Shown here: positions 1 to 64,000 of the stretch, one piece after another
How the letters are laid out: every line of letters starts with the position of its first letter
Position numbering within the stretch: position 1 is the first letter of the stretch
NCBI RefSeq assembly: GCF_000161795.2
Contig: NZ_CP006882.1
Location: 682,001 to 746,000 of the forward strand
From: Synechococcus sp. WH 8109
Lineage (GTDB): Bacteria; Cyanobacteriota; Cyanobacteriia; PCC-6307; Cyanobiaceae
Direction: 5' to 3'
Length of the DNA stretch: 64,000 bases
Translations under genes and position numbers: made by a program
The notes under the pieces: model-generated
Told to the model about the DNA's origin: nothing
The model's input: the letters and a program-made list of their open reading frames with translations, nothing else
The model's database searches: none

Positions 1-89
1 ATCTGGATGCGTTGCTTCGCCTCACCGCCGGTGGAGACCCAACCCTTCCATTTCAGGAACTGATCCAGCTTCATTGGGCAGAGTTTTGA
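1..89 (+). CDS. 3' end of an upstream gene (partial)
   Basis: An open frame enters from the left edge in frame 3 and stops at TGA 87-89; it reads LDALLRLTAGGDP... and ends ...HWAEF. The composition is ordinary for a protein C-terminus, and the next gene starts only 24 bases downstream, as in a cotranscribed pair. The fragment is too short to identify. The other two frames are less protein-like. Confidence 0.45.
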   Translation, partial: LDALLRLTAGGDPTLPFQELIQLHWAEF

Positions 90-113
90 GCTCACCATTG
101 ATACTGTGCCGCG

Positions 114-1859
114 ATGCTGACCCCATCCAAGGCCGGTTTTCGCCGGCTGCTGCCATTGCTTCGCCCCCACCTGCGGGAACTGCTATGGGGGGGGTGCTGC
201 ATGGTGATTTACGTGGGCAGCTATCCGTTGCTCGTGCAGCTGGCCGGAGACTTGTTCCCCGCGCTGGGATCGGGTGATCTGGCTCGCGTGCTTCAGCTGA
301 TCGGGCTGGCATTGCTGATCTTTGCTGTTCAGAAAATCGCCCAGTTCGGTCAGGACTCGCTTCTTGCAGGGCCTGCATTGCTGGTGAGCCAGGACCTACG
401 GCGTGATCTGTTCCGCCGTTTGCAGACCGTGGAGCTAGGGGCGCTGGAGAAGCTCTCGGCCGGTGATCTCACCTACCGCTTCACCGAAGACGCCGATCGC
501 GTCAGCGAGGTGCTGTACAAAACCATCCACGACACGGTTCCCAGCGTGCTGCAGCTTGTCGCGGTGCTGGGGATGATGCTCTGGCTCGACTGGAAACTGA
601 CGCTGGCCATCCTGCTGCTGGCCCCGGTGATCGTCTGGCTGATCAGTCTGTTTGGTGCGCGCGTGATGGCCGCCACGGAACGCAGTCAGAAAAAGGTGAG
701 TGAACTGGCCGGTCTGCTGGGTGAGGCCATTGAAGGTTTGCCCCTCGTGCGTGCGTTCGCTGCTGAGCCCTGGTTGCAGGACCGCTTCGAGACAGAAATC
801 GATCAGCACCGGCAGGCCCGCCACCGCACTTACAGCCTCGTGGCGCTGCAGCATCCGGTGGTGGGCATCATCGAGGTGGTTGGTCTGTTTGCCGTGCTGG
901 CCCTCGGAGCCTGGCGGATTCAGAGCGGTGATCTGAGCATTGCCGGGCTGAGCAGTTACCTGACGGGGCTGATCGTGCTGATCGATCCCATTGCCCACAT
1001 CACCAACAACTTCAACGAATTCCAACAGGGTCAAGCGTCGCTGCGACGCTTGCGGGAGATCGAGCGAGAGCCTCAGGAGGCTGCTGATCCAGCCGAGGCG
1101 CAATCCATCGGTGCTCTCCGTGGTGATCTGGTCTTTGATCAGGTGAGCTTTGGCTATGACCCAGCCCAGCCGGTGCTGCATCAGCTGAATCTGCGAGTGG
1201 ATGCGGGCCAGGTGCTGGCCATTGTTGGCCCCTCCGGTGCGGGTAAAAGTACCCTGCTATCGCTCCTGCTCCGTTTCAAAACGGTGCAACAGGGCGAGAT
1301 CCGTCTCGATGGCACCGACATCAGCTTGATGCGCGCCCGTGAGCTGCGTCAGCAGGTGGCCCTGGTTCCGCAGCGCACAACCGTATTTTCCGGAACCATT
1401 GCCGAAGCGATTCGGTTCGGGCGTCGCGCGACGGATGACGAGGTTCGCGACGCAGCTCGGTTGGCCAATGCGGATGATTTCATCCGTGCTTTGCCCCATG
1501 GGTATGAGACCCAGCTCGAGGAGCGGGGAACCAATGTCTCCGGTGGACAACTGCAGCGGATCGCCATTGCCCGCGCGGTGCTTGGCAATCCAGCGCTGTT
1601 GCTACTGGATGAAGCCACCAGTGCCCTCGATGCTGAAGCCGAGGCTGCGGTCCAACTCGGTCTGAAGCAGGCGATGAAGGGACGAACGGTGTTGGTGATC
1701 GCCCATCGTCTGGCCACGGTGCAGGAGGCCGATCGCATTGTGGTTCTGGAACAAGGAGCCGTTGTCGATCGAGGAACCCACGACGACTTGATGCAGCGTG
1801 GTGGGCGTTACCGCGAACTGTGCGAACGACAGTTCATTCGAGATCGGCAAAAGTCCTGA
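114..1859 (+). CDS. ABC-type exporter, fused membrane and ATPase domains
   Basis: A 581-residue half-transporter of the type B exporter (MsbA/lipid or multidrug) class, expected to work as a homodimer in the cytoplasmic membrane. Residues 1 to about 320 form the six-helix transmembrane domain. The ATPase follows with Walker A (GPSGAGKST, about residue 371), the signature VSGGQ (about 475), Walker B ending in LLLLDEATSALD (about 497) and the H-loop AHR (about 530). The length is normal for the family. The ATG at 114 gives a short basic N-terminus before the first helix. The substrate cannot be told from sequence. The following small gene is on the same strand 49 bases downstream and shares the terminator after it. 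Confidence 0.9.
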   Translation: MLTPSKAGFRRLLPLLRPHLRELLWGGCCMVIYVGSYPLLVQLAGDLFPALGSGDLARVLQLIGLALLIFAVQKIAQFGQDSLLAGPALLVSQDLRRDLFRRLQTVELGALEKLSAGDLTYRFTEDADRVSEVLYKTIHDTVPSVLQLVAVLGMMLWLDWKLTLAILLLAPVIVWLISLFGARVMAATERSQKKVSELAGLLGEAIEGLPLVRAFAAEPWLQDRFETEIDQHRQARHRTYSLVALQHPVVGIIEVVGLFAVLALGAWRIQSGDLSIAGLSSYLTGLIVLIDPIAHITNNFNEFQQGQASLRRLREIEREPQEAADPAEAQSIGALRGDLVFDQVSFGYDPAQPVLHQLNLRVDAGQVLAIVGPSGAGKSTLLSLLLRFKTVQQGEIRLDGTDISLMRARELRQQVALVPQRTTVFSGTIAEAIRFGRRATDDEVRDAARLANADDFIRALPHGYETQLEERGTNVSGGQLQRIAIARAVLGNPALLLLDEATSALDAEAEAAVQLGLKQAMKGRTVLVIAHRLATVQEADRIVVLEQGAVVDRGTHDDLMQRGGRYRELCERQFIRDRQKS

Positions 1860-1908
1860 ATCCCTCTACGATCTGGCCGCCGGTACACCGCCATCCCGGC
1901 GATGAACG

Positions 1909-2139
1909 ATGACTGACTCTGCAGCCCAGAACCCTGTCTTGACCTTTGAGGGCAAGCGCTACGACCTCAATACGCTTCCCAATGAGCTCAAGGAGCTTGT
2001 GCGTGGCATGCAGGTTGCCGACGCTCAGCTGCGGATGCATGAAGACACCCTCAAGGTTCTGGCGGTGGGCCGTCAGAGCCTGGCCACAGAGCTCAATGAA
2101 AAGCTCAAGTCCGTGACTCCGTTGCCCGATCAGGGTTGA
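1909..2139 (+). CDS. Small conserved protein, DUF6447-like
   Basis: A 76-aa soluble protein. The N-terminus (LTFEGKRYDLNTLP) is followed by a helical segment, resembling the DUF6447 family as I recall it (a short beta element, then an amphipathic helix). Function is unknown. It starts at ATG 1909, lies downstream of the ABC exporter and ends just before a strong terminator, so it is probably cotranscribed with the exporter. Confidence 0.65.
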   Translation: MTDSAAQNPVLTFEGKRYDLNTLPNELKELVRGMQVADAQLRMHEDTLKVLAVGRQSLATELNEKLKSVTPLPDQG

Positions 2140-2148
2140 TTGCCTGCC

Positions 2149-2186
2149 AATAAAAAGAGGGGGCTCAACAGCCCCCTCTTTTTATT
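2149..2186. terminator. Bidirectional Rho-independent terminator
   Basis: A perfect 17-bp stem (AATAAAAAGAGGGGGCT and its complement) around a CAAC loop. A-rich sequence on one side and T-rich on the other make it a terminator on either strand. It separates the convergent DUF6447-like gene (+) and the symporter gene (-). Confidence 0.9.
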
Positions 2187-2214
2187 GCTCGCCTTTTATT
2201 GCTCGCCGCTCTGC

Positions 2215-3567
2215 TCAGTCGCTGAAGCTGTAGGCCCTGGTGAGTTTGAACACGGTTCCGGACAGCAGGATCAAGGCCACGAGGTTGGGGAGAGCCATCA
2301 GGCCGTTGAGAGTGTCGGCAATCGACCAGATCACTCCACGGTCGCCGGCGACAGCACCAATTACGACAACAGCCACCCAAGTCAGACGAAAGGGCAGCAC
2401 GGCGGAATCACCGAACAGGTAGGTGGTGCAGCGTTCGCCGTAGAAACTCCAACCGAGAATGGTGGTGAAGGCGAAGACTACCAATCCCAGGGTGACCACC
2501 ATGCCGCTGCCGGCGATGCCGGTGTTGAAGGCAGCGATGGAGAGGTCTGCGCCGCTGAGCTTGTCGCCGGCTGCATCCAGGATCAGATTGGCTTTGGTGG
2601 TGATGATCACCAGGGCAGTCATCGTGCAGATGATCAGGGTGTCGATGAAGGTGCCCAGCATGGCCACCGTGCCCTGGCGCACGGGATCATCGGTTTTGGC
2701 AGCGGCGTGGGCGATCGGAGCGCTGCCCAGGCCCGCTTCATTGGAGAAAATGCCCCGTTTGAAGCCCATCAGCACCACCTGACCGAGGGCACCACCGGCT
2801 GCGGCTTGGCCGGAGAAGGCGTTGGAGAAAATCGTGGCGAAGGCTTCAGGCACGCTGCCCAGATTGGCCAGCAACACCAGAAGGCATGCAGCGACGTAGA
2901 GAATCGACATCAACGGAACGATGGCTGAGGCCGCCTGGGCAATGCGTTTGATGCCCCCGATCACGACAGCGAAAACCAGGGCTGCCAAAACGACTCCGGT
3001 CGCCAGTTTCGGGACGCCGATCAGGCTCAAGGCAGACGACACCTCAAAGGACTGAACCCCATTGCCGATTCCGAAGCCCGCCAACATGCCGAAGAGGGCA
3101 AACAGGCCCGCCATCCAGTTCCAGCCGCTTCCGAGTCCGTTGCGGATGTAGTACATGGGCCCACCCACGTGGTTGCCGTCTCCATCGGTTTCGCGGAACT
3201 GAACCGCGAGCACCGCTTCGGCGTATTTGGTTGCGATGCCGAAGATCGCGATGATCCACATCCAAAAGACAGCACCAGGTCCACCAACGGCGATGGCCCC
3301 CGCAACACCGGCGATGTTCCCCGTGCCGATCGTGGCCGACAACGACGTCATCAACGCTTGGAAGGGGGTGATCTCCCCTTCCGTTTGTGATGCAGCCGGC
3401 CGAAGCATCATCGAGATGCCATAGCTCAGCCGTTGCAGCGGCATGAACCGCAGGCCCACCATCAGAAGAATGCCCGTCGCTGCAATCAAAAGGACGGTGG
3501 GCCATCCCCAGACGATGCTGTTGATTGGGCCATTGATGGCCTGAATGGTCGACTCGACTCCGCCCAT
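2215..3567 (-). CDS. agcS: Sodium:alanine/glycine symporter, AGCS family
   Basis: A roughly 450-residue polytopic membrane protein of the AGCS family, which couples Na+ entry to uptake of alanine or glycine. The family core is visible: SLSATIGTGNIAGVAGA, a GGPGAVFWMW motif, GGPMYYIRNGLG and the conserved GIFSNEAGLGSAPIAHA stretch. The frame is open up to a TTG at 3618, but I chose the ATG at 3567 (MGGVESTIQAINGP) because AGCS proteins usually begin with this short amphipathic segment. It is convergent with the upstream small gene and ends at the shared terminator. Confidence 0.9.
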   Translation of the reverse strand: MGGVESTIQAINGPINSIVWGWPTVLLIAATGILLMVGLRFMPLQRLSYGISMMLRPAASQTEGEITPFQALMTSLSATIGTGNIAGVAGAIAVGGPGAVFWMWIIAIFGIATKYAEAVLAVQFRETDGDGNHVGGPMYYIRNGLGSGWNWMAGLFALFGMLAGFGIGNGVQSFEVSSALSLIGVPKLATGVVLAALVFAVVIGGIKRIAQAASAIVPLMSILYVAACLLVLLANLGSVPEAFATIFSNAFSGQAAAGGALGQVVLMGFKRGIFSNEAGLGSAPIAHAAAKTDDPVRQGTVAMLGTFIDTLIICTMTALVIITTKANLILDAAGDKLSGADLSIAAFNTGIAGSGMVVTLGLVVFAFTTILGWSFYGERCTTYLFGDSAVLPFRLTWVAVVVIGAVAGDRGVIWSIADTLNGLMALPNLVALILLSGTVFKLTRAYSFSD

Positions 3568-3623
3568 GCCTTTCAACAGGTTTGGGCGGATGGTCTCATA
3601 GCCGGCTTGTACCGGCAATCAAC

Positions 3624-4289
3624 TCAGAGCGATTCGAGATCTTCAAAACGGAAGGTCTGGCTTCCGGCGGGGGTATCGCCATGGGCTTCGATGGTCACGA
3701 CCCGCTCGGTCAGCACCCAGGCTCCATCTCCAGGAAGAGCAGCGAAGCTGTCTTTGAAGCTGCTGCGGCCGCCACGGGCTTCTCCCGTTGCCGGGTCGGC
3801 GTACTGACTGGTGTAGGTGTGGCTGAGGTAGCCCGCACCTGTGTCGGTGACATCGGTGGTGTAGATCGTCACGACGGTGCCGTGGATGTGGCGGTGAACC
3901 ATGGTCACCACGTCATCCTTGATGCGGTATTTATCCCCGGCTCCCTTGCCACCGACGAGCACTTCGGTTCCCACCTCGTTGGTGTCACCAGCGGTGAAGG
4001 TGTTTTCACCGTGGGTTTGCTCGAAGCTGCGACGCACGCGATGGATCGCGACTTCCCAGAGCTGGGAATTCACCGCCTTGAGGATCTCTTCGTTTTCAAT
4101 GCCTTCCACCTTGGCTTTGAGATCGGCACCAATCTCAAACGTGCCCTCGACCCGTTGATCGCCCTGTTGCCAGATGCAGCGTCCGCGATAGCCGGAGAAT
4201 CCAGGCGCCCAGGTGTAGCGGTTCTCGTAGGCGCGACGGAAGTCATCACGCACGTCGCTTCCAGGCTTAACGGGAACGGAGGCTGTCAA
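3624..4289 (-). CDS. DUF3386 family protein
   Basis: A 221-residue soluble protein matching the cyanobacterial/plastid DUF3386 family as I recall it, of unknown function. It is rich in beta-strand and charged residues, with no signal peptide or membrane span. The first in-frame start is TTG (4287-4289). It lies between carB and agcS on the same strand, 35 bases after carB ends. No catalytic motif is evident. Confidence 0.75.
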   Translation of the reverse strand: MTASVPVKPGSDVRDDFRRAYENRYTWAPGFSGYRGRCIWQQGDQRVEGTFEIGADLKAKVEGIENEEILKAVNSQLWEVAIHRVRRSFEQTHGENTFTAGDTNEVGTEVLVGGKGAGDKYRIKDDVVTMVHRHIHGTVVTIYTTDVTDTGAGYLSHTYTSQYADPATGEARGGRSSFKDSFAALPGDGAWVLTERVVTIEAHGDTPAGSQTFRFEDLESL

Positions 4290-4324
4290 AGCGTTGAGGT
4301 GGCTTCCGCAACCCTACCGGTGGC

Positions 4325-7300
4325 CTAACGCTGCATGGCGTGAACGTCCTGGAGGGCATGGATACTGAGCCTCGGCTGTTGCTGGAGTGCAGAGATCGCC
4401 TCCACCGCCGCCCGTGCTCCCGCGAGGGTCGTCACCGTTGGAACGGCGTAATCGAGCGCTGCCCGACGCAGATACTTGTCGTCATGGGCAGCTTGGCGGC
4501 CAATCGGTGTGTTGATCACCAATTGCACCTGATTGGAGCGGATCTGATCCTCGATGTTGGGGCGCCCTTCGTGCACCTTGAGCACCGATTGCACCTTCAA
4601 TCCCGCGTTGGCGAGCGCCTGAGCGGTGCCTGATGTGGCCGTCACATCGAACCCGAGTTCGATCAGCCGAGCGGCGATGGGCACCAGAGCCTGTTTGTCG
4701 CGGTCGTGGGTGGAGAGGAACACCGTCCCCTGGGTGGGCAGCGCTTCTCCAGCGCCGAGTTCAGCCTTGGCGTAGGCCATGCCGAAACTGTCGGCAGATC
4801 CCATCACCTCTCCCGTGGAGCGCATTTCTGGCCCCAGCACCGTGTCGGCCCCCGGGAAGCGCCGGAACGGCAGCACCGCCTCCTTGATCGACTGAAGCGG
4901 CGGCTTCGGCTCGCTGGTCATGCCGATGTCGGTCAGGGTTTCGCCCGCCATCAGTCGGGTTGCCAGGCGAGCGAGAGGTTGACCTGTGGCCTTGGCTACG
5001 AAGGGGACCGTCCTGGAGGCGCGGGGGTTGGCTTCGATGATGTAGACGACTTCCGAGCCATCGGTGTTGCGCTGCACGGCGAACTGGAGGTTGATCAGAC
5101 CCCGCACCTCGAGCGTTTGCGCCAGGGAGCGACTCCAATCACGAATCGTGTTCAGTGCCGCCTCGCCGAGGGAAACCGCGGGCAAGCAGCAGGCTGAGTC
5201 TCCGGAATGGATCCCCGCCGGTTCGATGTGCTCCATCAGACCACCGACGATCACAGCACCGGTGTGATCGCAGAGGGCGTCCACGTCCACCTCAACAGCA
5301 TTTTCGAGGTACTGGTCAATCAGCACCGGATGGTCGGGCTCCACCTGCACGGCTTCGCGCATGTAGCGGTTGAGTTCCTCTTCGTCGAACACCACTTCCA
5401 TGGCCCGTCCGCCCAGGACGTAGGAGGGACGCACAACGACCGGGTAGCCCACTCTTGTGGCCACGGCCCGTGCTTCCTCTTCGCTGCGTGCCAAGCCGTT
5501 GCGGGGTTGGCGGATGTTCAGATTGCGGAGGATGGCTTCGAACTGCTCGCGGTCTTCAGCCTGGTCGATCGATTCAGGGGAGGTGCCCCAGATGCTGGTG
5601 CCCGTGGCGCGCCCCTCATCGCTGTCCAGCCAGCGCAGGAGTGGAATCGCGAGTTTTAGAGGAGTTTGTCCACCGAATTGGACCACCACGCCATCCGGAA
5701 CCTCAGCTTCGATCACATTGAGAACATCCTCCAGGGTGAGCGGTTCGAAGTAGAGGCTGTCGCTGGTGTCGTAATCGGTGGACACCGTTTCCGGATTGCT
5801 GTTCACCATCACCGTGGTGATCCCTTGATCCTGCCCTGCAAAGGAGGCATGGCAGCAGCAGTAGTCGAATTCGATGCCTTGCCCGATTCGGTTGGGTCCA
5901 CCACCGAGGATCATCATCTTGCGGCCGTCGTCACGACGACTCACCTCGGATGAGGCGGGAAGGGGCTTGAGGGACCCGTCGGCCTGCAGGGTCTGCAAGG
6001 GACGCTCGTAGGTCGAGTAGTGATAAGGAGTGGAGGAAGCGAACTCCGCTGCGCAGGTGTCGACTGTTTTGAAGACGGCGCGAACATCGAGCTGATGGCG
6101 CCGCTGACGCACCGACAATTCGTCGCTTTTGGTGTGCCAGGCGATCTGTCGGTCTGAAAAACCCAGCTGCTTGGCTTCAAGCAAGCTGTCTGCATCCAGC
6201 TGATCCAGGCTTTTGCCCTTGATCAGCCTTGCCTCCGCCTCAATGATCCGTCGCAGTTTGGCCAGGAACCAGGGGTCAATCCTGCTGATCCGATGAATCT
6301 CCTCATCGCTGCGTCCGCGCACCATCGCCGTTCGAACGCTGAGGATGCGCTCCGGAGAGGGGGTCCTCAGCTGACGATCCAGCTCACCATCCGTGAGCTC
6401 CGGTTCCTCCCGGTCGCCTCCCCAGCCCGAGAACCCGGTTTCCAGGGAACGCATGGCTTTCTGGAACGACTCTTCGAAACAACGGCCGATGGCCATTGCT
6501 TCGCCCACCGATTTCATTGAGGTGGTGAGCACCGCCGGACTGCCTCGGAATTTTTCGAAGGCGAAGCGCGGAATTTTGGTGACGACGTAATCGATCGTCG
6601 GCTCGAAGCAGGCAGGCGTCTTGCCGGTGATGTCGTTGAGGATTTCGTCGAGGGTGTAACCGACGGCGAGGCGTGCGGCGATCTTGGCGATTGGGAAGCC
6701 GGTGGCCTTGCTGGCCAAGGCCGACGATCGGCTCACCCTGGGATTCATCTCGATCACCACAACGTCGCCGTTGTCGGGATTGATCGCGAACTGGATGTTG
6801 CTGCCGCCCGTCGCGACACCGATCTCCCGAATGATGGCGATCGATTGGTCGCGCAACCGCTGGTATTCCCGGTCTGTGAGGGTCTGGGCCGGAGCCACCG
6901 TGATCGAATCCCCCGTGTGCACCCCCATGGGGTCGAGGTTTTCGATGCTGCAGACGATCACAACGTTGTCCGCCAGATCACGCATCACCTCGAGCTCGAA
7001 TTCCTTCCAGCCCAGGAGCGATTGCTCGATCAGAATCTGAGACACCGGACTTGCCTCAAGCCCGCTCTTGCAGATTGCTGCGTATTCCTCGGGGTTATAG
7101 GCAATGCCCCCGCCACTTCCCCCCAGGGTGAAGGCGGGCCGGATGATCCGGGGGAAACTTCCGATCGCGGCCCCGACGGCTTCGGCTTCTTCTTGAGATG
7201 AGGCAATGCCCGAAGGGCAGACCTTCACCCCGATGCGCTCCATGGCCTGCTTGAACAGCAGACGATCTTCCGCCTTTTGGATTGCTTTAAGGTCGGCACC

Positions 7301-7648
7301 GATTAACTCAACGCCAAAGCGTTCGAGGGTGCCGTTTTCCGCCAGGGTGACCGCCAGGTTGAGCGCGGTCTGTCCGCCCATGGTCGGCAGCAGAGCATCC
7401 GGCCGCTCTTTTTCGATCACACGGGTCACGACGTCCGGAGTAAGCGGCTCGATGTAGGTGCGATCCGCCATCTCCGGGTCGGTCATGATCGACGCCGGAT
7501 TGGAGTTGATCAGGATGACTTCGAATCCCTCGGCTCTGAGGGCCTTGATGGCCTGTGTTCCGGAGTAATCGAACTCACAGGCCTGGCCGATCACGATCGG
7601 ACCAGATCCCAGCAGGAGAATGCGACGCAGATCAGACCGCCTCGGCAT
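4325..7648 (-). CDS. carB: Carbamoyl-phosphate synthase large subunit
   Basis: A 1107-residue enzyme that makes carbamoyl phosphate from bicarbonate, glutamine-derived ammonia and two ATP, feeding pyrimidine and arginine synthesis. The typical duplicated layout is clear. Each half opens with a preATP-grasp motif ([20 protein letters not shown] near residue 10; [15 protein letters not shown] near residue 580) followed by an ATP-grasp domain. The C-terminal MGS-like allosteric domain begins near residue 975 (FLSTHDRDK). The open frame extends to 7699, but ATG 7648 ([12 protein letters not shown]) fits the family start. The small subunit carA is not in the window. Confidence 0.97.
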
Positions 7649-7752
7649 GGGAAATCGTCCTTGGCCAAACAGTTCAAGCCTCTCACGCGGCCTTGCCACA
7701 ACCGGGGGACTTGGCCTCGCTACGGTGAAGGGAGATCAGCACCAGAGTTGCA

Positions 7753-8388
7753 ATGAGTGAGCTCCAGCGCCTGAAGGGGCTGCTGCCACCGGAAATGCAG
7801 AGCTGGGTGTTTGTGGAATCAGCTGCTGCAGTCGATCCTCCATTGATCACCCTTGAGGAAATCGGCCGGGATGAAGTGGAGATCCAAGTGAATCTCGACG
7901 AATGGGATGCCCTCGCGTTGGATCACCGCAATTTGCTGTTCTGGCATGAAGTTGGTCGGATCCAGAACGACACGATTCCCCGGGACGGTTGGGAGATGGC
8001 TGCTCTGGCCATCGGTCTTGGCGGTGCCATCGGTGAATTGTGGGTTCAGGACGGGCTGCTGCTGTTGATGGCCCTCGGCCTATCCGGCTTTGCGGGGTAT
8101 CGGCTTTATCTGAAGAACAATTCCGAAAAACGCCTGCAGGACGCCATCAGTGCCGATGAGCGTGCGATCGATCTTGCCTGCCGATTTGGTTACAGCGTGC
8201 CGAACGCTTATCGCAGTCTTGGGGGCGCGTTGAAGGAGCTGGTCGAAAATACCCGCAAGAAGCGCCGTCGCAGCTACTACGAAGACCGGCTTGAGGCGCT
8301 CCGCAAGAGTGCCAGCAAGGCCAGAGCTGAAATGGCCCAACAGGAGGGCTCAAGCAGCTCCGTTACCAGCGAGAACGTTTATGGATAG
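7753..8388 (+). CDS. DUF3318 family membrane protein
   Basis: A 211-residue protein typical of the cyanobacterial DUF3318 family. It has a soluble N-terminal part with a conserved NLLFWHEVGRIQ-like motif, two hydrophobic segments (about residues 95-118), and a basic, helical C-terminal half (RKKRRRSYYEDRLEALRK). Function is unknown. It overlaps rsfS by 8 bases, so the two are probably cotranslated. It is divergent from carB, leaving about 100 bp for promoters. Confidence 0.8.
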   Translation: MSELQRLKGLLPPEMQSWVFVESAAAVDPPLITLEEIGRDEVEIQVNLDEWDALALDHRNLLFWHEVGRIQNDTIPRDGWEMAALAIGLGGAIGELWVQDGLLLLMALGLSGFAGYRLYLKNNSEKRLQDAISADERAIDLACRFGYSVPNAYRSLGGALKELVENTRKKRRRSYYEDRLEALRKSASKARAEMAQQEGSSSSVTSENVYG

Positions 8389-8737
8389 CGAAAAGCTTGC
8401 TGAACTGGTGGCCGATGCCTGCGATGATCGCAAGGCCACCGACATCCGTCTGATCCGTGTCGATGAGGTGTCCAGCCTGGCGGATTGGATGGTGATCGCA
8501 GGCGGTCAGTCCGATGTTCAGGTGCGTGCAATTGCCCGGTCTGTTGAAGACCGCCTGGAGACTGAGGCAGATCTGCTTCCCTTGCGCAAGGAAGGGCTGA
8601 ACGAGGGGCGCTGGGCGCTTCTTGATTACGGCGATGTGATCGTTCACGTGCTTATGCCCGATGAGCGCGGCTACTACGACCTTGAGGCGTTCTGGAGTCA
8701 CGGCGAAAGCCGAACCTTCTTACCGTCAGTCCAGTAG
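8381..8737 (+). CDS. rsfS: Ribosome silencing factor RsfS (Iojap family)
   Basis: A 118-residue protein. Family members bind ribosomal protein L14 and block 50S-30S joining when nutrients are low. The fold signature is present: ADACDDRKATDIRLIRV, then SLADWMVIAGGQSDVQVRAIA, and the C-terminal DYGDVIVHVLMPDERGYYDLE. ATG 8381 gives the usual length; the frame is open further upstream, but that part overlaps DUF3318 and is not protein-like. Confidence 0.95.
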   Translation: MDSEKLAELVADACDDRKATDIRLIRVDEVSSLADWMVIAGGQSDVQVRAIARSVEDRLETEADLLPLRKEGLNEGRWALLDYGDVIVHVLMPDERGYYDLEAFWSHGESRTFLPSVQ

Positions 8738-8748
8738 CCGCTTGATCC

Positions 8749-9243
8749 ATGCCAGAAGCGGTGTCCTGCCCCGTTCCACCGGAGCAGCGACCTCTTGAGG
8801 AGTTTCAACAGCTCTGCGAGTCATGGTTCTTCTCCTGGCCAGCGGGTCAGGAACCTCGCCTGAGCAAACGTCTTGCAGGCTTCTGGCTGCTAATGCTGCC
8901 GGTGTGCAGCCTGATCGCAAGTGGGAGCTGGACCCTGAAGCAGGATCCGCCCCGTCTCCTGGCCGCAGCCGCTGTGGCCGCTCTTGTGCTCCCCCTGCTG
9001 TTGCTGGTGCGGCAATGGCTGGGCTGGACCTACGTCATGCAGCGGCTTCTGTGTGAGTCCGTCGACTACGAAGAATCCGGTTGGTACGACGGGCAGACCT
9101 GGGAAAAGCCTCTGTCCTGGCGGGAGCGCGACCTGTTGGTGGCCCGGCATGAGGTTCGTCCGATCCTGGGTCGTTTGGGACGGGCCATGGCCACCTCAGC
9201 GGGTTTGATGCTGGCCGGTGCCAGTCTCTGTCAGGCTCTCTGA
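8749..9243 (+). CDS. CGLD27-family membrane protein (DUF1230)
   Basis: A 164-residue protein of the CGLD27/DUF1230 family, conserved in cyanobacteria and green plastids. Two transmembrane segments (about 45-62 and 70-88) and the motif ESGWYDGQTWEKPLSWRERD are characteristic. The family name marks conservation in the green lineage; its exact role is not established to my knowledge. It is the third gene of the DUF3318-rsfS-CGLD27-asparaginase run, 11 bases after rsfS. Confidence 0.85.
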   Translation: MPEAVSCPVPPEQRPLEEFQQLCESWFFSWPAGQEPRLSKRLAGFWLLMLPVCSLIASGSWTLKQDPPRLLAAAAVAALVLPLLLLVRQWLGWTYVMQRLLCESVDYEESGWYDGQTWEKPLSWRERDLLVARHEVRPILGRLGRAMATSAGLMLAGASLCQAL

Positions 9244-9259
9244 ACCAATCGGGGTTCCG

Positions 9260-10228
9260 ATGACTTTGCCCTCGGGCTTCAGCCCTGCAGCCCGGTCCGG
9301 GTCATCCCCCCTTGAGGTCCGCTTGCGGCGCGGATCGATCACGGAATCGGTGCATCGCGTTCATGCCGTGGTCTGTGATGGCCGAGGACGGGTGTTGATG
9401 TCGGCAGGAAACCCCGGCTTTGAAAGTTTCATTCGTTCGGCTCTGAAGCCCTTTCAGGCCCTGCCGTTTCTCAGCAGTGGAACCGCCGACCAGCTGGATG
9501 TTGATGAACGGGGCATCGCCATCAGCTGTGCGTCCCATGCGGGCACCAATGCCCACGCCCGGGAAGCCTTCCGGTTGCTCTGGAAAGCGGAGTTAGATAG
9601 CTCATCACTTCAATGCCCTGTGCCGAATGGGGCTGATAGTCCGCTTCAGCACAATTGTTCCGGCAAGCATGCTGCCTTCCTGGCCACCAGCCGAAAGATG
9701 GGCTGGCCGATCGAGACCTATCTCGAGCAGGACCACCCTCTGCATGTCGAAGTGAACCGCAGGGTCGCTGAACTGATCGGCTTGCCTGCTGAGGAATTGG
9801 TTTCCGAACGGGATGACTGTGGCGCTCCCACCCTGGTGTTGCAGTTGGCTCAGATGGCCTTGCTCTATGCCCACCTCGGTGCCTCACAACATGCCGAACT
9901 CGAGCAGATCAGTCGGGCGATGCTGAGTCACTCCGACCTTGTGGCCGGTGAGGGTCGTTTCGACACCGAGCTGATGCGGCGCAGCCACGGTCAGGTCTTG
10001 AGCAAGGGCGGTGCAGAGGGCATTCAATGCCTCAGCCGCGTTGGTGAAGGTCTTGGGGTAGCCATCAAGGTGGAAGACGGCTCCCGTCGTGCCAAGCAAG
10101 CGGTTGCTCTGCATCTGTTGCGTCAACTCGAGTGGCTCACACCCATGGGGCTTGACGAGCTCGATGAGCAGGTGCTGGTCGTGAACCCGAGTGTCAAGCT
10201 CAGCGTGTCCGGTGCCTTGCAGTCCTGA
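9260..10228 (+). CDS. Asparaginase (PF06089 type)
   Basis: A 322-residue protein of the thermolabile L-asparaginase family (unrelated to AnsA/AnsB folds), predicted to hydrolyse asparagine to aspartate and ammonia. Visible family blocks are VESVHRVHAVVCDGRG-like N-terminus, SCASHAGTNAHAREA, QHNCSGKHAAFLA and HSDLVAGEGRFDTELM. ATG 9260 is preferred to the open frame from 9218, which would overlap the CGLD27 gene. It is the last gene of the run and is followed by tRNA-fMet. Confidence 0.8.
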   Translation: MTLPSGFSPAARSGSSPLEVRLRRGSITESVHRVHAVVCDGRGRVLMSAGNPGFESFIRSALKPFQALPFLSSGTADQLDVDERGIAISCASHAGTNAHAREAFRLLWKAELDSSSLQCPVPNGADSPLQHNCSGKHAAFLATSRKMGWPIETYLEQDHPLHVEVNRRVAELIGLPAEELVSERDDCGAPTLVLQLAQMALLYAHLGASQHAELEQISRAMLSHSDLVAGEGRFDTELMRRSHGQVLSKGGAEGIQCLSRVGEGLGVAIKVEDGSRRAKQAVALHLLRQLEWLTPMGLDELDEQVLVVNPSVKLSVSGALQS

Positions 10229-10273
10229 CTTTGCTGTCGCCTGCGACACCGACATGTATGATTTTTGGGTCAA

Positions 10274-10350
<77 letters not shown>

Positions 10351-10367
10351 ACTCTGATTGAATCAAC

Positions 10368-10394
10368 AATCTCCCTCTCGGGAGATTTTTTTTT
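10368..10394 (+). terminator. Rho-independent terminator after tRNA-fMet
   Basis: An 8-bp stem AATCTCCC / GGGAGATT around TCTC, followed by a run of T. It lies 17 bases after the tRNA 3' end and just before the GMC oxidoreductase start. Confidence 0.85.
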
Positions 10395-10409
10395 GTCTGT
10401 CGTACCTCC

Positions 10410-12053
10410 ATGAGCAGTCGCTCCATGAACTGCGATGGCCCCTGGGACGCCATTGTTGTTGGCTCGGGAGCGAGTGGCGGAGTGGCCGCCATGACCCTGG
10501 CTGAAGCAGGAGCTCGGGTGCTTGTGGTGGAGGCAGGACCTGGCCTCAACAGCACGCAAGCCTTCGGGGCTGAACCGGGAAATCTGCTGCGTCGGATCGT
10601 GGGCCTGACCAGCGGCAGCCATCGCCAGCAGTCCCAGCATCCCGGCTACTGGAAAGGCAACCCTCTTCTGTATGCCGACGAGCGTCTGCATCCCTATGAG
10701 CACCCGGCGGATCAGCCGTTTCTGTGGACGCGAGGCCTGCAGGTTGGCGGCCGCAGCCTCACCTGGGGTGGCATCACTCTGCGTCTTTCGGATGAGGATC
10801 TGGGCGGTGTAGATGTGGAGGGTGAACAGGTCAAGTGGCCGTTGCGCAGCGGTGAGCTGACACCTCACTACGCCGAACTGGAGCGCTGGCTGGGCGTTCA
10901 TGGTGGGCGCGATGGTTTGGATCATCTGCCGGACGGTGAAACACAACCGCCTCTGGCGGCGACACCGGCGGAAGAGCGTTTTGCTGAAGCTGTGCGGCAA
11001 CGGTTGGGGTATCCCGTGATCCCCTCAAGGGGGTTTGGTCCGGCGCCGCAGGGAGAGGATCCCGCTTGGCCTCGCTCCAGCAGTCGCGGCAGCAGCCTTC
11101 CTCGCGCCATGGCCACAGGACGCGCCCAGCTGCTCTCTGCGCATTTGGTGGAGCATCTCTTGATGGATGCCGGTGGAGATAAAGCCATTGGTGTGGTTGC
11201 CGTTGACCAATCCAATGGCAACCGCAGGGAGTTGAGGGCGGATCTCGTGGTCCTGGCTGCTTCCACGATTCAGACCGTCTCCATCCTGTTGCGCTCATGT
11301 CGTGGCGAACAGAGCAACGGTTTGGACGACCCTTCAGGACGACTGGGCACACGCTTGATGGACCATGTCTCCACATCGCAGTTTTTTGCCTTCCCCGAGC
11401 CTGTTCAGGGGGAACAGCCCATGCTCACGGGCGCTGGAAGTTTTTTCGTTCCGTTTGGCCGACACCTGCCATCGGCTGATTTTCAGGGCGGCTATGGCCT
11501 TTGGGGTGGCATTGGACGGTTTGATCCGCCGCGATGGTTACGGCGTCGCCCTTCAAGCATCACCGGGTTCCTGATTGGTCACGGCGAAGTTCTTCCCAGG
11601 GCTGACAACAGGGTGACCCTGAGTGAGCGCACGGATCGCTGGGGCGTGCGTGTTCCCTCGATTGCCTGCAGTTGGAGTAGCAATGAACTGGCCATGGTTA
11701 GGCACATGCGCGCCTCGATCCAGGCCTGCATCGCTGCCGCCGGAGGCGATGCCAAATCGATCAAAGACCTCTTTCACCTCCCCTTGGTTGAACCTTTCCT
11801 GGAGGGAGCTGTTGCTCTGTCTGAAGGTGCAGCCCCCCCGGGGTATTACATCCATGAGGTGGGAGGGGCTGCGATGGGGGGAAGCGAGACCAGCAGCGTC
11901 GTTGATTCCTCCAACCGTCTTTGGCGCGCTCCCAACGTTCTTGTGGTGGATGGCGCCTGTTGGCCAACGTCGGCCTGGCAGAGCCCAACGCTGACGATGA
12001 TGGCTCTGAGCCGTCGGGCCTGCCTGCTGGCCCTCAGTGATCGGGGCGGATGA
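10410..12053 (+). CDS. GMC-family FAD oxidoreductase
   Basis: A 547-residue flavoprotein of the glucose-methanol-choline family. The N-terminal dinucleotide-binding motif (VVGSGASGGVAAMTLAEAG) is at about residues 16-34. The GMC substrate/FAD blocks follow (RGLQVGGRSLTWGG around residue 110), and the C-terminal signature is GGAAMGGS... with VLVVDGACWPTSAWQSPTLTMMALSRR. The substrate is unknown; alcohols or sugars are usual. The gene starts right after the tRNA terminator and its 3' end overlaps the convergent DUF2811 gene by 20 bases. Confidence 0.88.
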   Translation: MSSRSMNCDGPWDAIVVGSGASGGVAAMTLAEAGARVLVVEAGPGLNSTQAFGAEPGNLLRRIVGLTSGSHRQQSQHPGYWKGNPLLYADERLHPYEHPADQPFLWTRGLQVGGRSLTWGGITLRLSDEDLGGVDVEGEQVKWPLRSGELTPHYAELERWLGVHGGRDGLDHLPDGETQPPLAATPAEERFAEAVRQRLGYPVIPSRGFGPAPQGEDPAWPRSSSRGSSLPRAMATGRAQLLSAHLVEHLLMDAGGDKAIGVVAVDQSNGNRRELRADLVVLAASTIQTVSILLRSCRGEQSNGLDDPSGRLGTRLMDHVSTSQFFAFPEPVQGEQPMLTGAGSFFVPFGRHLPSADFQGGYGLWGGIGRFDPPRWLRRRPSSITGFLIGHGEVLPRADNRVTLSERTDRWGVRVPSIACSWSSNELAMVRHMRASIQACIAAAGGDAKSIKDLFHLPLVEPFLEGAVALSEGAAPPGYYIHEVGGAAMGGSETSSVVDSSNRLWRAPNVLVVDGACWPTSAWQSPTLTMMALSRRACLLALSDRGG

Positions 12054-12267
12054 ACAGATCGTCGAGATAGCGCTCGGTCACGGAGCGGTCGACACAGCCG
12101 TTCTGAAACAGGAAGTGGGCAAGAGCAGAACTCATCACGCGGTATTGGTCCCAGTTGGGGTGCTCTCCGATGAAATCCTTCATGCCTCGATAGAGCACCT
12201 CTGGGATTTCCGTCTCAAGACTCACGTAGCTGGCTTTTGAAGCAGTCCCGCGCTCCGTGGTTCCCAT
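12034..12267 (-). CDS. DUF2811 family small protein
   Basis: A 77-residue soluble protein with the DUF2811-like core VSLETEIPEVLYRGMKDF followed by HPNWDQYRVMSSALAHFLF. It is found in cyanobacteria and has no known function. I chose ATG 12267 (MGTTERG) over the further upstream start at 12324. It overlaps the GMC gene tail-to-tail by 20 bases. Confidence 0.7.
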   Translation of the reverse strand: MGTTERGTASKASYVSLETEIPEVLYRGMKDFIGEHPNWDQYRVMSSALAHFLFQNGCVDRSVTERYLDDLFIRPDH

Positions 12268-12324
12268 GTCGTGGCATCGCTCGAGGTGATTTCGGTCCAT
12301 TCCGTCCAGCTTTTCCCTGTCCAA

Positions 12325-12707
12325 CGCTCACCAAGAAAGCCACACAACCGGCGCTTGCGTCAAAGCCGTCGACATTTGTTGAATTGCGGCTGAGACGAGA
12401 TGAGACAGAAGTCTGTGACTGGGTTTGAGAGTACGGGAATTGACGAGGTGCGGTTGCTCTAGGCCGAATAGACGGTCTGTCAACCCGGTTGTGCGATTCC
12501 CTCGGAAATTCACAGGTTGACCGTCACAGCCGGCGAGCCAACTTCAGCCTGTGGAAAACGACGTTTTTTTTGTGTGGAAAAAGGGGGTGAACCTTGGCGA
12601 AGCAATTTTGATAAGAAAACCTGATATTTGTTTCGTCGCTGCTGTCGCTTTCGAGAACCGTGTCATTGGCGACAAGCCATCAGCAGGTTCTCTTTGGATC
12701 CATGGAA
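12325..12707. other. 383-bp gene-free gap with two DnaA-box-like 9-mers
   Basis: No convincing coding frame here. On the minus strand there are two copies of TTTTCCACA (12550-12558 and 12573-12581), 23 bp apart, flanking an eight-base T run. The 9-mer differs by one base from the E. coli DnaA box TTATCCACA and resembles the box I recall for Synechococcus. The right part (12600-12640) is AT-richer than its surroundings. This could be a promoter region for the DUF2811 gene or DnaA binding sites; no dnaN or dnaA gene is near. Confidence 0.4.
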
Positions 12708-13808
12708 TCAATCCTTAGCCGCGCTGTTGTTGCGCTTCAGCGTGGTAGGGCCCAGGGGATGGTCGGCGTGGGGATAAGGGGGGTGATGGTGGTCATGGCT
12801 GTGGTCTGACCCATGGTTGTGGCCATGACCAATCGGGATGCCGTCGGGTTGGCAGGCACCCGTGCACTCCAGTTCGCAAAGCGTGCAGCTTTCCGCAAGG
12901 CCTTCCACATGGTGGTGGTGGCTTTCCTGGGCGCGTCCCACGTCCTGTTCGAAGCCCAGCACCTGGGCGCGGTATTTGCAGAGCGAGCAGTTCATGGCGG
13001 TGTCCCCCCGCAACACCTCCTCGACCCGTTCTTTGAAGGTGTCCACCACCAGGGTGTGGTCGCCCAGATAGCCCGCAGAGAGAAACTCCACCTCGGGATG
13101 ATCGGCAGCCACCAGCTCGGTGTGTTGGCGGATTCGGCTCACTAGAACCCCTGAAAAGAGGAAATAGGGCACCACCACCACCCGACGGAAGCCCAGTTTC
13201 ACGGCGTGACGCAGACCCGGTTCCACTAGGGGGAAGGTCACGCCCGAATACACCGTTTCTCCCCAGCCGAAACCAAATCCTTCCACCAGCAGCCGCGTCA
13301 CCTTGGCCACGTTGGAGTTGGCGTCTGGATCCGAGGAGCCTCGACCTACCACCACCAGGAGGGTTTTGGCCAATGGAACGTCGTCCTTCGCCGCATCAAG
13401 GCACTCCCGAACGCGAGCCCCGGCGGCTGACACCATCAATCGGTCCACCCCCAGCTCCCGGCCGTAATCGATCGGTAAACCCGTTTCGGCCGTGTACGTG
13501 TTCAGAACAGAGGGGATGTCGTTCTTGGCATGCCCCGCTGCAAAAAGCATGGCTGGAATGGCCAGCACCTTGGTGACGCCTTTCTCGCGGAGTGCTTCAA
13601 GACCATCCCGAAGGATGGGGCGGGCAAATTCCAGGTAGCCGTGTTCCACCGGCATCGGGGCGAGCCGAGGCCGCAGGCCATCCACCATCTGGGCGAACTC
13701 TTCAACGGCCAGTCGGTTGCGACTCCCGTGGCCGCAGATCAGAACGCCAAGACGCTCGTTGCCGGTTTCCGCGTGCTGTTCGGCCAAAAGGTCGCTCTGC
13801 TGTTCCAA
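12708..13808 (-). CDS. cbiX: Sirohydrochlorin cobalto/ferrochelatase, CbiX type
   Basis: A 366-residue chelatase with two CbiX-like halves. The first carries LICGHGSRN and HGYLEFARP near the N-terminus; the second has VGRGSSDPDANSNV and YFLFSGVLV. It inserts a metal into sirohydrochlorin for cobalamin or siroheme synthesis. The C-terminal 100 residues hold four clustered Cys pairs (NCSLCKYRA, SCTLCELECTGACQ) and a long His-rich tail (about 12 His within 30 residues). Start is TTG 13808, the only usable start after an upstream in-frame stop. It is divergent from the FAD oxidase, start to start 27 bp. Confidence 0.9.
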   Translation of the reverse strand: MEQQSDLLAEQHAETGNERLGVLICGHGSRNRLAVEEFAQMVDGLRPRLAPMPVEHGYLEFARPILRDGLEALREKGVTKVLAIPAMLFAAGHAKNDIPSVLNTYTAETGLPIDYGRELGVDRLMVSAAGARVRECLDAAKDDVPLAKTLLVVVGRGSSDPDANSNVAKVTRLLVEGFGFGWGETVYSGVTFPLVEPGLRHAVKLGFRRVVVVPYFLFSGVLVSRIRQHTELVAADHPEVEFLSAGYLGDHTLVVDTFKERVEEVLRGDTAMNCSLCKYRAQVLGFEQDVGRAQESHHHHVEGLAESCTLCELECTGACQPDGIPIGHGHNHGSDHSHDHHHPPYPHADHPLGPTTLKRNNSAAKD

Positions 13809-13835
13809 TGGTTTGACGATATCGGTCGCATCGCA

Positions 13836-15041
13836 ATGGATTCAGACCGTCCCGTTTTCTTTAATGCGCAGGCGGCTGATGCGAGGCGATCCGGTCTGGT
13901 CTCCCCTCGACCAGCGGAGTTGGCGGCTTTGGTTCAGAACTGGTCCGGTCCCAGGCCGCTGCGTCTCTGTGGCGGGGGCACCACATCTCGGGCCGCCGTG
14001 GCCGACCACTGGACCCTGGACCTGCAAACCCATTTCCAACGTGTGGAGTGGCAGCCCGCGGATCAGTCGGTCTGGATTGGAGCGGGCTGCCGCATGGGAG
14101 ACGTGCTGGAGGCCATGCGTCCCTACGGCCGAACCGTGGCAGCTGGTTTGTCGGGTCTGCCTGGGCTTGGCTATGTGCTCACGGGGGGCATGGGGCCACT
14201 GAGCCGGCAGGTGGGGCTTGCTGTGGATCAAGTGCGCGAGATCCATGGGGTCTGGGGTGATGGCAGCCCCTTTGCCCTGTCTCGGGCTGACGATGCCGGT
14301 TCGCTGGAGTGGAGGGGCCTCTGCGGTGCAGCCCCGTTTCTGGGGGTGGTGAGCGCGCTGCGCATGGCCACCCAGCCGCTTCTGCCGCTGTGGGTGGAGC
14401 AATGCGTGGTGTCTCCGGATCAACTGCCTCAGCTCATGCTCCAGGCGGAAGCGTCAAACGCCAGCACCAGCCTGCAGTGGCATTGGGAGAGGGCTGACGC
14501 GGTGCAGTTGCTCCGGATTGCCGATGCCCCTTGGGCCGGTGCGCAGAAGATCGAAGGGCTGCACCAGCTCCCTCCTTTGCGGGGATCGGCTCCGATGCCT
14601 TCGCGATCTCACGCTGAGGTGGTTGGCTTGCTGGGGCCGGCAGCTGCTGAGCTCTGGGGGGCCGTGATGCCGGATTTATGCCGTTTGCTGCAGCATCGTC
14701 CTCATCCGTTCTGCAGCCTGGCCTGTCAGCAGCTGGGGGCGGCGACGCAAAAGGCTGCCGTGGAGGCCAGCTCGTTCGTGCACCGCACTGCCGAGTGGAA
14801 ACCGTGGATCACCGCCGCCTGGACTCCTGGGGATGTCCCGGGCCAGAGGCGCAGTCTTGCTTGGTTGGAGGAGGTCTGGCAGGTCCTTCAGTCGATTTGT
14901 CCTGGTGTGCATCTGGCGCAGTTTCATGACCATTTGCCCTTTCATCACAAGGAGTTGGAGGCAGCATTCGGCCCCTGGTTGCCAGAGTTGCGAAAGCTGA
15001 AACAGCGCTTGGATCCAGCAGGCATCCTGCCGACGCTCTGA
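13836..15041 (+). CDS. FAD-binding oxidoreductase (VAO/PCMH type)
   Basis: A 401-residue flavoprotein resembling glycolate-oxidase-subunit-like proteins. The FAD-binding PCMH domain fills the first half, with RPLRLCGGGTTSRAAV, WIGAGCRMGDVLEAM and GLPGLGYVLTGGMGPLSRQVGLAVDQV. The second half is less conserved and ends ...LDPAGILPTL, like FAD-linked oxidase C-termini. The substrate is not deducible. ATG 13836 was chosen because upstream sequence belongs to the divergent cbiX. SulP follows 30 bases later on the same strand. Confidence 0.75.
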   Translation: MDSDRPVFFNAQAADARRSGLVSPRPAELAALVQNWSGPRPLRLCGGGTTSRAAVADHWTLDLQTHFQRVEWQPADQSVWIGAGCRMGDVLEAMRPYGRTVAAGLSGLPGLGYVLTGGMGPLSRQVGLAVDQVREIHGVWGDGSPFALSRADDAGSLEWRGLCGAAPFLGVVSALRMATQPLLPLWVEQCVVSPDQLPQLMLQAEASNASTSLQWHWERADAVQLLRIADAPWAGAQKIEGLHQLPPLRGSAPMPSRSHAEVVGLLGPAAAELWGAVMPDLCRLLQHRPHPFCSLACQQLGAATQKAAVEASSFVHRTAEWKPWITAAWTPGDVPGQRRSLAWLEEVWQVLQSICPGVHLAQFHDHLPFHHKELEAAFGPWLPELRKLKQRLDPAGILPTL

Positions 15042-15071
15042 TTTACGGTCGCTCCTAACCGGCATCCTTTG

Positions 15072-16691
15072 ATGGCCAAACGATCCAGCCCAACCCTGGT
15101 GAATCAGTGGTTGGCCAACCCCAGCAAAGATCTGCTCTCGGGTCTGGTGGTGGCTTTCGCGATGATTCCCGAGGCCATTGCCTTCTCGGGGATTGCTGGG
15201 GTGGATCCCAAAGTGGGCCTGTTCGGAGCTTTCTGCCTGTCGCTGACCATCGCCGTCGTGGGTGGTCGCATGGCAATGATCACCTCAGCCACGGGCTCCA
15301 CGGCCCTGTTGATGACAGGTCTCGTAGCATCCGGTGAAGCCCGGGGGCCAGGGCTGGGCGTCCAGTACCTAATGGTGGCGGGGCTGGTGACGGGACTGCT
15401 GCAGATCCTCTGGGGGTATCTACGTCTTGCTCATCAGATGCGCTTTGTTCCGCAAGGGGTGTTGAGCGGCTTCGTCAATGCTCTGGCTTTGTTGATCTTT
15501 CAGGCACAGCTTCCGCAACTGGGTCTAGACCTTCATCACAGCGAAGGAACCTCGCTGCTGCCCCACGGTGGCCAGATTCCAATCGTTTGGGGTCTTGTCC
15601 TGCTGGGTCTGGCGATCATCTACGGCTTGCCTCGGCTGACGCGTGTCGTGCCCTCTCAGCTGATCGCCATCGTTGTGCTGACACTGATCAGCGGCTTCAG
15701 CTTTGACATCCCCATTTTCAGCACCCTGGGGACGTCGCCTGACGGATGGCTCAGCTTCAGAGTCGGCTTCGGCTTTGACATCCCCACCGTCAGTAGCTTG
15801 GGGACGCTGCCTGCAGGATTGCCGAGCTTCAGCCTTCCCTTCGGTGAAGGGGGCGTGCCCTTCAGCCTCGACACGCTCGGTTTAGTTCTTCCCACCGCTC
15901 TGGCGATATCGCTGGTGGGCCTCATGGAAACCTTCCTCACCCAGGACATCCTGGATGACAAGACCGACACCAGCACTGACAAGAACGTTGAAGCCAGGGG
16001 TCAGGGCATTGCCAATATCGTCTCCTCTTTGTTCGGCGGCATGGCCGGCTGTGCCCTTGTGGGGCAATCAGTGATGAATATCGACAATGGTGGACGCACT
16101 CGGATGTCCACTCTGTTCTCCGGCGTCAGCTTGCTGGCGATGATCCTTCTGGCCGGCCCCTTGATCAAGCAGATTCCGATGGCTGCCCTGGTGGCCGTGA
16201 TGATCAGCATCGCTGTCAGCACCGCTGACATTAATGGTCTGCGCAACCTGAGTCGCATCCCCAAGAGCGATACCTCGGTGATGCTGATGACCTTTGCCAT
16301 CACGATGCTCACCACCCCTCACAACCTCGCCCTTGGCGTGTTGGCTGGCGTTGCGCTGGCAGGAATTCTGTTCAGCCGCAAGGTGGCCAAGGTGATTCAG
16401 GTGGAGGCCGTTGAGATCAGCAATCATGAGCGGATGTACCGCGTTAGGGGGCAGCTGTTTTTTGTCAGCAAGGTGTATTTCCTCCAAGGATTTGATCTTC
16501 ACGACCATCCCGAGCGCATCACGATTGACCTCTCCCAGGCCCATATCTGGGACCAGAGCGGCGTGGCTGCCCTGGATCAAGTCATCCGGAAATATCGCAG
16601 CGGTGGATCTGCTGTCAGCGTGATTGGCCTGAACGAGGAAAGCCTTGATCTGTTTGAGCGGATCGGCGGTCAGGAATCAGCCCATGCATGA
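15072..16691 (+). CDS. SulP-family anion transporter with STAS domain
   Basis: A 539-residue polytopic protein with the SulP signature near the N-terminus ([24 protein letters not shown]), ten or more hydrophobic segments, and a C-terminal cytoplasmic STAS domain (about 440-535). Family members move sulfate, bicarbonate or other anions, some by Na+ symport. The sequence does not resemble the BicA N-terminus closely, so bicarbonate is only one possibility. Oddly, residues 208-255 contain a 24-residue tandem duplication. The start is ATG 15072, preceded by an in-frame TTG. Confidence 0.88.
15693..15836 (+). repeat. Two 72-bp tandem units inside the SulP gene
   Basis: Unit 1 (15693-15764) and unit 2 (15765-15836) both encode GF-x-FDIP, then S-[ST]LGT, then a short loop and L-x-F/SF. 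They are in frame and add about 24 residues to the periplasmic/loop region between predicted membrane helices. The units have diverged at about a third of positions. Confidence 0.7.
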
Positions 16692-16993
16692 GCCTCTGCT
16701 TGGTTGGCAAGACAGGCCCTGAGGTCTTGGCGCATCGCCATGAGCCGCTGCTGAACCTGCATGTCTCCAGGATTGGTTGCCACGTACCGCTCGGTGACGT
16801 CGTTGCTGATGCTCATCAACAGGCAAAGGGTTTGAACATCACGTCCGGCCCGTTGCTGAGCACTCTCTAGAAGAAAGCCCAACAGCGCCATCTTGTTGTT
16901 GTAAGCACCACGGTCGTGCTCGTCCCGCGCGACAGCACCGGGAGTCGTACTTCCAGCGATCAGTCCGGCCAAAAGGCAGGCCCAGACCTTCAT
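16670..16993 (-). CDS. Small secreted hypothetical protein
   Basis: A 107-residue protein with a clear signal peptide (MKVWACLLAGLIAGSTTPGAVA) and a helical mature part with two Cys (TLCLLM and LRACLA). No family recognised. Its 3' end overlaps the SulP gene tail-to-tail by 22 bases. It is divergent from the amino-acid importer operon, with about 90 bp between starts. Confidence 0.6.
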   Translation of the reverse strand: MKVWACLLAGLIAGSTTPGAVARDEHDRGAYNNKMALLGFLLESAQQRAGRDVQTLCLLMSISNDVTERYVATNPGDMQVQQRLMAMRQDLRACLANQAEAHAWADS

Positions 16994-17083
16994 TGCAGCC
17001 AGGCTGATTGCCGTGAAAGTAGGTCGGATGTGAGGTATGTGCTGGGGATCTGGGACAATCCCACCCGATCCGTACCAACGCTG

Positions 17084-18145
17084 ATGTTCCGATCCAGTTC
17101 ACGTGTTCTGATCGTTGCGTTGGCCGGGTTGTCCTCGTTCCTGGCGTCCTGCGCGTCACTGGATAGTGCAGCTGGCTCGCGTCTGGATCTGGTCAAAGCG
17201 CGAGGCGAGTTGCTTTGCGGGGTGAGCGGCAAGATTCCAGGCTTCAGTTTTCTCAGTTCTGACGGGCGTTACACCGGCCTGGATGTCGACATCTGCCGTG
17301 CCATGGCTGCTGCTTTCGTTGGTGATGCTGAGAAGGTTCAATACCGGCCTTTAACCGCGCCCGAGCGGTTCACGGCCTTGCGATCGGGCGAGATCGATCT
17401 GTTGTCTCGCAACACCACCCACACCCTCAGCCGCGATGCGGTGGGGGGCAATGGGCTGCGCTTTGGGCCTGTGGTGTTCCACGACGGACAGGGCTTGATG
17501 GTGAATGCTGCCAGCGGAGTGCGTTCGCTGGCTGACTTAAGCGGCAAGTCCATTTGCGTGGGATCGGGCACCACAACCGAGCAAAACCTCAACGACGCCT
17601 TCGCCTCCAAGGGTCTTCCCTACATACCAATCAAATATCAAGATCTCAATCAGGTGGTGGGCGGCTACCTCCAGGGGCGCTGCGCAGCCATGACGTCTGA
17701 TCGCTCGCAACTGGCGGCTGCACGCTCAGGGTTCAGTGATCCCGAGGCGCATCAGATTCTCGACGACCGGATCAGCAAGGAGCCCCTATCTCCAGCTGTG
17801 GTGGGGGGGGATCAGCCTATGGGTGATGCCATGACCTGGGTGATCAACGGCCTGATCGAAGCCGAGGAACGGGGCATCACCCAAGCGAATGTTGATGCGG
17901 TGGTGAAGCAAGCCGCAGCCGACTCCTCCCAGACCGCTCTGCGGCGTTTCTTGGGTGTGGATCCAGGCTTGGGTCGCAAACTCGGACTCGCCGATGACTT
18001 TGTCGTTCAGGTGATCCGTGCCACCGGCAATTACGGCGAGATCTACAACCGCCATCTCGGACCGGACAGTGCCGTGGCGATTCCACGGGGGGCGAACCGG
18101 CTGGCCGGTGAAGGTGGTTTGATGATTTCCCCACCGTTCACCTGA
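17084..18145 (+). CDS. aapJ: Polar amino-acid ABC transporter, substrate-binding lipoprotein
   Basis: A 353-residue solute-binding protein of family 3 (AapJ/NatF-like). The N-terminus is a lipoprotein signal with lipobox LASC (about residue 25), so it is probably anchored on the outer face of the cytoplasmic membrane. Diagnostic stretches are GKIPGFSFLSSDGRYTGLDVDICRA, DLLSRNTTHTLSRD and SICVGSGTTTEQNL. ATG 17084 gives this signal; the open frame upstream is not signal-like. The stop overlaps the next start by one base. First gene of a four-gene import operon. Confidence 0.92.
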   Translation: MFRSSSRVLIVALAGLSSFLASCASLDSAAGSRLDLVKARGELLCGVSGKIPGFSFLSSDGRYTGLDVDICRAMAAAFVGDAEKVQYRPLTAPERFTALRSGEIDLLSRNTTHTLSRDAVGGNGLRFGPVVFHDGQGLMVNAASGVRSLADLSGKSICVGSGTTTEQNLNDAFASKGLPYIPIKYQDLNQVVGGYLQGRCAAMTSDRSQLAAARSGFSDPEAHQILDDRISKEPLSPAVVGGDQPMGDAMTWVINGLIEAEERGITQANVDAVVKQAAADSSQTALRRFLGVDPGLGRKLGLADDFVVQVIRATGNYGEIYNRHLGPDSAVAIPRGANRLAGEGGLMISPPFT

Positions 18146-19035
18146 TGCGGCAGCGTCGTCTCCTGGTTCAGGTTGGTGTCGCCGCCGTACTGCTGGGCTT
18201 TCTGGCTCTGCTGGTCAACAATCTGGCGGTCAACCTGATTCGAACGGGCTTGGGACTGGGTTTTGGCTGGCTGGGCCGACCCGCTGGTTTTGCTCTAGCG
18301 GAAACAGCTCTCCCCTATGCCCCATCCGATAGCTATCTCTGGGCCCTGACCATCGGTTGGCTGAACAGCCTCAAGGTGATCGCGGCTGGCCTTGTGCTGG
18401 CCACCGGCCTTGGTGTGGCTGCCGGTGCAGCCCGCGGTGGTAACAACCGTCTGCTGCGCAGCCTGGCCGGGGGCTATGTGGCCTTGATTCGTCAGGTTCC
18501 TCTGCTCCTGCAGTTGCTGTTCTGGTATTTCGTTGCCTTCCTTGGCCTTCCGTCGATGCCGATCGGTGGGTTGATCCGGCTTTCGAATCAGGGCATTCAG
18601 CTGTTGGGCCTGAACCTCAGCGTTGAATTTTGTGCGGTTCTTGTGGGGCTCACTGTGTTCACGGGTGCGTCGATTGCAGAGATCGTGCGTGGTGGCATCA
18701 ACGCGGTGCCACGGGGCCAGTGGGAGGCCTTCCGCAGCCTTGGGCTTGGAGAAGGGCTTGGGCTGCGTCGGATTGTGTTGCCGCAGGCCCTGCCGGCGAT
18801 TCTTCCTGCACTCACGAGCCAGTACCTCAATCTCGCCAAGAACAGCACCCTGGCCATTGCCGTGGGCTACGCCGATCTCTACGCCGTCAGTGACACCACC
18901 ATCACCCAAACCGGCCGCGCCATTGAGGGCTTCCTGCTGCTGTTGCTCAGCTTTTTGCTGCTGAATTTGTTGATCAGCGGAGGCATGGCTGCCTTGAACC
19001 GTGCCGTGCTGGGTCGTCTGAACAGGAGCCGCTGA
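18145..19035 (+). CDS. aapQ: Amino-acid ABC transporter permease 1
   Basis: A 296-residue inner-membrane permease of the AapQ/NatG type, one of the two membrane subunits of the importer. The binding-protein-dependent transport motif is visible (RGGINAVPRGQWEAFRSLGL followed by IVLPQALPAILP). A long hydrophobic first helix starts near residue 10. It overlaps the genes on both sides by one base (TGATG junctions), so translation is likely coupled. Confidence 0.92.
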   Translation: MRQRRLLVQVGVAAVLLGFLALLVNNLAVNLIRTGLGLGFGWLGRPAGFALAETALPYAPSDSYLWALTIGWLNSLKVIAAGLVLATGLGVAAGAARGGNNRLLRSLAGGYVALIRQVPLLLQLLFWYFVAFLGLPSMPIGGLIRLSNQGIQLLGLNLSVEFCAVLVGLTVFTGASIAEIVRGGINAVPRGQWEAFRSLGLGEGLGLRRIVLPQALPAILPALTSQYLNLAKNSTLAIAVGYADLYAVSDTTITQTGRAIEGFLLLLLSFLLLNLLISGGMAALNRAVLGRLNRSR

Positions 19036-20009
19036 TGAACCGTTGGTTGGATCTTGGGATCACCCTGCTGCTGCTGGCTCTGCTCGGATGGGCTGGCTGG
19101 TCAATGCTGCATTGGCTGCTGGTTGCAGCCGACTGGTCTGTGGTGACCACCAATCTCCCGCTGTATGCGGTGGGCAGTTTCCCTGCGGATCAACGCTGGC
19201 GTCCGCTGCTGTGGATGGCAGCACTCATTACGCTGATGCCGCTGACCCTCGTTGGTCCGAAGCGTGGCTGGGTTCGCCGTTGGTTGCCGTTGGTCTGGAT
19301 CGCGATGGCACCGCTGGGGCTCTGGCTGTTGGCCGGAGGTTTGGGCCTGCTGCCGGTGGGAACACGCAGTTGGGGTGGTCTGACGCTCACGCTGCTGCTC
19401 ACGGGAGGTAGTGGAGCTTTGGCGCTTCCGTTGGGGATCCTCCTGGCCCTCGGCCGGCGCAGTGAGCTACCGGTGTTGCGTTGGAGCAGCGCCGCCTACA
19501 TCGAGTTGATGCGGGCTGTGCCGTTGATTGCGGTTCTGTTCTTTGGACAACTGCTGATCCCGTTGTTCCTGCCGCCAGGGCTTGAGATCAATCGGGTTCT
19601 GCGGGCGGTTGTGGCCTTCGCATTGTTTGCAGCGGCCTACATCGCAGAGGATGTGCGCGGTGGCCTCCAGGCGATTCCGCCCACCCAGCGGGAAGCTGCA
19701 GCCGTGCTGGGGCTGTCGCCACGCCAAGTGTTGCAATTGGTGGTGCTGCCGCAGGCGCTGCGGGTTGCACTTCCATCGCTCACCAACCAGGCGGTGGGTC
19801 TGCTGCAAAACACAAGCCTGATGGCCATTCTCGGTTTGGTGGAATTGCTGGGCATCAGCCGCAGCCTGTTGGCGAATCCGGCTTTCATCGGCCGTTATCT
19901 GGAGGTCTACCTCTGGCTTGCTGCGGTTTACTGGCTGGCGTGTACAGCCATGGCGTTGCTGGCCCGCCACCTGGAAGTTCAGCTTGACCCTGCTCGCTCC
20001 GCTTCATGA
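19035..20009 (+). CDS. aapM: Amino-acid ABC transporter permease 2
   Basis: A 324-residue permease of the AapM/NatH type, partner of the preceding permease. The EAA-loop motif is EDVRGGLQAIPPTQREAAAVLGL, followed by VVLPQALRVALPSL. Several strongly hydrophobic helices are seen. It starts in a one-base overlap with permease 1 and overlaps the ATPase start by four bases. Confidence 0.92.
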   Translation: MNRWLDLGITLLLLALLGWAGWSMLHWLLVAADWSVVTTNLPLYAVGSFPADQRWRPLLWMAALITLMPLTLVGPKRGWVRRWLPLVWIAMAPLGLWLLAGGLGLLPVGTRSWGGLTLTLLLTGGSGALALPLGILLALGRRSELPVLRWSSAAYIELMRAVPLIAVLFFGQLLIPLFLPPGLEINRVLRAVVAFALFAAAYIAEDVRGGLQAIPPTQREAAAVLGLSPRQVLQLVVLPQALRVALPSLTNQAVGLLQNTSLMAILGLVELLGISRSLLANPAFIGRYLEVYLWLAAVYWLACTAMALLARHLEVQLDPARSAS

Positions 20010-20749
20010 CTGTCGCCATTCGTGCCACTGATCTGGTCAAGAGCTATTCCCAAGGGGTTCGAGCTCTCGATGGCGTCACCCTTGAGGTGAACAGCGGCGA
20101 AGTGCTGGTGGTGATGGGGCCTTCCGGCTCCGGCAAGAGCACGCTGATCCGTACGTTTAACGGTCTGGAGTCGCTGGATGGCGGCGCCTTGGATGTGCTT
20201 GGGGTTCGCTTGGACGCCACCCATGAAGAACGTCAGGTGCGGGAGATCCGCAAGCGCGTGGGGATGGTGTTTCAGCAGTTCAACCTCTTTCCTCACCTTT
20301 CCATCCTCGACAACATCACCCTTGCCCCGATCAAGGTGCAACAGCGTGCCAAGGCGGCTGCCGAGCAGCGGGCAATGGATCTCCTTGACCAGATGGGCAT
20401 TCGCGAGCAGGCCTACAAGTACCCGGCGCAGCTCAGCGGTGGTCAGCAGCAGCGGGTGGCGATCGCTCGGGCTCTGGCTCTGGATCCTGAGGTGATGCTG
20501 TTCGACGAGCCCACCAGTGCCTTGGACCCGGAGCGGGTGAAGGAGGTGTTGGATGCGATGCGCCAGTTGGCAAAAGGCGGCATGACGATGGTGGTGGTCA
20601 CCCACGAACTGGGCTTTGCCCGTGAGGTAGCGGATCGGGTGATGTTCATGGATCGGGGCCAGGTGGTGGAGACCTCAGATCCAGAGACCTTTTTCAGCAA
20701 TGCCAGGGAGGCACGCAGCCGCAGGTTCCTCAATCAGATGCAGCATTAA
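20006..20749 (+). CDS. aapP: Amino-acid ABC transporter ATPase
   Basis: A 247-residue polar amino-acid importer ATPase. Walker A MGPSGSGKST (about residue 38), LSGGQQQR signature (about 140), Walker B VMLFDEPTSALDPE (about 160) and the H-loop VTHE (about 198) are all intact. It energises the permease pair encoded immediately upstream. The operon is complete (binding protein, two permeases, ATPase). In the cyanobacterial Nat-2-type system the substrates are acidic and neutral polar amino acids; specificity here is inferred only. Confidence 0.95.
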   Translation: MTVAIRATDLVKSYSQGVRALDGVTLEVNSGEVLVVMGPSGSGKSTLIRTFNGLESLDGGALDVLGVRLDATHEERQVREIRKRVGMVFQQFNLFPHLSILDNITLAPIKVQQRAKAAAEQRAMDLLDQMGIREQAYKYPAQLSGGQQQRVAIARALALDPEVMLFDEPTSALDPERVKEVLDAMRQLAKGGMTMVVVTHELGFAREVADRVMFMDRGQVVETSDPETFFSNAREARSRRFLNQMQH

Positions 20750-20776
20750 ACGGTTTGCACAACCTCGTGAAGTACT

Positions 20777-21109
20777 TCAGGCCGATTGTCGTTCTCTCCA
20801 AGCCTCAGTGGGCTTTCGGCTGTGCTTTTCCTGCATTGAATTTTTTCTGACCGTCCGAGGCATCCACTGCTTGTCCTGCCAACGGAAGTAGGCCGTCACG
20901 CAGATCAGCCAAAATGCCACAAAAGCAAGGGTCAGCGCCAGTCCGTGCATCCGAAAAAAGGTCAGCACGATATGGATGGATAGGGCGACTGAGCCCCCCA
21001 ACAGAAACGAATTGCTCAGGAGCGAAGCGACGGTTGCCCTGAAGGATTTCAACTTTGTCGCGCCAATCCTGATCACATTACCGAGCAATAATTGTGATGC
21101 CAGCCCCAT
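20777..21109 (-). CDS. Small membrane protein, unknown
   Basis: A 110-residue protein with two predicted membrane helices (about residues 34-52 and 57-74) and a basic C-terminus. No family recognised. It is convergent with the ABC ATPase and separated from the cyAbrB gene by that gene's terminator. The call rests on hydrophobicity and an uninterrupted frame from ATG. Confidence 0.45.
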   Translation of the reverse strand: MGLASQLLLGNVIRIGATKLKSFRATVASLLSNSFLLGGSVALSIHIVLTFFRMHGLALTLAFVAFWLICVTAYFRWQDKQWMPRTVRKNSMQEKHSRKPTEAWRERQSA

Positions 21110-21145
21110 TGGGGTTGCGTCAAGGCCTGGGTTGCTTCGTTGCGC

Positions 21146-21175
21146 AAAAAAGCCCCTCCAGGTAGGGGAGGGGCT
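21146..21175 (-). terminator. Rho-independent terminator of the cyAbrB gene
   Basis: A 9-bp stem AGCCCCTCC / GGAGGGGCT, followed on the minus strand by a run of six T. It lies 35 bases past the cyAbrB stop codon. Confidence 0.85.
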
Positions 21176-21210
21176 GTAGGGGATTCAGCTTGTGGTGATG
21201 GATCGGTTGA

Positions 21211-21600
21211 TCACTCGTCAACCTGGTCGGCAGCTTCGCTGTGCTCCGCAGCTGCACCCGTGGGGATCAGACGGATGGCTTTCTTGCCAAGCTTGATCTC
21301 AAATTCGTCACCGGGTTCCAGGTTCAGCATGGCGGTATAAGCCTTGCCGATCAGCAGATTGCCATTGCCCTGAACTTTGGCGATGTAGCTCAGTTTGCGA
21401 CCACCTTTGCCAATCGCAGCACCACCGCTGCTCAGATTCACGCCCTTGGCCTCGAGCAGGGCCTCGTAGAACGCTGTGAAATTGAGGCGATCGCCACCAT
21501 CTTTCTTGTCAGAGACGTACCCGCAAGCTCTCACAAGATCGGATTTGGAAACATCTCCAAGTTCTTTGACCTTGGCAAGCAGCTCGGAACCGGTCAGCAT
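21211..21600 (-). CDS. cyAbrB family transcriptional regulator
   Basis: A 129-residue DNA-binding protein of the cyanobacteria-specific AbrB type. The N-terminal part (MLTGSELLAKVKELGDVSKSDLVRACGYVS) is the extra domain seen in cyAbrB proteins, and the AbrB-like swapped-hairpin DNA-binding domain is at the C-terminus (LLIGKAYTAMLNLEPGDEFEIKLGKKAIRLI). Family members act as global regulators of carbon/nitrogen genes. It is monocistronic with its own terminator; the long upstream gap (21601-21790) probably carries its promoter. Confidence 0.92.
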   Translation of the reverse strand: MLTGSELLAKVKELGDVSKSDLVRACGYVSDKKDGGDRLNFTAFYEALLEAKGVNLSSGGAAIGKGGRKLSYIAKVQGNGNLLIGKAYTAMLNLEPGDEFEIKLGKKAIRLIPTGAAAEHSEAADQVDE

Positions 21601-21791
21601 TTTAAATGCGTCTCAATGGATACATAGTTCATAACTGGTTGGCTGGCTGGATGTCAATCAATCGAGCCGATATTGCCAAGGCTCAGTGCTTTGAAAGGTT
21701 GGTATCTAGGGATGCGTCTCTGTGGTCTGAATTTTGAGACTGCTCTCCTGAGATGAAGCTTGCGGGCTGATGTTGAGGCGTCCTCAGTGGT

Positions 21792-21983
21792 TTAAACCTC
21801 AGCACTGTCTGAGGGTTCAGAAATGATCGTGTACTCGACACGATCATCATCAGAGCAGCAAAAATCCCCGTAGTAACGCTCGAGTTCATCGTAGGCAGCG
21901 TTGTAGCTGTCAAAGCGCTGCCGTGTCAGCAGATCTTCTGATTGATCACTTCGCACGATGCGATGGCGTGAAGCTGGTTGCAT
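21792..21983 (-). CDS. Small hypothetical protein
   Basis: A 63-residue acidic protein with a compact ELERYYGDFCCSDDDRVEYTII core, including a vicinal Cys pair. No signal or membrane segment. I start at ATG 21983 (MQPASRHRIV); a TTG 21 bases earlier is also in frame. No family recognised, but the conserved-looking C-terminal half supports a real gene. Confidence 0.5.
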   Translation of the reverse strand: MQPASRHRIVRSDQSEDLLTRQRFDSYNAAYDELERYYGDFCCSDDDRVEYTIISEPSDSAEV

Positions 21984-22071
21984 CAGCTGGATCCACGCGG
22001 CCAATCAAAAGTCAGATTAAGCCTGGGACTGAGGCATCAGTCACCACAGCTTTCTAGGGTCGATTGATCTG

Positions 22072-22986
22072 ATGGAGGTGTCCATTCTTCGGTTCTTGCT
22101 GGAGCTGGTGCCCTCCCTTCTGATTGGGTTCTGGGCTGGTCGACGCCAGGAAACCCTGTCCACCCACTTGGCCGCACCGCTGGTGCGGTTCGGTGTGCCG
22201 ATCAGTGTGATGGGCCTGCTGTTGAAAGGTGGCCTCAGCGGCGACATGTTGCAGGCCGCAGGTCTTGCGGTGCTTGCCATTGGCCTTGTTCTGGTGGCGG
22301 CCGCGCGCTTGCCGGGATTGGCTGAGCTGGCGTCTCCCACGCTGCGGCTGGGCAGCTGCACCGGAAACACGGCCTATTTCGGGGTTCCTCTCGCCCTGGC
22401 TTTCCTGCCCGATGAGGCTCTGCCCATCAGCATTGGCTACGACCTCGGGGCGACTCTGCTGGTCTGGAGCCTGGGACCGCTGCTGATCGGGGGGCAGGTG
22501 GATGGTTCCCAACGGTTGCGAGGGTTGCTCAGCAGCGTTGCTGGGAGTCCGGCAACCCGAGGGCTCACCGGCGCTTTGCTGGTTCAGGCGACCCCATGGT
22601 CTGCGTCGGTGGCCGATGCACTTTGGTGGCCTTCACGCTGCGTGATTCTGCTTGCTCTGATGGTGGTGGGCATGCGCCTGGGCAGCATCCATCGCCAGGG
22701 CATTGCGCCGGAGGCACGTCCTCTGCAGCTGCTTAAGCCACTGGTGGCCAAGCTGCTGCTCTACCCGTTGCTGCTTTGGCTTCTGGCGTCTCTGCTGCAG
22801 TTCAAGCCTTTGATGGTTCAGGCGGTTGCTCTGCAAGGAGCCGCGCCGACGGCAATCTCTCTTTTGCTCATCGCAGAATCTGTTGGTGCTTATCAGGAGC
22901 AGGCTGCAGGGCTGGTGTTTTGGAGCACGTTGCTGGCCTTAATCACAGCACCTGCATGGGGTGTGCTGCTGCAATCTCAGTTTTGA
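22072..22986 (+). CDS. AEC-family (auxin efflux carrier-like) transporter
   Basis: A 304-residue membrane protein with about ten hydrophobic segments, resembling the AEC/malonate-permease superfamily. Supporting features are the N-terminal LLELVPSLLIGFWAG, the central GSCTGNTAYFGVPLALAFLP (family GN.GF.G.P motif) and the late QAVALQGAAPTAISLLLIAE. The substrate is unknown. Its 3' end overlaps the convergent alkB gene by 10 bases. Confidence 0.8.
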   Translation: MEVSILRFLLELVPSLLIGFWAGRRQETLSTHLAAPLVRFGVPISVMGLLLKGGLSGDMLQAAGLAVLAIGLVLVAAARLPGLAELASPTLRLGSCTGNTAYFGVPLALAFLPDEALPISIGYDLGATLLVWSLGPLLIGGQVDGSQRLRGLLSSVAGSPATRGLTGALLVQATPWSASVADALWWPSRCVILLALMVVGMRLGSIHRQGIAPEARPLQLLKPLVAKLLLYPLLLWLLASLLQFKPLMVQAVALQGAAPTAISLLLIAESVGAYQEQAAGLVFWSTLLALITAPAWGVLLQSQF

Positions 22987-23561
22987 AAACGGCGAAAGGT
23001 GAGGTTGATTCGGGTGCTCTGCACTTTGCGCCGCTGAGGAACACTGTGCATCCATCGGGTCTGACAGCCCGGGTGCATCACCAGAAGGTCACCATCGGCC
23101 AACGGCAGAGACCTTTTTAGGTGTGCAGTTTTGCGGTGGCGGAGCTGAAAATCCCGCGTTGCTCCGAGTGAAAGGGAGGCAATCGGAGCCCGCTGATCAA
23201 TTTCCGGTTCGTCATCGGCGTGCCAACCCATGCGGTCATCGCCATGGCGATACCAATTGAGCAGGCATCCGTTGAAGATGGTCTCACAGGCTTCATTCAC
23301 CTGGTGCAGCAATGGCTTGAACCATGCAGGCCAGCCATCACCAGTGTGAATGGCACCGCTGTAGCGGTAGTGAATTCCTTCATCGGCAAGAAACACCGTC
23401 ATTCGGGGGATCGGGTGGCGCTTGCCATAGACCTGAACGACGGGCTGCTCCCACTGGAGCTGGTGTTCAAGCTGTGTTTGCCAGTGCCTGGCAAGATCTG
23501 GCTTCAGCCAACCCTCATGCAGGGACCAGTCCGTTTCAGCTGCAGCTGGATGGATGGTCAT
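22977..23561 (-). CDS. alkB: AlkB-like 2OG-Fe(II) dioxygenase
   Basis: A 194-residue oxygenase of the AlkB family, predicted to remove alkyl lesions from DNA or RNA by oxidative demethylation. The Fe-binding HxD...H triad is visible as WHADDEPEID (about residue 111) and the later MHPGCQTRWMHSVP. The 2OG-binding RINLTFR is at the C-terminus. ATG 23561 is preferred over the upstream extension to 23612, which is not conserved-looking. Divergent from the DUF723-like gene. Confidence 0.88.
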   Translation of the reverse strand: MTIHPAAAETDWSLHEGWLKPDLARHWQTQLEHQLQWEQPVVQVYGKRHPIPRMTVFLADEGIHYRYSGAIHTGDGWPAWFKPLLHQVNEACETIFNGCLLNWYRHGDDRMGWHADDEPEIDQRAPIASLSLGATRDFQLRHRKTAHLKRSLPLADGDLLVMHPGCQTRWMHSVPQRRKVQSTRINLTFRRFQN

Positions 23562-23620
23562 TCGTGACGTCGGATGACGAGGTCGGTTCGATCTCGAGAC
23601 TGTCCCATACATTCGGTTGC

Positions 23621-23938
23621 ATGGGAGCCAGAATCACCCAAGACGAATTCCTCAAGCGCGCCGTGCAGCGCTTTGGTGATCAATTCGACTACAGCTTGAT
23701 CCGTTGGCGCAGTTACAAGAGTCCGGTTCAGATCCGTTGCAACGACCATCCGGTTCAACCGATCACGATCACACCGGAAAAGCATCTTCAAACCCTGGGT
23801 GGATGCCGTCATTGCCTTCGCGAAAGACGCATCGCCTCGTTGGAGCGGGAACTCAATCGCAAATCCGCTGAGCGTCCAGATGCCGTCGCTCAGGAGCCCT
23901 CGCCCAATCTGGAACCCACTCCGAGACGACAAGGTTAA
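23621..23938 (+). CDS. DUF723-like protein
   Basis: A 105-residue protein whose first 70 residues fit the DUF723 pattern: DEFLKRAVQRFGDQFDYSLIRW, then IRCNDHP, then GGCRHCLRER. DUF723 modules often occur with homing-endonuclease or phage proteins, and the pattern of Cys/His hints at a zinc-binding fold. The C-terminus is charged and low in complexity. It starts 60 bp from the divergent alkB start; the function is unknown. Confidence 0.55.
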   Translation: MGARITQDEFLKRAVQRFGDQFDYSLIRWRSYKSPVQIRCNDHPVQPITITPEKHLQTLGGCRHCLRERRIASLERELNRKSAERPDAVAQEPSPNLEPTPRRQG

Positions 23939-23963
23939 GGGGTGCTGCTGCAGCCAAGCCTGA

Positions 23964-24857
23964 TCAGGCCTTCAGGCTGACCCGCTGATAGCAAAACCAG
24001 AGCCACTGCTGGAACAGAAGGTTCCGGTGGGAGCGCCAGAGGGTCTGGGGTTGGGCCGCATCGAAATTTTCGGGTGGAGGAACATCTCCGCGGGCTCGGT
24101 CGCGTTCCATTTCTCCGAGGATCCGTCCCACGTTGTATTCGGGATGGCCAAGGTGCATCAGCTGCCGCTGATCCGGTGTCTCGAAAATGGTGTACCCCAC
24201 CTGTTCGCCATGGGCAAGCAAACGAAGACGTCCGTCCCGTTCGGCGGCTTCCATCGCGGCATCCGACAGTCCGGCATGACGGCTTTGGGGGCAGACGAAA
24301 TGGTCGTCCTGGGTTCCCATCAATGGATGGCCCGGCACAAGGCTGCGCATCGGGTAGATCCCGAACAGCTTCTGCTGGAAGGCCACCTTGTCGACGCCCG
24401 CAAGGTAGGCGAGGGCGAAACCGGCCCAGCACAGTCCGAGGGTGCTGGCACAGGTGCTGCGCGCTTCCTCGATCAACTGGACCAGTTCGTTCCAGTAACT
24501 GACTTGTTCAAAGGGCAGGTGTTCGACGGGGGCACCGGTGATGATCAACCCATCCAGAGGACCCTGGGACAAGGCCTCATCCCAGCTCACATAGAGCTGG
24601 TCGAGATGGTTCTGATCCCAACTCTTGTAGGCGTGGGAGTTGAGGCGAATCCAAATCGGTTCGATCTGCAGCACCGATAGGCCCAGCGGATGCAGCAGGT
24701 TGAACTCGTACTGCTTGCCCAGCGGCATGATGTTCAAGATGCCGATACGCAGGGGCCGGATGTCCTGGCGTTCAGCCTGTTCAGGCTCAATCCAGGAGAT
24801 CCGGTTGCGTTCAACCTCGGCGATTTTGTGGTAACTGCCAGGAAGGATCAGCGCCAT
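23964..24857 (-). CDS. metA: Homoserine O-acyltransferase (MetA family)
   Basis: A 297-residue enzyme that activates homoserine by acylation in methionine synthesis. Family blocks include RPLRIGILNIMPLGKQYEFNLLHPLG, the GAPVEHLPFEQV loop, the nucleophile Cys in LGLCWAG (about residue 142) and HLGHPEYNVG near the C-terminus. Many MetA-family enzymes use acetyl-CoA; the neighbour metY (an O-acetylhomoserine user) suggests acetyl here. It lies 17 bases downstream of metY on the same strand. Confidence 0.9.
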   Translation of the reverse strand: MALILPGSYHKIAEVERNRISWIEPEQAERQDIRPLRIGILNIMPLGKQYEFNLLHPLGLSVLQIEPIWIRLNSHAYKSWDQNHLDQLYVSWDEALSQGPLDGLIITGAPVEHLPFEQVSYWNELVQLIEEARSTCASTLGLCWAGFALAYLAGVDKVAFQQKLFGIYPMRSLVPGHPLMGTQDDHFVCPQSRHAGLSDAAMEAAERDGRLRLLAHGEQVGYTIFETPDQRQLMHLGHPEYNVGRILGEMERDRARGDVPPPENFDAAQPQTLWRSHRNLLFQQWLWFCYQRVSLKA

Positions 24858-24874
24858 GGGAGCTGGGACGTCAT

Positions 24875-26900
<2,026 letters not shown>

Positions 26901-26942
26901 CCGCTTCTTGGATCACGTAGGTCTCAGCGTAGGTGTCGATGC

Positions 26943-27947
26943 TCACCCGTTTGGTGATCTGCTGGCGGGATTGGCCTGCAGATGCTGCTCAACCGTGATG
27001 CGCTGCGCTTGGTTGTAGCCCACCGGCAGCCAAAGATCACCGGCCGCTGCATTGAAGTGGATCTCCCAGTGATATAAGCCGGTGTAGGCCGCGGGGTCCT
27101 CCTTCATCAGTGAGGCATAGAGCAGCACGGCGCTGCCGTAGTAATCGCTGTTGTTGTAGCCCCAGAGGCCGCGGCGTATGTCCTGCAGTCCGCCCCGCCT
27201 TACTAGGTAACGCGCTGCTGCCTGGATGGCGTCGTGGGGATCGCGGATGTTCCCGGTGCCTATTCCGGGTTCGGCCCAGGTGGTGGGCAGGAACTGCATC
27301 GGGCCCTGGGCATTGGCCACGGAGATGCCATCGATGCGTCCCATTCCGGTTTCCACGAGGTTCACGGCCGCCAGAACCTCCCATTCGATCCCTGTCGCTG
27401 CCTCGGCCTTGCGGTAATAGCTGAGCAGATTCGCCGCTGGTTCGGGCTGAATGATCCGCCAGGCGGGGAGCATCGTCGGTCCGCGGCCGCGGCTCATGCG
27501 AACGAATTCACGCCGTGCTGCCAGGTGGCGTTCCGCCACGCTGCGCCAGCGCGGAGGTAGAGCCTTGATGACCTGCTGAGATCTGGGTTGGTCCGTCGAC
27601 AAGACCCGGTAGATCACCTGTTGTTGATGGCCGAGATCGGGCATGGCCTCGGCCGCTGTGGCGGGATCCCTCAGTGCCTGTTCAATGGCCGCCAGCAGTG
27701 TTGCCAGCTCGGCTGGCTCAGCTGGCACAAGGGGATACTGCCGGCCGTCTTTGGTTCTCGGTTGGCTGGCCTGGGCAGGAAGCAGCACAGGCGCCCTCAC
27801 CATTGGCTCAGTCACCACTGGCTTGGAAACAGCTTGCTTGGAAACAACCGCTTCGGCTGCGGCCTGCGGCTGTTTTGGTCTCAGCCACAGCCCTGTCAGC
27901 AGGCTTGCTGTGATGGCCGAGACAACAAGCACATTGCGGCTGCGCAT
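26943..27947 (-). CDS. Lytic transglycosylase (SLT domain)
   Basis: A 334-residue exported murein hydrolase-like protein. An N-terminal signal (MRSRNVLVVSAITASLLTGLW) leads into a low-complexity linker with repeated SKP/TEP/KQAVSKP-like segments (about 35-60). The C-terminal SLT domain (about 185-320) has the family hallmarks GIEWEVLAAVNLVETGMGR (catalytic Glu), ANAQGPMQFLPTTWAE and WGYNNSDYYGSAV. It would cleave glycan strands in the periplasm. Confidence 0.88.
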   Translation of the reverse strand: MRSRNVLVVSAITASLLTGLWLRPKQPQAAAEAVVSKQAVSKPVVTEPMVRAPVLLPAQASQPRTKDGRQYPLVPAEPAELATLLAAIEQALRDPATAAEAMPDLGHQQQVIYRVLSTDQPRSQQVIKALPPRWRSVAERHLAARREFVRMSRGRGPTMLPAWRIIQPEPAANLLSYYRKAEAATGIEWEVLAAVNLVETGMGRIDGISVANAQGPMQFLPTTWAEPGIGTGNIRDPHDAIQAAARYLVRRGGLQDIRRGLWGYNNSDYYGSAVLLYASLMKEDPAAYTGLYHWEIHFNAAAGDLWLPVGYNQAQRITVEQHLQANPASRSPNG

Positions 27948-27986
27948 GGTTGGGCAGGGACGCTGTATTGACCCTAACGGTGCGAT

Positions 27987-28562
27987 TCAGGCGGCAAGAA
28001 AGGTGCTGCGGTCGTGAAAGTCGGCCTTAGAGCCGTGGCAGAGGGCCCAATGGCTCAGCCCCTCCTTTCCACGGTCAATCACGGCCGCCAGTGCTAGGTC
28101 TGGGCAGACGTCTGGTGTCCACCAGGGCTCCAATGCAATCCGGGCGTCGAGCCGCAGTTGGTGCAACCCGCGTAGCAGCCGCACCGTTGGGGGTGTGCTC
28201 AGCTCCTGTTGCGTTTGTCCACTGCGGTAGCCATCGAAGCGATAGAGCGCCCAATCGCCATTGGCAGCCAGATTCACTTCCCAATAATGCTGCTCTCCGG
28301 GGGCAGCGATGAATGCCTCGAAGCAGGTTGTGGTCCAGAGCTCATCTTTGCGCTGCCCCTGTTGGGCCCCATCGTTCAGCCCCGCCGGCAGCTTCAGGAC
28401 GCCAATGCCCTTGGCCGCGCGGGCTAGAACCCCGTAGCTGAGTTCCAGCCAACCCTCGCGCCTCCACACCACTTCAGCGCTGATCTGGACCCCCGCTGGA
28501 ATGGACCGTTCAAAGGGAATCAGGCGGCAGGCCTGACGCAGCATCACGGCTGAACGCGCCAT
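27987..28562 (-). CDS. DOMON-like domain protein
   Basis: A 191-residue beta-rich protein of the bacterial DOMON-like type: an N-terminal strand region, DELWTTTCFEAFIAAPGEQHYWEVNLA..., and a C-terminal HWALCHGSKADFHDRSTF. DOMON folds often bind heme or sugars; this bacterial subfamily is uncharacterised as far as I know. No signal peptide. It ends/starts against the kinase-like gene with a two-base gap and may be cotranscribed with it. Confidence 0.7.
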   Translation of the reverse strand: MARSAVMLRQACRLIPFERSIPAGVQISAEVVWRREGWLELSYGVLARAAKGIGVLKLPAGLNDGAQQGQRKDELWTTTCFEAFIAAPGEQHYWEVNLAANGDWALYRFDGYRSGQTQQELSTPPTVRLLRGLHQLRLDARIALEPWWTPDVCPDLALAAVIDRGKEGLSHWALCHGSKADFHDRSTFLAA

Positions 28563-28563
28563 C

Positions 28564-29694
28564 TCAGAGGCTTGGACTTGGCTGCTGCTTCAGCTGCGCA
28601 ACCAGTTGCTCCAGGGCGTTGAACTGCTGCTCCACCGCTGCGGTGAGTCGGAACTGCACCAGGGCCCGTTGCAGGTTGTGCCCAGGTCGATCGCAGCGGA
28701 AATAAACATCGCCCTCCAAGTGATCCGTGAGAAAGCGCAGGCCAAGCTCCAGGGGGATCAGGCGGATGCAGTGGGGCAGATAGTGCAGGTCCCAGTCACT
28801 CAGGAACCCACCAGCAACGGAGAGGTAGCCAGTAAGGATCGCCTCACAGAGCTCCATATCGAAGCTCACATCGTCGAGGCAGAGGGTTTCCTCACCGGCT
28901 GGATTGCAGCAGGAGCGCACACAGTCGCCGATGTCGTAGTGAACGAGCCCTGGTTTGACGGTGTCCAGATCGATCAGACCGATCGCCTGGCCGCTGGCCT
29001 CATCGATCATCACGTTGTTGATCTTGGGGTCTCCATGGATGGGGCGGTGATGGAGTTCACCGCGGCTGAGCGCTGCTTCCAGTACATCGACGCCCTGACG
29101 ACGTGCCTCGATGAACTCGCAGGCGTCACGTTCGGCAGGCCCCAGGCGGTCTGTGGCTTTGGCGACCGCATCGAAGTGTTGGAGGTAGGCCGGCGTGACA
29201 TGGAAACTCTCGAGTGTGTCCGCCAGTTGATTGATGGGCAGATCGCTGATCAGGTGATGGAACATTCCCAGCCCGTACCCCACTTCCTGGGCGTGGGCAC
29301 TGTCCCGGATGACATCGCTGGTGGTCGCTGCGCCGATGTAGGTGATAGAGCGCCAGAACTCTCCGTTCTGTTCGATCCATGGGGAGGCCTCTCGCCGACA
29401 GGGAACCACCCTGGGCACTTCCCAGCGCCTCCCCTTAAGTTGTGGGGGTGGAGAGGCGAGACGGCGTTCCATGTGGTCGCCCAGGGCCTGCAGGTTCTGC
29501 ATCACCAGGTCAGGCCGATCGAACACGTTTGTGTTCAGGCGTTGCATGACGAAGGCGCCGTCCTGTCCATCGTGGGTCACGAGGAATGTTTCGTTGACGT
29601 TGCCCGAACCAAGGGAACGGATGGCTTTGATCCCCTCGCGAGGATGGAAGCGATCGGCGATGGCTTCCAGGGCCTCGTTCATGAACGGTCGCAT
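28564..29694 (-). CDS. APH/choline-kinase-fold phosphotransferase
   Basis: A 376-residue kinase of the aminoglycoside-phosphotransferase superfamily, similar in layout to N-acetylhexosamine 1-kinases. GSGNVNETFLVTHDGQ marks the nucleotide loop, HRPIHGDPKINNVMID the catalytic loop (about residue 225) and LIDLDTVKPG the Mg-binding aspartate. These point to a small-molecule hydroxyl kinase, probably for a sugar; the substrate is inferred only. Start at ATG 29694; the frame is open to a GTG at 29703. Confidence 0.75.
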   Translation of the reverse strand: MRPFMNEALEAIADRFHPREGIKAIRSLGSGNVNETFLVTHDGQDGAFVMQRLNTNVFDRPDLVMQNLQALGDHMERRLASPPPQLKGRRWEVPRVVPCRREASPWIEQNGEFWRSITYIGAATTSDVIRDSAHAQEVGYGLGMFHHLISDLPINQLADTLESFHVTPAYLQHFDAVAKATDRLGPAERDACEFIEARRQGVDVLEAALSRGELHHRPIHGDPKINNVMIDEASGQAIGLIDLDTVKPGLVHYDIGDCVRSCCNPAGEETLCLDDVSFDMELCEAILTGYLSVAGGFLSDWDLHYLPHCIRLIPLELGLRFLTDHLEGDVYFRCDRPGHNLQRALVQFRLTAAVEQQFNALEQLVAQLKQQPSPSL

Positions 29695-29763
29695 GGGTCT
29701 CACATGGCACCTTGCCGTTCTTCCGGTGCTCTTCCCCGTTCAGGTGTGCAGAACTACAGCCGA

Positions 29764-31278
29764 CTAGGCGTCGAGCTGGCTTTCAATCACATCCATGAGC
29801 TCCAGGTAGGCCGGTACCCCGGTCTCACCGTTCTCGTCCAGGGCCATCTTGCTGCCCATGGCCTGATTGGCGTTGTCGGCAATCACGGCGTTCACCACCA
29901 GCTCGAGGGCTTTGGGAACATCGAGGTTCTGAAGTGCCTCGGCGTAGCGTCGGCTGTGGCTGGGCCGCACGGATTCCTGGCAGTAACTGGAGAGCTCACG
30001 GCTTTCCGTCATCACCCGGTAGGCGGTCTCCTTCACGCCTGCCCGCCCGTAAATAGCCATGTACAGCAGGTTCACCATCGAGGCGTCGTTGGCTGGGATG
30101 GCGTACTTGCGGGCGATCTGAGGCCAGTACCGCAGGGATTTGAGCCCCTCCAGTCCACCTTTGCGCAGGCCTGCGGCTTCACACCACTGCTCCAATTCCT
30201 CCATGGAATGGGGGCAGCGGCCTTGATCGCGCATCGCTTCGGCCATCACTTGCCCGGCCTGGAAGTTGCGGGTGGGGCTGCCGGAGACCGGCAGCATCAT
30301 GCTGCCGCGCACATCGGCCACCATCGCCGTGAGTTGGCTGAAGGTGTGGTCCCGCACCCGCTCAAAGTCGCCATCGCGCACCAGGGTGGATTCAATCCTG
30401 GGGACGGCGTAGCCCAGTTCCGTTAGGGGAAAGGGCTGCCGGTGGTACAGCCGTTGACGGTCGGGGCGTGCCATCGACACGGTGGCCGCCTGGTCCAGGC
30501 ACTGGTTCAGCAGCAGGGTCAGCAGCGTTGGCAACACCCCGGGGTTGTCCTGATGGAAGCCATAGCCGAAGCCGGCGAACACCGAGGCCATGTTTTTGGC
30601 GGCCTTGATGAACTGCCCCTCCACGTTGTGAACACCGGCGGAGACCTGGATGTTCGGGGACAGTTGATCCATCAGTTGAGCCCCCAACATGGCCGTCAGG
30701 GCATTGGGATGGCAGAAGTTGGCGGTGAAGCTGTCGAAGGGGTTACGTAGAGCCCCATGACGGTGGAAGCCGGAGAAGAAGGCGAGCTCAGGCTGTTGTT
30801 CGCACAGCACATACGCGCTGTTGCTGATCGGGTCATGGCTGAAGGATCCCGCCAGGCAGGCCAGCACCACCTGCTCCCGATGGAGCTCCTTGCGCAGGCG
30901 GCAGGCTTCCTGGAGGTCTTCTTCGATGTGGTTGCTGTTGGCGCTGAGCACCACAAGCTCGCAGCGCTGGATCAGATCGCTCAGGGTGTTGGCAACCAGC
31001 TCACCTCCGATGCGGTGACCGCCCATGTTGAGCATGGTCTCCACGTGCTCATCGTCCATTGTTGCAATAGTCTTCTGGGGGAAGGCTCCCAGGAGGTCCC
31101 GGCCAGGGCGAGGGGCAAGCAGCAGACGCCCTTTGGCGTTCTGCATGGCGCAGTTGTAGGCCAGCGAGGCGGGATAAAGCCCGACGCTGTAGAACCCCAA
31201 CTTGCCGGTCGAGAGCTCCTTCACGCGCCGGCGAATTGCGCCGGCGTCGAGGCTCTGATCGAAGAAGGAATTGCGCAT
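29764..31278 (-). CDS. Unidentified 504-aa protein, possible dehydrogenase
   Basis: A long, uninterrupted, well-conserved-looking protein with no motif I can assign confidently. The first 180 residues look alpha/beta, including TLSDLIQRCELVVLSANSNHIEEDL and EQVVLACLAGSFSHDP, which hint at a Rossmann-like domain in the style of NAD-dependent sugar- or glycerol-phosphate dehydrogenases. The second half is helical, rich in Arg and Met, with TRNFQAGQVMAEAMR. It precedes the phosphotransferase and DOMON-like genes in transcriptional order, so these three may form one pathway of unknown product. Confidence 0.7.
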   Translation of the reverse strand: MRNSFFDQSLDAGAIRRRVKELSTGKLGFYSVGLYPASLAYNCAMQNAKGRLLLAPRPGRDLLGAFPQKTIATMDDEHVETMLNMGGHRIGGELVANTLSDLIQRCELVVLSANSNHIEEDLQEACRLRKELHREQVVLACLAGSFSHDPISNSAYVLCEQQPELAFFSGFHRHGALRNPFDSFTANFCHPNALTAMLGAQLMDQLSPNIQVSAGVHNVEGQFIKAAKNMASVFAGFGYGFHQDNPGVLPTLLTLLLNQCLDQAATVSMARPDRQRLYHRQPFPLTELGYAVPRIESTLVRDGDFERVRDHTFSQLTAMVADVRGSMMLPVSGSPTRNFQAGQVMAEAMRDQGRCPHSMEELEQWCEAAGLRKGGLEGLKSLRYWPQIARKYAIPANDASMVNLLYMAIYGRAGVKETAYRVMTESRELSSYCQESVRPSHSRRYAEALQNLDVPKALELVVNAVIADNANQAMGSKMALDENGETGVPAYLELMDVIESQLDA

Positions 31279-31495
31279 GCCGGCAAGACTAAGCAGCGTT
31301 TCCGATGGGACTGCTCACGGCAGACAGACGCAAGTCCCTTGGGTGATGCGGAGTTTCGTCAAGAAGCGTGCTCTGTGTTGACCCAATTCAATCGGTCTTG
31401 ATTGATGCAGACTGTTTTGGCTGAGTGGGAAGCACCGAGCAGGGCGGAAAATTGAATGAAAGAAAGACGTGAAAGTTCAATGGCAATTGAATCAT

Positions 31496-32059
31496 TCAAA
31501 GTTCCATGATTGTTCTGTAATTCGGGTTGGAGCGTGTTCGCTCATTGAGAGCTTGGATTTCGGGATAAGCGGAGAGGTCTTCGTTGGGATAGAAAATGGG
31601 GAGATAGCCAAGGTATGCACTGACTGCACAGTCTGCTGCGGTCCAGCAATCCCCCACCAGAAATTGTTTCTTGGTGTAGATGTCATTCAGAGTTGCCATC
31701 AGCCTGGGGAACTCCCGCTCCTTATTGGAGGGAACGAACAAAGCGATTGCCAGTGTGGAGTTGGCGAAAAGAATCCACTGGCTGATCGAGGCGCGTGCTG
31801 AGGCGTCATGAACTTCGTTGGCGTAATTCTCAGACAAATACTGAAGAATGGCGCCCGACTCAAACAGCACCAAACCATTGCTATCATCTTTGATGGCAGG
31901 CAGTTTTCCGAAAGGATTTATCTCCAGATAGCTCGCAGCGAGATTATGGCGAGATGCCAGGTCAATGTTGACGTATTCGTAGGGAATTTCTTTTTCTGCC
32001 AAGTACCATTTCGGCATTGAAACGCGGGTCTTGGGGCCGCCGTAGAGATAAAGCGTCAT
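31496..32059 (-). CDS. gst: Glutathione S-transferase
   Basis: A 187-residue GST-fold protein. The thioredoxin-like N-terminal domain has the cis-Pro loop (INPFGKLPAIKDD) and ESGAILQYLSE; the C-terminal helical domain includes FLVGDCWTAADCAVSAYLGYL. It would conjugate or reduce small electrophiles or peroxides with glutathione. ATG 32059 (MTLYLYGGPKTRVS) is preferred over the GTG one codon earlier. Confidence 0.88.
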   Translation of the reverse strand: MTLYLYGGPKTRVSMPKWYLAEKEIPYEYVNIDLASRHNLAASYLEINPFGKLPAIKDDSNGLVLFESGAILQYLSENYANEVHDASARASISQWILFANSTLAIALFVPSNKEREFPRLMATLNDIYTKKQFLVGDCWTAADCAVSAYLGYLPIFYPNEDLSAYPEIQALNERTRSNPNYRTIMEL

Positions 32060-32342
32060 CACTGACTTTTAACTTTCTCCAATCTATCCATTGGGATGAA
32101 CTAGTGTCGTTGCGTGGTGCAAGCTTTGGTCAGGTTTGATGTCAATGTTGGATGCACTGATCGGGATCTAGTTGTGCTGGAAATGTGACGTGTCAATCTG
32201 TTGCGTCGGCGTGAAAGCAAAAATATCCGGTCGATAGCGGCCTGATCTGGCTGTGCGGGTGTCATCACGGGCAGGACCGGTTCAAACATGCTGTAGTGCG
32301 CTCAAACCATTGACCAGAGGCCTGTGACCAGCAGTTATCTGG

Positions 32343-32700
32343 ATGGCGTACCGCTGGCCTGCGGCGATTGTGTTGTCCAGCCTGGTTCTGGCGGTCACGG
32401 CCGCCAAACTGTTGAGTCGGCCCATCCTCATCGCGATTAAGGCGGATTGCAGGTCAACAAGTTGGTGCTTCCGCCCAGTGTCACCATCCGCTCCAACACC
32501 CCTTTGCCGGTCGTGGTGCAGGAGCAGGTCACTATTGGTGGAGCTGCGCCCCTGGCGGTTGAAGGAGCTTTGTCCGTCACAGCTGAAGACCCGCTTGCGG
32601 TACGGCAGACGTGTCTGTCGACAACAAAGTCACCATCGGCGGCCAGGTCGAGATCCAGGTCAAGGTGAAGCCGACCTTGCTTTCCGTGCCGGGGCTCTGA
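32343..32700 (+). pseudogene. Frameshifted small membrane-anchored protein
   Basis: Three frames in succession make one plausible protein. Frame a (32343-) reads MAYRWPAAIVLSSLVLAVTA, a signal/anchor. Frame b (from about 32447) reads LVLPPSVTIRSNTPLPVVVQEQVTIGG. Frame c (from about 32611) reads VSVDNKVTIGGQVEIQVKVK and stops at 32700. Both junctions behave like a one-base loss. The coding signal is strong across the whole stretch, so this is a broken gene rather than noise. It is directly followed by the convergent Rieske gene. Confidence 0.6.
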
Positions 32701-34005
32701 TCAGCGGTTGCGGGGGGCCTCGCCGCTGCCAATGGTCAGCCCCTGCTCCCAGCGGTTGAGTTGCCGCAGTGCTAGTGCCGACAGTGCGGCGGTGACCAAG
32801 CCGGTGCTGCTCCAGCCGCTGCCCTGCTGGATTCCTATAAGCACGGCTGACCCCCAGATTAGGGCCCAGGCCCAGGGGCGTGCCGCACGAATTCTCCTCA
32901 GCACCGACGAGCAGCTGCGGCAATGGATGGTGTGGCTGTTGTGTCGATCCATCAGCGCCGTGGTGGTTTGCCGTGGAGGTAAGGGTTGTCCTGCGAAGGG
33001 CTCGCCGCCGTTGGCGTTCAACCAGCGATGCAGAGCCGCGACGTAGACGTCTGCCGTTGTGGGCATGAAAAAACTGCGTTCCACGGCGGAGCTGCCGCCT
33101 GCTCGCTCCAGTACCCGCTCCTGCCAGTGCAGGAACACCTGATCGTCTTCCAGCACCTTGTGATTGCCGATGTGTTGCAACCAGCGGGGCCTTAATCCGA
33201 TCAGCAGCCGGGGGACGGCGGATTGAAACTGAAAGGGGAAGCGGGCGAAGAGGCGGCACTCACCGCGGCGAATCGGAACGGCGTAGACCACAGTGAGAAT
33301 TCGCCCGAAGCCCTTGGCGGTGAGGTCATGCCACATCAGCTGCGGGGCATTAAAGGTGGTGGATTGGGCGCCGAGTTTGCCCCGACGCGGCCCCTCCTCC
33401 CAGTAGGCCGTGAAGCCGCTGGCGTCTTCCCCAGTAATTGAAGCTTCCACCGGCGCGGCATTCTTCCGTTTGCCGACGGTCCTGTGGTGGGTGAAGGGAA
33501 CGTGGCTCACATCCAGCACGTTCTCCAGCAGGGTCACTGCATCCATCGGCAGGTCCCGGAAGGTGTCTTGCACCGTCCAGCTGTCGGGGTTGTCCTCCAG
33601 GGCTGGCACAAGGGGGAGCTGACTGGGGTCTGCGGCATCCGGGGCCCCCATCCAGACGAACAGCAGCCCCTGCCCCGTGGCTGTGGGAAGGCTGGCGCAG
33701 CGGGATCGACGGTTGTTGGGCTGTGTGTTGTCGAGAGCCTGCGGCACACGCTGGCACTGGCCGCCGCCGTCGAAACTCCAGCCGTGATAAGGGCATTCCA
33801 GCAGCCCTTCCTCGTTGATCCGCCCTTCGCTGAGGGGCACCAAACGATGGGGGCAGACGTCCGGGAAGACCCGCCAGCTCGATGCGGCGCGATCCCACCA
33901 GATCACTAGATCCCTCTCCAGCAGTGTGAAGCGGCTCGGCTGATTGGGGTCGAGGTCCTGCACATAGCTGATCGGCCACCACTGTTCTGTCCAGGTGGGG
34001 TGCAT
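32701..34005 (-). CDS. Rieske oxygenase, pheophorbide a oxygenase-like
   Basis: A 434-residue non-heme iron oxygenase with an N-terminal Rieske [2Fe-2S] domain: CPHRLVPLSEG and CPYHGWSFDGGG give the C-x-H / C-x2-H ligands. The remainder resembles the PaO/Tic55/CAO family (WYEEGPRRGK-like and DVSHVPFTHHRTVG). In plants such enzymes cleave pheophorbide in chlorophyll breakdown; in cyanobacteria the substrate is open. Start ATG 34005 (MHPTWTEQWWPI); the frame is open upstream to 34098. Two hydrophobic segments at the C-terminus suggest membrane attachment. Confidence 0.82.
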   Translation of the reverse strand: MHPTWTEQWWPISYVQDLDPNQPSRFTLLERDLVIWWDRAASSWRVFPDVCPHRLVPLSEGRINEEGLLECPYHGWSFDGGGQCQRVPQALDNTQPNNRRSRCASLPTATGQGLLFVWMGAPDAADPSQLPLVPALEDNPDSWTVQDTFRDLPMDAVTLLENVLDVSHVPFTHHRTVGKRKNAAPVEASITGEDASGFTAYWEEGPRRGKLGAQSTTFNAPQLMWHDLTAKGFGRILTVVYAVPIRRGECRLFARFPFQFQSAVPRLLIGLRPRWLQHIGNHKVLEDDQVFLHWQERVLERAGGSSAVERSFFMPTTADVYVAALHRWLNANGGEPFAGQPLPPRQTTTALMDRHNSHTIHCRSCSSVLRRIRAARPWAWALIWGSAVLIGIQQGSGWSSTGLVTAALSALALRQLNRWEQGLTIGSGEAPRNR

Positions 34006-34185
34006 GGCAGGAGCATCAAGGCCGTCATGTTCGCTGGCCGGATGGCTTGGCTGCGCTGTTTCGTTTGTAATCCGTGCTTCTGACTGCCTCCCCCCCACTG
34101 GACTTCTTACGGGTTTGGCACTAAGGAGTTGCGCGACGAAAGTGCACCGCTGTTCCGTCGGTTGCAGCGACTTCTCTGAACCTCA

Positions 34186-35394
34186 ATGTCCCGTTTGACG
34201 CCCGATCAGTTGCTGCAAGAGCTCACCTGTGCTGAAGATCTACTGATCGTGCAGGACCTGGACGGCGTCTGCATGCAACTGGTCAAGGATCCACTGACGC
34301 GGCGCATAGACCCGTCCTATGTGGATGCGGTCGCCGCTCTGGATGGTGAATTCGCTGTCTTGACCAATGGTGAGCACGAAGGGCGGCGCGGGGTGAACCG
34401 CCTCGTGGAGCAGGCCCTGGGGGATTCCGATCTCCCCAGATGTGAGGGTCGTTATCTGCCAGGCCTGGCGGCTGGAGGGGTGCAGCTGCAGGATCGCTTT
34501 GGCGACCTGAGCCATCCCGGGGTCTCGCCGGCGGAAATGGCTTTCCTCGCTGCAGCCCCCATCCGAATGGAAGCTCTTCTGATGGAGCGATTGCCGGGCC
34601 TGCTGCCGCAGGTGGGTGTGGATTATCTGGCCGAGGTGGCCAAAGCCGCGGTATTGGACACCCAGGTTTCACCCACCATCAATCTCAACGGGATTTTTGA
34701 ACTTGTCCCTGCTGATGTCACCACCCAGCAGGCCCTGCAGACGATGCTCTCGGAGCTGATGCATCAGTTGCTTGCTGAGGCTGCCGACCAGGGCCTGGAG
34801 GAATCGTTCTTCCTGCATGTGGCTCCCAACCTGGGCCGTGATGCGCAAGGTCAGGAACGGATCAAGCCCGCTGCTGCAGGTGATGTGGGCACCACCGACA
34901 TTCAATTCATGCTCACCGGGTCCATCAAGGAGGCCGGCCTTCTGGTACTGCTTAATCATCACATCCAGCGCCGTTGGGGTGAATCTCCCTTGGGTGAGAC
35001 GTTCAATGTGCGAACGGCTCCCCACGATCCCGAAGCGCTGTTGGCGTTGGTGCAGCAGCGCATTCCCGCGCAGCGGATGCCGTTGCTGGTGGGTGTGGGA
35101 GACACGGTCACATCCACTGCATCGGCTGATGGCACGGGCTGGTTGCGGGGTGGGAGTGATCGCGGTTTCCTCAACCTGCTGCAGGACCTCGGTGCCTGGT
35201 GCGGTCAATCCAATCGCGTTGTCCTAGTCGACAGCAGCCATGGAGAAGTGGATCGCCCCAGCCATGCCGATGGCAACTTGCAGGGCATCACCAATCCGCA
35301 GGATCCCCTGCGGATTGACGCGCTCATGCCCGATGGCCCGGAGCAGTACATCGCCTGGTTCCGAAAGCTCTCCGAACGTCGCCGGGTGGGTTGA
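34186..35394 (+). CDS. stpA: Glucosylglycerol 3-phosphate phosphatase
   Basis: A 402-residue protein matching StpA, which removes phosphate from glucosylglycerol-phosphate to make the salt-stress solute glucosylglycerol. The HAD-like start LIVQDLDGVCMQL (about residue 22), DYLAEVAKAAVLDTQ, SPTINLNGIFELVP and the C-terminal GVGDTVTSTASADGTGWLRGGSDRGF are typical. The synthase ggpS is not in the window. It fits the salt adaptation of a marine Synechococcus. The start is ATG 34186. Confidence 0.93.
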   Translation: MSRLTPDQLLQELTCAEDLLIVQDLDGVCMQLVKDPLTRRIDPSYVDAVAALDGEFAVLTNGEHEGRRGVNRLVEQALGDSDLPRCEGRYLPGLAAGGVQLQDRFGDLSHPGVSPAEMAFLAAAPIRMEALLMERLPGLLPQVGVDYLAEVAKAAVLDTQVSPTINLNGIFELVPADVTTQQALQTMLSELMHQLLAEAADQGLEESFFLHVAPNLGRDAQGQERIKPAAAGDVGTTDIQFMLTGSIKEAGLLVLLNHHIQRRWGESPLGETFNVRTAPHDPEALLALVQQRIPAQRMPLLVGVGDTVTSTASADGTGWLRGGSDRGFLNLLQDLGAWCGQSNRVVLVDSSHGEVDRPSHADGNLQGITNPQDPLRIDALMPDGPEQYIAWFRKLSERRRVG

Positions 35395-35469
35395 TCAGCT
35401 GCGCAGCAGTGGGAGCATCCGTTTCTCCCGCCTGGATACGTTCTGTCTGGAAGAATCAGCCCTATCCGC

Positions 35470-36423
35470 ATGGAGCCGGTGGCTGTTGTTGAGACCGTTT
35501 TCCCGCCCCTGAAGCGCGGACAACTCACAACATTGCAGGTCAATCTCGGTTACATCTGCAACCAGAGCTGTGCCCACTGCCATGTCAATGCAGGGCCCAC
35601 GCGCACCGAGATGATGAGTACGGATCTGCTGGCGTTGGTTCCGCAGATCCTTGAACGGCATTCCATTCCCTGCCTCGATCTCACGGGGGGAGCACCGGAG
35701 TTGCACCCGGGTTTTCGCGCTTTGGTGCGCCAGGCACGCTCACGCGGCACCACAGTGATTGACCGCTGCAATCTCACGATCCTCAGTGAACCCGGCCAGG
35801 ACGATCTGGCTGAATTCCTGGCGGAGCAGGGCGTTTGCATCACCGCCTCCTTGCCCTGCTACAGCGCCGAGAACGTTGACCAACAGAGGGGCGATGGCGT
35901 GTTTGAGCGCAGCATCAGCGGACTTCGCCAGCTCAATGCCCTTGGATACGGAACGGGCGATCCAAACCGGCAGCTGGATCTCGTTTACAACCCGCTGGGT
36001 CCGGTTCTGCCTCCTCCCCAGCAAGCCTTGGAGGCGGATTACAAGGACGTGTTGGGCGGGTTGGGGATTCGCTTTGATCGTCTGCTCACGTTGGCGAACA
36101 TGCCCATCCAACGTTTCGCCAAGCAACTGGAACGCAGTGGCGACTTGCAGCGCTATCAGGCCCTTCTTGAGGATTCGCACAATCCGGACAATCTGGGGGC
36201 TGTGATGTGCCGACAGCTGATCAGTGTGGATTGGCAGGGCCATCTCTACGACTGTGATTTCAATCAGCAGCTCGGCCTGCCCTGCCCAGGTGAGGTGCGT
36301 CACCTTCGTGATCTGATCCACCTTGAGGCCGTTCCGCTTGATCAGTCCATCCACACGGCCCCGCATTGTTTTGGCTGCACGGCTGGCGCCGGCTCAAGTT
36401 GTGGCGGGGCGCTTCAGGGCTGA
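35470..36423 (+). CDS. arsS: Radical SAM protein ArsS-like (DUF3641)
   Basis: A 317-residue radical SAM enzyme. The 4Fe-4S-binding C-x3-C-x2-C is at residues 30-37 (CNQSCAHCHV). The C-terminal domain has further Cys (CDFNQQLGLPC and CFGCTAGAGSSCGG), as in DUF3641. The family is linked to arsenosugar biosynthesis, where ArsS acts on dimethylarsinate with SAM. The partner ArsM is not in this window. It lies 75 bp after stpA, upstream of the DUF3721 gene pair. Confidence 0.85.
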   Translation: MEPVAVVETVFPPLKRGQLTTLQVNLGYICNQSCAHCHVNAGPTRTEMMSTDLLALVPQILERHSIPCLDLTGGAPELHPGFRALVRQARSRGTTVIDRCNLTILSEPGQDDLAEFLAEQGVCITASLPCYSAENVDQQRGDGVFERSISGLRQLNALGYGTGDPNRQLDLVYNPLGPVLPPPQQALEADYKDVLGGLGIRFDRLLTLANMPIQRFAKQLERSGDLQRYQALLEDSHNPDNLGAVMCRQLISVDWQGHLYDCDFNQQLGLPCPGEVRHLRDLIHLEAVPLDQSIHTAPHCFGCTAGAGSSCGGALQG

Positions 36424-36471
36424 TCAGCGCGTTATGGGCATAATGGGTTGATCTCTTGACAGGCCATCCCG

Positions 36472-36687
36472 TTGCAACGCATCTGTTTTGCTATCGCCGC
36501 GTTGATGCTCACGGTTACAACGGCCATGGCCGGATCCCACGGCAAGCCCAAGCAAGCGATGTTCAAAACGCAGGCTGAAGCTGAGGCGGCGGCCCCAATT
36601 TTTGGCTGCACTGGGGCTCACCAGATGGGCGAGATGTGGATGGTCTGCGATAAGCACGGTGATGCGGATCACCAGGGAGCCCACTGA
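36472..36687 (+). CDS. Small exported protein with a DUF3721 domain
   Basis: A 71-residue protein: signal peptide (MQRICFAIAALMLTVTTAMA), then a compact domain with EAEAAAPIFGCTGAHQMGEMWMVC. The C-x-G-x-H-x-M-G...W-M-x-C pattern is the DUF3721 signature, probably a small metal-binding or disulfide-bonded fold. Start is TTG 36472, which yields the full signal; an internal ATG (36505) would truncate it. It ends three bases before the next gene. Confidence 0.65.
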   Translation: MQRICFAIAALMLTVTTAMAGSHGKPKQAMFKTQAEAEAAAPIFGCTGAHQMGEMWMVCDKHGDADHQGAH

Positions 36688-36690
36688 TCC

Positions 36691-37191
36691 ATGACTGAAG
36701 GCGGGCATTGCGGCAGCAAGCCGAAGCGGATCGCGATCGGCGTGGCTCCCCTCGGCACCATCTCCATCGGCATCGTGCCGATGGGAGTGATCTGCATCGG
36801 TGTGGTGCCGATGGGTGTGGTTTCGATTGGTGTAGTGGCGATGGGCGTGATCAATGCCGCCATCGTTGGGATGGGATTGGTGGCGGTTGGTGTGAACACC
36901 ATGGGGGTGATTACGGCCGGCCCGATGAGCATGGGCTTGATTCAGATCCGCTCCACCACCAATCCCCGCTATCTGGCCTATCCCAGTCGCGAAGAGGCGG
37001 AGGAACAGGCGCGCCAATTGGGTTGTGAGGGTGTGCATCGCATGGGCGATCGCTACTGGATGCCCTGCAACGAGCATCCTCAGCAAGCAGCCCGCGCGTC
37101 AGCTTCACAAAAGCTTCGGAAGACTTCTGTTGCTCACGCCTTTTCAGTGGCTGTGCTGCTGGCTTCAGTGTGCGAAACAGGGCGCATCTGA
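36691..37191 (+). CDS. Glycine-pentad repeat protein with C-terminal DUF3721 domain
   Basis: A 166-residue protein. Residues about 14-87 are a near-perfect run of pentads of the form [ILM]-G-x-x-x (IGVAP LGTIS IGIVP MGVIC...), about 14 repeats, predicting a small right-handed beta-helix-like rod. The C-terminal part repeats the DUF3721 pattern seen in the preceding gene (CEGVHRMGDRYWMPC), followed by a variable tail. The domain is shared with the upstream gene, so the two may have arisen by duplication. The final base overlaps the next gene's ATG. Confidence 0.65.
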   Translation: MTEGGHCGSKPKRIAIGVAPLGTISIGIVPMGVICIGVVPMGVVSIGVVAMGVINAAIVGMGLVAVGVNTMGVITAGPMSMGLIQIRSTTNPRYLAYPSREEAEEQARQLGCEGVHRMGDRYWMPCNEHPQQAARASASQKLRKTSVAHAFSVAVLLASVCETGRI

Positions 37192-37391
37192 TGTCACCAT
37201 CGTCGCCACGCCAACGTCTTCAAACCCTGCTCAGTGCCCGATGGTTGGAGATGGGTGAAGTGTCATTGATGCATCACCGCCAGGTTCAGATCTTGCTGAA
37301 CACCTTGAGACGCGAAAAGGAACTGGTGTCTGTCCAGCTGATTGAGCTTCTGGTGGCTGATCTCTACGACAAGGAATTTCGCGCCGAATGA
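37191..37391 (+). CDS. Small hypothetical protein
   Basis: A 66-residue helical protein (RLQTLLSARWLEMGEVSLMHHRQVQILLNTLRREKELVSVQLIELL). It starts in a one-base TGATG overlap with the glycine-pentad gene, which argues for coupled translation. No family recognised. It is convergent with the Fur-family gene 15 bases downstream. Confidence 0.5.
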   Translation: MSPSSPRQRLQTLLSARWLEMGEVSLMHHRQVQILLNTLRREKELVSVQLIELLVADLYDKEFRAE

Positions 37392-37406
37392 TTCAGGTGT
37401 TGCGAT

Positions 37407-37862
37407 CTATCCCTGACATTTGGGGCAGATCGCACGCACGTTCAGGCTCGATTCAATCAACTGAAAACCAACATGGGCGGCGGCGGCAGCTCCTGCTGCA
37501 AGCACGGGTTCACTTTCGAATTCCTCGGTGCGGCCGCAGCGGATGCACACCACATGGTGATGTTGGCGGTGATCGTCAACGGCAAGCTCGAAGCGTCGAC
37601 CCCCTTCACTGAGCTCCAGTTCTTGGAGCAGACCCATATCGGCCAGCAGGCGCAGGGTGCGATACACCGTTGCTAAGGACACTTTCATCTCAAGTGCCGC
37701 CAGCTGCTGGTGCACCTCCTCGGCACTGAGGTGGCAGCCGGACCCACAGCGCTCGAACAGCTCAAGAACCCGTTTGCGCTGCGGGGTCAGACGGCGCCCG
37801 TCCTGATGCAGCCCCTGCTGAAGGGTGATGTCCGTTGCGGCAGGCGCGGAGGACGATGTCAC
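37407..37862 (-). CDS. Fur-family metalloregulator (Fur/Zur/PerR)
   Basis: A 151-residue repressor with winged-helix DNA-binding residues (RLTPQRKRVLELFE...LSAEEVHQQL, VSLATVYRTLRLLADMG) and a dimerisation/metal domain. The HxHH-type motif QHHHVVCIRCG and a second CPKCQG pair give the structural zinc site. I cannot tell Fur, Zur or PerR apart from sequence alone. Upstream (37880-37915) there is an imperfect inverted TTCTCA...TGAGAG pair that could be an operator. The gene is divergent from the DUF3764-like gene. Confidence 0.88.
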   Translation of the reverse strand: MTSSSAPAATDITLQQGLHQDGRRLTPQRKRVLELFERCGSGCHLSAEEVHQQLAALEMKVSLATVYRTLRLLADMGLLQELELSEGGRRFELAVDDHRQHHHVVCIRCGRTEEFESEPVLAAGAAAAAHVGFQLIESSLNVRAICPKCQG

Positions 37863-38008
37863 AGCTTCTCCTCGCTTATTCTCAAGAGTAGGCCTTAATG
37901 AGAGTGATGTCTCGCCCTCAGGATCAGGCCCCTCATCGGATCACATCGGTTGCCGATGAGGACGATGAAAGTTGGTGATAGCGTCCGCCGACGCTGTTGT
38001 TCTGGTCG

Positions 38009-38275
38009 ATGGAAACCCACGTCCTCACCTTCACCATCACCAAGTCATTTGCCGAATGGGTCGCTACCTATGACGCATCCCTGCCGCTTCAGAAAATTGC
38101 TGGCATCACCTCGCTCTACCGGGGTGTCAGCAAGGACGACCCCAGCAAGGTCTGCGCGGTGATGCAAGCTTCTCCCGGGGTGATGGAGCAATTCATCGCC
38201 GACAACACCGACGTGATCGCGGCTTCGGGGCACGTGATTGAGAGCACCGTGAGTCAGGTGTTCGTCGCCAGCTGA
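38009..38275 (+). CDS. DUF3764-like protein
   Basis: An 88-residue protein (METHVLTFTITKSFAEWVATYD...) with an alternating strand-helix pattern and the motif ITSLYRGVSKDDPSKVCAVMQA. It resembles the DUF3764 family of picocyanobacteria, a ferredoxin-like dimeric alpha/beta-barrel type. ATG 38009 is the only sensible start. The stop overlaps the next gene's ATG by one base. Confidence 0.6.
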   Translation: METHVLTFTITKSFAEWVATYDASLPLQKIAGITSLYRGVSKDDPSKVCAVMQASPGVMEQFIADNTDVIAASGHVIESTVSQVFVAS

Positions 38276-38508
38276 TGGCTTGGCGTCCTGCCCGGGCCTG
38301 GACCAGCCAGCGCCCGGTGGCCGGTTACCGCCATTTCGAGCTGATCACGCAAGGCGGGCGTGGTCCGCTGCGATGGGTTGAGTTGGCGGCTGTGCTGGCT
38401 CCGTCGCATCGCGAGCGGGTGCTCTGGAGTGAGCTCAAGGATCCAACCCGCTGGAGCAGCGGATGGCAGTCCATTCCGGAGAGAGATGAGGATTCTTCAA
38501 CTCAGTGA
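38275..38508 (+). CDS. Tryptophan-rich protein (TIGR02450/DUF2389-like)
   Basis: A 77-residue protein with five Trp ([32 protein letters not shown]), matching the Trp-rich TIGR02450 pattern. Function is unknown. It sits between the DUF3764-like and phosphodiesterase genes and overlaps the latter by 23 bases, so the three genes are probably one transcription unit. Confidence 0.65.
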
Positions 38509-39247
38509 TCCACACCTGGTGGCCGCTGATCAGGGGATGGTGCGCGGCCGGCCTGCCCTAGCTCACTTCGAGCGAGCTCTCCAGCTTGGTGGGGCCTTGA
38601 ACCCCGATCTGGTGCTGGTGACGGGGGACCTTTGCCAGGACGAAAGCTGGGGTGGCTATGCCCGGCTGCGGCGAGCCCTGAGCCAACACGTGCGCTGCTC
38701 GGTGGCTCTGCTGCCCGGCAACCATGATCACCCGATGCTGCTCGATGCGGTGCTGGGGAGACGCTGGACGACGGCTCCAGCTGATTTGTTCGTGCAAGGC
38801 GTGAGAGTGCTGCTGCTGAGCAGCCATCGGGTGGGTTCAGCTGCCGGTGCCCTTGGCTCGCTTCAGCTCCACTGGCTGGCGCAGCGCCTGCAGTGCTCGG
38901 AGCGCCGTGATCTGCCCCTGGTGGTCGCCCTTCACCATCCACCGATCGCCATAGGTGATGCCGGCATGGATGCGATCAGGCTCCTTGATGAGGCAGGTCT
39001 GGAGGAGCTGTTGCGTCCCCATCGGGCCCTGCGGGCGGTGCTGTTTGGACACATCCATCAGCATTGGCAGGGGGCCTGGGCCACGCGGCCTGACGTGCTG
39101 CTTCTCGGATGCCCATCCACGCTCTGCAGTTTCAAAGCGGTGCAGCTCTGCCCCCTGGGTTGCGCCGATGATCCGGGAGGCAGGCTGCTCGATCTGAGGC
39201 CTGATGGAGCCGTTCATCACCGCGTGCTGCGCTGGAGCAGCGTCTGA
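38486..39247 (+). CDS. Metallophosphoesterase (CpdA-like)
   Basis: A 253-residue calcineurin-like phosphoesterase. The metal motifs are complete: D-x-H (LSDPHL), GDLCQDE, GNHDHP, the later LHHPPI and GHIHQHW. This arrangement is that of cAMP phosphodiesterases CpdA or related enzymes; the substrate here is only inferred. Start is ATG 38486 ([10 protein letters not shown]), inside the 3' end of the Trp-rich gene. Confidence 0.88.
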
Positions 39248-39249
39248 AT

Positions 39250-39501
39250 TCAGCCCATTCCCTTTTGCGACTCGCGGAAGGCCTTGAGTTTGTCGATGTC
39301 CTTTTCTTCGTCGATGGAATAGTCCGTCAGGATCAAGGCCTTGCCGATGGTCCCAAGGGCGTATTCGATCCGGTCGAGATCGCGGCGCCCGTCGTCATCT
39401 AGCCGTGCCGCACGAATCACCTCAGGGCGCAGCTGGTCTGCCAACTGCTCCAGCGCCGATGCGATCTCTTTGGCCTGCTGGAGCGGCTCGGAGTCACCCA
39501 T
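39250..39501 (-). CDS. Small hypothetical protein
   Basis: An 83-residue acidic helical protein (LEQLADQLRPEVIRAARLDDDGRRDLDRIEYALGTIGKALI). No domain recognised. Convergent with the phosphodiesterase gene, with only two bases between stops. It is the first gene upstream of a shared region with the 2OG-oxygenase gene. Confidence 0.5.
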   Translation of the reverse strand: MGDSEPLQQAKEIASALEQLADQLRPEVIRAARLDDDGRRDLDRIEYALGTIGKALILTDYSIDEEKDIDKLKAFRESQKGMG

Positions 39502-39543
39502 GAATCCTGAACAGATGCAATCGGAAGACTCTGACAGTTCTCC

Positions 39544-40314
39544 TCAGAATCCTTTGGCCGTGGGTCGCTGACTCGAGAGCGAGACGTTGCCCAGAGGTTG
39601 TTGCTGGGGGGCGGGCTGCTGCATTGCTGTGGGTGGAACACCGGGGGCCGCCACCACATTGAACGCCAGCGACCAGCGCTCCCCGTCCCCGCGGAAGGGC
39701 ATCACCGAATGGGGTTGCCAGGCCGGGAAAACATAGAACTCACCGGGTACAGGCAGCACGTAGTGCGCCATGCCGGTGCGGAACGACTGAATGTGCCAAT
39801 CTTCCGGGCCGTGGAAGCAGAGTTGGCCATCAAAACCGTTGGCGTTGATCTGCGGTGGCACCTTCAGAAAGATTACTCCGGAGAAGCTGCCGCCATGGGT
39901 ATGGGTGGGGTTGTAGTCCCCAGCGGTCTGGCAATTGAGCCAGAGATCAATCATCTGCAGGCGGTAGCGACCGGGAACCCAGGGGCCGCGACCCTGGGGA
40001 GGCTGACGGTCCATCACATGGCGGATCCAACGATCACAGGCCGGCAGTAGATGGTTGTGGCTGAGCTCCTGCACGCCGGGTTGATCAGGCCTCAATTCGC
40101 GCTGCTGACGCAATTGACCCGCCAGCTTCGCGGAGGCATCGGGGCTGGACTCGGGATGGGCGAGAACGCTTTCGCTCAGCGCAGTCAGCTGTTGGAGCAG
40201 AGGATCCGGAAGGGTGCCTCGAAGGATGGATCGGGGAAACAGATCGAGAACGTCCACCAAGGCTTGGGCTGTTGCAGGCCATCGTGGCAGCCCCAAAGTG
40301 GGTGCGCCGTTCAT
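39544..40314 (-). CDS. 2OG-Fe(II) oxygenase family protein (TIGR02466-like)
   Basis: A 256-residue protein. The iron ligands of the double-stranded beta-helix fold are suggested by YNPTHTHGGSFSGVIFLK (His-x-Asp/His region) and the distal HSVMPFRGDGERWSLAFN (His and Arg). It matches the TIGR02466-type putative 2OG oxygenases of picocyanobacteria and phages. The substrate is unknown. The frame is open far upstream, but ATG 40314 (MNGAPTLGLPRW) is the first Met with a good family-like N-terminus. The upstream gene's ATG (40313) overlaps it on the other strand. Confidence 0.7.
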   Translation of the reverse strand: MNGAPTLGLPRWPATAQALVDVLDLFPRSILRGTLPDPLLQQLTALSESVLAHPESSPDASAKLAGQLRQQRELRPDQPGVQELSHNHLLPACDRWIRHVMDRQPPQGRGPWVPGRYRLQMIDLWLNCQTAGDYNPTHTHGGSFSGVIFLKVPPQINANGFDGQLCFHGPEDWHIQSFRTGMAHYVLPVPGEFYVFPAWQPHSVMPFRGDGERWSLAFNVVAAPGVPPTAMQQPAPQQQPLGNVSLSSQRPTAKGF

Positions 40315-40324
40315 GACGATCCAG

Positions 40325-40825
40325 ATGCTGCGCCACGCTTTCCTGTTGCCTGTGCTGCTGGGGAGCTGCGTTGCTGCAACGGCCGCTGATCTCCCTGGGC
40401 AACAAGGTCCAACAACAGCGTTGCTGCAGGGCGGCCCACTGCAGCTCAGCACCCGTCGTACGGCCGAACTGTTTCCGGACGGCAACCGCATCTGGAAGGT
40501 TGAACTGCATAGCGGCCTGCGCTTGCTGGCCAGCTGGCCAGCGGCCAGCGGTGTCGCCCGGCGCCAGAGTGCTGATCGCCGCTGGAGCCCCGGCAATGCA
40601 GCCCCTTTGCCCGCTGGTGAGTACAGCCTGGGGCGTCCGGAACCGTGGGGGATTGATCTGTGGTTTGACCTGACCCCTCGCTTCGACACCACCCGAAGTG
40701 CTCTGGGCATTCACCGCTGTTATCCCGGCACCGGTTGCATATGCATTCCCGAGCGGGCTGATATCGATGCGCTCGCCAGTTGGGTCAAGGCAACTGGGAT
40801 TCGCAGTCTGAAGGTGGTGAACTGA
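40325..40825 (+). CDS. Exported YkuD-like (L,D-transpeptidase-related) protein
   Basis: A 166-residue protein with a signal peptide (MLRHAFLLPVLLGSCVAATAA) and a C-terminal region resembling the L,D-transpeptidase catalytic segment (SALGIHRCYPGTGCICIPE, with the Cys in place of the usual S/H-G-C pattern). The match is partial, so activity is uncertain. The ATG at 40313 lies on the start codon of the divergent oxygenase; I chose 40325, which gives a standard signal. Followed by a 392-bp gene-free gap. Confidence 0.5.
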   Translation: MLRHAFLLPVLLGSCVAATAADLPGQQGPTTALLQGGPLQLSTRRTAELFPDGNRIWKVELHSGLRLLASWPAASGVARRQSADRRWSPGNAAPLPAGEYSLGRPEPWGIDLWFDLTPRFDTTRSALGIHRCYPGTGCICIPERADIDALASWVKATGIRSLKVVN

Positions 40826-41217
40826 TGGGACAGCCTTGACGTGCAGCAGTCCCAAATTCGGTCTCGAACGGAATTTGTGAATGTCGAAAAATCGTCGCCG
40901 ACAGCCCTGCAATCTCGTTCTTTTCGGCTCATGATGCTTGAGCCAAGTCGCTAAGGGGCTTGGAAGCCGGGTCGAGCGATGCCCGACGAGAACTGTGATT
41001 TGGCTTCGGCTGGTGCTGAGGTCAAATCCGTTCGTTCTTAAGACATTTGGGTGTGTATCCCTAAATACCGATTCGTCCGTCAACGTGCATTTGTGGTCGA
41101 ATCGCTCCGGTGGTGCATCACCGTCGACCACACAACATTCCTCGACCACGATACGTCCGAGTGGCCTGGAGCACCGACGTTCCCTAGAGCTCCATATAAG
41201 GAAGGCAAACCATCGGC
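40826..41217. other. Gene-free gap upstream of PiT-like gene, with NtcA-type site
   Basis: No coding frame is convincing. It contains the palindrome GTATCCCTAAATAC (41055-41068), the NtcA consensus GTA-N8-TAC, 150 bp before the start of the PiT-like gene, but I do not see a -10 box at the usual 22-bp spacing. The last 50 bases hold a clear ribosome binding site (AAGGAAGG near 41200). Confidence 0.4.
41055..41068. promoter_or_regulatory. Candidate NtcA binding site
   Basis: GTATCCCTAAATAC fits GTA-N8-TAC exactly. It lies in the gap upstream of the PiT-like membrane protein. A 6-base match is expected by chance about 16 times in this window, so it is only suggestive. Confidence 0.3.
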
Positions 41218-42231
41218 TTGATCGGATTCATCGACGTCAGCATCTGGATGCTCGTCGGATTCCTGCTGGCGGCCTATTCCGTGGTGGCGAACGACTCGCT
41301 CCAGACCCTCGGCACCTATCTCTCCTCTAACCGGAAACGCACGCCGAAGCCGGTGCAGATGCTGTTCATCTGCACGTTCACCTGTGGAGTGTTGCTGTTG
41401 GGCTGGTTCCTCAACAACGGTGATCCCACCTGGGGCCGCCTCAGTGTGCCTGGCAAGGAGTTTCCTTGGCCCGAGCCGTTCACCTGGATCTACGTGCTTC
41501 CACCGCTCGTTGTTGTGGGTTTGACCCAGTGGGGAGCACCGGTGAGCACCTCGTTTCTGGTGTTGTCATCGTTCATGCCAGCCAACATCGGCACGCTGCT
41601 CAGCAGCTCGCTGACGGGGTATGGCCTCGCCTTCGGCGTGGGTCTGGCCGCCTATGGCCTGGGGTTGTGGTCGCTGGAGCGCTGGGTGTTCTGTCGTTCC
41701 CAGGACGGCAAAGACCCCAGCAAGGTCTGGTACGGCCTGCAGTGGTTCACCACAGGCTTTCTATGGTGCATCTGGCTAGTACAGGACCTGGCCAACATTT
41801 TCGTGTTCCTGCCGCGCCAGTTGGACATCGTTTCGATGCTCATCTGCACGATGGTGCTCTGCGTGGGCCTTTGTGTACTGGTGGCCACCGGGGGTGGGCC
41901 GATCCAGGCCGTGCTTCGCACCAAGACAAACAGTTCTGATTTGCACTCGGCCACGCTGATCGATCTGTTGTTCGGTCTTTGCCTGCTCTACAAGGCCTTC
42001 CTCTCCAGCTTCCCCCTCAGCACCACCTGGGTGTTTCTAGGCCTGATCGGCGGCCGTGAGTTGGCCTTGCGGATTAAGCAACACACATCAGACGTCGTGT
42101 TCATCAATCGGGAGGGGGGCAGTCTGGCCAAGGTCATTGGCACGGATCTCTGGAAAGCCGCCGTTGGTTTTGTGGTGAGTGTGGTGATCGCCCTCAGCAT
42201 TCAGCCCCTCGCTCAGCTCACCGCAGGCTGA
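41218..42231 (+). CDS. PiT-like integral membrane protein
   Basis: A 337-residue protein with nine or more hydrophobic segments. The pattern WGAPVSTSFLVLSSF and NDSLQTLGTYLS resembles motifs of inorganic phosphate transporter (PiT) proteins, where NDxxNA and GAPVSTT-type loops line the pore. The family may transport phosphate or another anion; not confirmed. Start is TTG 41218 (MIGFIDVSIW), 11 bases after AAGGAAGG; ATG 41248 is an alternative. Confidence 0.65.
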   Translation: MIGFIDVSIWMLVGFLLAAYSVVANDSLQTLGTYLSSNRKRTPKPVQMLFICTFTCGVLLLGWFLNNGDPTWGRLSVPGKEFPWPEPFTWIYVLPPLVVVGLTQWGAPVSTSFLVLSSFMPANIGTLLSSSLTGYGLAFGVGLAAYGLGLWSLERWVFCRSQDGKDPSKVWYGLQWFTTGFLWCIWLVQDLANIFVFLPRQLDIVSMLICTMVLCVGLCVLVATGGGPIQAVLRTKTNSSDLHSATLIDLLFGLCLLYKAFLSSFPLSTTWVFLGLIGGRELALRIKQHTSDVVFINREGGSLAKVIGTDLWKAAVGFVVSVVIALSIQPLAQLTAG

Positions 42232-42286
42232 CCCCTGTGGTCAGTGCTCGAATTCATGGCTAGGTCAGAGAGGGATGGGCCTCTCC

Positions 42287-42622
42287 ATGGCACGTTGTGT
42301 TGTCTTGTCGATGTTGCTGCCTTGGTTGGTGGGCGGGTCTGTTTTGGCCAGACCTGAGCCGCAGCTCAGCGCCAGGCAAACCATCCTTGAGGCGAATCGC
42401 CACTTGATTGCTGATGGCTGGCGTCCTGCTCCGGGAAAAAGGCCAACGCCGGAGGAGCGGCGCTGGGCCTCTGTTGCTCTCGAAAGCCTTTCGGCCTGTT
42501 CTGGCATCGGCGTTGGCTTCTGCCGCTTTGATTACCGCCGAGCTCTGCAGCGGCTGTCGGTGGTGACGGTGCCCAGTGAACCGGGCCGGCCCTCCGTTGG
42601 TCGCGTTGAGCGCTGGTGGTGA
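42287..42622 (+). CDS. Small exported hypothetical protein
   Basis: A 111-residue protein with a signal peptide (MARCVVLSMLLPWLVGGSVLA) and a short mature part containing Cys and aromatic residues (LSACSGIGVGFCRFDYRRAL). No family recognised. The start at 42287 fits spacing to AGGG upstream; ATG 42275 gives an extra four residues. It is convergent with the PPOX flavoprotein gene, touching it. Confidence 0.5.
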   Translation: MARCVVLSMLLPWLVGGSVLARPEPQLSARQTILEANRHLIADGWRPAPGKRPTPEERRWASVALESLSACSGIGVGFCRFDYRRALQRLSVVTVPSEPGRPSVGRVERWW

Positions 42623-43213
42623 TCAGGGGTTCAGCGGTTGCTCTTGCCAGAGCGTGTCCGCGTTCCAACGCGTGCGTTGATGGGGATGGGGGCCAAGGTT
42701 GAGTCGCTCAACGCTGATCACCTGCAGCCTCAGCACCACGAAATGCTCAGGTAGCGGTGCAGTTTCAGCCAGTTGATCGGGGAACGCCGCCGTGGAGTCC
42801 AGCGGATATGCCGGGGTAGGCCAGCCCCAGACGGCCCGTCCTGTGTTGGAGAGCTTTTGCCAGCGCTGTTGGCAGAGCTCAGGTTGTTCAGTGGCTGTGA
42901 TCAACTTCACTTTTCCCCGTAGGCGGTACTGCTGGCGGGCTTTGGGGAACAACCAGCACAGTTCAGTTGCTCCATCGTTGGCGAGTTCCGTCACTTTCTC
43001 GCTGCGCTGATCGCTGAATAGTTCGAGCTGGTCTGCACCGGCCCAGCCGCGGAACACCAGGGTTCGCACCCGGGGTGCGCCATCGCGTCCTGTTGTGGCC
43101 AATTGCACCCAGCGGGCGGCAACGGAGCGTCCCTCCCGCTGCATGGCTGCGCGCAGCAGAGGTCTCCAGGGGGGGATGGCCTCAGTGATGGCACCAGTGA
43201 TTCCCTCAGTCAT
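42623..43213 (-). CDS. PNPOx-like FMN flavoprotein
   Basis: A 196-residue protein of the pyridoxamine-5'-phosphate-oxidase-like split barrel, of the cyanobacterial alr4036/Npun_F5749 type. FMN-binding regions include RWVQLATTGRDGAPRVRTLVFRGW and LFSDQRSEKVTELANDGATELCWLF. The C-terminus ends in LGPHPHQRTRW. It is not a PdxH ortholog, so its substrate is unknown. The stop/start overlap with the histone-deacetylase gene (four bases) suggests cotranscription. Confidence 0.85.
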   Translation of the reverse strand: MTEGITGAITEAIPPWRPLLRAAMQREGRSVAARWVQLATTGRDGAPRVRTLVFRGWAGADQLELFSDQRSEKVTELANDGATELCWLFPKARQQYRLRGKVKLITATEQPELCQQRWQKLSNTGRAVWGWPTPAYPLDSTAAFPDQLAETAPLPEHFVVLRLQVISVERLNLGPHPHQRTRWNADTLWQEQPLNP

Positions 43214-44127
43214 GGAAGGTCGAACAAGCGAGCCTGCTCGGCAGCAGCACGCACCACGATGGCGTGGCGCTGCACCAGGGGGGCGAGGGCGTCGTAGCCG
43301 CCGCCAATCACCGTTGCGGTTGGAATCCTGCGGCGCAGGCAGGCATCGAGTACGAGTCGATCGCGCATGTTTAATCCCGCATCGCTGAGGTCGAGCCGGC
43401 CGAGCCGATCATCGCGATGGGGGTCGACGCCCGCGTTGTAGAGCACCAAGTCCGGCGCGATGGTGTCCAAGGCATCGGGCAACCGGTCGGCAATGGCAGC
43501 GAGATAGTCGTCGTCGTTGGTGCCGTCGGCGAGGGGGATATCGATATCCCCGTCCACTTTGCGCAAGGGGAAATTGCTGGCGGCGTGCACCGAAAGGGTG
43601 GTCACCCTGGGGTCGTGTTGAAAGCAGGCTGCCGAACCATCCCCTTGGTGCACATCGAGATCCACGATCAGAATCCGCCTCACCTCTCCTGTTCCCAGCA
43701 ACACCCGTGCGGCGACAGCGCAGTCGTTGAAGATGCAGAAACCACTCCCGAAGCCTGGGTGGGCGTGGTGGGTGCCGCCCGCCAGATGTGAGGCCAAGCC
43801 CCGCTTGAGAGCCAGTCGTGCCGTCAACAGGGTGCCGCCCACGGCAAGCCAGGTGCGCTGCACCAAAGGCCGTGTGGCCGGAAGCCCGATGCGACGTTGC
43901 TCCGGTCGGGTCAGGCGATCACGGCTGAAGGCTTCGTGATATCTGCGGGGATGAACGCTCTCCAGATCTCTGCGGGCGATGCTCAGGGGCCGATGCACCT
44001 CGTCGGCCTGGACGACCCCCTGCTCTAGCAGGAGTTGATGCAGCAGCCGGAACTTCGCCATCGGAAAGCGATGGGTGCTCGGCAGCGGCGCGGAGTAGTG
44101 CGGGTGGTAAACGACCGGAAGCGGCAA
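43210..44127 (-). CDS. Histone deacetylase-family amidohydrolase
   Basis: A 305-residue zinc hydrolase of the HDAC/acetoin-utilisation fold. The charge-relay and metal motifs are intact: GGTHHAHPGFGSGFCIFND, ILIVDLDVHQGDGSAACF and NAGVDPHRDDRLGRLDLSDAG. Bacterial members deacetylate acetylated polyamines or metabolites. Its first 23 codons lie inside the 296-bp direct repeat, so a decapitated copy (MPLPVVYHPHYSAPLPSTHRFPM) exists at 49990-50058. Start at ATG 44127. Confidence 0.9.
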   Translation of the reverse strand: MPLPVVYHPHYSAPLPSTHRFPMAKFRLLHQLLLEQGVVQADEVHRPLSIARRDLESVHPRRYHEAFSRDRLTRPEQRRIGLPATRPLVQRTWLAVGGTLLTARLALKRGLASHLAGGTHHAHPGFGSGFCIFNDCAVAARVLLGTGEVRRILIVDLDVHQGDGSAACFQHDPRVTTLSVHAASNFPLRKVDGDIDIPLADGTNDDDYLAAIADRLPDALDTIAPDLVLYNAGVDPHRDDRLGRLDLSDAGLNMRDRLVLDACLRRRIPTATVIGGGYDALAPLVQRHAIVVRAAAEQARLFDLP

Positions 44128-44353
44128 AGGGTTGTCTCAACCGGGATTGCTCAGCCCCATTCAAGGGTCAGGCAGGCTGCTGGTGCAGCAACCAGTCGTT
44201 GAAGCCACTGGTGTTCAGTTCGCTGATGCAGCTCTGCAGTTTGCGCAGATGGCTCTGCTTGATCTGGGTGAGTCGCTGTCCTTCCTGGGTTGTTGGCCCG
44301 ACGCGGATTCGCTGCTGATTGAGCAGGTCCATCTCGCGGTCGAGATGTTCCAT
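44058..44353. repeat. 296-bp direct repeat, left copy
   Basis: Identical to 49989-50284 at every base I compared, offset 5931. It contains the 5' part of the deacetylase gene and the 3' two-thirds of a small minus-strand gene. Flanks diverge sharply on both sides, so the boundaries are exact. Confidence 0.97.
44168..44353 (-). pseudogene. Truncated copy of the 83-aa coiled-coil gene
   Basis: Reads MEHLDREMDLLNQQ... and stops at 44168. It is the C-terminal 61 residues of the intact gene at 50099-50350 and lacks its first 22 codons; the repeat boundary falls exactly before the internal Met. It could be translated from that Met, but no new ribosome binding site is evident, so I class it as a remnant. 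Confidence 0.7.
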
Positions 44354-44394
44354 ATCCCAAGAATTCCTGCTTTGATTTATCCGTCTTTGTCCTT

Positions 44395-44538
44395 TTACTC
44401 AGGCTGAGATGCAGCGATGGAGCAATGTGAAACAGCCATCTGCCTCAGAATTGCTGCTATTGCACTCTGATTATTAAATGCGCGATAGACAGAAAGCTGT
44501 TTGTTCAGCTGTTGACATTCGTTCTTTTGGTCGTCCAT
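44395..44538 (-). CDS. Microprotein, 47 aa
   Basis: Reads MDDQKNECQQLNKQLSVYRAFNNQ..., a short helical protein with two Cys. Too short for the default gene length, but it has an ATG start and regular amphipathic periodicity. First gene inside the bracketed insertion. Confidence 0.4.
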   Translation of the reverse strand: MDDQKNECQQLNKQLSVYRAFNNQSAIAAILRQMAVSHCSIAASQPE

Positions 44539-44746
44539 GAATAATTCAACTTCTTGCTGCGGACAGCATGCTTTTGACTGCCATGAAGACTATGTACCAA
44601 GTATCACCAAATCTCGGCATTGAGTATTTACTACTGCAAATACCTAGTAGTGCGTATAAATGCTCTTAGTGATTTTTGTGTATTTAATATAACAAAGGCT
44701 CGCGAAACATCCATTAGCATGTAGAAGTTCAAGAAAAAAGTTAGAA

Positions 44747-44830
44747 ATGCTATTTACTATACCTGCAATTTCAATCGGAGCTGTTTTCTGTATATTGCTG
44801 CACTTTTTGCTGGGCGGCGTATTTGCTTAA
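44747..44830 (+). CDS. Membrane microprotein, 27 aa
   Basis: Reads MLFTIPAISIGAVFCILLHF and continues with seven more residues, a single hydrophobic helix with no charged residue. It lies in an AT-rich stretch. Weak evidence; could be chance. Confidence 0.3.
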   Translation: MLFTIPAISIGAVFCILLHFLLGGVFA

Positions 44831-44905
44831 GCGCTAATCTTTCCCAACTCGGCTAAACGGCTAAAATAAGCAGCAGAAATCCTGGTGATGCTTGCCTGGG
44901 TGATT

Positions 44906-45175
44906 TTACTTTTTGCTCATAAAGTCATCATCGGCTTCGGTCATGGCTACTTCGTCATCATGGAAAGAGCATCCATATAAGAGATTCTCTATTCGAGAGA
45001 CGTCCATGTCGCGATCTGCAACCTCTTGCCATAGATAAATTTCCTGGAATCTATTTCCAAGATAGAATTGCGCTTCGGAAATATCCCTCGTAATTTTAAA
45101 ATAAGCAGATTGCTCCTTCGCGCTCGGCGAAATGTAGGTCAGGATTTTTCTTCCTACTGACTGCAGCGTCGCCAT
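44906..45175 (-). CDS. Small hypothetical protein, 89 aa
   Basis: An 89-residue soluble protein, starting MATLQSVGRKILTYISPS with an acidic C-terminus (DDEVAMTEADDDFMSKK). It reads well on one frame with no shadowing partner. No family recognised. It is in the AT-richer half of the bracketed island. Confidence 0.55.
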   Translation of the reverse strand: MATLQSVGRKILTYISPSAKEQSAYFKITRDISEAQFYLGNRFQEIYLWQEVADRDMDVSRIENLLYGCSFHDDEVAMTEADDDFMSKK

Positions 45176-45277
45176 AGATCACTTCGACATCTGCGCATAT
45201 TTTAGTAGTAACCGATACAAAATCAATAGGTTTTTATGCCGTTCAGCAGGGCTCTGTTGCCTAGCCGCACAAGCCTT

Positions 45278-45481
45278 TCAGTCTGTCCGGGCTATGCGGA
45301 AGCCTGTTGAGTAGGGAAAGCTGTATCCATGCTCCATTTCCTCAAGCTGCTCTTCAGCCAAGTAGAGGCTGCATGCGACGAAACACGATTGCTCGCTATC
45401 GCAAACCAAAAACTTGCCGCTTTCGACTCTTTGTATGGATGAGCCACGTGGAGTTTGAGTAATCAGCTCTACTGATGCCAC
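45278..45481 (-). CDS. Small hypothetical protein, 67 aa
   Basis: A 67-residue protein beginning at GTG 45481 (reads VASVELITQTPRG) with Cys-containing strand region GKFLVCDSEQSCFVACSLYLAEEQL. Beta-like N-terminal half. No family recognised. Confidence 0.5.
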   Translation of the reverse strand: MASVELITQTPRGSSIQRVESGKFLVCDSEQSCFVACSLYLAEEQLEEMEHGYSFPYSTGFRIARTD

Positions 45482-45685
45482 TTTGTTTTTGAGAACACTT
45501 CTTGGTTATGGCCTCGGTCAAGGGAGTCATGGTGTAACGAAGCTCACAGTTTGCTGATTTCCCCGCGTAAACGTCCAGCCGCTTGCATTCTCATCGCATA
45601 TGAGAGCTTGAGGGGGATCGAGATTGAGTGACATGGGCCTTTGAGGAACATATCGACCACTTTCGATAAGAGGAAACCCGAAGTA

Positions 45686-45898
45686 ATGGCGAAAAGGCAT
45701 CAAATATCACTTGACCATTGTCGCTGTCTGGTTACACCAAGGATGTTGGTAGGAGATCTGATGGAGATTCATCTTCACCACGCTCAATCACTCGGTGAAC
45801 TCATCCTTGATGGTCGACACAAGCCTTTTCGTGCACTGGCTTGTCCGTTAAAGCCAGCAGTGCTGAAACACGAGCGGCAAGCGACAAGTCGGGAGTAG
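45686..45898 (+). CDS. Small hypothetical protein, 70 aa
   Basis: From ATG 45686 reads MAKRHQISLDHCRCLVTPR and is His/Cys-rich. A longer frame from 45641 exists. The basic composition and scattered His are not diagnostic. Only moderate confidence that it is coding. Confidence 0.35.
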   Translation: MAKRHQISLDHCRCLVTPRMLVGDLMEIHLHHAQSLGELILDGRHKPFRALACPLKPAVLKHERQATSRE

Positions 45899-45920
45899 GC
45901 CACACCACAATCCCTATTGA

Positions 45921-46112
45921 CTAGTCCTTGACCAGTTCAGATCCCTCAACGCAGTAGACCACTTCATCTGGAAAGAGTTCATGGACTACACGGTATGTAT
46001 CCAAGGTTGCAATTGCCTTGCGACGAGCGCCTATCCAAGCCTTGAGCTCATTTTTATAGTTCAGTTCCCTGATCCATTGACGGCCAACCCCTCGGCGTTC
46101 GACGAAATACAT
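45921..46112 (-). CDS. Small hypothetical protein, 63 aa
   Basis: Reads MYFVERRGVGRQWIREL and ends ...VEGSELVKD; 63 residues, mixed strands and helix, basic N-terminus. No family recognised. The single clean frame and good codon use support a real gene. Confidence 0.5.
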   Translation of the reverse strand: MYFVERRGVGRQWIRELNYKNELKAWIGARRKAIATLDTYRVVHELFPDEVVYCVEGSELVKD

Positions 46113-46404
46113 GCCGAGCTTGATTCTTGCTTTGAAGCCAAAAAGTAGATACGTATAGCGGTTGTGTATCTTCTTTTGATCATTTCAGGACATGCATCGA
46201 GGAATGGGTAGCCAGTAATGCGTCGCCAGCTTCCTCGACAGAGTTACGACGAAGGTGCCCTTGGTGATTTGCATCGGCCAGGGCAGCGGAGTCACCTACG
46301 TGCAGATGGTGGCTTCGTTCGATCAAAAGGAGGTTCCTGTCTTTTCCAAGTCGAGAATTTGTGAGGAACGCTGCTAGACAAGTCGTATCTGCTGTCTATG
46401 GCTG

Positions 46405-46584
46405 ATGAACTGGTTTCGACATGGCCTTGCTCCGTGGAAACCGGTCCACACTCTTCTCTTCGCAGATAAAAAGGTCTTTTTCTGGATCAAGGACAAGCTC
46501 GGTCTCTCTGACTACCAGATGGCTGCGTTGCTCTGGCTTAAAGGTCTGGTAACAGGTGTGCTGTTGGGGGTCTGGTTGTTCTGA
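46405..46584 (+). CDS. Membrane microprotein, 59 aa
   Basis: Reads MNWFRHGLAPWKPVHTLLFA... and ends with a hydrophobic helix (LKGLVTGVLLGVWLF). It runs opposite to a longer ORF on the minus strand, which I consider a shadow because this one has a tail-anchored membrane helix and a tidy ATG start. Too short for usual gene callers. Confidence 0.5.
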   Translation: MNWFRHGLAPWKPVHTLLFADKKVFFWIKDKLGLSDYQMAALLWLKGLVTGVLLGVWLF

Positions 46585-46934
46585 TCGGACTTTAGAAATG
46601 AACAGTTCACTAGCTACTGATGCAGTGAACGAATCCCGACCAGGATCACGACAGAAGTGCTCCAAGGGACGGTGCAGCAGCAGAAGCTCTGTTGCTGCAA
46701 GCTCAACACGGCGACGGTCAAGTAGCTCTCAGGACGTACAGCTACGTTCCGCCCCGCCCGCCTGAGCCAGTGACTCGTCGGCGGATGCTGCGGCACAACG
46801 CCATTGAGGTTTGGCAGACGATGCAGAAGACGGGGTGGAGGCTCTGCCCCCCGCCTGTGCGCTGATCAGATGAGGTCGTAGCCCATTAATTTTCAGCTCC
46901 ATCAGCGAATCAAGAATTCAGTCAGTTTGCCTCT
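46585..46934. other. Unassigned stretch with a C-terminal-like frame
   Basis: A plus-strand frame 46624-46865 without a good start codon ends in GWRLCPPPVR. The closely similar GWRRCPPLVR, also on the plus strand, closes just past the end of the ~355-bp repeat (47284-47316). I see no complete gene here. Confidence 0.35.
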
Positions 46935-47288
46935 GACTACTGCTGTTGCTCCATCTGCTGCTGACTTAGCGATTCAGGTCGTTTTGACTGGTTTGCTGCT
47001 GCTTTTGTGATGGCTGAGAACGGGGCCCTACACCATTTGGGTTTGAGCGGAGCCCCGAGCGATGGTGGCTCCGCCGCACACGCAGCTCTCTCACTTGCGG
47101 TGTGCAATTCAGTCGTAACCGTCCTGATCAAGCCTGAAGTGTGTGAACTGCCACCAAATCGCAGACAGGGTGATCCGGCCAGCCGTCGGACAGATCACCC
47201 GAGCCAAGACCGCCAACTCTCCAAGGCCATCTCGTCTCACTTCTACCCCTAGCCACGGATCATGAATCCCGACTAGATCATTGGCTGG
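46935..47288. repeat. Diverged ~355-bp repeat, copy 1
   Basis: Matches 47533-47891 over its whole length with substitutions and small indels. Shared anchors include GACTACTGCTGTTGCT at the start, a GCGGAGCC...GGCTCCGC hairpin near the middle, AATCGCAG-CAGGGTGATCCG, and ATTGGCTGG at the end. A coding frame on the plus strand in its second half (SVVTVLIKPEVCELPPNRRQGDP) is partly shared, and the minus strand carries a frame ending DQDGYD. Confidence 0.8.
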
Positions 47289-47499
47289 AGACGCTGCCCT
47301 CCGCTTGTGCGATGAAAAATGAGGGAGAAGCGGGTCGAGGGAAACCCGCTGCATGCACTTCCATCTCCCAACGCGTTTGCAGAGCTGCTCGCGTCAGCCG
47401 AACTATGACTCAAGCGAGAATGATTCCCGCTAAGTAGTAATGCCTAGCAATTGATATTGTTGTTCTGGAGGCAGAGCTGCTTCTAATGCAACTGTTTGG

Positions 47500-47527
47500 G
47501 GTGGGCTGAGGGGCCCGCCTCTTTTTA
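47500..47527 (+). terminator. Rho-independent terminator
   Basis: Stem GGTGGGCT / GGCCCGCC (8 bp with two G-T pairs) around GAGG, then TCTTTTTATT. It lies immediately before repeat copy 2; the transcript it ends is not identified. Confidence 0.7.
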
Positions 47528-47532
47528 TTCGC

Positions 47533-47891
47533 GACTACTGCTGTTGCTGTATCTGCTTCTTACTCAGTGACTTAGGCCGTTTTGACTGGCTTTCTGCTGC
47601 CTTCGTGATGGCTGAGCGCCAGCCCCGTAACTATTTCGAGACAAGCGGAGCCACGGTTGCATGGGGTGTGGCTCCGCCGCCTCGTTTCCTTTGCCCGGAG
47701 CCGAAGCTACTCAGTCGTAACCCTCCTGATCACGGCTAAGGCGAGTCACTTACTACCGAATCGCAGGCAGGGTGATCCGCGTGTTCGCTCTGTGCGGTTC
47801 ACCCGAGCCAAGTCCGCCCCACATCTGGCCGACTCGTCTCATCTTCACCATTAGTCAGGGATCATGAATCGCGACAACTTCCATTGGCTGG
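47533..47891. repeat. Diverged ~355-bp repeat, copy 2
   Basis: Counterpart of 46935-47288. The minus-strand frame is interrupted by two adjacent stops shortly before its shared ending (DQEGYD), and the plus-strand frame differs, so this copy looks more degraded for coding. The central hairpin is stronger (10-bp stem GCGGAGCCAC/GTGGCTCCGC). No transposase is encoded between the copies. Confidence 0.8.
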
Positions 47892-48422
47892 GGAGCCCCG
47901 TCCATTTCCCTGTGTGATTTCCCGCCCGTAGAGCTGGGTGAGGCTGTACCGCATTCCTGACGTGATCGACGTTTGTGGCCCTTGCGCGCAGGCTGGTAGG
48001 CGTCTCGTCGGGTGTCAGCGACATAAAGCAGCTAATTTCAAACTGAGATTTCCGGGAACTGAGAAATCCTGGACAAACCGCTGCCAAAATCGAAGCTTGC
48101 CCTCATATTTAGTGTCCAGACAGCCAATACGTCACTGTCTAGGCAGCACCGGGAGAGCGACCTGGTATCTGGCAGAGCCTCCATGGCACGAGCGATTGTC
48201 ATGGAGAGCTTTCTGCGCTCTTCAGGTCTCTGAAAAGAGTTAGTGCATTTGCACCAAGGTCTTGTATGGCGACGAACTTGTTCAAGCGGATACCGCATCG
48301 CTCGGGGAGAGGGTGCTCTCCTCGCGGTTCCGCAGCTCTTCTCACCTATATCGCTAAGCGGCTGTTAGCCCAACCGATAGAAGAAGCTGTCAGAGCCATG
48401 GGCCGCCAAACGTATTGAAAGT
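47892..48422. other. 531-bp stretch without a confident gene
   Basis: A minus-strand frame 48038-48298 (alternative start about 48208: MTIARAMEALPDTRS) could encode a short protein, but codon use is unconvincing. Nothing else is seen. Confidence 0.3.
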
Positions 48423-48566
48423 TCAGCTGTCATTTTCCTTAGATCTCGGATCGTTCTCCCTGTATATCGGCAGGTCGGTGGGCTGAGCCAGGACGTAAAC
48501 GACAGCCGCAGAGATAACTACGGTGACGATGACCAGAGCGGTGATCGCTGTCGAGTAGTCGTTCAA
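48423..48566 (-). CDS. Membrane microprotein with DYSTAI...QP motif, 47 aa
   Basis: Starts at TTG 48566 and reads LNDYSTAITALVIVTVVISA... QPTDLPIYRENDPRS. One transmembrane helix follows the DYSTAI start; a QP pair ends it. It overlaps the upstream gene by four bases (TTGA). The plus-strand gene at 50609 has the same D-Y-[ST]-T-A-I / helix / QP layout, so these are two members of one small family. Confidence 0.6.
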   Translation of the reverse strand: MNDYSTAITALVIVTVVISAAVVYVLAQPTDLPIYRENDPRSKENDS

Positions 48567-48745
48567 GCTTCAATTTCAGCCTTTTTGTCGACCGTCTCTT
48601 TGACTTCTTCAGTGGTTGCTTCAGCTGATTTGGACTTGCTGTAAGAGCAACCGCCAGCGTTAGCGACGTTGGCGAAAGCAGCCATAACCATGCTTGAGAT
48701 GATCACGGTGCCACCGAAGAAGGCAATGTTCGGATGACGGTTCAA
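48563..48745 (-). CDS. Exported or anchored microprotein, 60 aa
   Basis: Reads from TTG 48745 (LNRHPNIAFFGGTVI): one hydrophobic segment ending AFANVANAGG, then a charged tail (EATTEEVKETVDKKAEIEA). It could be an anchored or exported protein. Its stop overlaps the start of the next gene by four bases, so translation is likely coupled. Confidence 0.6.
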   Translation of the reverse strand: MNRHPNIAFFGGTVIISSMVMAAFANVANAGGCSYSKSKSAEATTEEVKETVDKKAEIEA

Positions 48746-48828
48746 GAGAGATAGACCTAATAGAAGGCGTCCCTATCGACTCAATTCACCCATTGGGGAC
48801 GATTGGTAGCCGTTGCTTCTTAAGCGAT

Positions 48829-48945
48829 TCAGTCTTCTGAACTGCGATCACGCCGATACCGATCAGGGCTGAAAAACCAAATAATCAGCCGGGTGCTGAA
48901 CCAGGCGAGCAAGACGCCCAGAGCTATCGAGACAAGCGCCTCCAC
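48829..48945 (-). CDS. Membrane microprotein, 38 aa
   Basis: From GTG 48945 reads VEALVSIALGVLLAWFSTRL followed by IIWFFSPDRYRRDRSSED. A single hydrophobic helix with a positively charged C-terminus suggests an inner-membrane microprotein. It lies just upstream of the other two minus-strand genes (48745 and 48566). Confidence 0.4.
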   Translation of the reverse strand: MEALVSIALGVLLAWFSTRLIIWFFSPDRYRRDRSSED

Positions 48946-49029
48946 AACAAGTCTTCAGAGAACATCAGCCGGAGCTGGATGTCCTAAATATGGCGTGCTG
49001 ATCAAGGGCTAAAGAGCGACCGTTAACGG

Positions 49030-49176
49030 TCAGTCGCGAACTGGTTCGTGCTTGTCGTTGGGTGCCTCCGCCTGAGGCTGAGGTTTGGCTGCTGACTTTG
49101 AAGCCAGAGAAGCCTCTAGACGCTGTAGCTGCGCTTCACGCAGAGCGACGTAGATCCTGAGGGTGTGGTCAGTCAT
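49030..49176 (-). CDS. Microprotein, 48 aa
   Basis: Reads MTDHTLRIYVALREAQLQRL then a low-complexity, Ala/Lys/Pro/Gln-rich tail. Amphipathic N-terminal helix. ATG start. No family recognised. Confidence 0.45.
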   Translation of the reverse strand: MTDHTLRIYVALREAQLQRLEASLASKSAAKPQPQAEAPNDKHEPVRD

Positions 49177-49343
49177 CGATTGGCGTTTCCAACAGCGAGA
49201 GGCTCAGGGCCTAGTGCTGTCGAAAGGGGGCCTACAGATCAGAAGACTGGCGAACCATAAGGAGCCACAGGCGGCAGACCACCGAGCAGAGATATCTATT
49301 GTCAGCGACCTCGGATCTTTGGCCGCGTCGGCGGACTCACAGG

Positions 49344-49371
49344 TGAAAAGAAACCCCTGCCTTGGCAGGGG
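49344..49371 (-). terminator. Rho-independent terminator
   Basis: Stem CCCCTGCC / GGCAGGGG with a two-base loop, then TTTCTTTTC on the minus strand. It lies just past the stop of the 57-aa Cys-containing gene (49396-49569). Confidence 0.8.
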
Positions 49372-49395
49372 AGCGCGCATGAGGGCCTTGGGCGC

Positions 49396-49569
49396 CTAGC
49401 TGTCGTTTTTGTAAAGCTTGCAAGCCTCGCTCTCAGCCAATGTTGGATCGGTAGAGCAAAGGTGGCGCATCAAGCCTTCTTGATCGTGAGGTGAAAGGCT
49501 GCCATCGCCACCCCACTTCATGCAGGTGTTCAGGGTGCAATCGAGAGGTTTTCTTGGTCCGACAGACAT
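49396..49569 (-). CDS. Cysteine-containing microprotein, 57 aa
   Basis: Reads MSVGPRKPLDCTLNTCMKWG and continues with a helix-rich segment, ending ACKLYKNDS. Four Cys (DCTLNTC, HLC, ACK) could form two disulfides or a metal site. ATG start and its own terminator support a real gene. Confidence 0.55.
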   Translation of the reverse strand: MSVGPRKPLDCTLNTCMKWGGDGSLSPHDQEGLMRHLCSTDPTLAESEACKLYKNDS

Positions 49570-49642
49570 GTGACCCTCCGTATTGGGTCAACTGACATTG
49601 GCGTTGTTTTTCCATTGCGGGATCAAAAAAACACAAATCTTG

Positions 49643-49855
49643 TTAGGGACTCAACACAATTGGCGAGGCTTTCTTCCTTTCGGTCCGCTTGATCCCGCAC
49701 CCCACTACAGGTGCCCAACCCATCTCTTCCTGACGGCTCAGTGCCAAGAGCTTGCAAGCTTCCAGTTCAATGCGGCATTGCGCTCCGGAAGAGCTGCAAT
49801 TGCCAGCAGAAATTTCTGAGACCTTTCGTACAGGCATGAACCTGAAAGTCCCCAT
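49643..49855 (-). CDS. Small hypothetical protein, 70 aa
   Basis: Reads MGTFRFMPVRKVSEISAGNC. Its C-terminal block (LEACKLLALSRQEEMGWAP) is similar to the end of a minus-strand frame at 58236-58343 (KKRCNLWAPTCQKEVGWAP). The two frames share the Cys-x-hydrophobic...QxExGWAP pattern, suggesting a small paralog family. Confidence 0.5.
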   Translation of the reverse strand: MGTFRFMPVRKVSEISAGNCSSSGAQCRIELEACKLLALSRQEEMGWAPVVGCGIKRTERKKASPIVLSP

Positions 49856-49988
49856 GCCACCTCATGTGGAGCCCCTCTCCCCTTGTTCAAGGTGTGAGCT
49901 GTCCGAGTGTGTTGTTGTTTGCGTTGTGATTTCTCGAAGGACACTTCTCTAAGATCGACTGCAATGACGGGATTTATAACTTCTAGAA

Positions 49989-50284
49989 CCATCGGAAAGC
50001 GATGGGTGCTCGGCAGCGGCGCGGAGTAGTGCGGGTGGTAAACGACCGGAAGCGGCAAAGGGTTGTCTCAACCGGGATTGCTCAGCCCCATTCAAGGGTC
50101 AGGCAGGCTGCTGGTGCAGCAACCAGTCGTTGAAGCCACTGGTGTTCAGTTCGCTGATGCAGCTCTGCAGTTTGCGCAGATGGCTCTGCTTGATCTGGGT
50201 GAGTCGCTGTCCTTCCTGGGTTGTTGGCCCGACGCGGATTCGCTGCTGATTGAGCAGGTCCATCTCGCGGTCGAGATGTTCCAT
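49989..50284. repeat. 296-bp direct repeat, right copy
   Basis: Identical copy of 44058-44353. Right of it the small coiled-coil gene continues intact; left of it the deacetylase frame is lost. Together the copies bracket 5635 bp (44354-49988). Confidence 0.97.
49990..50058 (-). pseudogene. Deacetylase 5' fragment in the right repeat
   Basis: The first 23 codons of the histone-deacetylase gene (MPLPVVYHPHYSAPLPSTHR...) lie here, then the frame runs into island sequence. An ORF can be extended as far as 49738, producing a chimera with no resemblance to the enzyme. This is a by-product of the duplication. Confidence 0.8.
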
Positions 50285-50350
50285 CAGGTTGAGCAGTGCA
50301 TAGCCCTGCTTTATCTCCTGCGCGCTGAGCTGCTTAGAGAAGTGACCCAT
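50099..50350 (-). CDS. Small coiled-coil protein, 83 aa
   Basis: Intact gene (MGHFSKQLSAQEIKQGYAL then a heptad-like DREMDLLNQQ... segment). Its C-terminal 61 codons are duplicated at 44168-44353. It is the original neighbour of the deacetylase gene, now about 6 kb away. No functional match. Confidence 0.65.
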   Translation of the reverse strand: MGHFSKQLSAQEIKQGYALLNLMEHLDREMDLLNQQRIRVGPTTQEGQRLTQIKQSHLRKLQSCISELNTSGFNDWLLHQQPA

Positions 50351-50420
50351 TGGGCAGCCCTTAAGGATTACTTCATTATCTCACGATGAGGCGTGCTGGA
50401 CCCATTGTGGGGTCTTGAAA

Positions 50421-50447
50421 AGGGCTGCCGGAGCATCCGGCAGCCCT
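50421..50447 (-). terminator. Strong hairpin, possible minus-strand terminator
   Basis: A perfect 12-bp stem AGGGCTGCCGGA / TCCGGCAGCCCT around a three-base loop; on the minus strand only TTTT follows, a short T run. It lies 71 bp upstream of the 83-aa gene, so it may end an unseen minus-strand transcript or fold in its leader. Confidence 0.45.
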
Positions 50448-50608
50448 GGTCCGTGTGTGAGGGGTGTCTCATTCCCCGAATGAAGTGTGATGGCAGCGGC
50501 CTTGTAAAGGATGACCAGGTTCTGGTGAGGGCGTGTCCAGGTGTGACTGGCGTGTTCGCTGCTTCTTCACCCTGGACTGGTTAAGGTCTGCAGGAATGGG
50601 GTCATGGC

Positions 50609-50734
50609 ATGGGTGACTACACGACAGCGATCTGGGTCACCATTGGCCTGACGGTCGCCCTAACAGTTCCTGTCGTTTGGCAGTTTCTCCAGCCCAACGA
50701 CGATGATTTCGGTGATCTCACCCGCAGAAAGTGA
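50609..50734 (+). CDS. Membrane microprotein with DYTTAI...QP motif, 41 aa
   Basis: Reads MGDYTTAIWVTIGLTVALTV then PVVWQFLQPNDDDF. One transmembrane helix between a DYTTAI start and a QP end, acidic tail. It overlaps the next gene's GTG (TGA inside GTGA), a tight coupling. It resembles the minus-strand gene at 48423-48566. Confidence 0.6.
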   Translation: MGDYTTAIWVTIGLTVALTVPVVWQFLQPNDDDFGDLTRRK

Positions 50735-50975
50735 GCCAACACGACGCGGTTACCATTCGCTGCTGGCAATTGACGGGTGAAACACCTCGCGAGGACATGG
50801 TTCCCGGTATTGACGAACGTGATGTTCGTGAACGGATCAATGTGCTTTTGTCCGACAATTTCGCTGCCTGTCTGGCCATCGTGTTCCCGAGGCGTTGATC
50901 GGCCCCGACTCCCCCGAAGGCATTGCTGTGTCCCATCGGGTTGCCGTCATGCACTATCTGCTCGACATCGGGTAG
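50731..50975 (+). pseudogene. Frameshifted small protein
   Basis: From GTG 50731 the frame reads SQHDAVTIRCWQLTGETPRE and stops at 50898. A shift of one base near 50870-50890 rejoins a clear continuation, VPEALIGPDSPEGIAVSHR... ending at TAG 50975. The two parts make one plausible 81-residue protein, so a single-base deletion is likely. It starts in overlap with the DYTTAI microprotein. Confidence 0.55.
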
Positions 50976-51311
50976 GCGATGAGACCCGTTGCAAAGGTTT
51001 CGAGCCATCTCCGTCTTCTTTGATTGAGCTGGTGTCCGGTTCTGGCGAGAACTGGATGGCATGGCAGCAGATCGCCCACGATCGATCTGCACCCTTCAGT
51101 CTTTTTGCCCGGCAGCTCCACCCATCAACAGGATGGCAACCGTCCTGTTGATGGGAAGGACTGACTCCAACCCAGCACATGAATCAAAGAACCAATAGAG
51201 GGGAGCCAAGCCATCCTGAGTTGATTTGAGGGGCGTCGGAGTGGATGGACACACTCCAGCCAATGACTAAGAGGGTTTATTCCTTTGTCTGTTGCAGGCT
51301 TGAATTGCCTA
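50976..51311. other. 336-bp stretch without a confident gene
   Basis: Overlapping minus-strand frames in this stretch are not protein-like. No hairpin or regulatory signal stands out. Confidence 0.3.
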
Positions 51312-51470
51312 TTAGTTCTTGGGGCGGTGGAAGGGGGCTGCGGAAGACTCGAGCTTGGCGTGGGCCTTGTCTGCCTTCTCCAGAATCTTCTGAGCCTCAT
51401 CGCGGGTCAGGCACTCCTCAGCGGCGAGCTGGAGGGACTCGAGGCGTGAGTGGGCGGTGCTTGTCTTCAT
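51312..51470 (-). CDS. Helical microprotein, 52 aa
   Basis: Reads MKTSTAHSRLESLQLAAEECL and DEAQKILEKADKAHAKLE: an Ala/Lys/Glu-rich helical protein with one Cys. A GGAGAG ribosome binding site lies at the right distance. Too short for the default gene length. Confidence 0.55.
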   Translation of the reverse strand: MKTSTAHSRLESLQLAAEECLTRDEAQKILEKADKAHAKLESSAAPFHRPKN

Positions 51471-51626
51471 CTCTCCATAACCGATTCATAACCTTCTATC
51501 GCAGAACGCCTGCAACATCAAGCGTTTCAACTGAAACAGGGGATTTGTCAGAGCTTGGCGTCGGCCAAATGGTTGAGGAGTGCAGTGTCTCAATTGCACT
51601 GCCTGCCCCATTGGCCGCTGATCGAT

Positions 51627-51824
51627 TCAGTTGCAGCCAAACACGCCAAAAGTGATCTGGCTGGCGATCCCATGTCCCGTCAGGGCTTCCGTCAGCACGC
51701 CCACCACAAAACCGATCATGGCAACACGGCCATTGAGGAGCTCTGCTCGCTCGAAACGCTCACTGCGAATTTGAGCTGCTGCGGCGCTTTGGAACCATTC
51801 GTCGTTTGAAGTTGAAGAGGCCAT
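51627..51824 (-). CDS. hli: High-light-inducible protein (HLIP)
   Basis: A 65-residue single-helix protein with the chlorophyll a/b-binding motif (RFERAELLNGRVAMIGFVVGV), as in Hli proteins that bind pigment and protect photosystems. N-terminus MASSTSNDEWFQSAAAAQ. It lies on the minus strand in the accessory region, near small hypothetical genes. Confidence 0.93.
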   Translation of the reverse strand: MASSTSNDEWFQSAAAAQIRSERFERAELLNGRVAMIGFVVGVLTEALTGHGIASQITFGVFGCN

Positions 51825-51968
51825 CAGTGAATGATTAGTTGCGAAATGTTAAGGCCTCTGTAACGGTTTGTAAATGGGTGGCGCTTCGGCTCCCTAAGAA
51901 GCATCACCAACTGCTGCCAAGCGGTTCGGTCCGTAGCCAGACCGGATGTAGGCGCATTCCATACAGTC

Positions 51969-52199
51969 ATGTCAACATCTCGAAACCGAGCCCACAGTCG
52001 CTTCTCCTCCCGTCGAATCGACCAGGAGCTGCAGGGAGCCCAAGACGCCTTGATTGCTTTTGAGGGGTATGGCTCCAACGGGCCGATGTTGCATTCCTCG
52101 GCGTTGCAGAGGCCTGCTGGTCGACGCTCAGACGCCTTGGTCGACAGGCTGTTCGCGCCGCTTCATCAACTCTTGGCTGCGTTCAGCCGGCGGAATTGA
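51969..52199 (+). CDS. Small hypothetical protein, 76 aa
   Basis: Reads MSTSRNRAHSRFSSRRIDQE with a helical centre (LQGAQDALIAFEGYG) and a basic C-terminus (APLHQLLAAFSRRN). Highly basic N-terminus. No family recognised. Confidence 0.45.
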   Translation: MSTSRNRAHSRFSSRRIDQELQGAQDALIAFEGYGSNGPMLHSSALQRPAGRRSDALVDRLFAPLHQLLAAFSRRN

Positions 52200-52200
52200 A

Positions 52201-52377
52201 TTAACGGGTGTAGCGAGGACCACGTTGTTGATTCCTTCGTTGTTGGGATCCAACGGCCAGGTGGTGAAGTTCCTCTGGATTCAATGGACGCACTGCAGAA
52301 ATGAGTGCGTCATCAGTCCAATAGTCGGGACTGTCGAGAACTCCCAACCGCAATGGGCAGGATGGGCCAGAAATCAT
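52201..52377 (-). CDS. Small hypothetical protein, 58 aa
   Basis: From ATG 52377 reads MISGPSCPLRLGVLDSPDYW with an acidic core and basic tail. The frame is open a little further to 52413. Convergent with the preceding plus-strand gene. No match recognised. Confidence 0.4.
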   Translation of the reverse strand: MISGPSCPLRLGVLDSPDYWTDDALISAVRPLNPEELHHLAVGSQQRRNQQRGPRYTR

Positions 52378-52812
52378 GGCTTCTCCTTTAAGGATGTCTT
52401 CAGCATGAAGCATCGTAATTCCTAGGGGTTAAAGCCTCCTGCTCTAGATTTAGTGTCTCCCAAAAGCAGTCTCCCCGGCACTAGATGCAGTGCTGCTGTT
52501 GCATGGTCTGGCCTCTTCAAGCATGTTCACCAGAGTCTTAAGTGAGTGTTGACATCCACTACATCTGGTGTTTGGTGAGTATTATTTTTTTATTGCATCA
52601 AGATTGGTGCAGATCGCCGGGTGATGGGGATTGCCTTGGCTATTGAGCCGCTCTAGGGATGGAGCGGTTTTTTTTTCTGCACCGTACGATTTATACCCTT
52701 GGTGACCCGTGGATCAAGTCCGCTGAGGCTGGATCAGGTCAGCTGTGCGTCTGCACCTGTGACCCTTACTTGGAGAGTTTCAAGGCGGAGGCCGGGCGAA
52801 TTGAGCAGTTGT
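52378..52812. other. 435-bp gap, possible small RNA at 52560-52676
   Basis: No coding frame. The stretch 52560-52676 ends in a strong terminator, and TTGACA (about 52550) lies upstream with a doubtful -10 spacing, so a short noncoding transcript is possible. No match to a known family. Confidence 0.35.
52648..52676 (+). terminator. Rho-independent terminator
   Basis: Stem CCGCTCTA / TGGAGCGG (one G-T pair) around GGGA, then nine T. No plus-strand protein gene ends just before it, which suggests a noncoding transcript. Confidence 0.8.
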
Positions 52813-53610
52813 TTAATGGGTAGTTTGTGGTTGTTCGTGGCCAAGAAGGATGTAGGCTCTCAAGAAGTTAAGAACAGCAGCTAGATAGAGGAAAAATTCT
52901 GCCCACTCCTGATCGATATTGATAACAAGTTCTGTTCCCGACTCTTTCGCCACAAAGTAAGACAGAAATGCCGCACAGAAGAAGAGGGGCCAGAAGTATC
53001 GCGGTAATTAAAGTTGCTGTTGGGAATCGGACTTCCATCCAGGATCGTTGTGCGCATCAATCGGATTGAAGGTCGCCACAGCACCAACACCAAAAGCAAG
53101 ACCGAAACCAGGAAAAGATTGAGGTCGAGCTAATTCTGGAAGAACTCAAGGTTGTGGAGAGTTATCTGGTTTTGGGCGTTGACTGCAGCGATTTTCTCAG
53201 GTGTTGTCCAGCCGAACAGGATTTGCCCCCAGGCAATCTCTTCCAGGCCAACCAACAGCATGACGAAAGCAATTCGCGTAAACCACTGAATGCAGGCGCA
53301 TGGACAAGCGCTTCAGGAAATCTTTGGAGAAGAGCCACCCTATCCACGCGGATATAAAAAGAATCAAAGCTTGTGAATACTCCAGAATTCCTCTTTCGCC
53401 AAGCAGGCGTTTGTAGCGATAAATGTCCTGAACAGCAAGTTTTAGTAAAGCAATGCAGCCGATGACGAATGATGTAAGGGTGAGCATGAGAAAGGCGCGT
53501 CGTGCGCGTGCTGAAGGATTATTTTCTGACAGCAGTTTTGTTATGAATGTTGAGTTTCGAAAAAATCGTCCTGCCGCGACCAAGATCAAGCCAGCTCTAT
53601 CACGTTGCAA
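52813..53610 (-). pseudogene. Decayed integral membrane protein
   Basis: Three frames together make a coherent membrane protein. The first (from about 53610) ends near LFSKDFLKRLSMRLHSVV. The second carries IAFVMLLVGLEEIAWGQILFGWTTPE and LHNLEFFQN, an EE-x-WGQ...N-x-Q...LHNL pattern like a family of uncharacterised bacterial membrane proteins; it then meets TAG at 53130. The third ends WPLFFCAAFLSYFVAKESG... down to TAA 52813. At least two frameshifts and one stop make it nonfunctional. Confidence 0.65.
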
Positions 53611-53950
53611 CTCAGGCCAAGGGGAAGCATCAAGCCAAAAAGTGCTGGTGAATTAATAAAGAGAGACCCCGTGAACAGCTATTCCAAACCACACGAGGGC
53701 CTGGCGGCAGATCCGCTGCACCGTTTTTTTCTCTGGTCAAGCTCTCGGATCGCCTCTTTTCTGGGGACGGATCAGCCTCGAAGCCGTGCGTTACGGAGCG
53801 CTTCACGAAGCAGCCTTCTCCTTAGGAAGAGGTTATGAAGCGATCTCGTGGATTTGTGCTGGGGGAATCAGGATTCTTATCCGGTCACGCGGGCATCTCG
53901 GAATAACGCAGTGGTCGAACCAGTGAGATCGATCTTGGGGGGATGGGACC
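53611..53950. other. 340-bp stretch without a confident gene
   Basis: A plus-strand frame (about 53670-53838) starts with GTG (VNSYSKPHEGLAADPLHR), rich in Arg and Ser, not convincing. No hairpin seen. Confidence 0.3.
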
Positions 53951-54097
53951 TCAACCAGCCAATCTGGCTTGCCGAATCGATTCAAAATCGATACCCATCA
54001 CTTTGGTTAGAACGAGGTATCCGCTCCAAGCGACAACGTTGAGGCCAAGAGCCCAGAGATAGAGCGTGCGTCTGGCTTGGGTTAAGTCTTCGCTCAT
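53951..54097 (-). CDS. Membrane microprotein, 48 aa
   Basis: Reads MSEDLTQARRTLYLWALGLN with one hydrophobic segment (ALGLNVVAWSGYLVL) and a charged tail. ATG start. It lies three bases downstream of the next gene in the same orientation, so the two are probably cotranscribed. Confidence 0.5.
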   Translation of the reverse strand: MSEDLTQARRTLYLWALGLNVVAWSGYLVLTKVMGIDFESIRQARLAG

Positions 54098-54100
54098 CGG

Positions 54101-54277
54101 TTATTTCCGGTTCAATAGGCACCAGGCACCATAGAGGGCAAGGCCGAGCAGGATCGAGGGAAAGATTGCGCGCAGCAGTGTTAATCCAATCAGGACTACC
54201 ACAAGTGTGATCGCAGATCGCTTCACCATGGCTTTGTTGCTGTCAGTCATGTACTGCCAGCGTGGAATCAAGGCCAT
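54101..54277 (-). CDS. Membrane microprotein, 58 aa
   Basis: From ATG 54277 reads MALIPRWQYMTDSNKAMVKR then a hydrophobic helix (SAITLVVVLIGLTLLRAIF, with a second segment SILLGLALYGAWCLL). A shorter alternative starts at 54250. Likely a two-helix membrane protein. Confidence 0.5.
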   Translation of the reverse strand: MALIPRWQYMTDSNKAMVKRSAITLVVVLIGLTLLRAIFPSILLGLALYGAWCLLNRK

Positions 54278-54422
54278 CACAACAAAGATGCTGAACAGCG
54301 TTCTAGGGGACTTGGACTCAAATTGCCAACCTTCATCTCAGGCTGGTCAGTCCGCCATTGAATGCCTTGGTTAGATGCCTGTTAAGCCGCTGGCTTTGGT
54401 TTTGATGAACCAGCTTGTGACT

Positions 54423-54611
54423 TCAGCAATCGTATTCGAGATGAGATTTCTGCTCACGCTTGCCAGAATTGGCTTCTTTCATCTGTGATTCGTCATAAGC
54501 CCAGTCGCTGTAAATCCTTGATTCTGAAAAGCTCTTTTTAAGACGAAGTGAGGTGATGCGTTGGCCAAGTAGTTCGAACGACCACTTTGCTGCTGAAAGA
54601 ACCTTGCCCAT
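54423..54611 (-). CDS. Small hypothetical protein, 62 aa
   Basis: From ATG 54611 reads MGKVLSAAKWSFELLGQRIT with a charged C-terminus (GKREQKSHLEYDC). An upstream ATG at 54626 is possible. No family recognised. Confidence 0.45.
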   Translation of the reverse strand: MGKVLSAAKWSFELLGQRITSLRLKKSFSESRIYSDWAYDESQMKEANSGKREQKSHLEYDC

Positions 54612-54697
54612 GACACCTCTTTGCAATGCTACCCATGTGATAGCCCATGGATATCAATTGAACATTGGTGCATATGCTTATTGAGGCTCCGTTTGAT

Positions 54698-54865
54698 TCA
54701 AGCCTCCTCGACTGAATCATTGGCGTTTTGTTTGATTGCCTGTTGGCGTCGTCTTGATTCACAGTTCCGGCACTCCTGTTGATCCAAACCAAAGAAATTC
54801 AGAGGCTTGATTTCACCGCAGCTGATGCACTGACGCCCCTCTGCTGGGGGGGCTTCAAAGGCCAT
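54698..54865 (-). CDS. Zinc-ribbon-like microprotein, 55 aa
   Basis: Reads MAFEAPPAEGRQCISCGEIK with CISCGE and ECRNCESRR: two C-x2-C pairs 20 residues apart, a classical zinc ribbon layout. The basic tail (RRRQQAIKQ) suggests nucleic-acid binding. The start overlaps the 3' end of the neighbouring zinc-ribbon gene by about 11 bases. Confidence 0.65.
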   Translation of the reverse strand: MAFEAPPAEGRQCISCGEIKPLNFFGLDQQECRNCESRRRQQAIKQNANDSVEEA

Positions 54866-55016
54866 GGTGGTCACTCCTTGGTTTTGTCGGCGTTGGCTTG
54901 ATCCGTTCTGACAACGCCTGGGGAGACCGTAGACGCCTCTGTTTATGGCACTGGGGGCAGTCCCCTCTCAGGCTCGAGTGCATGTGACCACAGTGCGCAC
55001 AACAAATCAGTGCCAT
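54855..55016 (-). CDS. Second zinc-ribbon-like microprotein, 53 aa
   Basis: Reads MALICCAHCGHMHSSLRGDC: CCAHC and DCPQC form two C-x2-C pairs. A basic C-terminus (KQRRLRSP) and His-rich end (SDHHGL). Adjacent to and overlapping the other zinc ribbon gene, so probably cotranscribed; the two may work together or be tandem relatives. Confidence 0.6.
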   Translation of the reverse strand: MALICCAHCGHMHSSLRGDCPQCHKQRRLRSPQALSERIKPTPTKPRSDHHGL

Positions 55017-55106
55017 GGCTGTTGTTGCTGATGCACCAAGCTGATTGTTCAGATCGCATCAGGCATCGGTGTTTGTCCCTAGTCCGATCCCAAAGGTTGG
55101 CGGTGA

Positions 55107-55286
55107 TCAGGACTGATCAAAGATCTTTTGCAGGGCAGTTCGCTCGTTTTGAAGCGAATTTGCCCGCATGGGTTTGCCCAGCGGCCTTGGCTGCCGGGGT
55201 CGATTCAAAAAGACCTTGCTGAGCCACCAGAGCTGGAGCCCTACAAACGCCAGGGCGAGTAGTGCCAGTTCAGTTGCCCCCTGCAT
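55107..55286 (-). CDS. Membrane microprotein, 59 aa
   Basis: Reads MQGATELALLALAFVGLQLW followed by a positively charged cytoplasmic tail (LNRPRQPRPLGKPMRANS...). One transmembrane helix near the N-terminus. Its ATG overlaps the upstream gene's stop (TGATG). Confidence 0.55.
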   Translation of the reverse strand: MQGATELALLALAFVGLQLWWLSKVFLNRPRQPRPLGKPMRANSLQNERTALQKIFDQS

Positions 55287-55411
55287 CAGTAGTGCTTGCC
55301 GCGATTGTCTATCGCATCTGTTTTAAAGCACTCCAACTCTTCGGGTGTATGCAACGGGGGTTTCTCCCGTTTGCCAGCCCATCGCCGAAGCAGTTGCAGC
55401 AATCGTTTCAT
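55286..55411 (-). CDS. Basic microprotein, 41 aa
   Basis: Reads MKRLLQLLRRWAGKREKPPL then EELECFKTDAIDNRGKHY. Basic amphipathic N-terminus. A GAAGG ribosome binding site lies just upstream. It starts the run of four small minus-strand genes (55411 down to 54698). Confidence 0.5.
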   Translation of the reverse strand: MKRLLQLLRRWAGKREKPPLHTPEELECFKTDAIDNRGKHY

Positions 55412-55534
55412 CCTTCAATGTTGGCTCATCAAAGCCTTGAGCCATAAGGCTATGGCAATCCCGATTTCATTTGGCATCAAATTGGTTGATGCAATTGCCT
55501 CTAAGCTTGTCCGAACCAGAACAGTTTGTTAATC

Positions 55535-55750
55535 GTGACCTTTAAAGAGCTTGTGGCTAGTTTTAATCAACAAGGAACGACCTGGGTAGAGCTTTGTCTT
55601 GAAATCAGGTGTGAGAGCTGTTTTGCCTCGGTTTTTGATGAAGTGAACGAGCAAATGGGATCGTCAAGTGACGTACTTGCTCGGCTTGCCGATGAATTTC
55701 CCAATCACTACAAGAGTTATGCCAAGGAAAGGGGCCTGGTTCAGCCTTAA
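55535..55750 (+). CDS. Small hypothetical protein, 71 aa
   Basis: From GTG 55535 reads VTFKELVASFNQQGTTWVEL then a Cys pair (CESC) and NEQMGSSSDVLARLADEFP. The C-terminal helix region is regular. An alternative TTG at 55526 adds three residues. No family recognised. Confidence 0.5.
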   Translation: MTFKELVASFNQQGTTWVELCLEIRCESCFASVFDEVNEQMGSSSDVLARLADEFPNHYKSYAKERGLVQP

Positions 55751-55874
55751 CCAAGAGGTGTGAGAGAGGCAGTAGGTCGTGACACCACCCACCAAATCAA
55801 GCAACCACGCCCGAAGAGGTCTCCCTCTCACCTTCAAACCCTAGTTGTGGCTCGGGCCTCCGTCAGCCCCGGGT

Positions 55875-56120
55875 TCACCGAGAGGCTGCCAAGTTCGCTT
55901 TCGCTGCTTTCAGGGCTTCCTCGCAAGCAGCTCGGTCTTCGCTGTCGATATCACCCTGACTGCCGTTCAAGCGTGCTTCCAGGAAGGCGATCTCATCAAT
56001 CCAGTAGGCCCTGTCTTTGCCTTGTTGATCAGTCATGGGTTCGGAAATGATCCAGTCCATCGCACCTTTCATAGAGGAACGCGGCCCTTGCAGGTGGCCA
56101 CCCTTGTTCTGTTTGGTCAT
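55875..56120 (-). CDS. Small hypothetical protein, 81 aa
   Basis: Reads MTKQNKGGHLQGPRSSMKGA then a helical acidic part (DEIAFLEARLNGSQGDIDSEDRAACEEALKAAKANL). No family recognised. The regular helix and ATG start make it a good candidate. Confidence 0.55.
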   Translation of the reverse strand: MTKQNKGGHLQGPRSSMKGAMDWIISEPMTDQQGKDRAYWIDEIAFLEARLNGSQGDIDSEDRAACEEALKAAKANLAASR

Positions 56121-56156
56121 GGCTTCGGGCTTTTTCGCTGAGAGGACGCAGACTGG

Positions 56157-56372
56157 GTGAATCTGAACGTGGAGTGCATCGCCATCGACGAGACGTCTTC
56201 AGTTACCCCCATGACCGCTCTGATCATCGATGCCGATGGGCATCTGACTTACATGGGTGAAGACGGATGTCGCCGGCAAATTGTGGGTGATCCAGAGCTC
56301 TTGGCGCGTCTGCAACAGCTGCAGGGGAAGGACTGCGCTGATGTCGATGGCAATGGCGATTGGCAGCTGTAG
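56157..56372 (+). CDS. Small hypothetical protein, 71 aa
   Basis: From GTG 56157 reads VNLNVECIAIDETSSVTPMT. The C-terminal part (IIDADGHLTYMGEDGCRRQI...) is strand-rich. An alternative ATG at 56211 gives 53 residues. No family recognised. Confidence 0.5.
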   Translation: MNLNVECIAIDETSSVTPMTALIIDADGHLTYMGEDGCRRQIVGDPELLARLQQLQGKDCADVDGNGDWQL

Positions 56373-56496
56373 CTGGTCTCGCCAGATCTCCCAAGTTCAG
56401 TCCAAGGCTTCATTTGTCTTCGGGGCTGAATGAGTCTTTTGACCGATGGGCTGTTGTGCTTGATGTCCCTATGACGAGCAAAGCCATCTTGAAGTC

Positions 56497-56607
56497 ATGG
56501 ACACAATGTTTTTCGTTAGTGTGATCGCGGGCCTTCTGATCCTGCTGATTTTTGGTCTTGTTTCAGCTAAAGCCAAGATCAAGGCTGGCCGTAAAGAGAT
56601 CATCTGA
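56497..56607 (+). CDS. Membrane microprotein, 36 aa
   Basis: Reads MDTMFFVSVIAGLLILLIFG then SAKAKIKAGRKEII: one hydrophobic helix and a lysine-rich end, the classic single-pass microprotein shape. Too short for default gene calling. Confidence 0.5.
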   Translation: MDTMFFVSVIAGLLILLIFGLVSAKAKIKAGRKEII

Positions 56608-56832
56608 GCCACCAACGGCGCGGGTTTCATTACTGGCATGAGCCAGAAAAAACCTGGAGAGTGACGGCACCAGGGATGATTTCGTCACGAAGATGAAATC
56701 TCTGTAGATCAGTTCTGGACCTTTCCTTGGTGGTCGTCAGAGCTGGCAGTGATCTTTCGACTTGATCAATCTCCTCTTTTTGGCGTGTGCCAACGCCCTT
56801 GGATGGGGACAAAAGGGTGGTAGTTCAGAGCC

Positions 56833-57009
56833 CTAAACCCAATCATCTGAATACTTTGTCTTGGTTGCGCTCAGCTCGCGTATGTCTTTTGTGAGGTGCT
56901 GTGCTGCCCACATGCCTCTGACGACCTGGCAGACACCTTCTTGGTCGCAAACCCTGTAGTACTCGAAGCCCTCTGGAGCGGTGGTGAGTCTGGTATTGGT
57001 TCCTTTCAT
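56833..57009 (-). CDS. Small hypothetical protein, 58 aa
   Basis: Reads MKGTNTRLTTAPEGFEYYRV then CDQEGVCQVVRGMWAAQHLT. A Cys pair and aromatic-rich N-terminus. The ATG is at 57009. No family recognised. Confidence 0.5.
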   Translation of the reverse strand: MKGTNTRLTTAPEGFEYYRVCDQEGVCQVVRGMWAAQHLTKDIRELSATKTKYSDDWV

Positions 57010-57181
57010 GTTCTTGATCGCTGCTCATCCAACAGATAGGCAGCAAAATGAGTCCCGACTAGGCAAATCGAGACAAAGGGTTCCAATGGTTACAAATCCT
57101 TGGATGGCTTAACAGGCGGAATTTCAATTCAGACCCTTGGAGAGATGTGGGTGACCAGGTCAGCGTTGATCCAGTTGATAA

Positions 57182-57365
57182 CGCCGATGTCCACGCGACC
57201 ATCTCCGATCACTGGTCGTCGGTCGCACGTTTGGCATCCGCCGCATCACCACTGATCGATACGGTCGCACCGTTGCCGAGTTGTTCGTCGATGGCTCGAA
57301 CGTCCAGCAGCAGCTGGTCTCCACCGGCCATGCCGACATTTACCGGAAGTACGCACATCATGCGC
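57182..57365 (+). pseudogene. Staphylococcal nuclease-like (SNase) remnant
   Basis: One frame carries a typical SNase core stretch: RDHLRSLVVGRTF, then TTDRYGRTVAELFVDG and VQQQLVSTGHADIYRKYAHH. The normal N-terminal strands (IDGDTV..., IDAPE) are missing and a stop lies just before (about 57179). The next gene begins where the nuclease C-terminus would be. It is a truncated relic rather than a working nuclease. Confidence 0.65.
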
Positions 57366-57377
57366 CTGGAGTCGCTG

Positions 57378-57602
57378 ATGGATCAGTCATCTCTCATCGC
57401 AGCTTTGAACCGTGCTGCACGCGATGGCAACGCTGCAGAAACTCGTCGCCTTCAGGCCCTATGCGGCCCCGTTCCCGCTCAGGCGGCATACAAGTCCGCC
57501 CAACAAGAAATTGATGAGCTGCTGGGAGAAGAGTTATCCCTCGAAGCCCTACGGGCTCAGTTCCCCTGCTGCAGCGATAAGCCCTGGAGGATTGGCAGCT
57601 GA
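57378..57602 (+). CDS. Small hypothetical protein, 74 aa
   Basis: From ATG 57378 reads MDQSSLIAALNRAARDGNAA then ETRRLQALCGPVPAQ and a helical LLGEELSLEALRAQFP. Helical, with three Cys. The frame is open upstream (57360), but that part belongs to the SNase relic. Confidence 0.5.
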   Translation: MDQSSLIAALNRAARDGNAAETRRLQALCGPVPAQAAYKSAQQEIDELLGEELSLEALRAQFPCCSDKPWRIGS

Positions 57603-57694
57603 TCCACCGCGCCTAGAAATTAAGAAATAAGTTGAATAGGTTGCTATTAGTAGAGGCGTCTCTAGAGATAGAAATTAATTCAAGAGCTGCCTAC

Positions 57695-58006
57695 ATGTCT
57701 TCTCTATCAATTGTTATTAACCGTCTCTGCTTCAGATCTCTTTGGAAGTTGAACTGCATTGTCGTCTCGGTTGGCATGATGCTTATAGGCTTTGTTGTGG
57801 GGAGTTACGCATGGATCTCAGGTGCTGATATCGTCTCTATCAATGATCAATATGTGCATGGATTCACTGCTTTTATAACTGCGATTGGTCTTGCATTCTT
57901 TCTCAGTTTTTTCTTTGGAACGTTTTGGACAATTGCTCAATGGATTGGATTTGTCATTTATTCGCGCTTTAGACCCATTCGATTGCGTTACTATGAGGTA
58001 AATTAA
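57695..58006 (+). CDS. Two-helix membrane protein, 103 aa
   Basis: Starts at ATG 57695 (MSSLSIVINRLCFRSLWKLN). Two strong hydrophobic segments (VSVGMMLIGFVVGSYAWI and AFITAIGLAFFLSFFFGTFW), low GC. Upstream frame to 57632 is not protein-like. Membrane function unknown. Confidence 0.65.
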   Translation: MSSLSIVINRLCFRSLWKLNCIVVSVGMMLIGFVVGSYAWISGADIVSINDQYVHGFTAFITAIGLAFFLSFFFGTFWTIAQWIGFVIYSRFRPIRLRYYEVN

Positions 58007-58112
58007 TCTCAGAGAGGTATATAGAGTCTCATGAAGATTCTATTCGCATAGCGTAAGAGGAGTTAACTGTGAATAACCCAACCAAAGCTTTTAGACGAAT
58101 AGGGTTAAGGCT

Positions 58113-58220
58113 ATGCAAAAACCTTCCGAAAAAAGCAGGGGTGCAGCTCTTCTCGACGACCTCAAGTTCACAAAGTCTTGCGACCAGGCTGTGATTTGGC
58201 CACTTGGGGTTGATGACTAG
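58113..58220 (+). CDS. Possible microprotein, 35 aa
   Basis: Reads MQKPSEKSRGAALLDDLKFT, soluble. Weak: alternative frames exist in the same stretch. Confidence 0.25.
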   Translation: MQKPSEKSRGAALLDDLKFTKSCDQAVIWPLGVDD

Positions 58221-58235
58221 GTGCAACTCGCAGGC

Positions 58236-58343
58236 TCAACCCGCTTCAGGAGCCCAACCCACTTCCTTCTGACAGGTGGGTGCCCAGAGATTGCAGCGCT
58301 TCTTGAGGTGCTGAACCTGTTGCTTTCTTTGGGGGTCCACCAC
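58236..58343 (-). CDS. Possible small protein, 35 aa (paralog of 49643 gene end)
   Basis: From GTG 58343 reads VVDPQRKQQVQHLKKRCNLW then CQKEVGWAPEAG. Similar in pattern to the C-terminus of the gene at 49643-49855. The start is uncertain and no ribosome binding site stands out. Confidence 0.35.
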   Translation of the reverse strand: MVDPQRKQQVQHLKKRCNLWAPTCQKEVGWAPEAG

Positions 58344-58393
58344 TCGTCGCCTTGATTGGGACTTTGCGCAGGCGGTGTCGTGCCGAAGGCATG

Positions 58394-58422
58394 AAAAAAC
58401 CCGATGCCGCTTGGCACCGGGT
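58394..58422 (-). terminator. Terminator downstream of tRNA-Pro
   Basis: Stem ACCCGGTGCC / GGCATCGGGT with one G-T pair, loop AAGC, then six T on the minus strand. It lies 36 bp past the tRNA-Pro 3' end. Confidence 0.8.
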
Positions 58423-58457
58423 TGGCATGAGCGGTTTGGGAATCGCTCAGATTGCAG

Positions 58458-58531
58458 TCGGGGAGACAGGATTCGAACCTGCGGCATCTTGCTCCCAAAG
58501 CAAGCGCGCTACCAAACTGCGCCACTCCCCG
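58458..58531 (-). tRNA. tRNA-Pro (TGG)
   Basis: A 74-base cloverleaf on the minus strand: acceptor CGGGGAG/CTCCCCG, anticodon loop TTTGGGA giving TGG, T-arm CAGG TTCGAAT CCTG. Its 3' end faces the accessory region. Confidence 0.95.
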
Positions 58532-58544
58532 GCGCAAACAAAGA

Positions 58545-59696
58545 TTAGCGGTCAGCGTGCAGCTGTTCAGCGAGGTTGACGCCGCTGCTGATCGCTCCCT
58601 CCGCTCTGCCGAAGCCGGGCCCTGCGATCCAGTCGCCACAAAACCCCACGGCGCTGGTGGGGCACCACTGCAGCTCTTGTGGCAAGGGGTTGTTGAGAGG
58701 CCGTGAGGCGCCCCAGCGCATCACACCCAACGGGGTCGCTTGGTTCAACGTAGCTGAAACAACCGGCAGGGCTTGCAGCAGTTCGGGCAACAGCTCCAAC
58801 AGACGCTGTTGCTCCTGTGCCAGCAGGCACCGCTGGCTTTCGGGCGTGATTGCTTGCCCGGAATCCAAGCCATGCACCACAAGCCCCCAGCGACCATCGC
58901 TTTGCGGCTGCAGCACGAGGCGTTCCACTTTCCAGCGCGCTTTGGCGGCGTCGTTCAACCAGATCTGAGCAGGCAGCTCCTCAGCGTTGAGTGCGAGTAC
59001 GCCCAGATCCACCATCAGGTTCCAGCGCACCTCGGCTTGGCTGTGTTGCAGCAGGCTCAGTGCCTTGTCGAGGTCTTCATCCACGCCCTCTGCAACGGCT
59101 GTGCGCAGGGGGACGTCATCCCAGGCCAGCATCTTCAGTGAGCGGGGATGGGCCAGCAGGGTTCCACTGAGCACAAGGCGCTTGGCCCTGAGGCTCCAGC
59201 TTCGATCCTCGTTCTCAAGTAGCCAATGGTCCCGGCGTCGCTCCAACCAGCGCACACGCGTTTCGAACTGACGGCTCAGTTGCGCGAAGCCAGCAGTCTC
59301 GAGCAGCGCCTCGCAGATGCTGGCCATGCTGGGAACACCATGCCACCAGCCACCATTTGGCCAGGCGTCGGGGCTGTTGGCGGGTGATAACCCTGATTGG
59401 GCGTCGAGCGAGAGCACAGCTCGCTTGTCCCGCTGAAGAACACTCGCTGCCCGCAACGGCTCCAGCAGCGCGTTCATTTCATCTGGTATGGATTCACTGA
59501 GAGTCAAGCCCGGTGCTCCATGGTTGAGCAGCCAGACGCTTTGATCGCGTCTCCTGCGGGTTGCCATGCGTCCACCTGGCCCCCTGCCGGCTTCAATCAC
59601 AGCGATGTTGAGATCAGATCCCAGCTGCTGGAGCCGGCCAATCAGGCTGCAGCCAGCCAGTCCTGCACCGATAACGGCGAGATCAACCTCAGCCAC
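58545..59696 (-). CDS. Renalase-like FAD flavoprotein
   Basis: A 383-residue NAD(P)/FAD-dependent oxidoreductase of the renalase/amine-oxidase-like type. The FAD motif DLAVIGAGLAGCSLIGRLQQL is at the N-terminus, followed by the GxGGR pattern GRGPGGRMATRRRRD (about residue 40). The C-terminal FAD-binding GFCGDWIAGPGFGRAEGAISSG is typical. The substrate is unknown. The next minus-strand gene upstream is the 57-aa membrane protein, 24 bases away. Confidence 0.85.
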   Translation of the reverse strand: MAEVDLAVIGAGLAGCSLIGRLQQLGSDLNIAVIEAGRGPGGRMATRRRRDQSVWLLNHGAPGLTLSESIPDEMNALLEPLRAASVLQRDKRAVLSLDAQSGLSPANSPDAWPNGGWWHGVPSMASICEALLETAGFAQLSRQFETRVRWLERRRDHWLLENEDRSWSLRAKRLVLSGTLLAHPRSLKMLAWDDVPLRTAVAEGVDEDLDKALSLLQHSQAEVRWNLMVDLGVLALNAEELPAQIWLNDAAKARWKVERLVLQPQSDGRWGLVVHGLDSGQAITPESQRCLLAQEQQRLLELLPELLQALPVVSATLNQATPLGVMRWGASRPLNNPLPQELQWCPTSAVGFCGDWIAGPGFGRAEGAISSGVNLAEQLHADR

Positions 59697-59720
59697 CTTC
59701 GCTGAAGCGTCTGTCGCGGA

Positions 59721-59894
59721 TCACATCCAATAGCGCTCTGCGGCCACTCGAGAAAACAAACCACCTAGCAATGCCAGAAGAATCGTTACGCCAAAGAATG
59801 CGAAATACGCCATCTGAACTGTTGGCCTGATCAGAGATTCCAGGCTTTCTAACAGCCGCTCGGTCGTCGGCTCTGTTGAGTCACGAGACGACAT
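59721..59894 (-). CDS. Membrane microprotein, 57 aa
   Basis: From ATG 59894 reads MSSRDSTEPTTERLLESLES then one transmembrane helix (MAYFAFFGVTILLALLGGLF) and a basic-aromatic end (SRVAAERYWM). It lies between the tRNA-Lys and flavoprotein genes. Not recognised; short length hides it from gene callers. Confidence 0.55.
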   Translation of the reverse strand: MSSRDSTEPTTERLLESLESLIRPTVQMAYFAFFGVTILLALLGGLFSRVAAERYWM

Positions 59895-59906
59895 TAATTG
59901 AAGATA

Positions 59907-59978
59907 TGGGTCGCCTGAGATTCGAACTCAGGACCAGCCGGTTAAAAGCCGGATGCTCTACCGCTGAGCTAGCGACCC
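59907..59978 (-). tRNA. tRNA-Lys (TTT)
   Basis: A 72-base cloverleaf on the minus strand: acceptor GGGTCGC/GCGACCC, anticodon loop CTTTTAA giving TTT, T-arm CTGAG TTCGAAT CTCAG. Confidence 0.95.
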
Positions 59979-60057
59979 GTGCCCGCTTGGGCATGCCGTT
60001 TCGGCACCAAGTGAGGTTATCACTCAGGTCGCCGAGGAGACTGGTGGCTGCTGAACC

Positions 60058-60570
60058 ATGGCCATGACTGGCTCCAAGCCCTGGCCCGATCCCCAGATCG
60101 ATGCCAACGCCTGGGTTGCTGAATCCGCCGTCGTGATTGGAAATGTGCAGATGGCAGCGGGCAGCAGCCTCTGGCCCATGGCCGTTGCGCGCGGTGATCT
60201 CGAGCAGATCAGCATCGGTGCAGGCAGCAATGTTCAAGACGGTGCCGTGCTCCATGGGGATCCGGGACAGCCGGTTCGCCTCGGTGCCGATGTCACCTTG
60301 GGGCACAGGGCTGTCATCCATGGCGCCACGCTCGAGGATGGATGCCTGGTGGGAATTGGGGCCATCGTTCTCAATGGCGTCACCGTCGGTGCAGGCGCTC
60401 TGGTGGCTGCTGGATCTGTTGTCACCAAGGATGTGCCTCCCGGAACCCTGGTGATGGGCATGCCAGCTTCGGTGAAGCGGGAGTTGTCGCCTGAGGCGAT
60501 TGATGAACAGCGCTGCCATGCTCGGCGCTACGCGCAATTGGCGGCATCCCAAGCCCAGTTCAGGCCTTGA
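60058..60570 (+). CDS. Gamma-carbonic-anhydrase-family (left-handed beta helix) protein
   Basis: A 170-residue hexapeptide-repeat protein. The repeats run from about residue 15 to 145 (VIGNVQMAAGSSLWPMAVARGD...). His residues in VLHGDPG, TLGHRAVIHG are in the positions of the gamma-CA zinc ligands. The family includes carbonic anhydrases and CcmM-like domains; activity is inferred. ATG 60058 or 60064. It is plus-strand, right after tRNA-Lys, with no close partner upstream. Confidence 0.85.
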   Translation: MAMTGSKPWPDPQIDANAWVAESAVVIGNVQMAAGSSLWPMAVARGDLEQISIGAGSNVQDGAVLHGDPGQPVRLGADVTLGHRAVIHGATLEDGCLVGIGAIVLNGVTVGAGALVAAGSVVTKDVPPGTLVMGMPASVKRELSPEAIDEQRCHARRYAQLAASQAQFRP

Positions 60571-60672
60571 ACGCACTCCTTGATTGCTGCGAATTCGATC
60601 AGCTTTCAAGGAAGGTCGTGGGATCAACGAAGAAGTCCGTAAGATCGGCGACACAGATTTCCGTTTTCAAGA

Positions 60673-60885
60673 ATGGTCCGAGTTGCCATCGGTCTGGTCC
60701 TCATCCTGGTGATCGTCGGTTACTCGGCCTTCAGCGTGATCACCACGGGCCAGGTTCTGGGTATCGATGCCCGCCTGTTCCTTGTGGTTGCCCCGATCCT
60801 CGCTGCTGTCAGCTGGGCTGCTTTCAACATCGGCCGTGCGGCTGTGGGCCAGCTGCAGCTGATGCTGAAGCGCAGCCGCGCCTAA
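60673..60885 (+). CDS. psbY: PsbY-like protein with an extra N-terminal helix
   Basis: A 70-residue protein. Residues 31-70 (DARLFLVVAPILAAVSWAAF followed by NIGRAAVGQLQL...) match PsbY, a one-helix photosystem II subunit: compare the family core VLAPI...SWA.FNI...NQL. In front lies a second hydrophobic helix (VAIGLVLILVIVGYSAFSVI) from ATG 60673. No ATG is near the PsbY-like part. Whether the extension is real, cleaved or the true start is further down (for example a non-ATG codon) is open. Confidence 0.7.
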   Translation: MVRVAIGLVLILVIVGYSAFSVITTGQVLGIDARLFLVVAPILAAVSWAAFNIGRAAVGQLQLMLKRSRA

Positions 60886-60931
60886 TCAAGGCAAGCGAGC
60901 TTCGTAAGCTGAAGGCTGCTTATAAAGCTGG

Positions 60932-62302
60932 TTGTCTCAATCTCCCCATGTCACCGTTCTTGGTGCCGGTCTTGCCGGCACTGAGGCGGCTTGGCAGATC
61001 GCCCGTGCAGGGGTTGCGGTCACCCTGGTGGAGATGCGTCCGATTCGACGCTCCCCTGCACACCACAGCAGTGACTTTGCTGAACTCGTCTGCAGCAACA
61101 GCTTTGGCGCTCTGAGCAGCGACCGTGCTGCTGGCTTATTGCAAGAGGAGCTCCGCAGGCTTGGCTCTTTGGTGATCGGCACGGCCGATACCCACGCTGT
61201 GCCTGCCGGCGGAGCCTTGGCCGTTGATCGCGGTCGCTACAGCGCTGCCCTCACCGAGGCTCTCGACCAGCATCCCCTGGTCACGATTGAACGACGGGAG
61301 CAGCAAGCTCTACCGCCGGAGCATGTGATCACCGTTCTGGCGACGGGGCCGCTCACGAGTGAATCGTTGGCGGAGGATCTGCGCCAGTTCACCGGTCGTG
61401 CCGACTGCCACTTTTTTGATGCGGCAAGTCCGATCGTGCATGGGGACAGCATCGATCTGTCGGTGGCCTTCCTCGCCAGCCGCTACGACAAGGGGGATGC
61501 GGACTACATCAACTGTCCGATGGACAAGGAGCAGTACCTGGCCTTCCGCCAGGCCCTGCTGGAGGCGGAACAGGCTGAACTCAAAGACTTCGACAAAAAC
61601 GATGCCACCTTTTTTGAGGGTTGCTTGCCGATTGAGGAGTTGGCACGTCGTGGTGAAGACACCATGCGTTATGGCCCCCTGAAGCCGATCGGGCTCTGGG
61701 ATCCCCGTTGGGGTGATGTGAACGATCGCGATGTGCGCCGGGCCAAGCGCGCCTACGCCGTGGTGCAGCTGCGGCAGGAAGACAAGGACGGGCGCCTCTG
61801 GAATCTGGTGGGTTTCCAGACGAATCTCAAATGGGGTGAGCAGAAGCGAGTTCTGCAGATGATTCCTGGGCTAGGCCAGGCGGAATTCGTGCGCTTTGGG
61901 GTGATGCACCGCAACACCTTCCTGGAGTCGCCGCAGCTGCTGCAGCCCACCCTGCAGTTCCTCCAGCGCCCCAACCTCCTGGCAGCAGGCCAGATCACAG
62001 GCACCGAGGGCTATGCCGCCGCCGTGGCCGGTGGCTGGTTGGCCGGCACCAATGCGGCTCGGTTGGCCCTGGGCCTGGAGCCAATTGATCTGCCGGCCAC
62101 CTCCATGAGTGGAGCCCTCACTCATTTCGTCAGCGAGGCACCAACGGCCAAGTTCCAGCCGATGCCCCCCAATTTCGGTTTGTTGCCCGAGCTGCCAGAA
62201 CGTATTCGCGACAAGCGAGCGCGCTATGGCGCCTACCGGGATCGTGCCCTCCAGGATCTTGAGCCGATGCGGGCTCTCCAACCCCAGACAGTGACGGCAT
62301 GA
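60932..62302 (+). CDS. trmFO: tRNA (uracil-54) methyltransferase, folate/FAD-dependent
   Basis: A 456-residue enzyme that makes ribothymidine at position 54 of tRNA with methylenetetrahydrofolate and FADH2. The N-terminal GxGxxG ([13 protein letters not shown]), [38 protein letters not shown] and [22 protein letters not shown] are strong family markers. Start is TTG 60932 (LSQSPHVTV). The stop overlaps the CDF gene by four bases. Confidence 0.95.
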
Positions 62303-63264
62303 CAACCCCTGCGGAGGCTCGCCGGATCGAACAGCGCTCTCTGCGCCTCGGGGTTGGAGCCAACGCAGTGATGGCCTTGGCTGGGTTTTCCGCCCATGTG
62401 CTCACCGGATCCTCGGCCCTGCTCTTGGACGGCCTTTATTCCGCTGTGTTGGTGGGGTCGTCCTTGATTGCCAGTCGCATCAGCCTCAACGTGGTCCGGC
62501 CGCCGGATCGAGCCTGGCCCTACGGCTACGAGGGCCAGGAAGCCCTGTACGTGCTGTTTCGCTCCCTGGTGCTGCTCGGGGTGATCGGCTTTGGCGTCGG
62601 CAGCTCCTGCTCCACCTTGATCGATTGGTGGCGGGGAATAAGCATTGCGCCGCTGCATCTGGAGCCGGTGGCGCTCTACACCGCTTTGATGACAGCGCTC
62701 TGTGGACTGCTGGCCTGGCGGCACCGCAGGGATTGGCGCCGCACGGGTCGGGTGTCGCTGCTGCTATTCACAGAGGCCCGCAATGCCCGGATCGATGCTG
62801 TGATCACCTTGGCCACCGGTCTGGCCCTGCTGGCGTCGCCGCTGCTCTTGGCAACGCCCTTGTCTGCCCTTGCGCCGATCACCGATGCCCTGCTGGTGCT
62901 GGCGGTGAGCCTGGCCTTGCTGCGTGAACCGCTGGCGGCGCTTCGGGATGCCATGACCCAGGCGGCGGGCTGTGCCGCCGACCCGGATGTGCTCCAGCGC
63001 ACGCGATTGGTGTTGATGCAGGAGCTGGTGGGGCTTCAGCTGCAGATGATGGATTTCACGGTGCAGCAGCTGGGCCGCACGGCCTTTGTCGTGGTCTACA
63101 TCAATCCGCTGCAGCCCCAGGAAAGTCGGGTGATTGATGGGTTGCGCCATCACATCGATGCCCGCTGCAGTGCCGAACTCGGACGTCCGGTGCGCTCTGA
63201 GGTGATCCTCACGGTGATGCCGCCGATTCACCGCCAGGATCCAAGGCCGCAGACGGCCCCTTAG
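62299..63264 (+). CDS. Cation diffusion facilitator (CDF) transporter
   Basis: A 321-residue membrane protein with about six hydrophobic segments and a C-terminal soluble domain. The CDF fold is suggested by [19 protein letters not shown] in helix 2 and [16 protein letters not shown] in helix 5, each carrying an Asp of the metal site. It would export Zn2+, Fe2+ or similar. ATG 62299 overlaps trmFO (ATGA). Confidence 0.8.
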
Positions 63265-63288
63265 CGTCACCCCCAAAGAAGCGATGCC

Positions 63289-64000
63289 ATGAGCGAGAAC
63301 CAGCAGTGGGATGCCGTTGTGATCGGTTCCGGCATCGGTGGTTTGGTCACCGCCAGTCAGTTGGCGGCCAAGGGAGCCAAGACTCTCGTCTTGGAGCGCT
63401 ATCTGATCCCCGGCGGCAGTGGTGGTGCCTTCAAACGCGAGGGCTACACCTTTGATGTGGGGGCCTCGATGATCTTCGGCTTCGGCAAGAAAGGTTTCAC
63501 CAACCTGCTTACCCGGGCCCTTACTGATGTGGGGGAGCACTGCGACACCATCCCTGACCCCGCCCAGCTCGAGTACCACATGCCCGGTGGGCTGCGCATC
63601 GCCGTGGATCGCGACTACGAGCAGTTCATCGCCGATCTCACGGCGCGGTTTCCCCATGAGGCGAAGGGTATTCGCCGCTTCTATGACACCTGCTGGCAAG
63701 TTTTCAATTGCCTCGATGCAATGCCGCTTCTCTCACTGGAGGATCCGGCTTATCTCACCAAGGTGTTCTTCAAGGCACCACTGGCCTGTCTGGGGCTGGC
63801 TCGCTGGCTGCCGTTCAACGTCGGTGCGGTGGCCCGCGAGCACATCAAGGACGAGCAGCTGCTCAAGTTCATTGACATCGAGTGTTTCTGCTGGTCGGTG
63901 ATGCCGGCGGACCGCACGCCGATGATCAATGCCGGCATGGTGTTTTCCGATCGGCATGCGGGCGGGATCAACTACCCCAAGGGAGGCGTCGGCGTGATCG
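63289..64000 (+). CDS. crtH: Carotenoid isomerase, partial (CrtH)
   Basis: The first 237 residues of the prolycopene isomerase; the window ends before the stop. FAD motif VIGSGIGGLVTASQLAAKG, then LERYLIPGGSGGAFKREGYTFDVGASMIFG, which is typical of CrtH/CrtISO. It converts poly-cis to all-trans lycopene. Starts at ATG 63289. Confidence 0.92.
   Translation, partial: MSENQQWDAVVIGSGIGGLVTASQLAAKGAKTLVLERYLIPGGSGGAFKREGYTFDVGASMIFGFGKKGFTNLLTRALTDVGEHCDTIPDPAQLEYHMPGGLRIAVDRDYEQFIADLTARFPHEAKGIRRFYDTCWQVFNCLDAMPLLSLEDPAYLTKVFFKAPLACLGLARWLPFNVGAVAREHIKDEQLLKFIDIECFCWSVMPADRTPMINAGMVFSDRHAGGINYPKGGVGVI

Follow-up and report, generated by a model that had tools for sequence, protein, structure and literature searches.

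Identical 296-bp direct repeats bracket an island at a protein-coding integration hotspot in Synechococcus sp. WH 8109

The window analysed here, a stretch of 64,000 nt from the genome of Synechococcus sp. WH 8109 (G000), contains a 5,635-bp inserted segment (44354-49988) held between two identical copies of a 296-bp piece of the locus. We give about an even chance to the explanation that the segment is a genomic island, at an integration hotspot, which arose when a circle with a captured piece of the locus integrated by a single crossover, the two copies having since been gene-converted. Marine picocyanobacteria swap gene content via islands, and the arrangement is of interest in that context for three reasons: the landing site is a protein-coding gene and is occupied in five relatives; the long and apparently gene-converted repeat bracket is a second kind of island arrangement at the hotspot, one that would permit loss and exchange without an integrase; and the locus offers a small system in which island excision can be tested by PCR.

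The repeat pair and the inserted segment

Self-comparison of the window gave 100% identity over 296 nt between 44058-44353 and 49989-50284, in direct orientation on the forward strand and 5,931 bp apart from start to start. A search of the whole genome (one contig of 2,111,515 bp) placed the repeat at these two sites with no third, and the perfect direct repeat reported in a preliminary description of this DNA is thus confirmed. The window's only further repeat family (at least 60 nt, seed 16) has 76% identity. A survey by self-comparison only of 20 stretches of 20 kb, roughly evenly spaced and with four set on spots that match the insert, yielded no further direct repeat 80 bp or longer with at least 99% identity and copies more than 1 kb apart; its sole match of at least 99% was a 393-bp repeat (L091, 99.7%) with copies 381 bp apart.

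The gene reading given in that description proved correct, in that a histone-deacetylase-family gene (43210-44127, reverse strand; PF00850, E 7e-56; TTG start as listed) is complete on the left, as is a gene for an 83-aa protein (50099-50350, reverse strand) on the right. The right repeat copy contains the deacetylase gene's first 70 nt again, and the left contains 61 of the 83 codons of the other gene as a truncated 61-codon copy (44168-44353, reverse strand). At the opposite end of the insert the first 23 codons of the deacetylase gene are fused to insert sequence in a chimeric ORF of 106 aa (49738-50058, reverse strand) without a Pfam match. The 83-aa protein itself had no match in Pfam, NCBIfam or PDB and no relative in a peptide-pattern scan of viral contigs; a scan of named genomes found its gene at four loci (CAJXPL010000007.1, NZ_VTKZ01000001.1, QCSL01000042.1 and NHIA01000028.1). 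Alignment of relatives at the locus had been proposed as a check, and because five close relatives (G028, G031, G009, G021 and G004) have a contiguous, single-copy empty locus, 44354-49988 is an insertion between genes that were ancestrally adjacent, as originally suggested.

The insert is mosaic, composed of small ORFs and of dispersed pieces. Its cargo includes a full-length Cyano-2 RNA (48142-48340, forward strand; RF01702, 177 bits), a phrase not found in the open literature searched, and two diverged tandem units (46935-47894) of about 72-78% identity. No integrase was found in it: a PF00589 profile search of the genome gave four matches, none within the insert, a tblastn search of the window with the relatives' integrase gave no match at E up to 10, and Pfam gave none at E up to 1 for ten ORFs, of which nine lie within the insert. 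These searches agree with the earlier observation that neither an integrase nor a transposase lies inside. A transposon or insertion sequence was rejected as the origin, no transposase having been found in the ORFs tested and 296 bp being too long for a target duplication, a point already made in the preliminary description. A phage or plasmid origin was also rejected, as blastn in 'distant' mode found no match to the segment in 50,697 phage and 72,556 plasmid records.

A protein-coding gene as integration hotspot

Each repeat copy contains a perfect 20-bp core, CAGGCTGCTGGTGCAGCAAC, at 44173-44192 and at 50104-50123 (forward strand), where 0.03 chance matches would be expected at up to 3 mismatches; the second site lies among the final codons of the 83-aa gene. 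The same core brackets insertions in five relatives (G002, 12,728 bp; G029, 3,943 bp; G019, 7,910 bp; G013, 4,327 bp; G008, 17,083 bp), which are bounded by direct core repeats of 10-21 bp. Four of the five have a tyrosine-recombinase gene at about 120-130 bp from their right end; those of G019 and G002 are 99% identical, that of G008 (58-60% identity) matches a PHROGs integrase whilst falling under Pfam's cut-off, and that of G013 (63-65% identity) is interrupted by stops and broken. Because the core flanks the insertions of five relatives, four with a related tyrosine-recombinase gene, the locus is, as judged from these comparisons, an integration hotspot within a protein-coding gene, the target being the 3' end of the 83-aa gene. 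That tyrosine-recombinase elements of relatives use the locus as a hotspot, through a short core, had not been anticipated. The locus was not found by name in titles or abstract openings of the open literature searched. A peptide-pattern scan of viral contigs found no relative of the integrase, and the one exact match to the core in such contigs (L081), inside a phage gene and unlinked to the locus, was taken as chance.

It might be supposed that the window insert is simply another such element, with a host-derived attachment region of 296 bp, whose integrase acted at the chromosomal core and whose integrase gene was later lost. The core does lie within both copies, the relatives' elements use it and mostly carry an integrase gene, and in Escherichia coli the element e14 leaves a duplicated 163-bp piece of icd, according to the part of the account consulted (PMC6379469). 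However, the five core-type insertions have only their short repeats, the ends of the window insert are unlike the ends of those elements by blastn, and the repeat extends beyond the core by 115 bp in one direction and 161 bp in the other, reaching into the start of the second gene, for which an arm that restores the target gene has no need. We regard long-arm integration of this kind as unlikely. The cores, though perfect, are embedded in the repeats with the insert ends away from them, no third copy occurs within the insert at up to 4 mismatches, and no recombinase gene was found in the insert.

Age of the bracket and identity of the copies

The right junction, 49988|49989, recurs exactly in G033, where the cargo is largely unrelated and amounts to 1.2 kb as against 5.6 kb in G000. 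The insert end adjoining the right copy (49895-49988) is about 80% identical between the two genomes (19 differences in 94 bp); elsewhere in the genus search its matches were at chance level only. A coding signal in this shared stretch was considered and rejected, the location of 10 of the 19 differences at third codon positions being unconvincing. At the left end the repeat runs for 296 bp in G000 whereas homology in G033 stops at about position 168-177, a difference that needs a further deletion or repair event. Because the exact right junction recurs with different cargo, the bracket looks old on these comparisons, and the recent event put forward in the preliminary description is disfavoured. 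Perfect identity is also what would be seen if the repeat were an assembly artefact, or if two slightly different copies had been collapsed to one consensus, and in principle the identity could reflect assembly rather than biology; but G033, assembled as one contig, has two copies and the same right junction, and the flanks at both junctions are distinct, so that we consider an artefact very improbable.

The two copies differ at none of 296 positions in G000 and at 10 of 177 in G033, and two substitutions private to the G000 genome (44140 and 44148) occur in both of its copies. For these reasons gene conversion, which the preliminary description had named as the other possibility, in continuing form, is favoured over a recent origin as the probable cause of the identity. 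Had the copies of G000 been diverging since its split from G033 or G028, between 7 and 17 differences would be expected (four yardsticks), and the Poisson chance of finding none is 9e-4 to 5e-8. At repeat positions 41, 71 and 122 the left copy of G033 has the base of G000 and the right copy that of G028; exchange between strains could mimic both descent and homogenisation.

A tree of the right flank pairs G028 with G033 as its sister (100/100) and places G000 beside that pair (100/100); G028 is nevertheless empty. This is consistent with precise excision, and to that extent lends indirect support to the earlier suggestion that the segment can be lost by recombination between the copies; G028 is, however, a metagenome assembly that may never have carried the bracket, and its locus copy resembles the right copy of G033 (4 differences in 296), as expected in that case. 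To judge from its sequence, the island could pop out cleanly by such recombination. Because G000 and G033 differ in cargo behind the same right junction and G028 is empty, it may also be proposed, tentatively and with rather little confidence, that the locus is a standing dock, in which homogenised copies of an integrase target permit cargo to be taken up, swapped and lost by homologous recombination without an integrase.

Origin of the arrangement

Complete direct copies bracket the insert and the empty locus is single-copy, which is the configuration expected of single-crossover integration of a circle. On this preferred explanation, a fragment of island DNA would have carried part of the locus, namely the deacetylase 5' end, the spacer, the core and part of the 83-aa gene, and would have been circularised, at a size of about 5.9 kb, through a single illegitimate join that is now the 49988|49989 junction. 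One crossover within the shared DNA, through RecA-type recombination or at the core, would then have brought the circle into an empty chromosome, leaving cargo flanked by two full copies; cargo turnover would have followed, with gene conversion keeping the copies identical in G000. If the copies recombined, either homologously or through their two intact cores, the result would be exactly the empty locus of the relatives. A donor with the insert joined at 44353 was not found. The WH 8109 genome also lacks a near relative of the hotspot integrase: its nearest match shares 26% identity and belongs to a type that each of the 12 genomes searched has, so that a site-specific step at this locus would need an enzyme supplied in trans or since lost. 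A precedent comes from E. coli conjugation, where, in the portion of the report available to us (PMC3240628), a PCR product diagnostic of duplication was obtained from 56 of 60 tested Lac- recombinants, 14 sequenced recombinants had 109-950 bp duplicated, and the duplications were explained by partial degradation, recircularisation and a single crossover.

Linear DNA could have given an otherwise equal sequence outcome, and the data hardly separate it from a circle. In homology-facilitated illegitimate recombination one end would have paired in the deacetylase/83-aa region and the other would have been joined illegitimately to its left, duplicating what lay between. One illegitimate junction is again enough, and CCAT at both the start and the end of the repeat, with ATGG where the insert meets the deacetylase gene, may represent microhomology, albeit recognised post hoc. 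The known products, as far as the same partial source describes them (PMC3240628), are generally an insertion with a deletion rather than a duplication, and we think this route doubtful. A plain tandem duplication of the locus into which cargo was later inserted would account for differing cargo within a similar frame in G000 and G033. Against it, the genus search, which covered 34 genomes (several of them incomplete), showed no empty tandem duplication, and none of the relatives compared was found to have the stretch 49895-49988 on the right-hand side of the locus. We think this order of events very unlikely.

Relation to known systems

The relatives' elements resemble E. coli e14, in which the icd 3' end is present as a long copy: they insert at the last codons, resupply the gene end and stop codon, and have direct core repeats and, in four of five, an integrase gene near one end. 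The window insert differs in lacking an integrase and in having repeats that extend far beyond the core and into a second gene. As an arrangement of foreign DNA between direct copies of a short homologous stretch, with one illegitimate junction, it is more like the products of single-crossover or homology-facilitated illegitimate recombination, but unlike those of the laboratory crosses, in so far as these could be consulted (PMC3240628), it appears to be an ancient event in nature, located at an integrase target, in which the copies have been kept the same. There is also a likeness to the tycheposons of Prochlorococcus and relatives, a route of island exchange in marine picocyanobacteria that centres on tRNA genes: by the traits given in the part of that work consulted (PMC10872708), both are cargo islands, and the relatives' elements have a tyrosine recombinase. 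Unlike tycheposons, the target here is a protein-coding gene and the window insert has no recombinase; the nearest tRNA gene found, at 58457-58531, is 8 kb away. A common origin of the core and a tRNA-Pro target was rejected, the best local matches being 6-8 bp. In other relatives a related integrase adjoins a partial copy of the tRNA-Pro gene, and it is a tRNA-Pro gene that lies 8 kb off in the window.

The repeat and the state of the locus in relatives

The two direct repeat copies, at 44058-44353 and 49989-50284, match at all 296 bp, as the preliminary description of this DNA had stated, and its account of the adjoining genes was equally accurate: an intact histone-deacetylase-family gene (PF00850) lies on the left and an intact 83-codon gene, for a putative protein of no assigned function, on the right, and each copy spans the spacer between them but holds only parts of both, namely the first 70 nt of the deacetylase gene and 61 codons of the 83-codon gene. 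This is the sole repeat pair of such quality in the 64-kb window, and a search of the whole genome (2,111,515 bp, one contig) found the 296-bp sequence at two sites only. No further direct repeats of at least 80 bp and at least 99% identity, more than 1 kb apart, were found in 400 kb sampled elsewhere in the genome as 20-kb stretches, each self-compared. The G+C content of the insert (44354-49988; 51.3%) is below that of the left flank (about 58-65%) and near that of the right flank (mostly 48-58%).

The deacetylase is present in 52 of 59 genomes, that of the window (G000) counted, and the 83-aa gene in 19 of 300 family genomes and 1 of 59 genera, the named records that carry it being Synechococcus or cyanobacterial assemblies. 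The locus was compared in 20 fetched relatives, 11 of which, all close, were classified with G000 into three states; seven others were left out because their DNA was too diverged or their spacers longer, and in the more distant G017 and G026 the locus likewise appears contiguous. In five of the 12 (G028, G031, G009, G021 and G004) the locus is empty, the deacetylase, a single 296-bp copy and the right flank being contiguous. Five (G002, G029, G019, G013 and G008) carry a core-type insertion, flanked by short repeats of a core sequence, and two (G000 and G033) a bracket-type insertion, between long copies of a piece of the locus. That the 5.6-kb segment was inserted between once-adjacent genes, as had been proposed together with the alignment of relatives as a check, is supported by the five empty loci. 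To the right of the bracket, at 50877-50886, G000 has a 10-bp overlap where ten aligned relatives carry about 145 bp extra, suggesting a small deletion in G000.

Core-type elements and the insert of G000

In the core-type genomes (n = 5) the left arm extends to 44182-44197 and the right arm restarts at 44172-44177; the core, CAGGCTGCTGGTGCAGCAAC, falls in the terminal codons of the 83-aa gene. This site, inside a protein-coding gene, is an integration hotspot. The direct repeats measure 20 bp in G002, 21 bp in both G019 and G029 (the latter with one mismatch), 17 bp in G008 and 10 bp in G013. As read from the junctions, the element provides the final codon(s) and stop of the 83-aa gene, whose ORF stays whole. 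Four of the five insertions have a tyrosine-recombinase gene, about 120-130 bp in from the right end; that of G029 (3.9 kb) has none. The protein of G019 (397 aa), that of G002 (99% identical to it) and that of G013 (63-65% identical, five stops) match the Pfam integrase model; that of G008 (58-60% identical) falls below the Pfam cut-off and matches a PHROGs integrase family. Besides its integrase, the G008 element at the same core (17 kb, L035:1558-18480) encodes a large terminase subunit, a Prim-Pol/AAA (primase-like) protein and a tape-measure protein, and is regarded as a satellite-like element or the remnant of a prophage.

Searches of the G000 insert revealed no integrase, in agreement with the preliminary description, nor is there a close relative of the core-type integrase elsewhere in G000 (best match 26% identical). 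The insert ends do not match those of core-type elements, and neither nine ORFs from within the insert nor the 83-aa protein gave a Pfam match. The insert has a mosaic structure: fragments of about 40-970 bp match many sites in relatives and elsewhere in G000; the longest among the matches listed, of about 970 bp, is 88% identical to a G029 stretch between two integrase matches. Also among the matches listed, about 480 bp (48828-49310) recur with 85-87% identity at two other G000 sites and, with identities that are lower or comparable (89% at most), in several relatives, and are interpreted as a dispersed module. A Cyano-2 RNA, of which G000 has six copies above cut-off, lies at 48142-48340. 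Of the 18 copies in five single-contig genomes, 6 have an integrase match no more than 5 kb away, against 0.64 expected at random positions (none of 5,000 random draws reached 6); the RNA and the integrases may simply share islands.

Age of the bracket and possible loss

A long homogenised bracket at the landing site is an unusual variant, found in two genomes, which have the right junction (49988|49989) in common: the 93-94 bp of insert adjoining the right copy align with about 80% identity, and the remaining 32 genus genomes searched gave only chance-level matches to this stretch. Beyond it, the 1,243-bp cargo of G033 has only one 113-bp piece, inverted, in common with the G000 insert, and in its left copy homology to the repeat stops at position 168-177. 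The copies differ at 10 of 177 positions in G033, as against 0 of 296 in G000. If the junction dates to the G000-G033 split, four yardsticks predict 7-17 differences in G000 and, on the same assumption of age, the Poisson chance of zero is 9e-4 to 5e-8. The substitutions at 44140 and 44148 occur in both G000 copies and are absent from the 12 remaining sequences of the alignment that carry a letter at these sites. The identity had been attributed to a recent event or continuing gene conversion; a recent origin is disfavoured by the common junction, and conversion gains from the absence of differences and from the two substitutions. The simplest reading of these sequences is that gene conversion homogenised the G000 copies, but an exchange in which one copy was replaced would have this effect too. 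The locus is indeed blurred by recombination between strains: at repeat positions 41, 71 and 122 the G033 left copy has the G000 base and the right copy that of G028.

Excision of the segment by recombination between the copies, also suggested previously, is plausible, G028 being empty and scarless yet a sister of G033. In flank trees, which are not whole-genome trees, the right flank (2.5 kb) unites G033 and G028 (100/100) and joins G000 to them (100/100); the left flank (1.06 kb) supports the pair (100/99) and its grouping with G000 at only 81/72. One gain and one precise loss would fit this history, as would exchange between strains. Caution is needed on two counts: G028 is a metagenome-assembled genome, and the single copy it has is close to the G033 right copy (4/296 differences), as expected of a lineage with no history of the bracket. 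Whatever the origin, the empty product would be identical whether recombination were homologous, between the copies, or site-specific, at the cores.

Origin of the bracket

The likeliest origin is a circle bearing a stretch of the locus, whose integration by a single crossover would leave the insert between two complete copies. Islands at the hotspot would be the source of the cargo, which would explain why the core lies within the captured stretch. In excerpts of a study in E. coli (PMC3240628), in which a cleaved plasmid with one homologous arm was conjugated, 56 of 60 Lac- recombinants gave a duplication PCR product, 109-950 bp being duplicated in the 14 sequenced, and degradation, recircularisation and single crossover was the main explanation. 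The other four resembled homology-facilitated illegitimate recombination, which, acting on linear DNA, remains an alternative here. So does site-specific integration through a long arm, of the kind that e14 shows at icd (excerpts of PMC6379469), and the core is perfect (0 mismatches) in both 296-bp copies.

A related integrase adjoins a partial tRNA-Pro gene copy in G004, G023, G026 and G017 (77-82% identical in three, broken pieces of 56-71% in the fourth), and the tRNA-Pro gene, at 58457-58531 in the window, looks like a second hotspot; no meaningful sequence likeness was found between it and the protein-gene core. Directly to its left, at 57195-58458, G000 is about 1.1 kb longer than G033.
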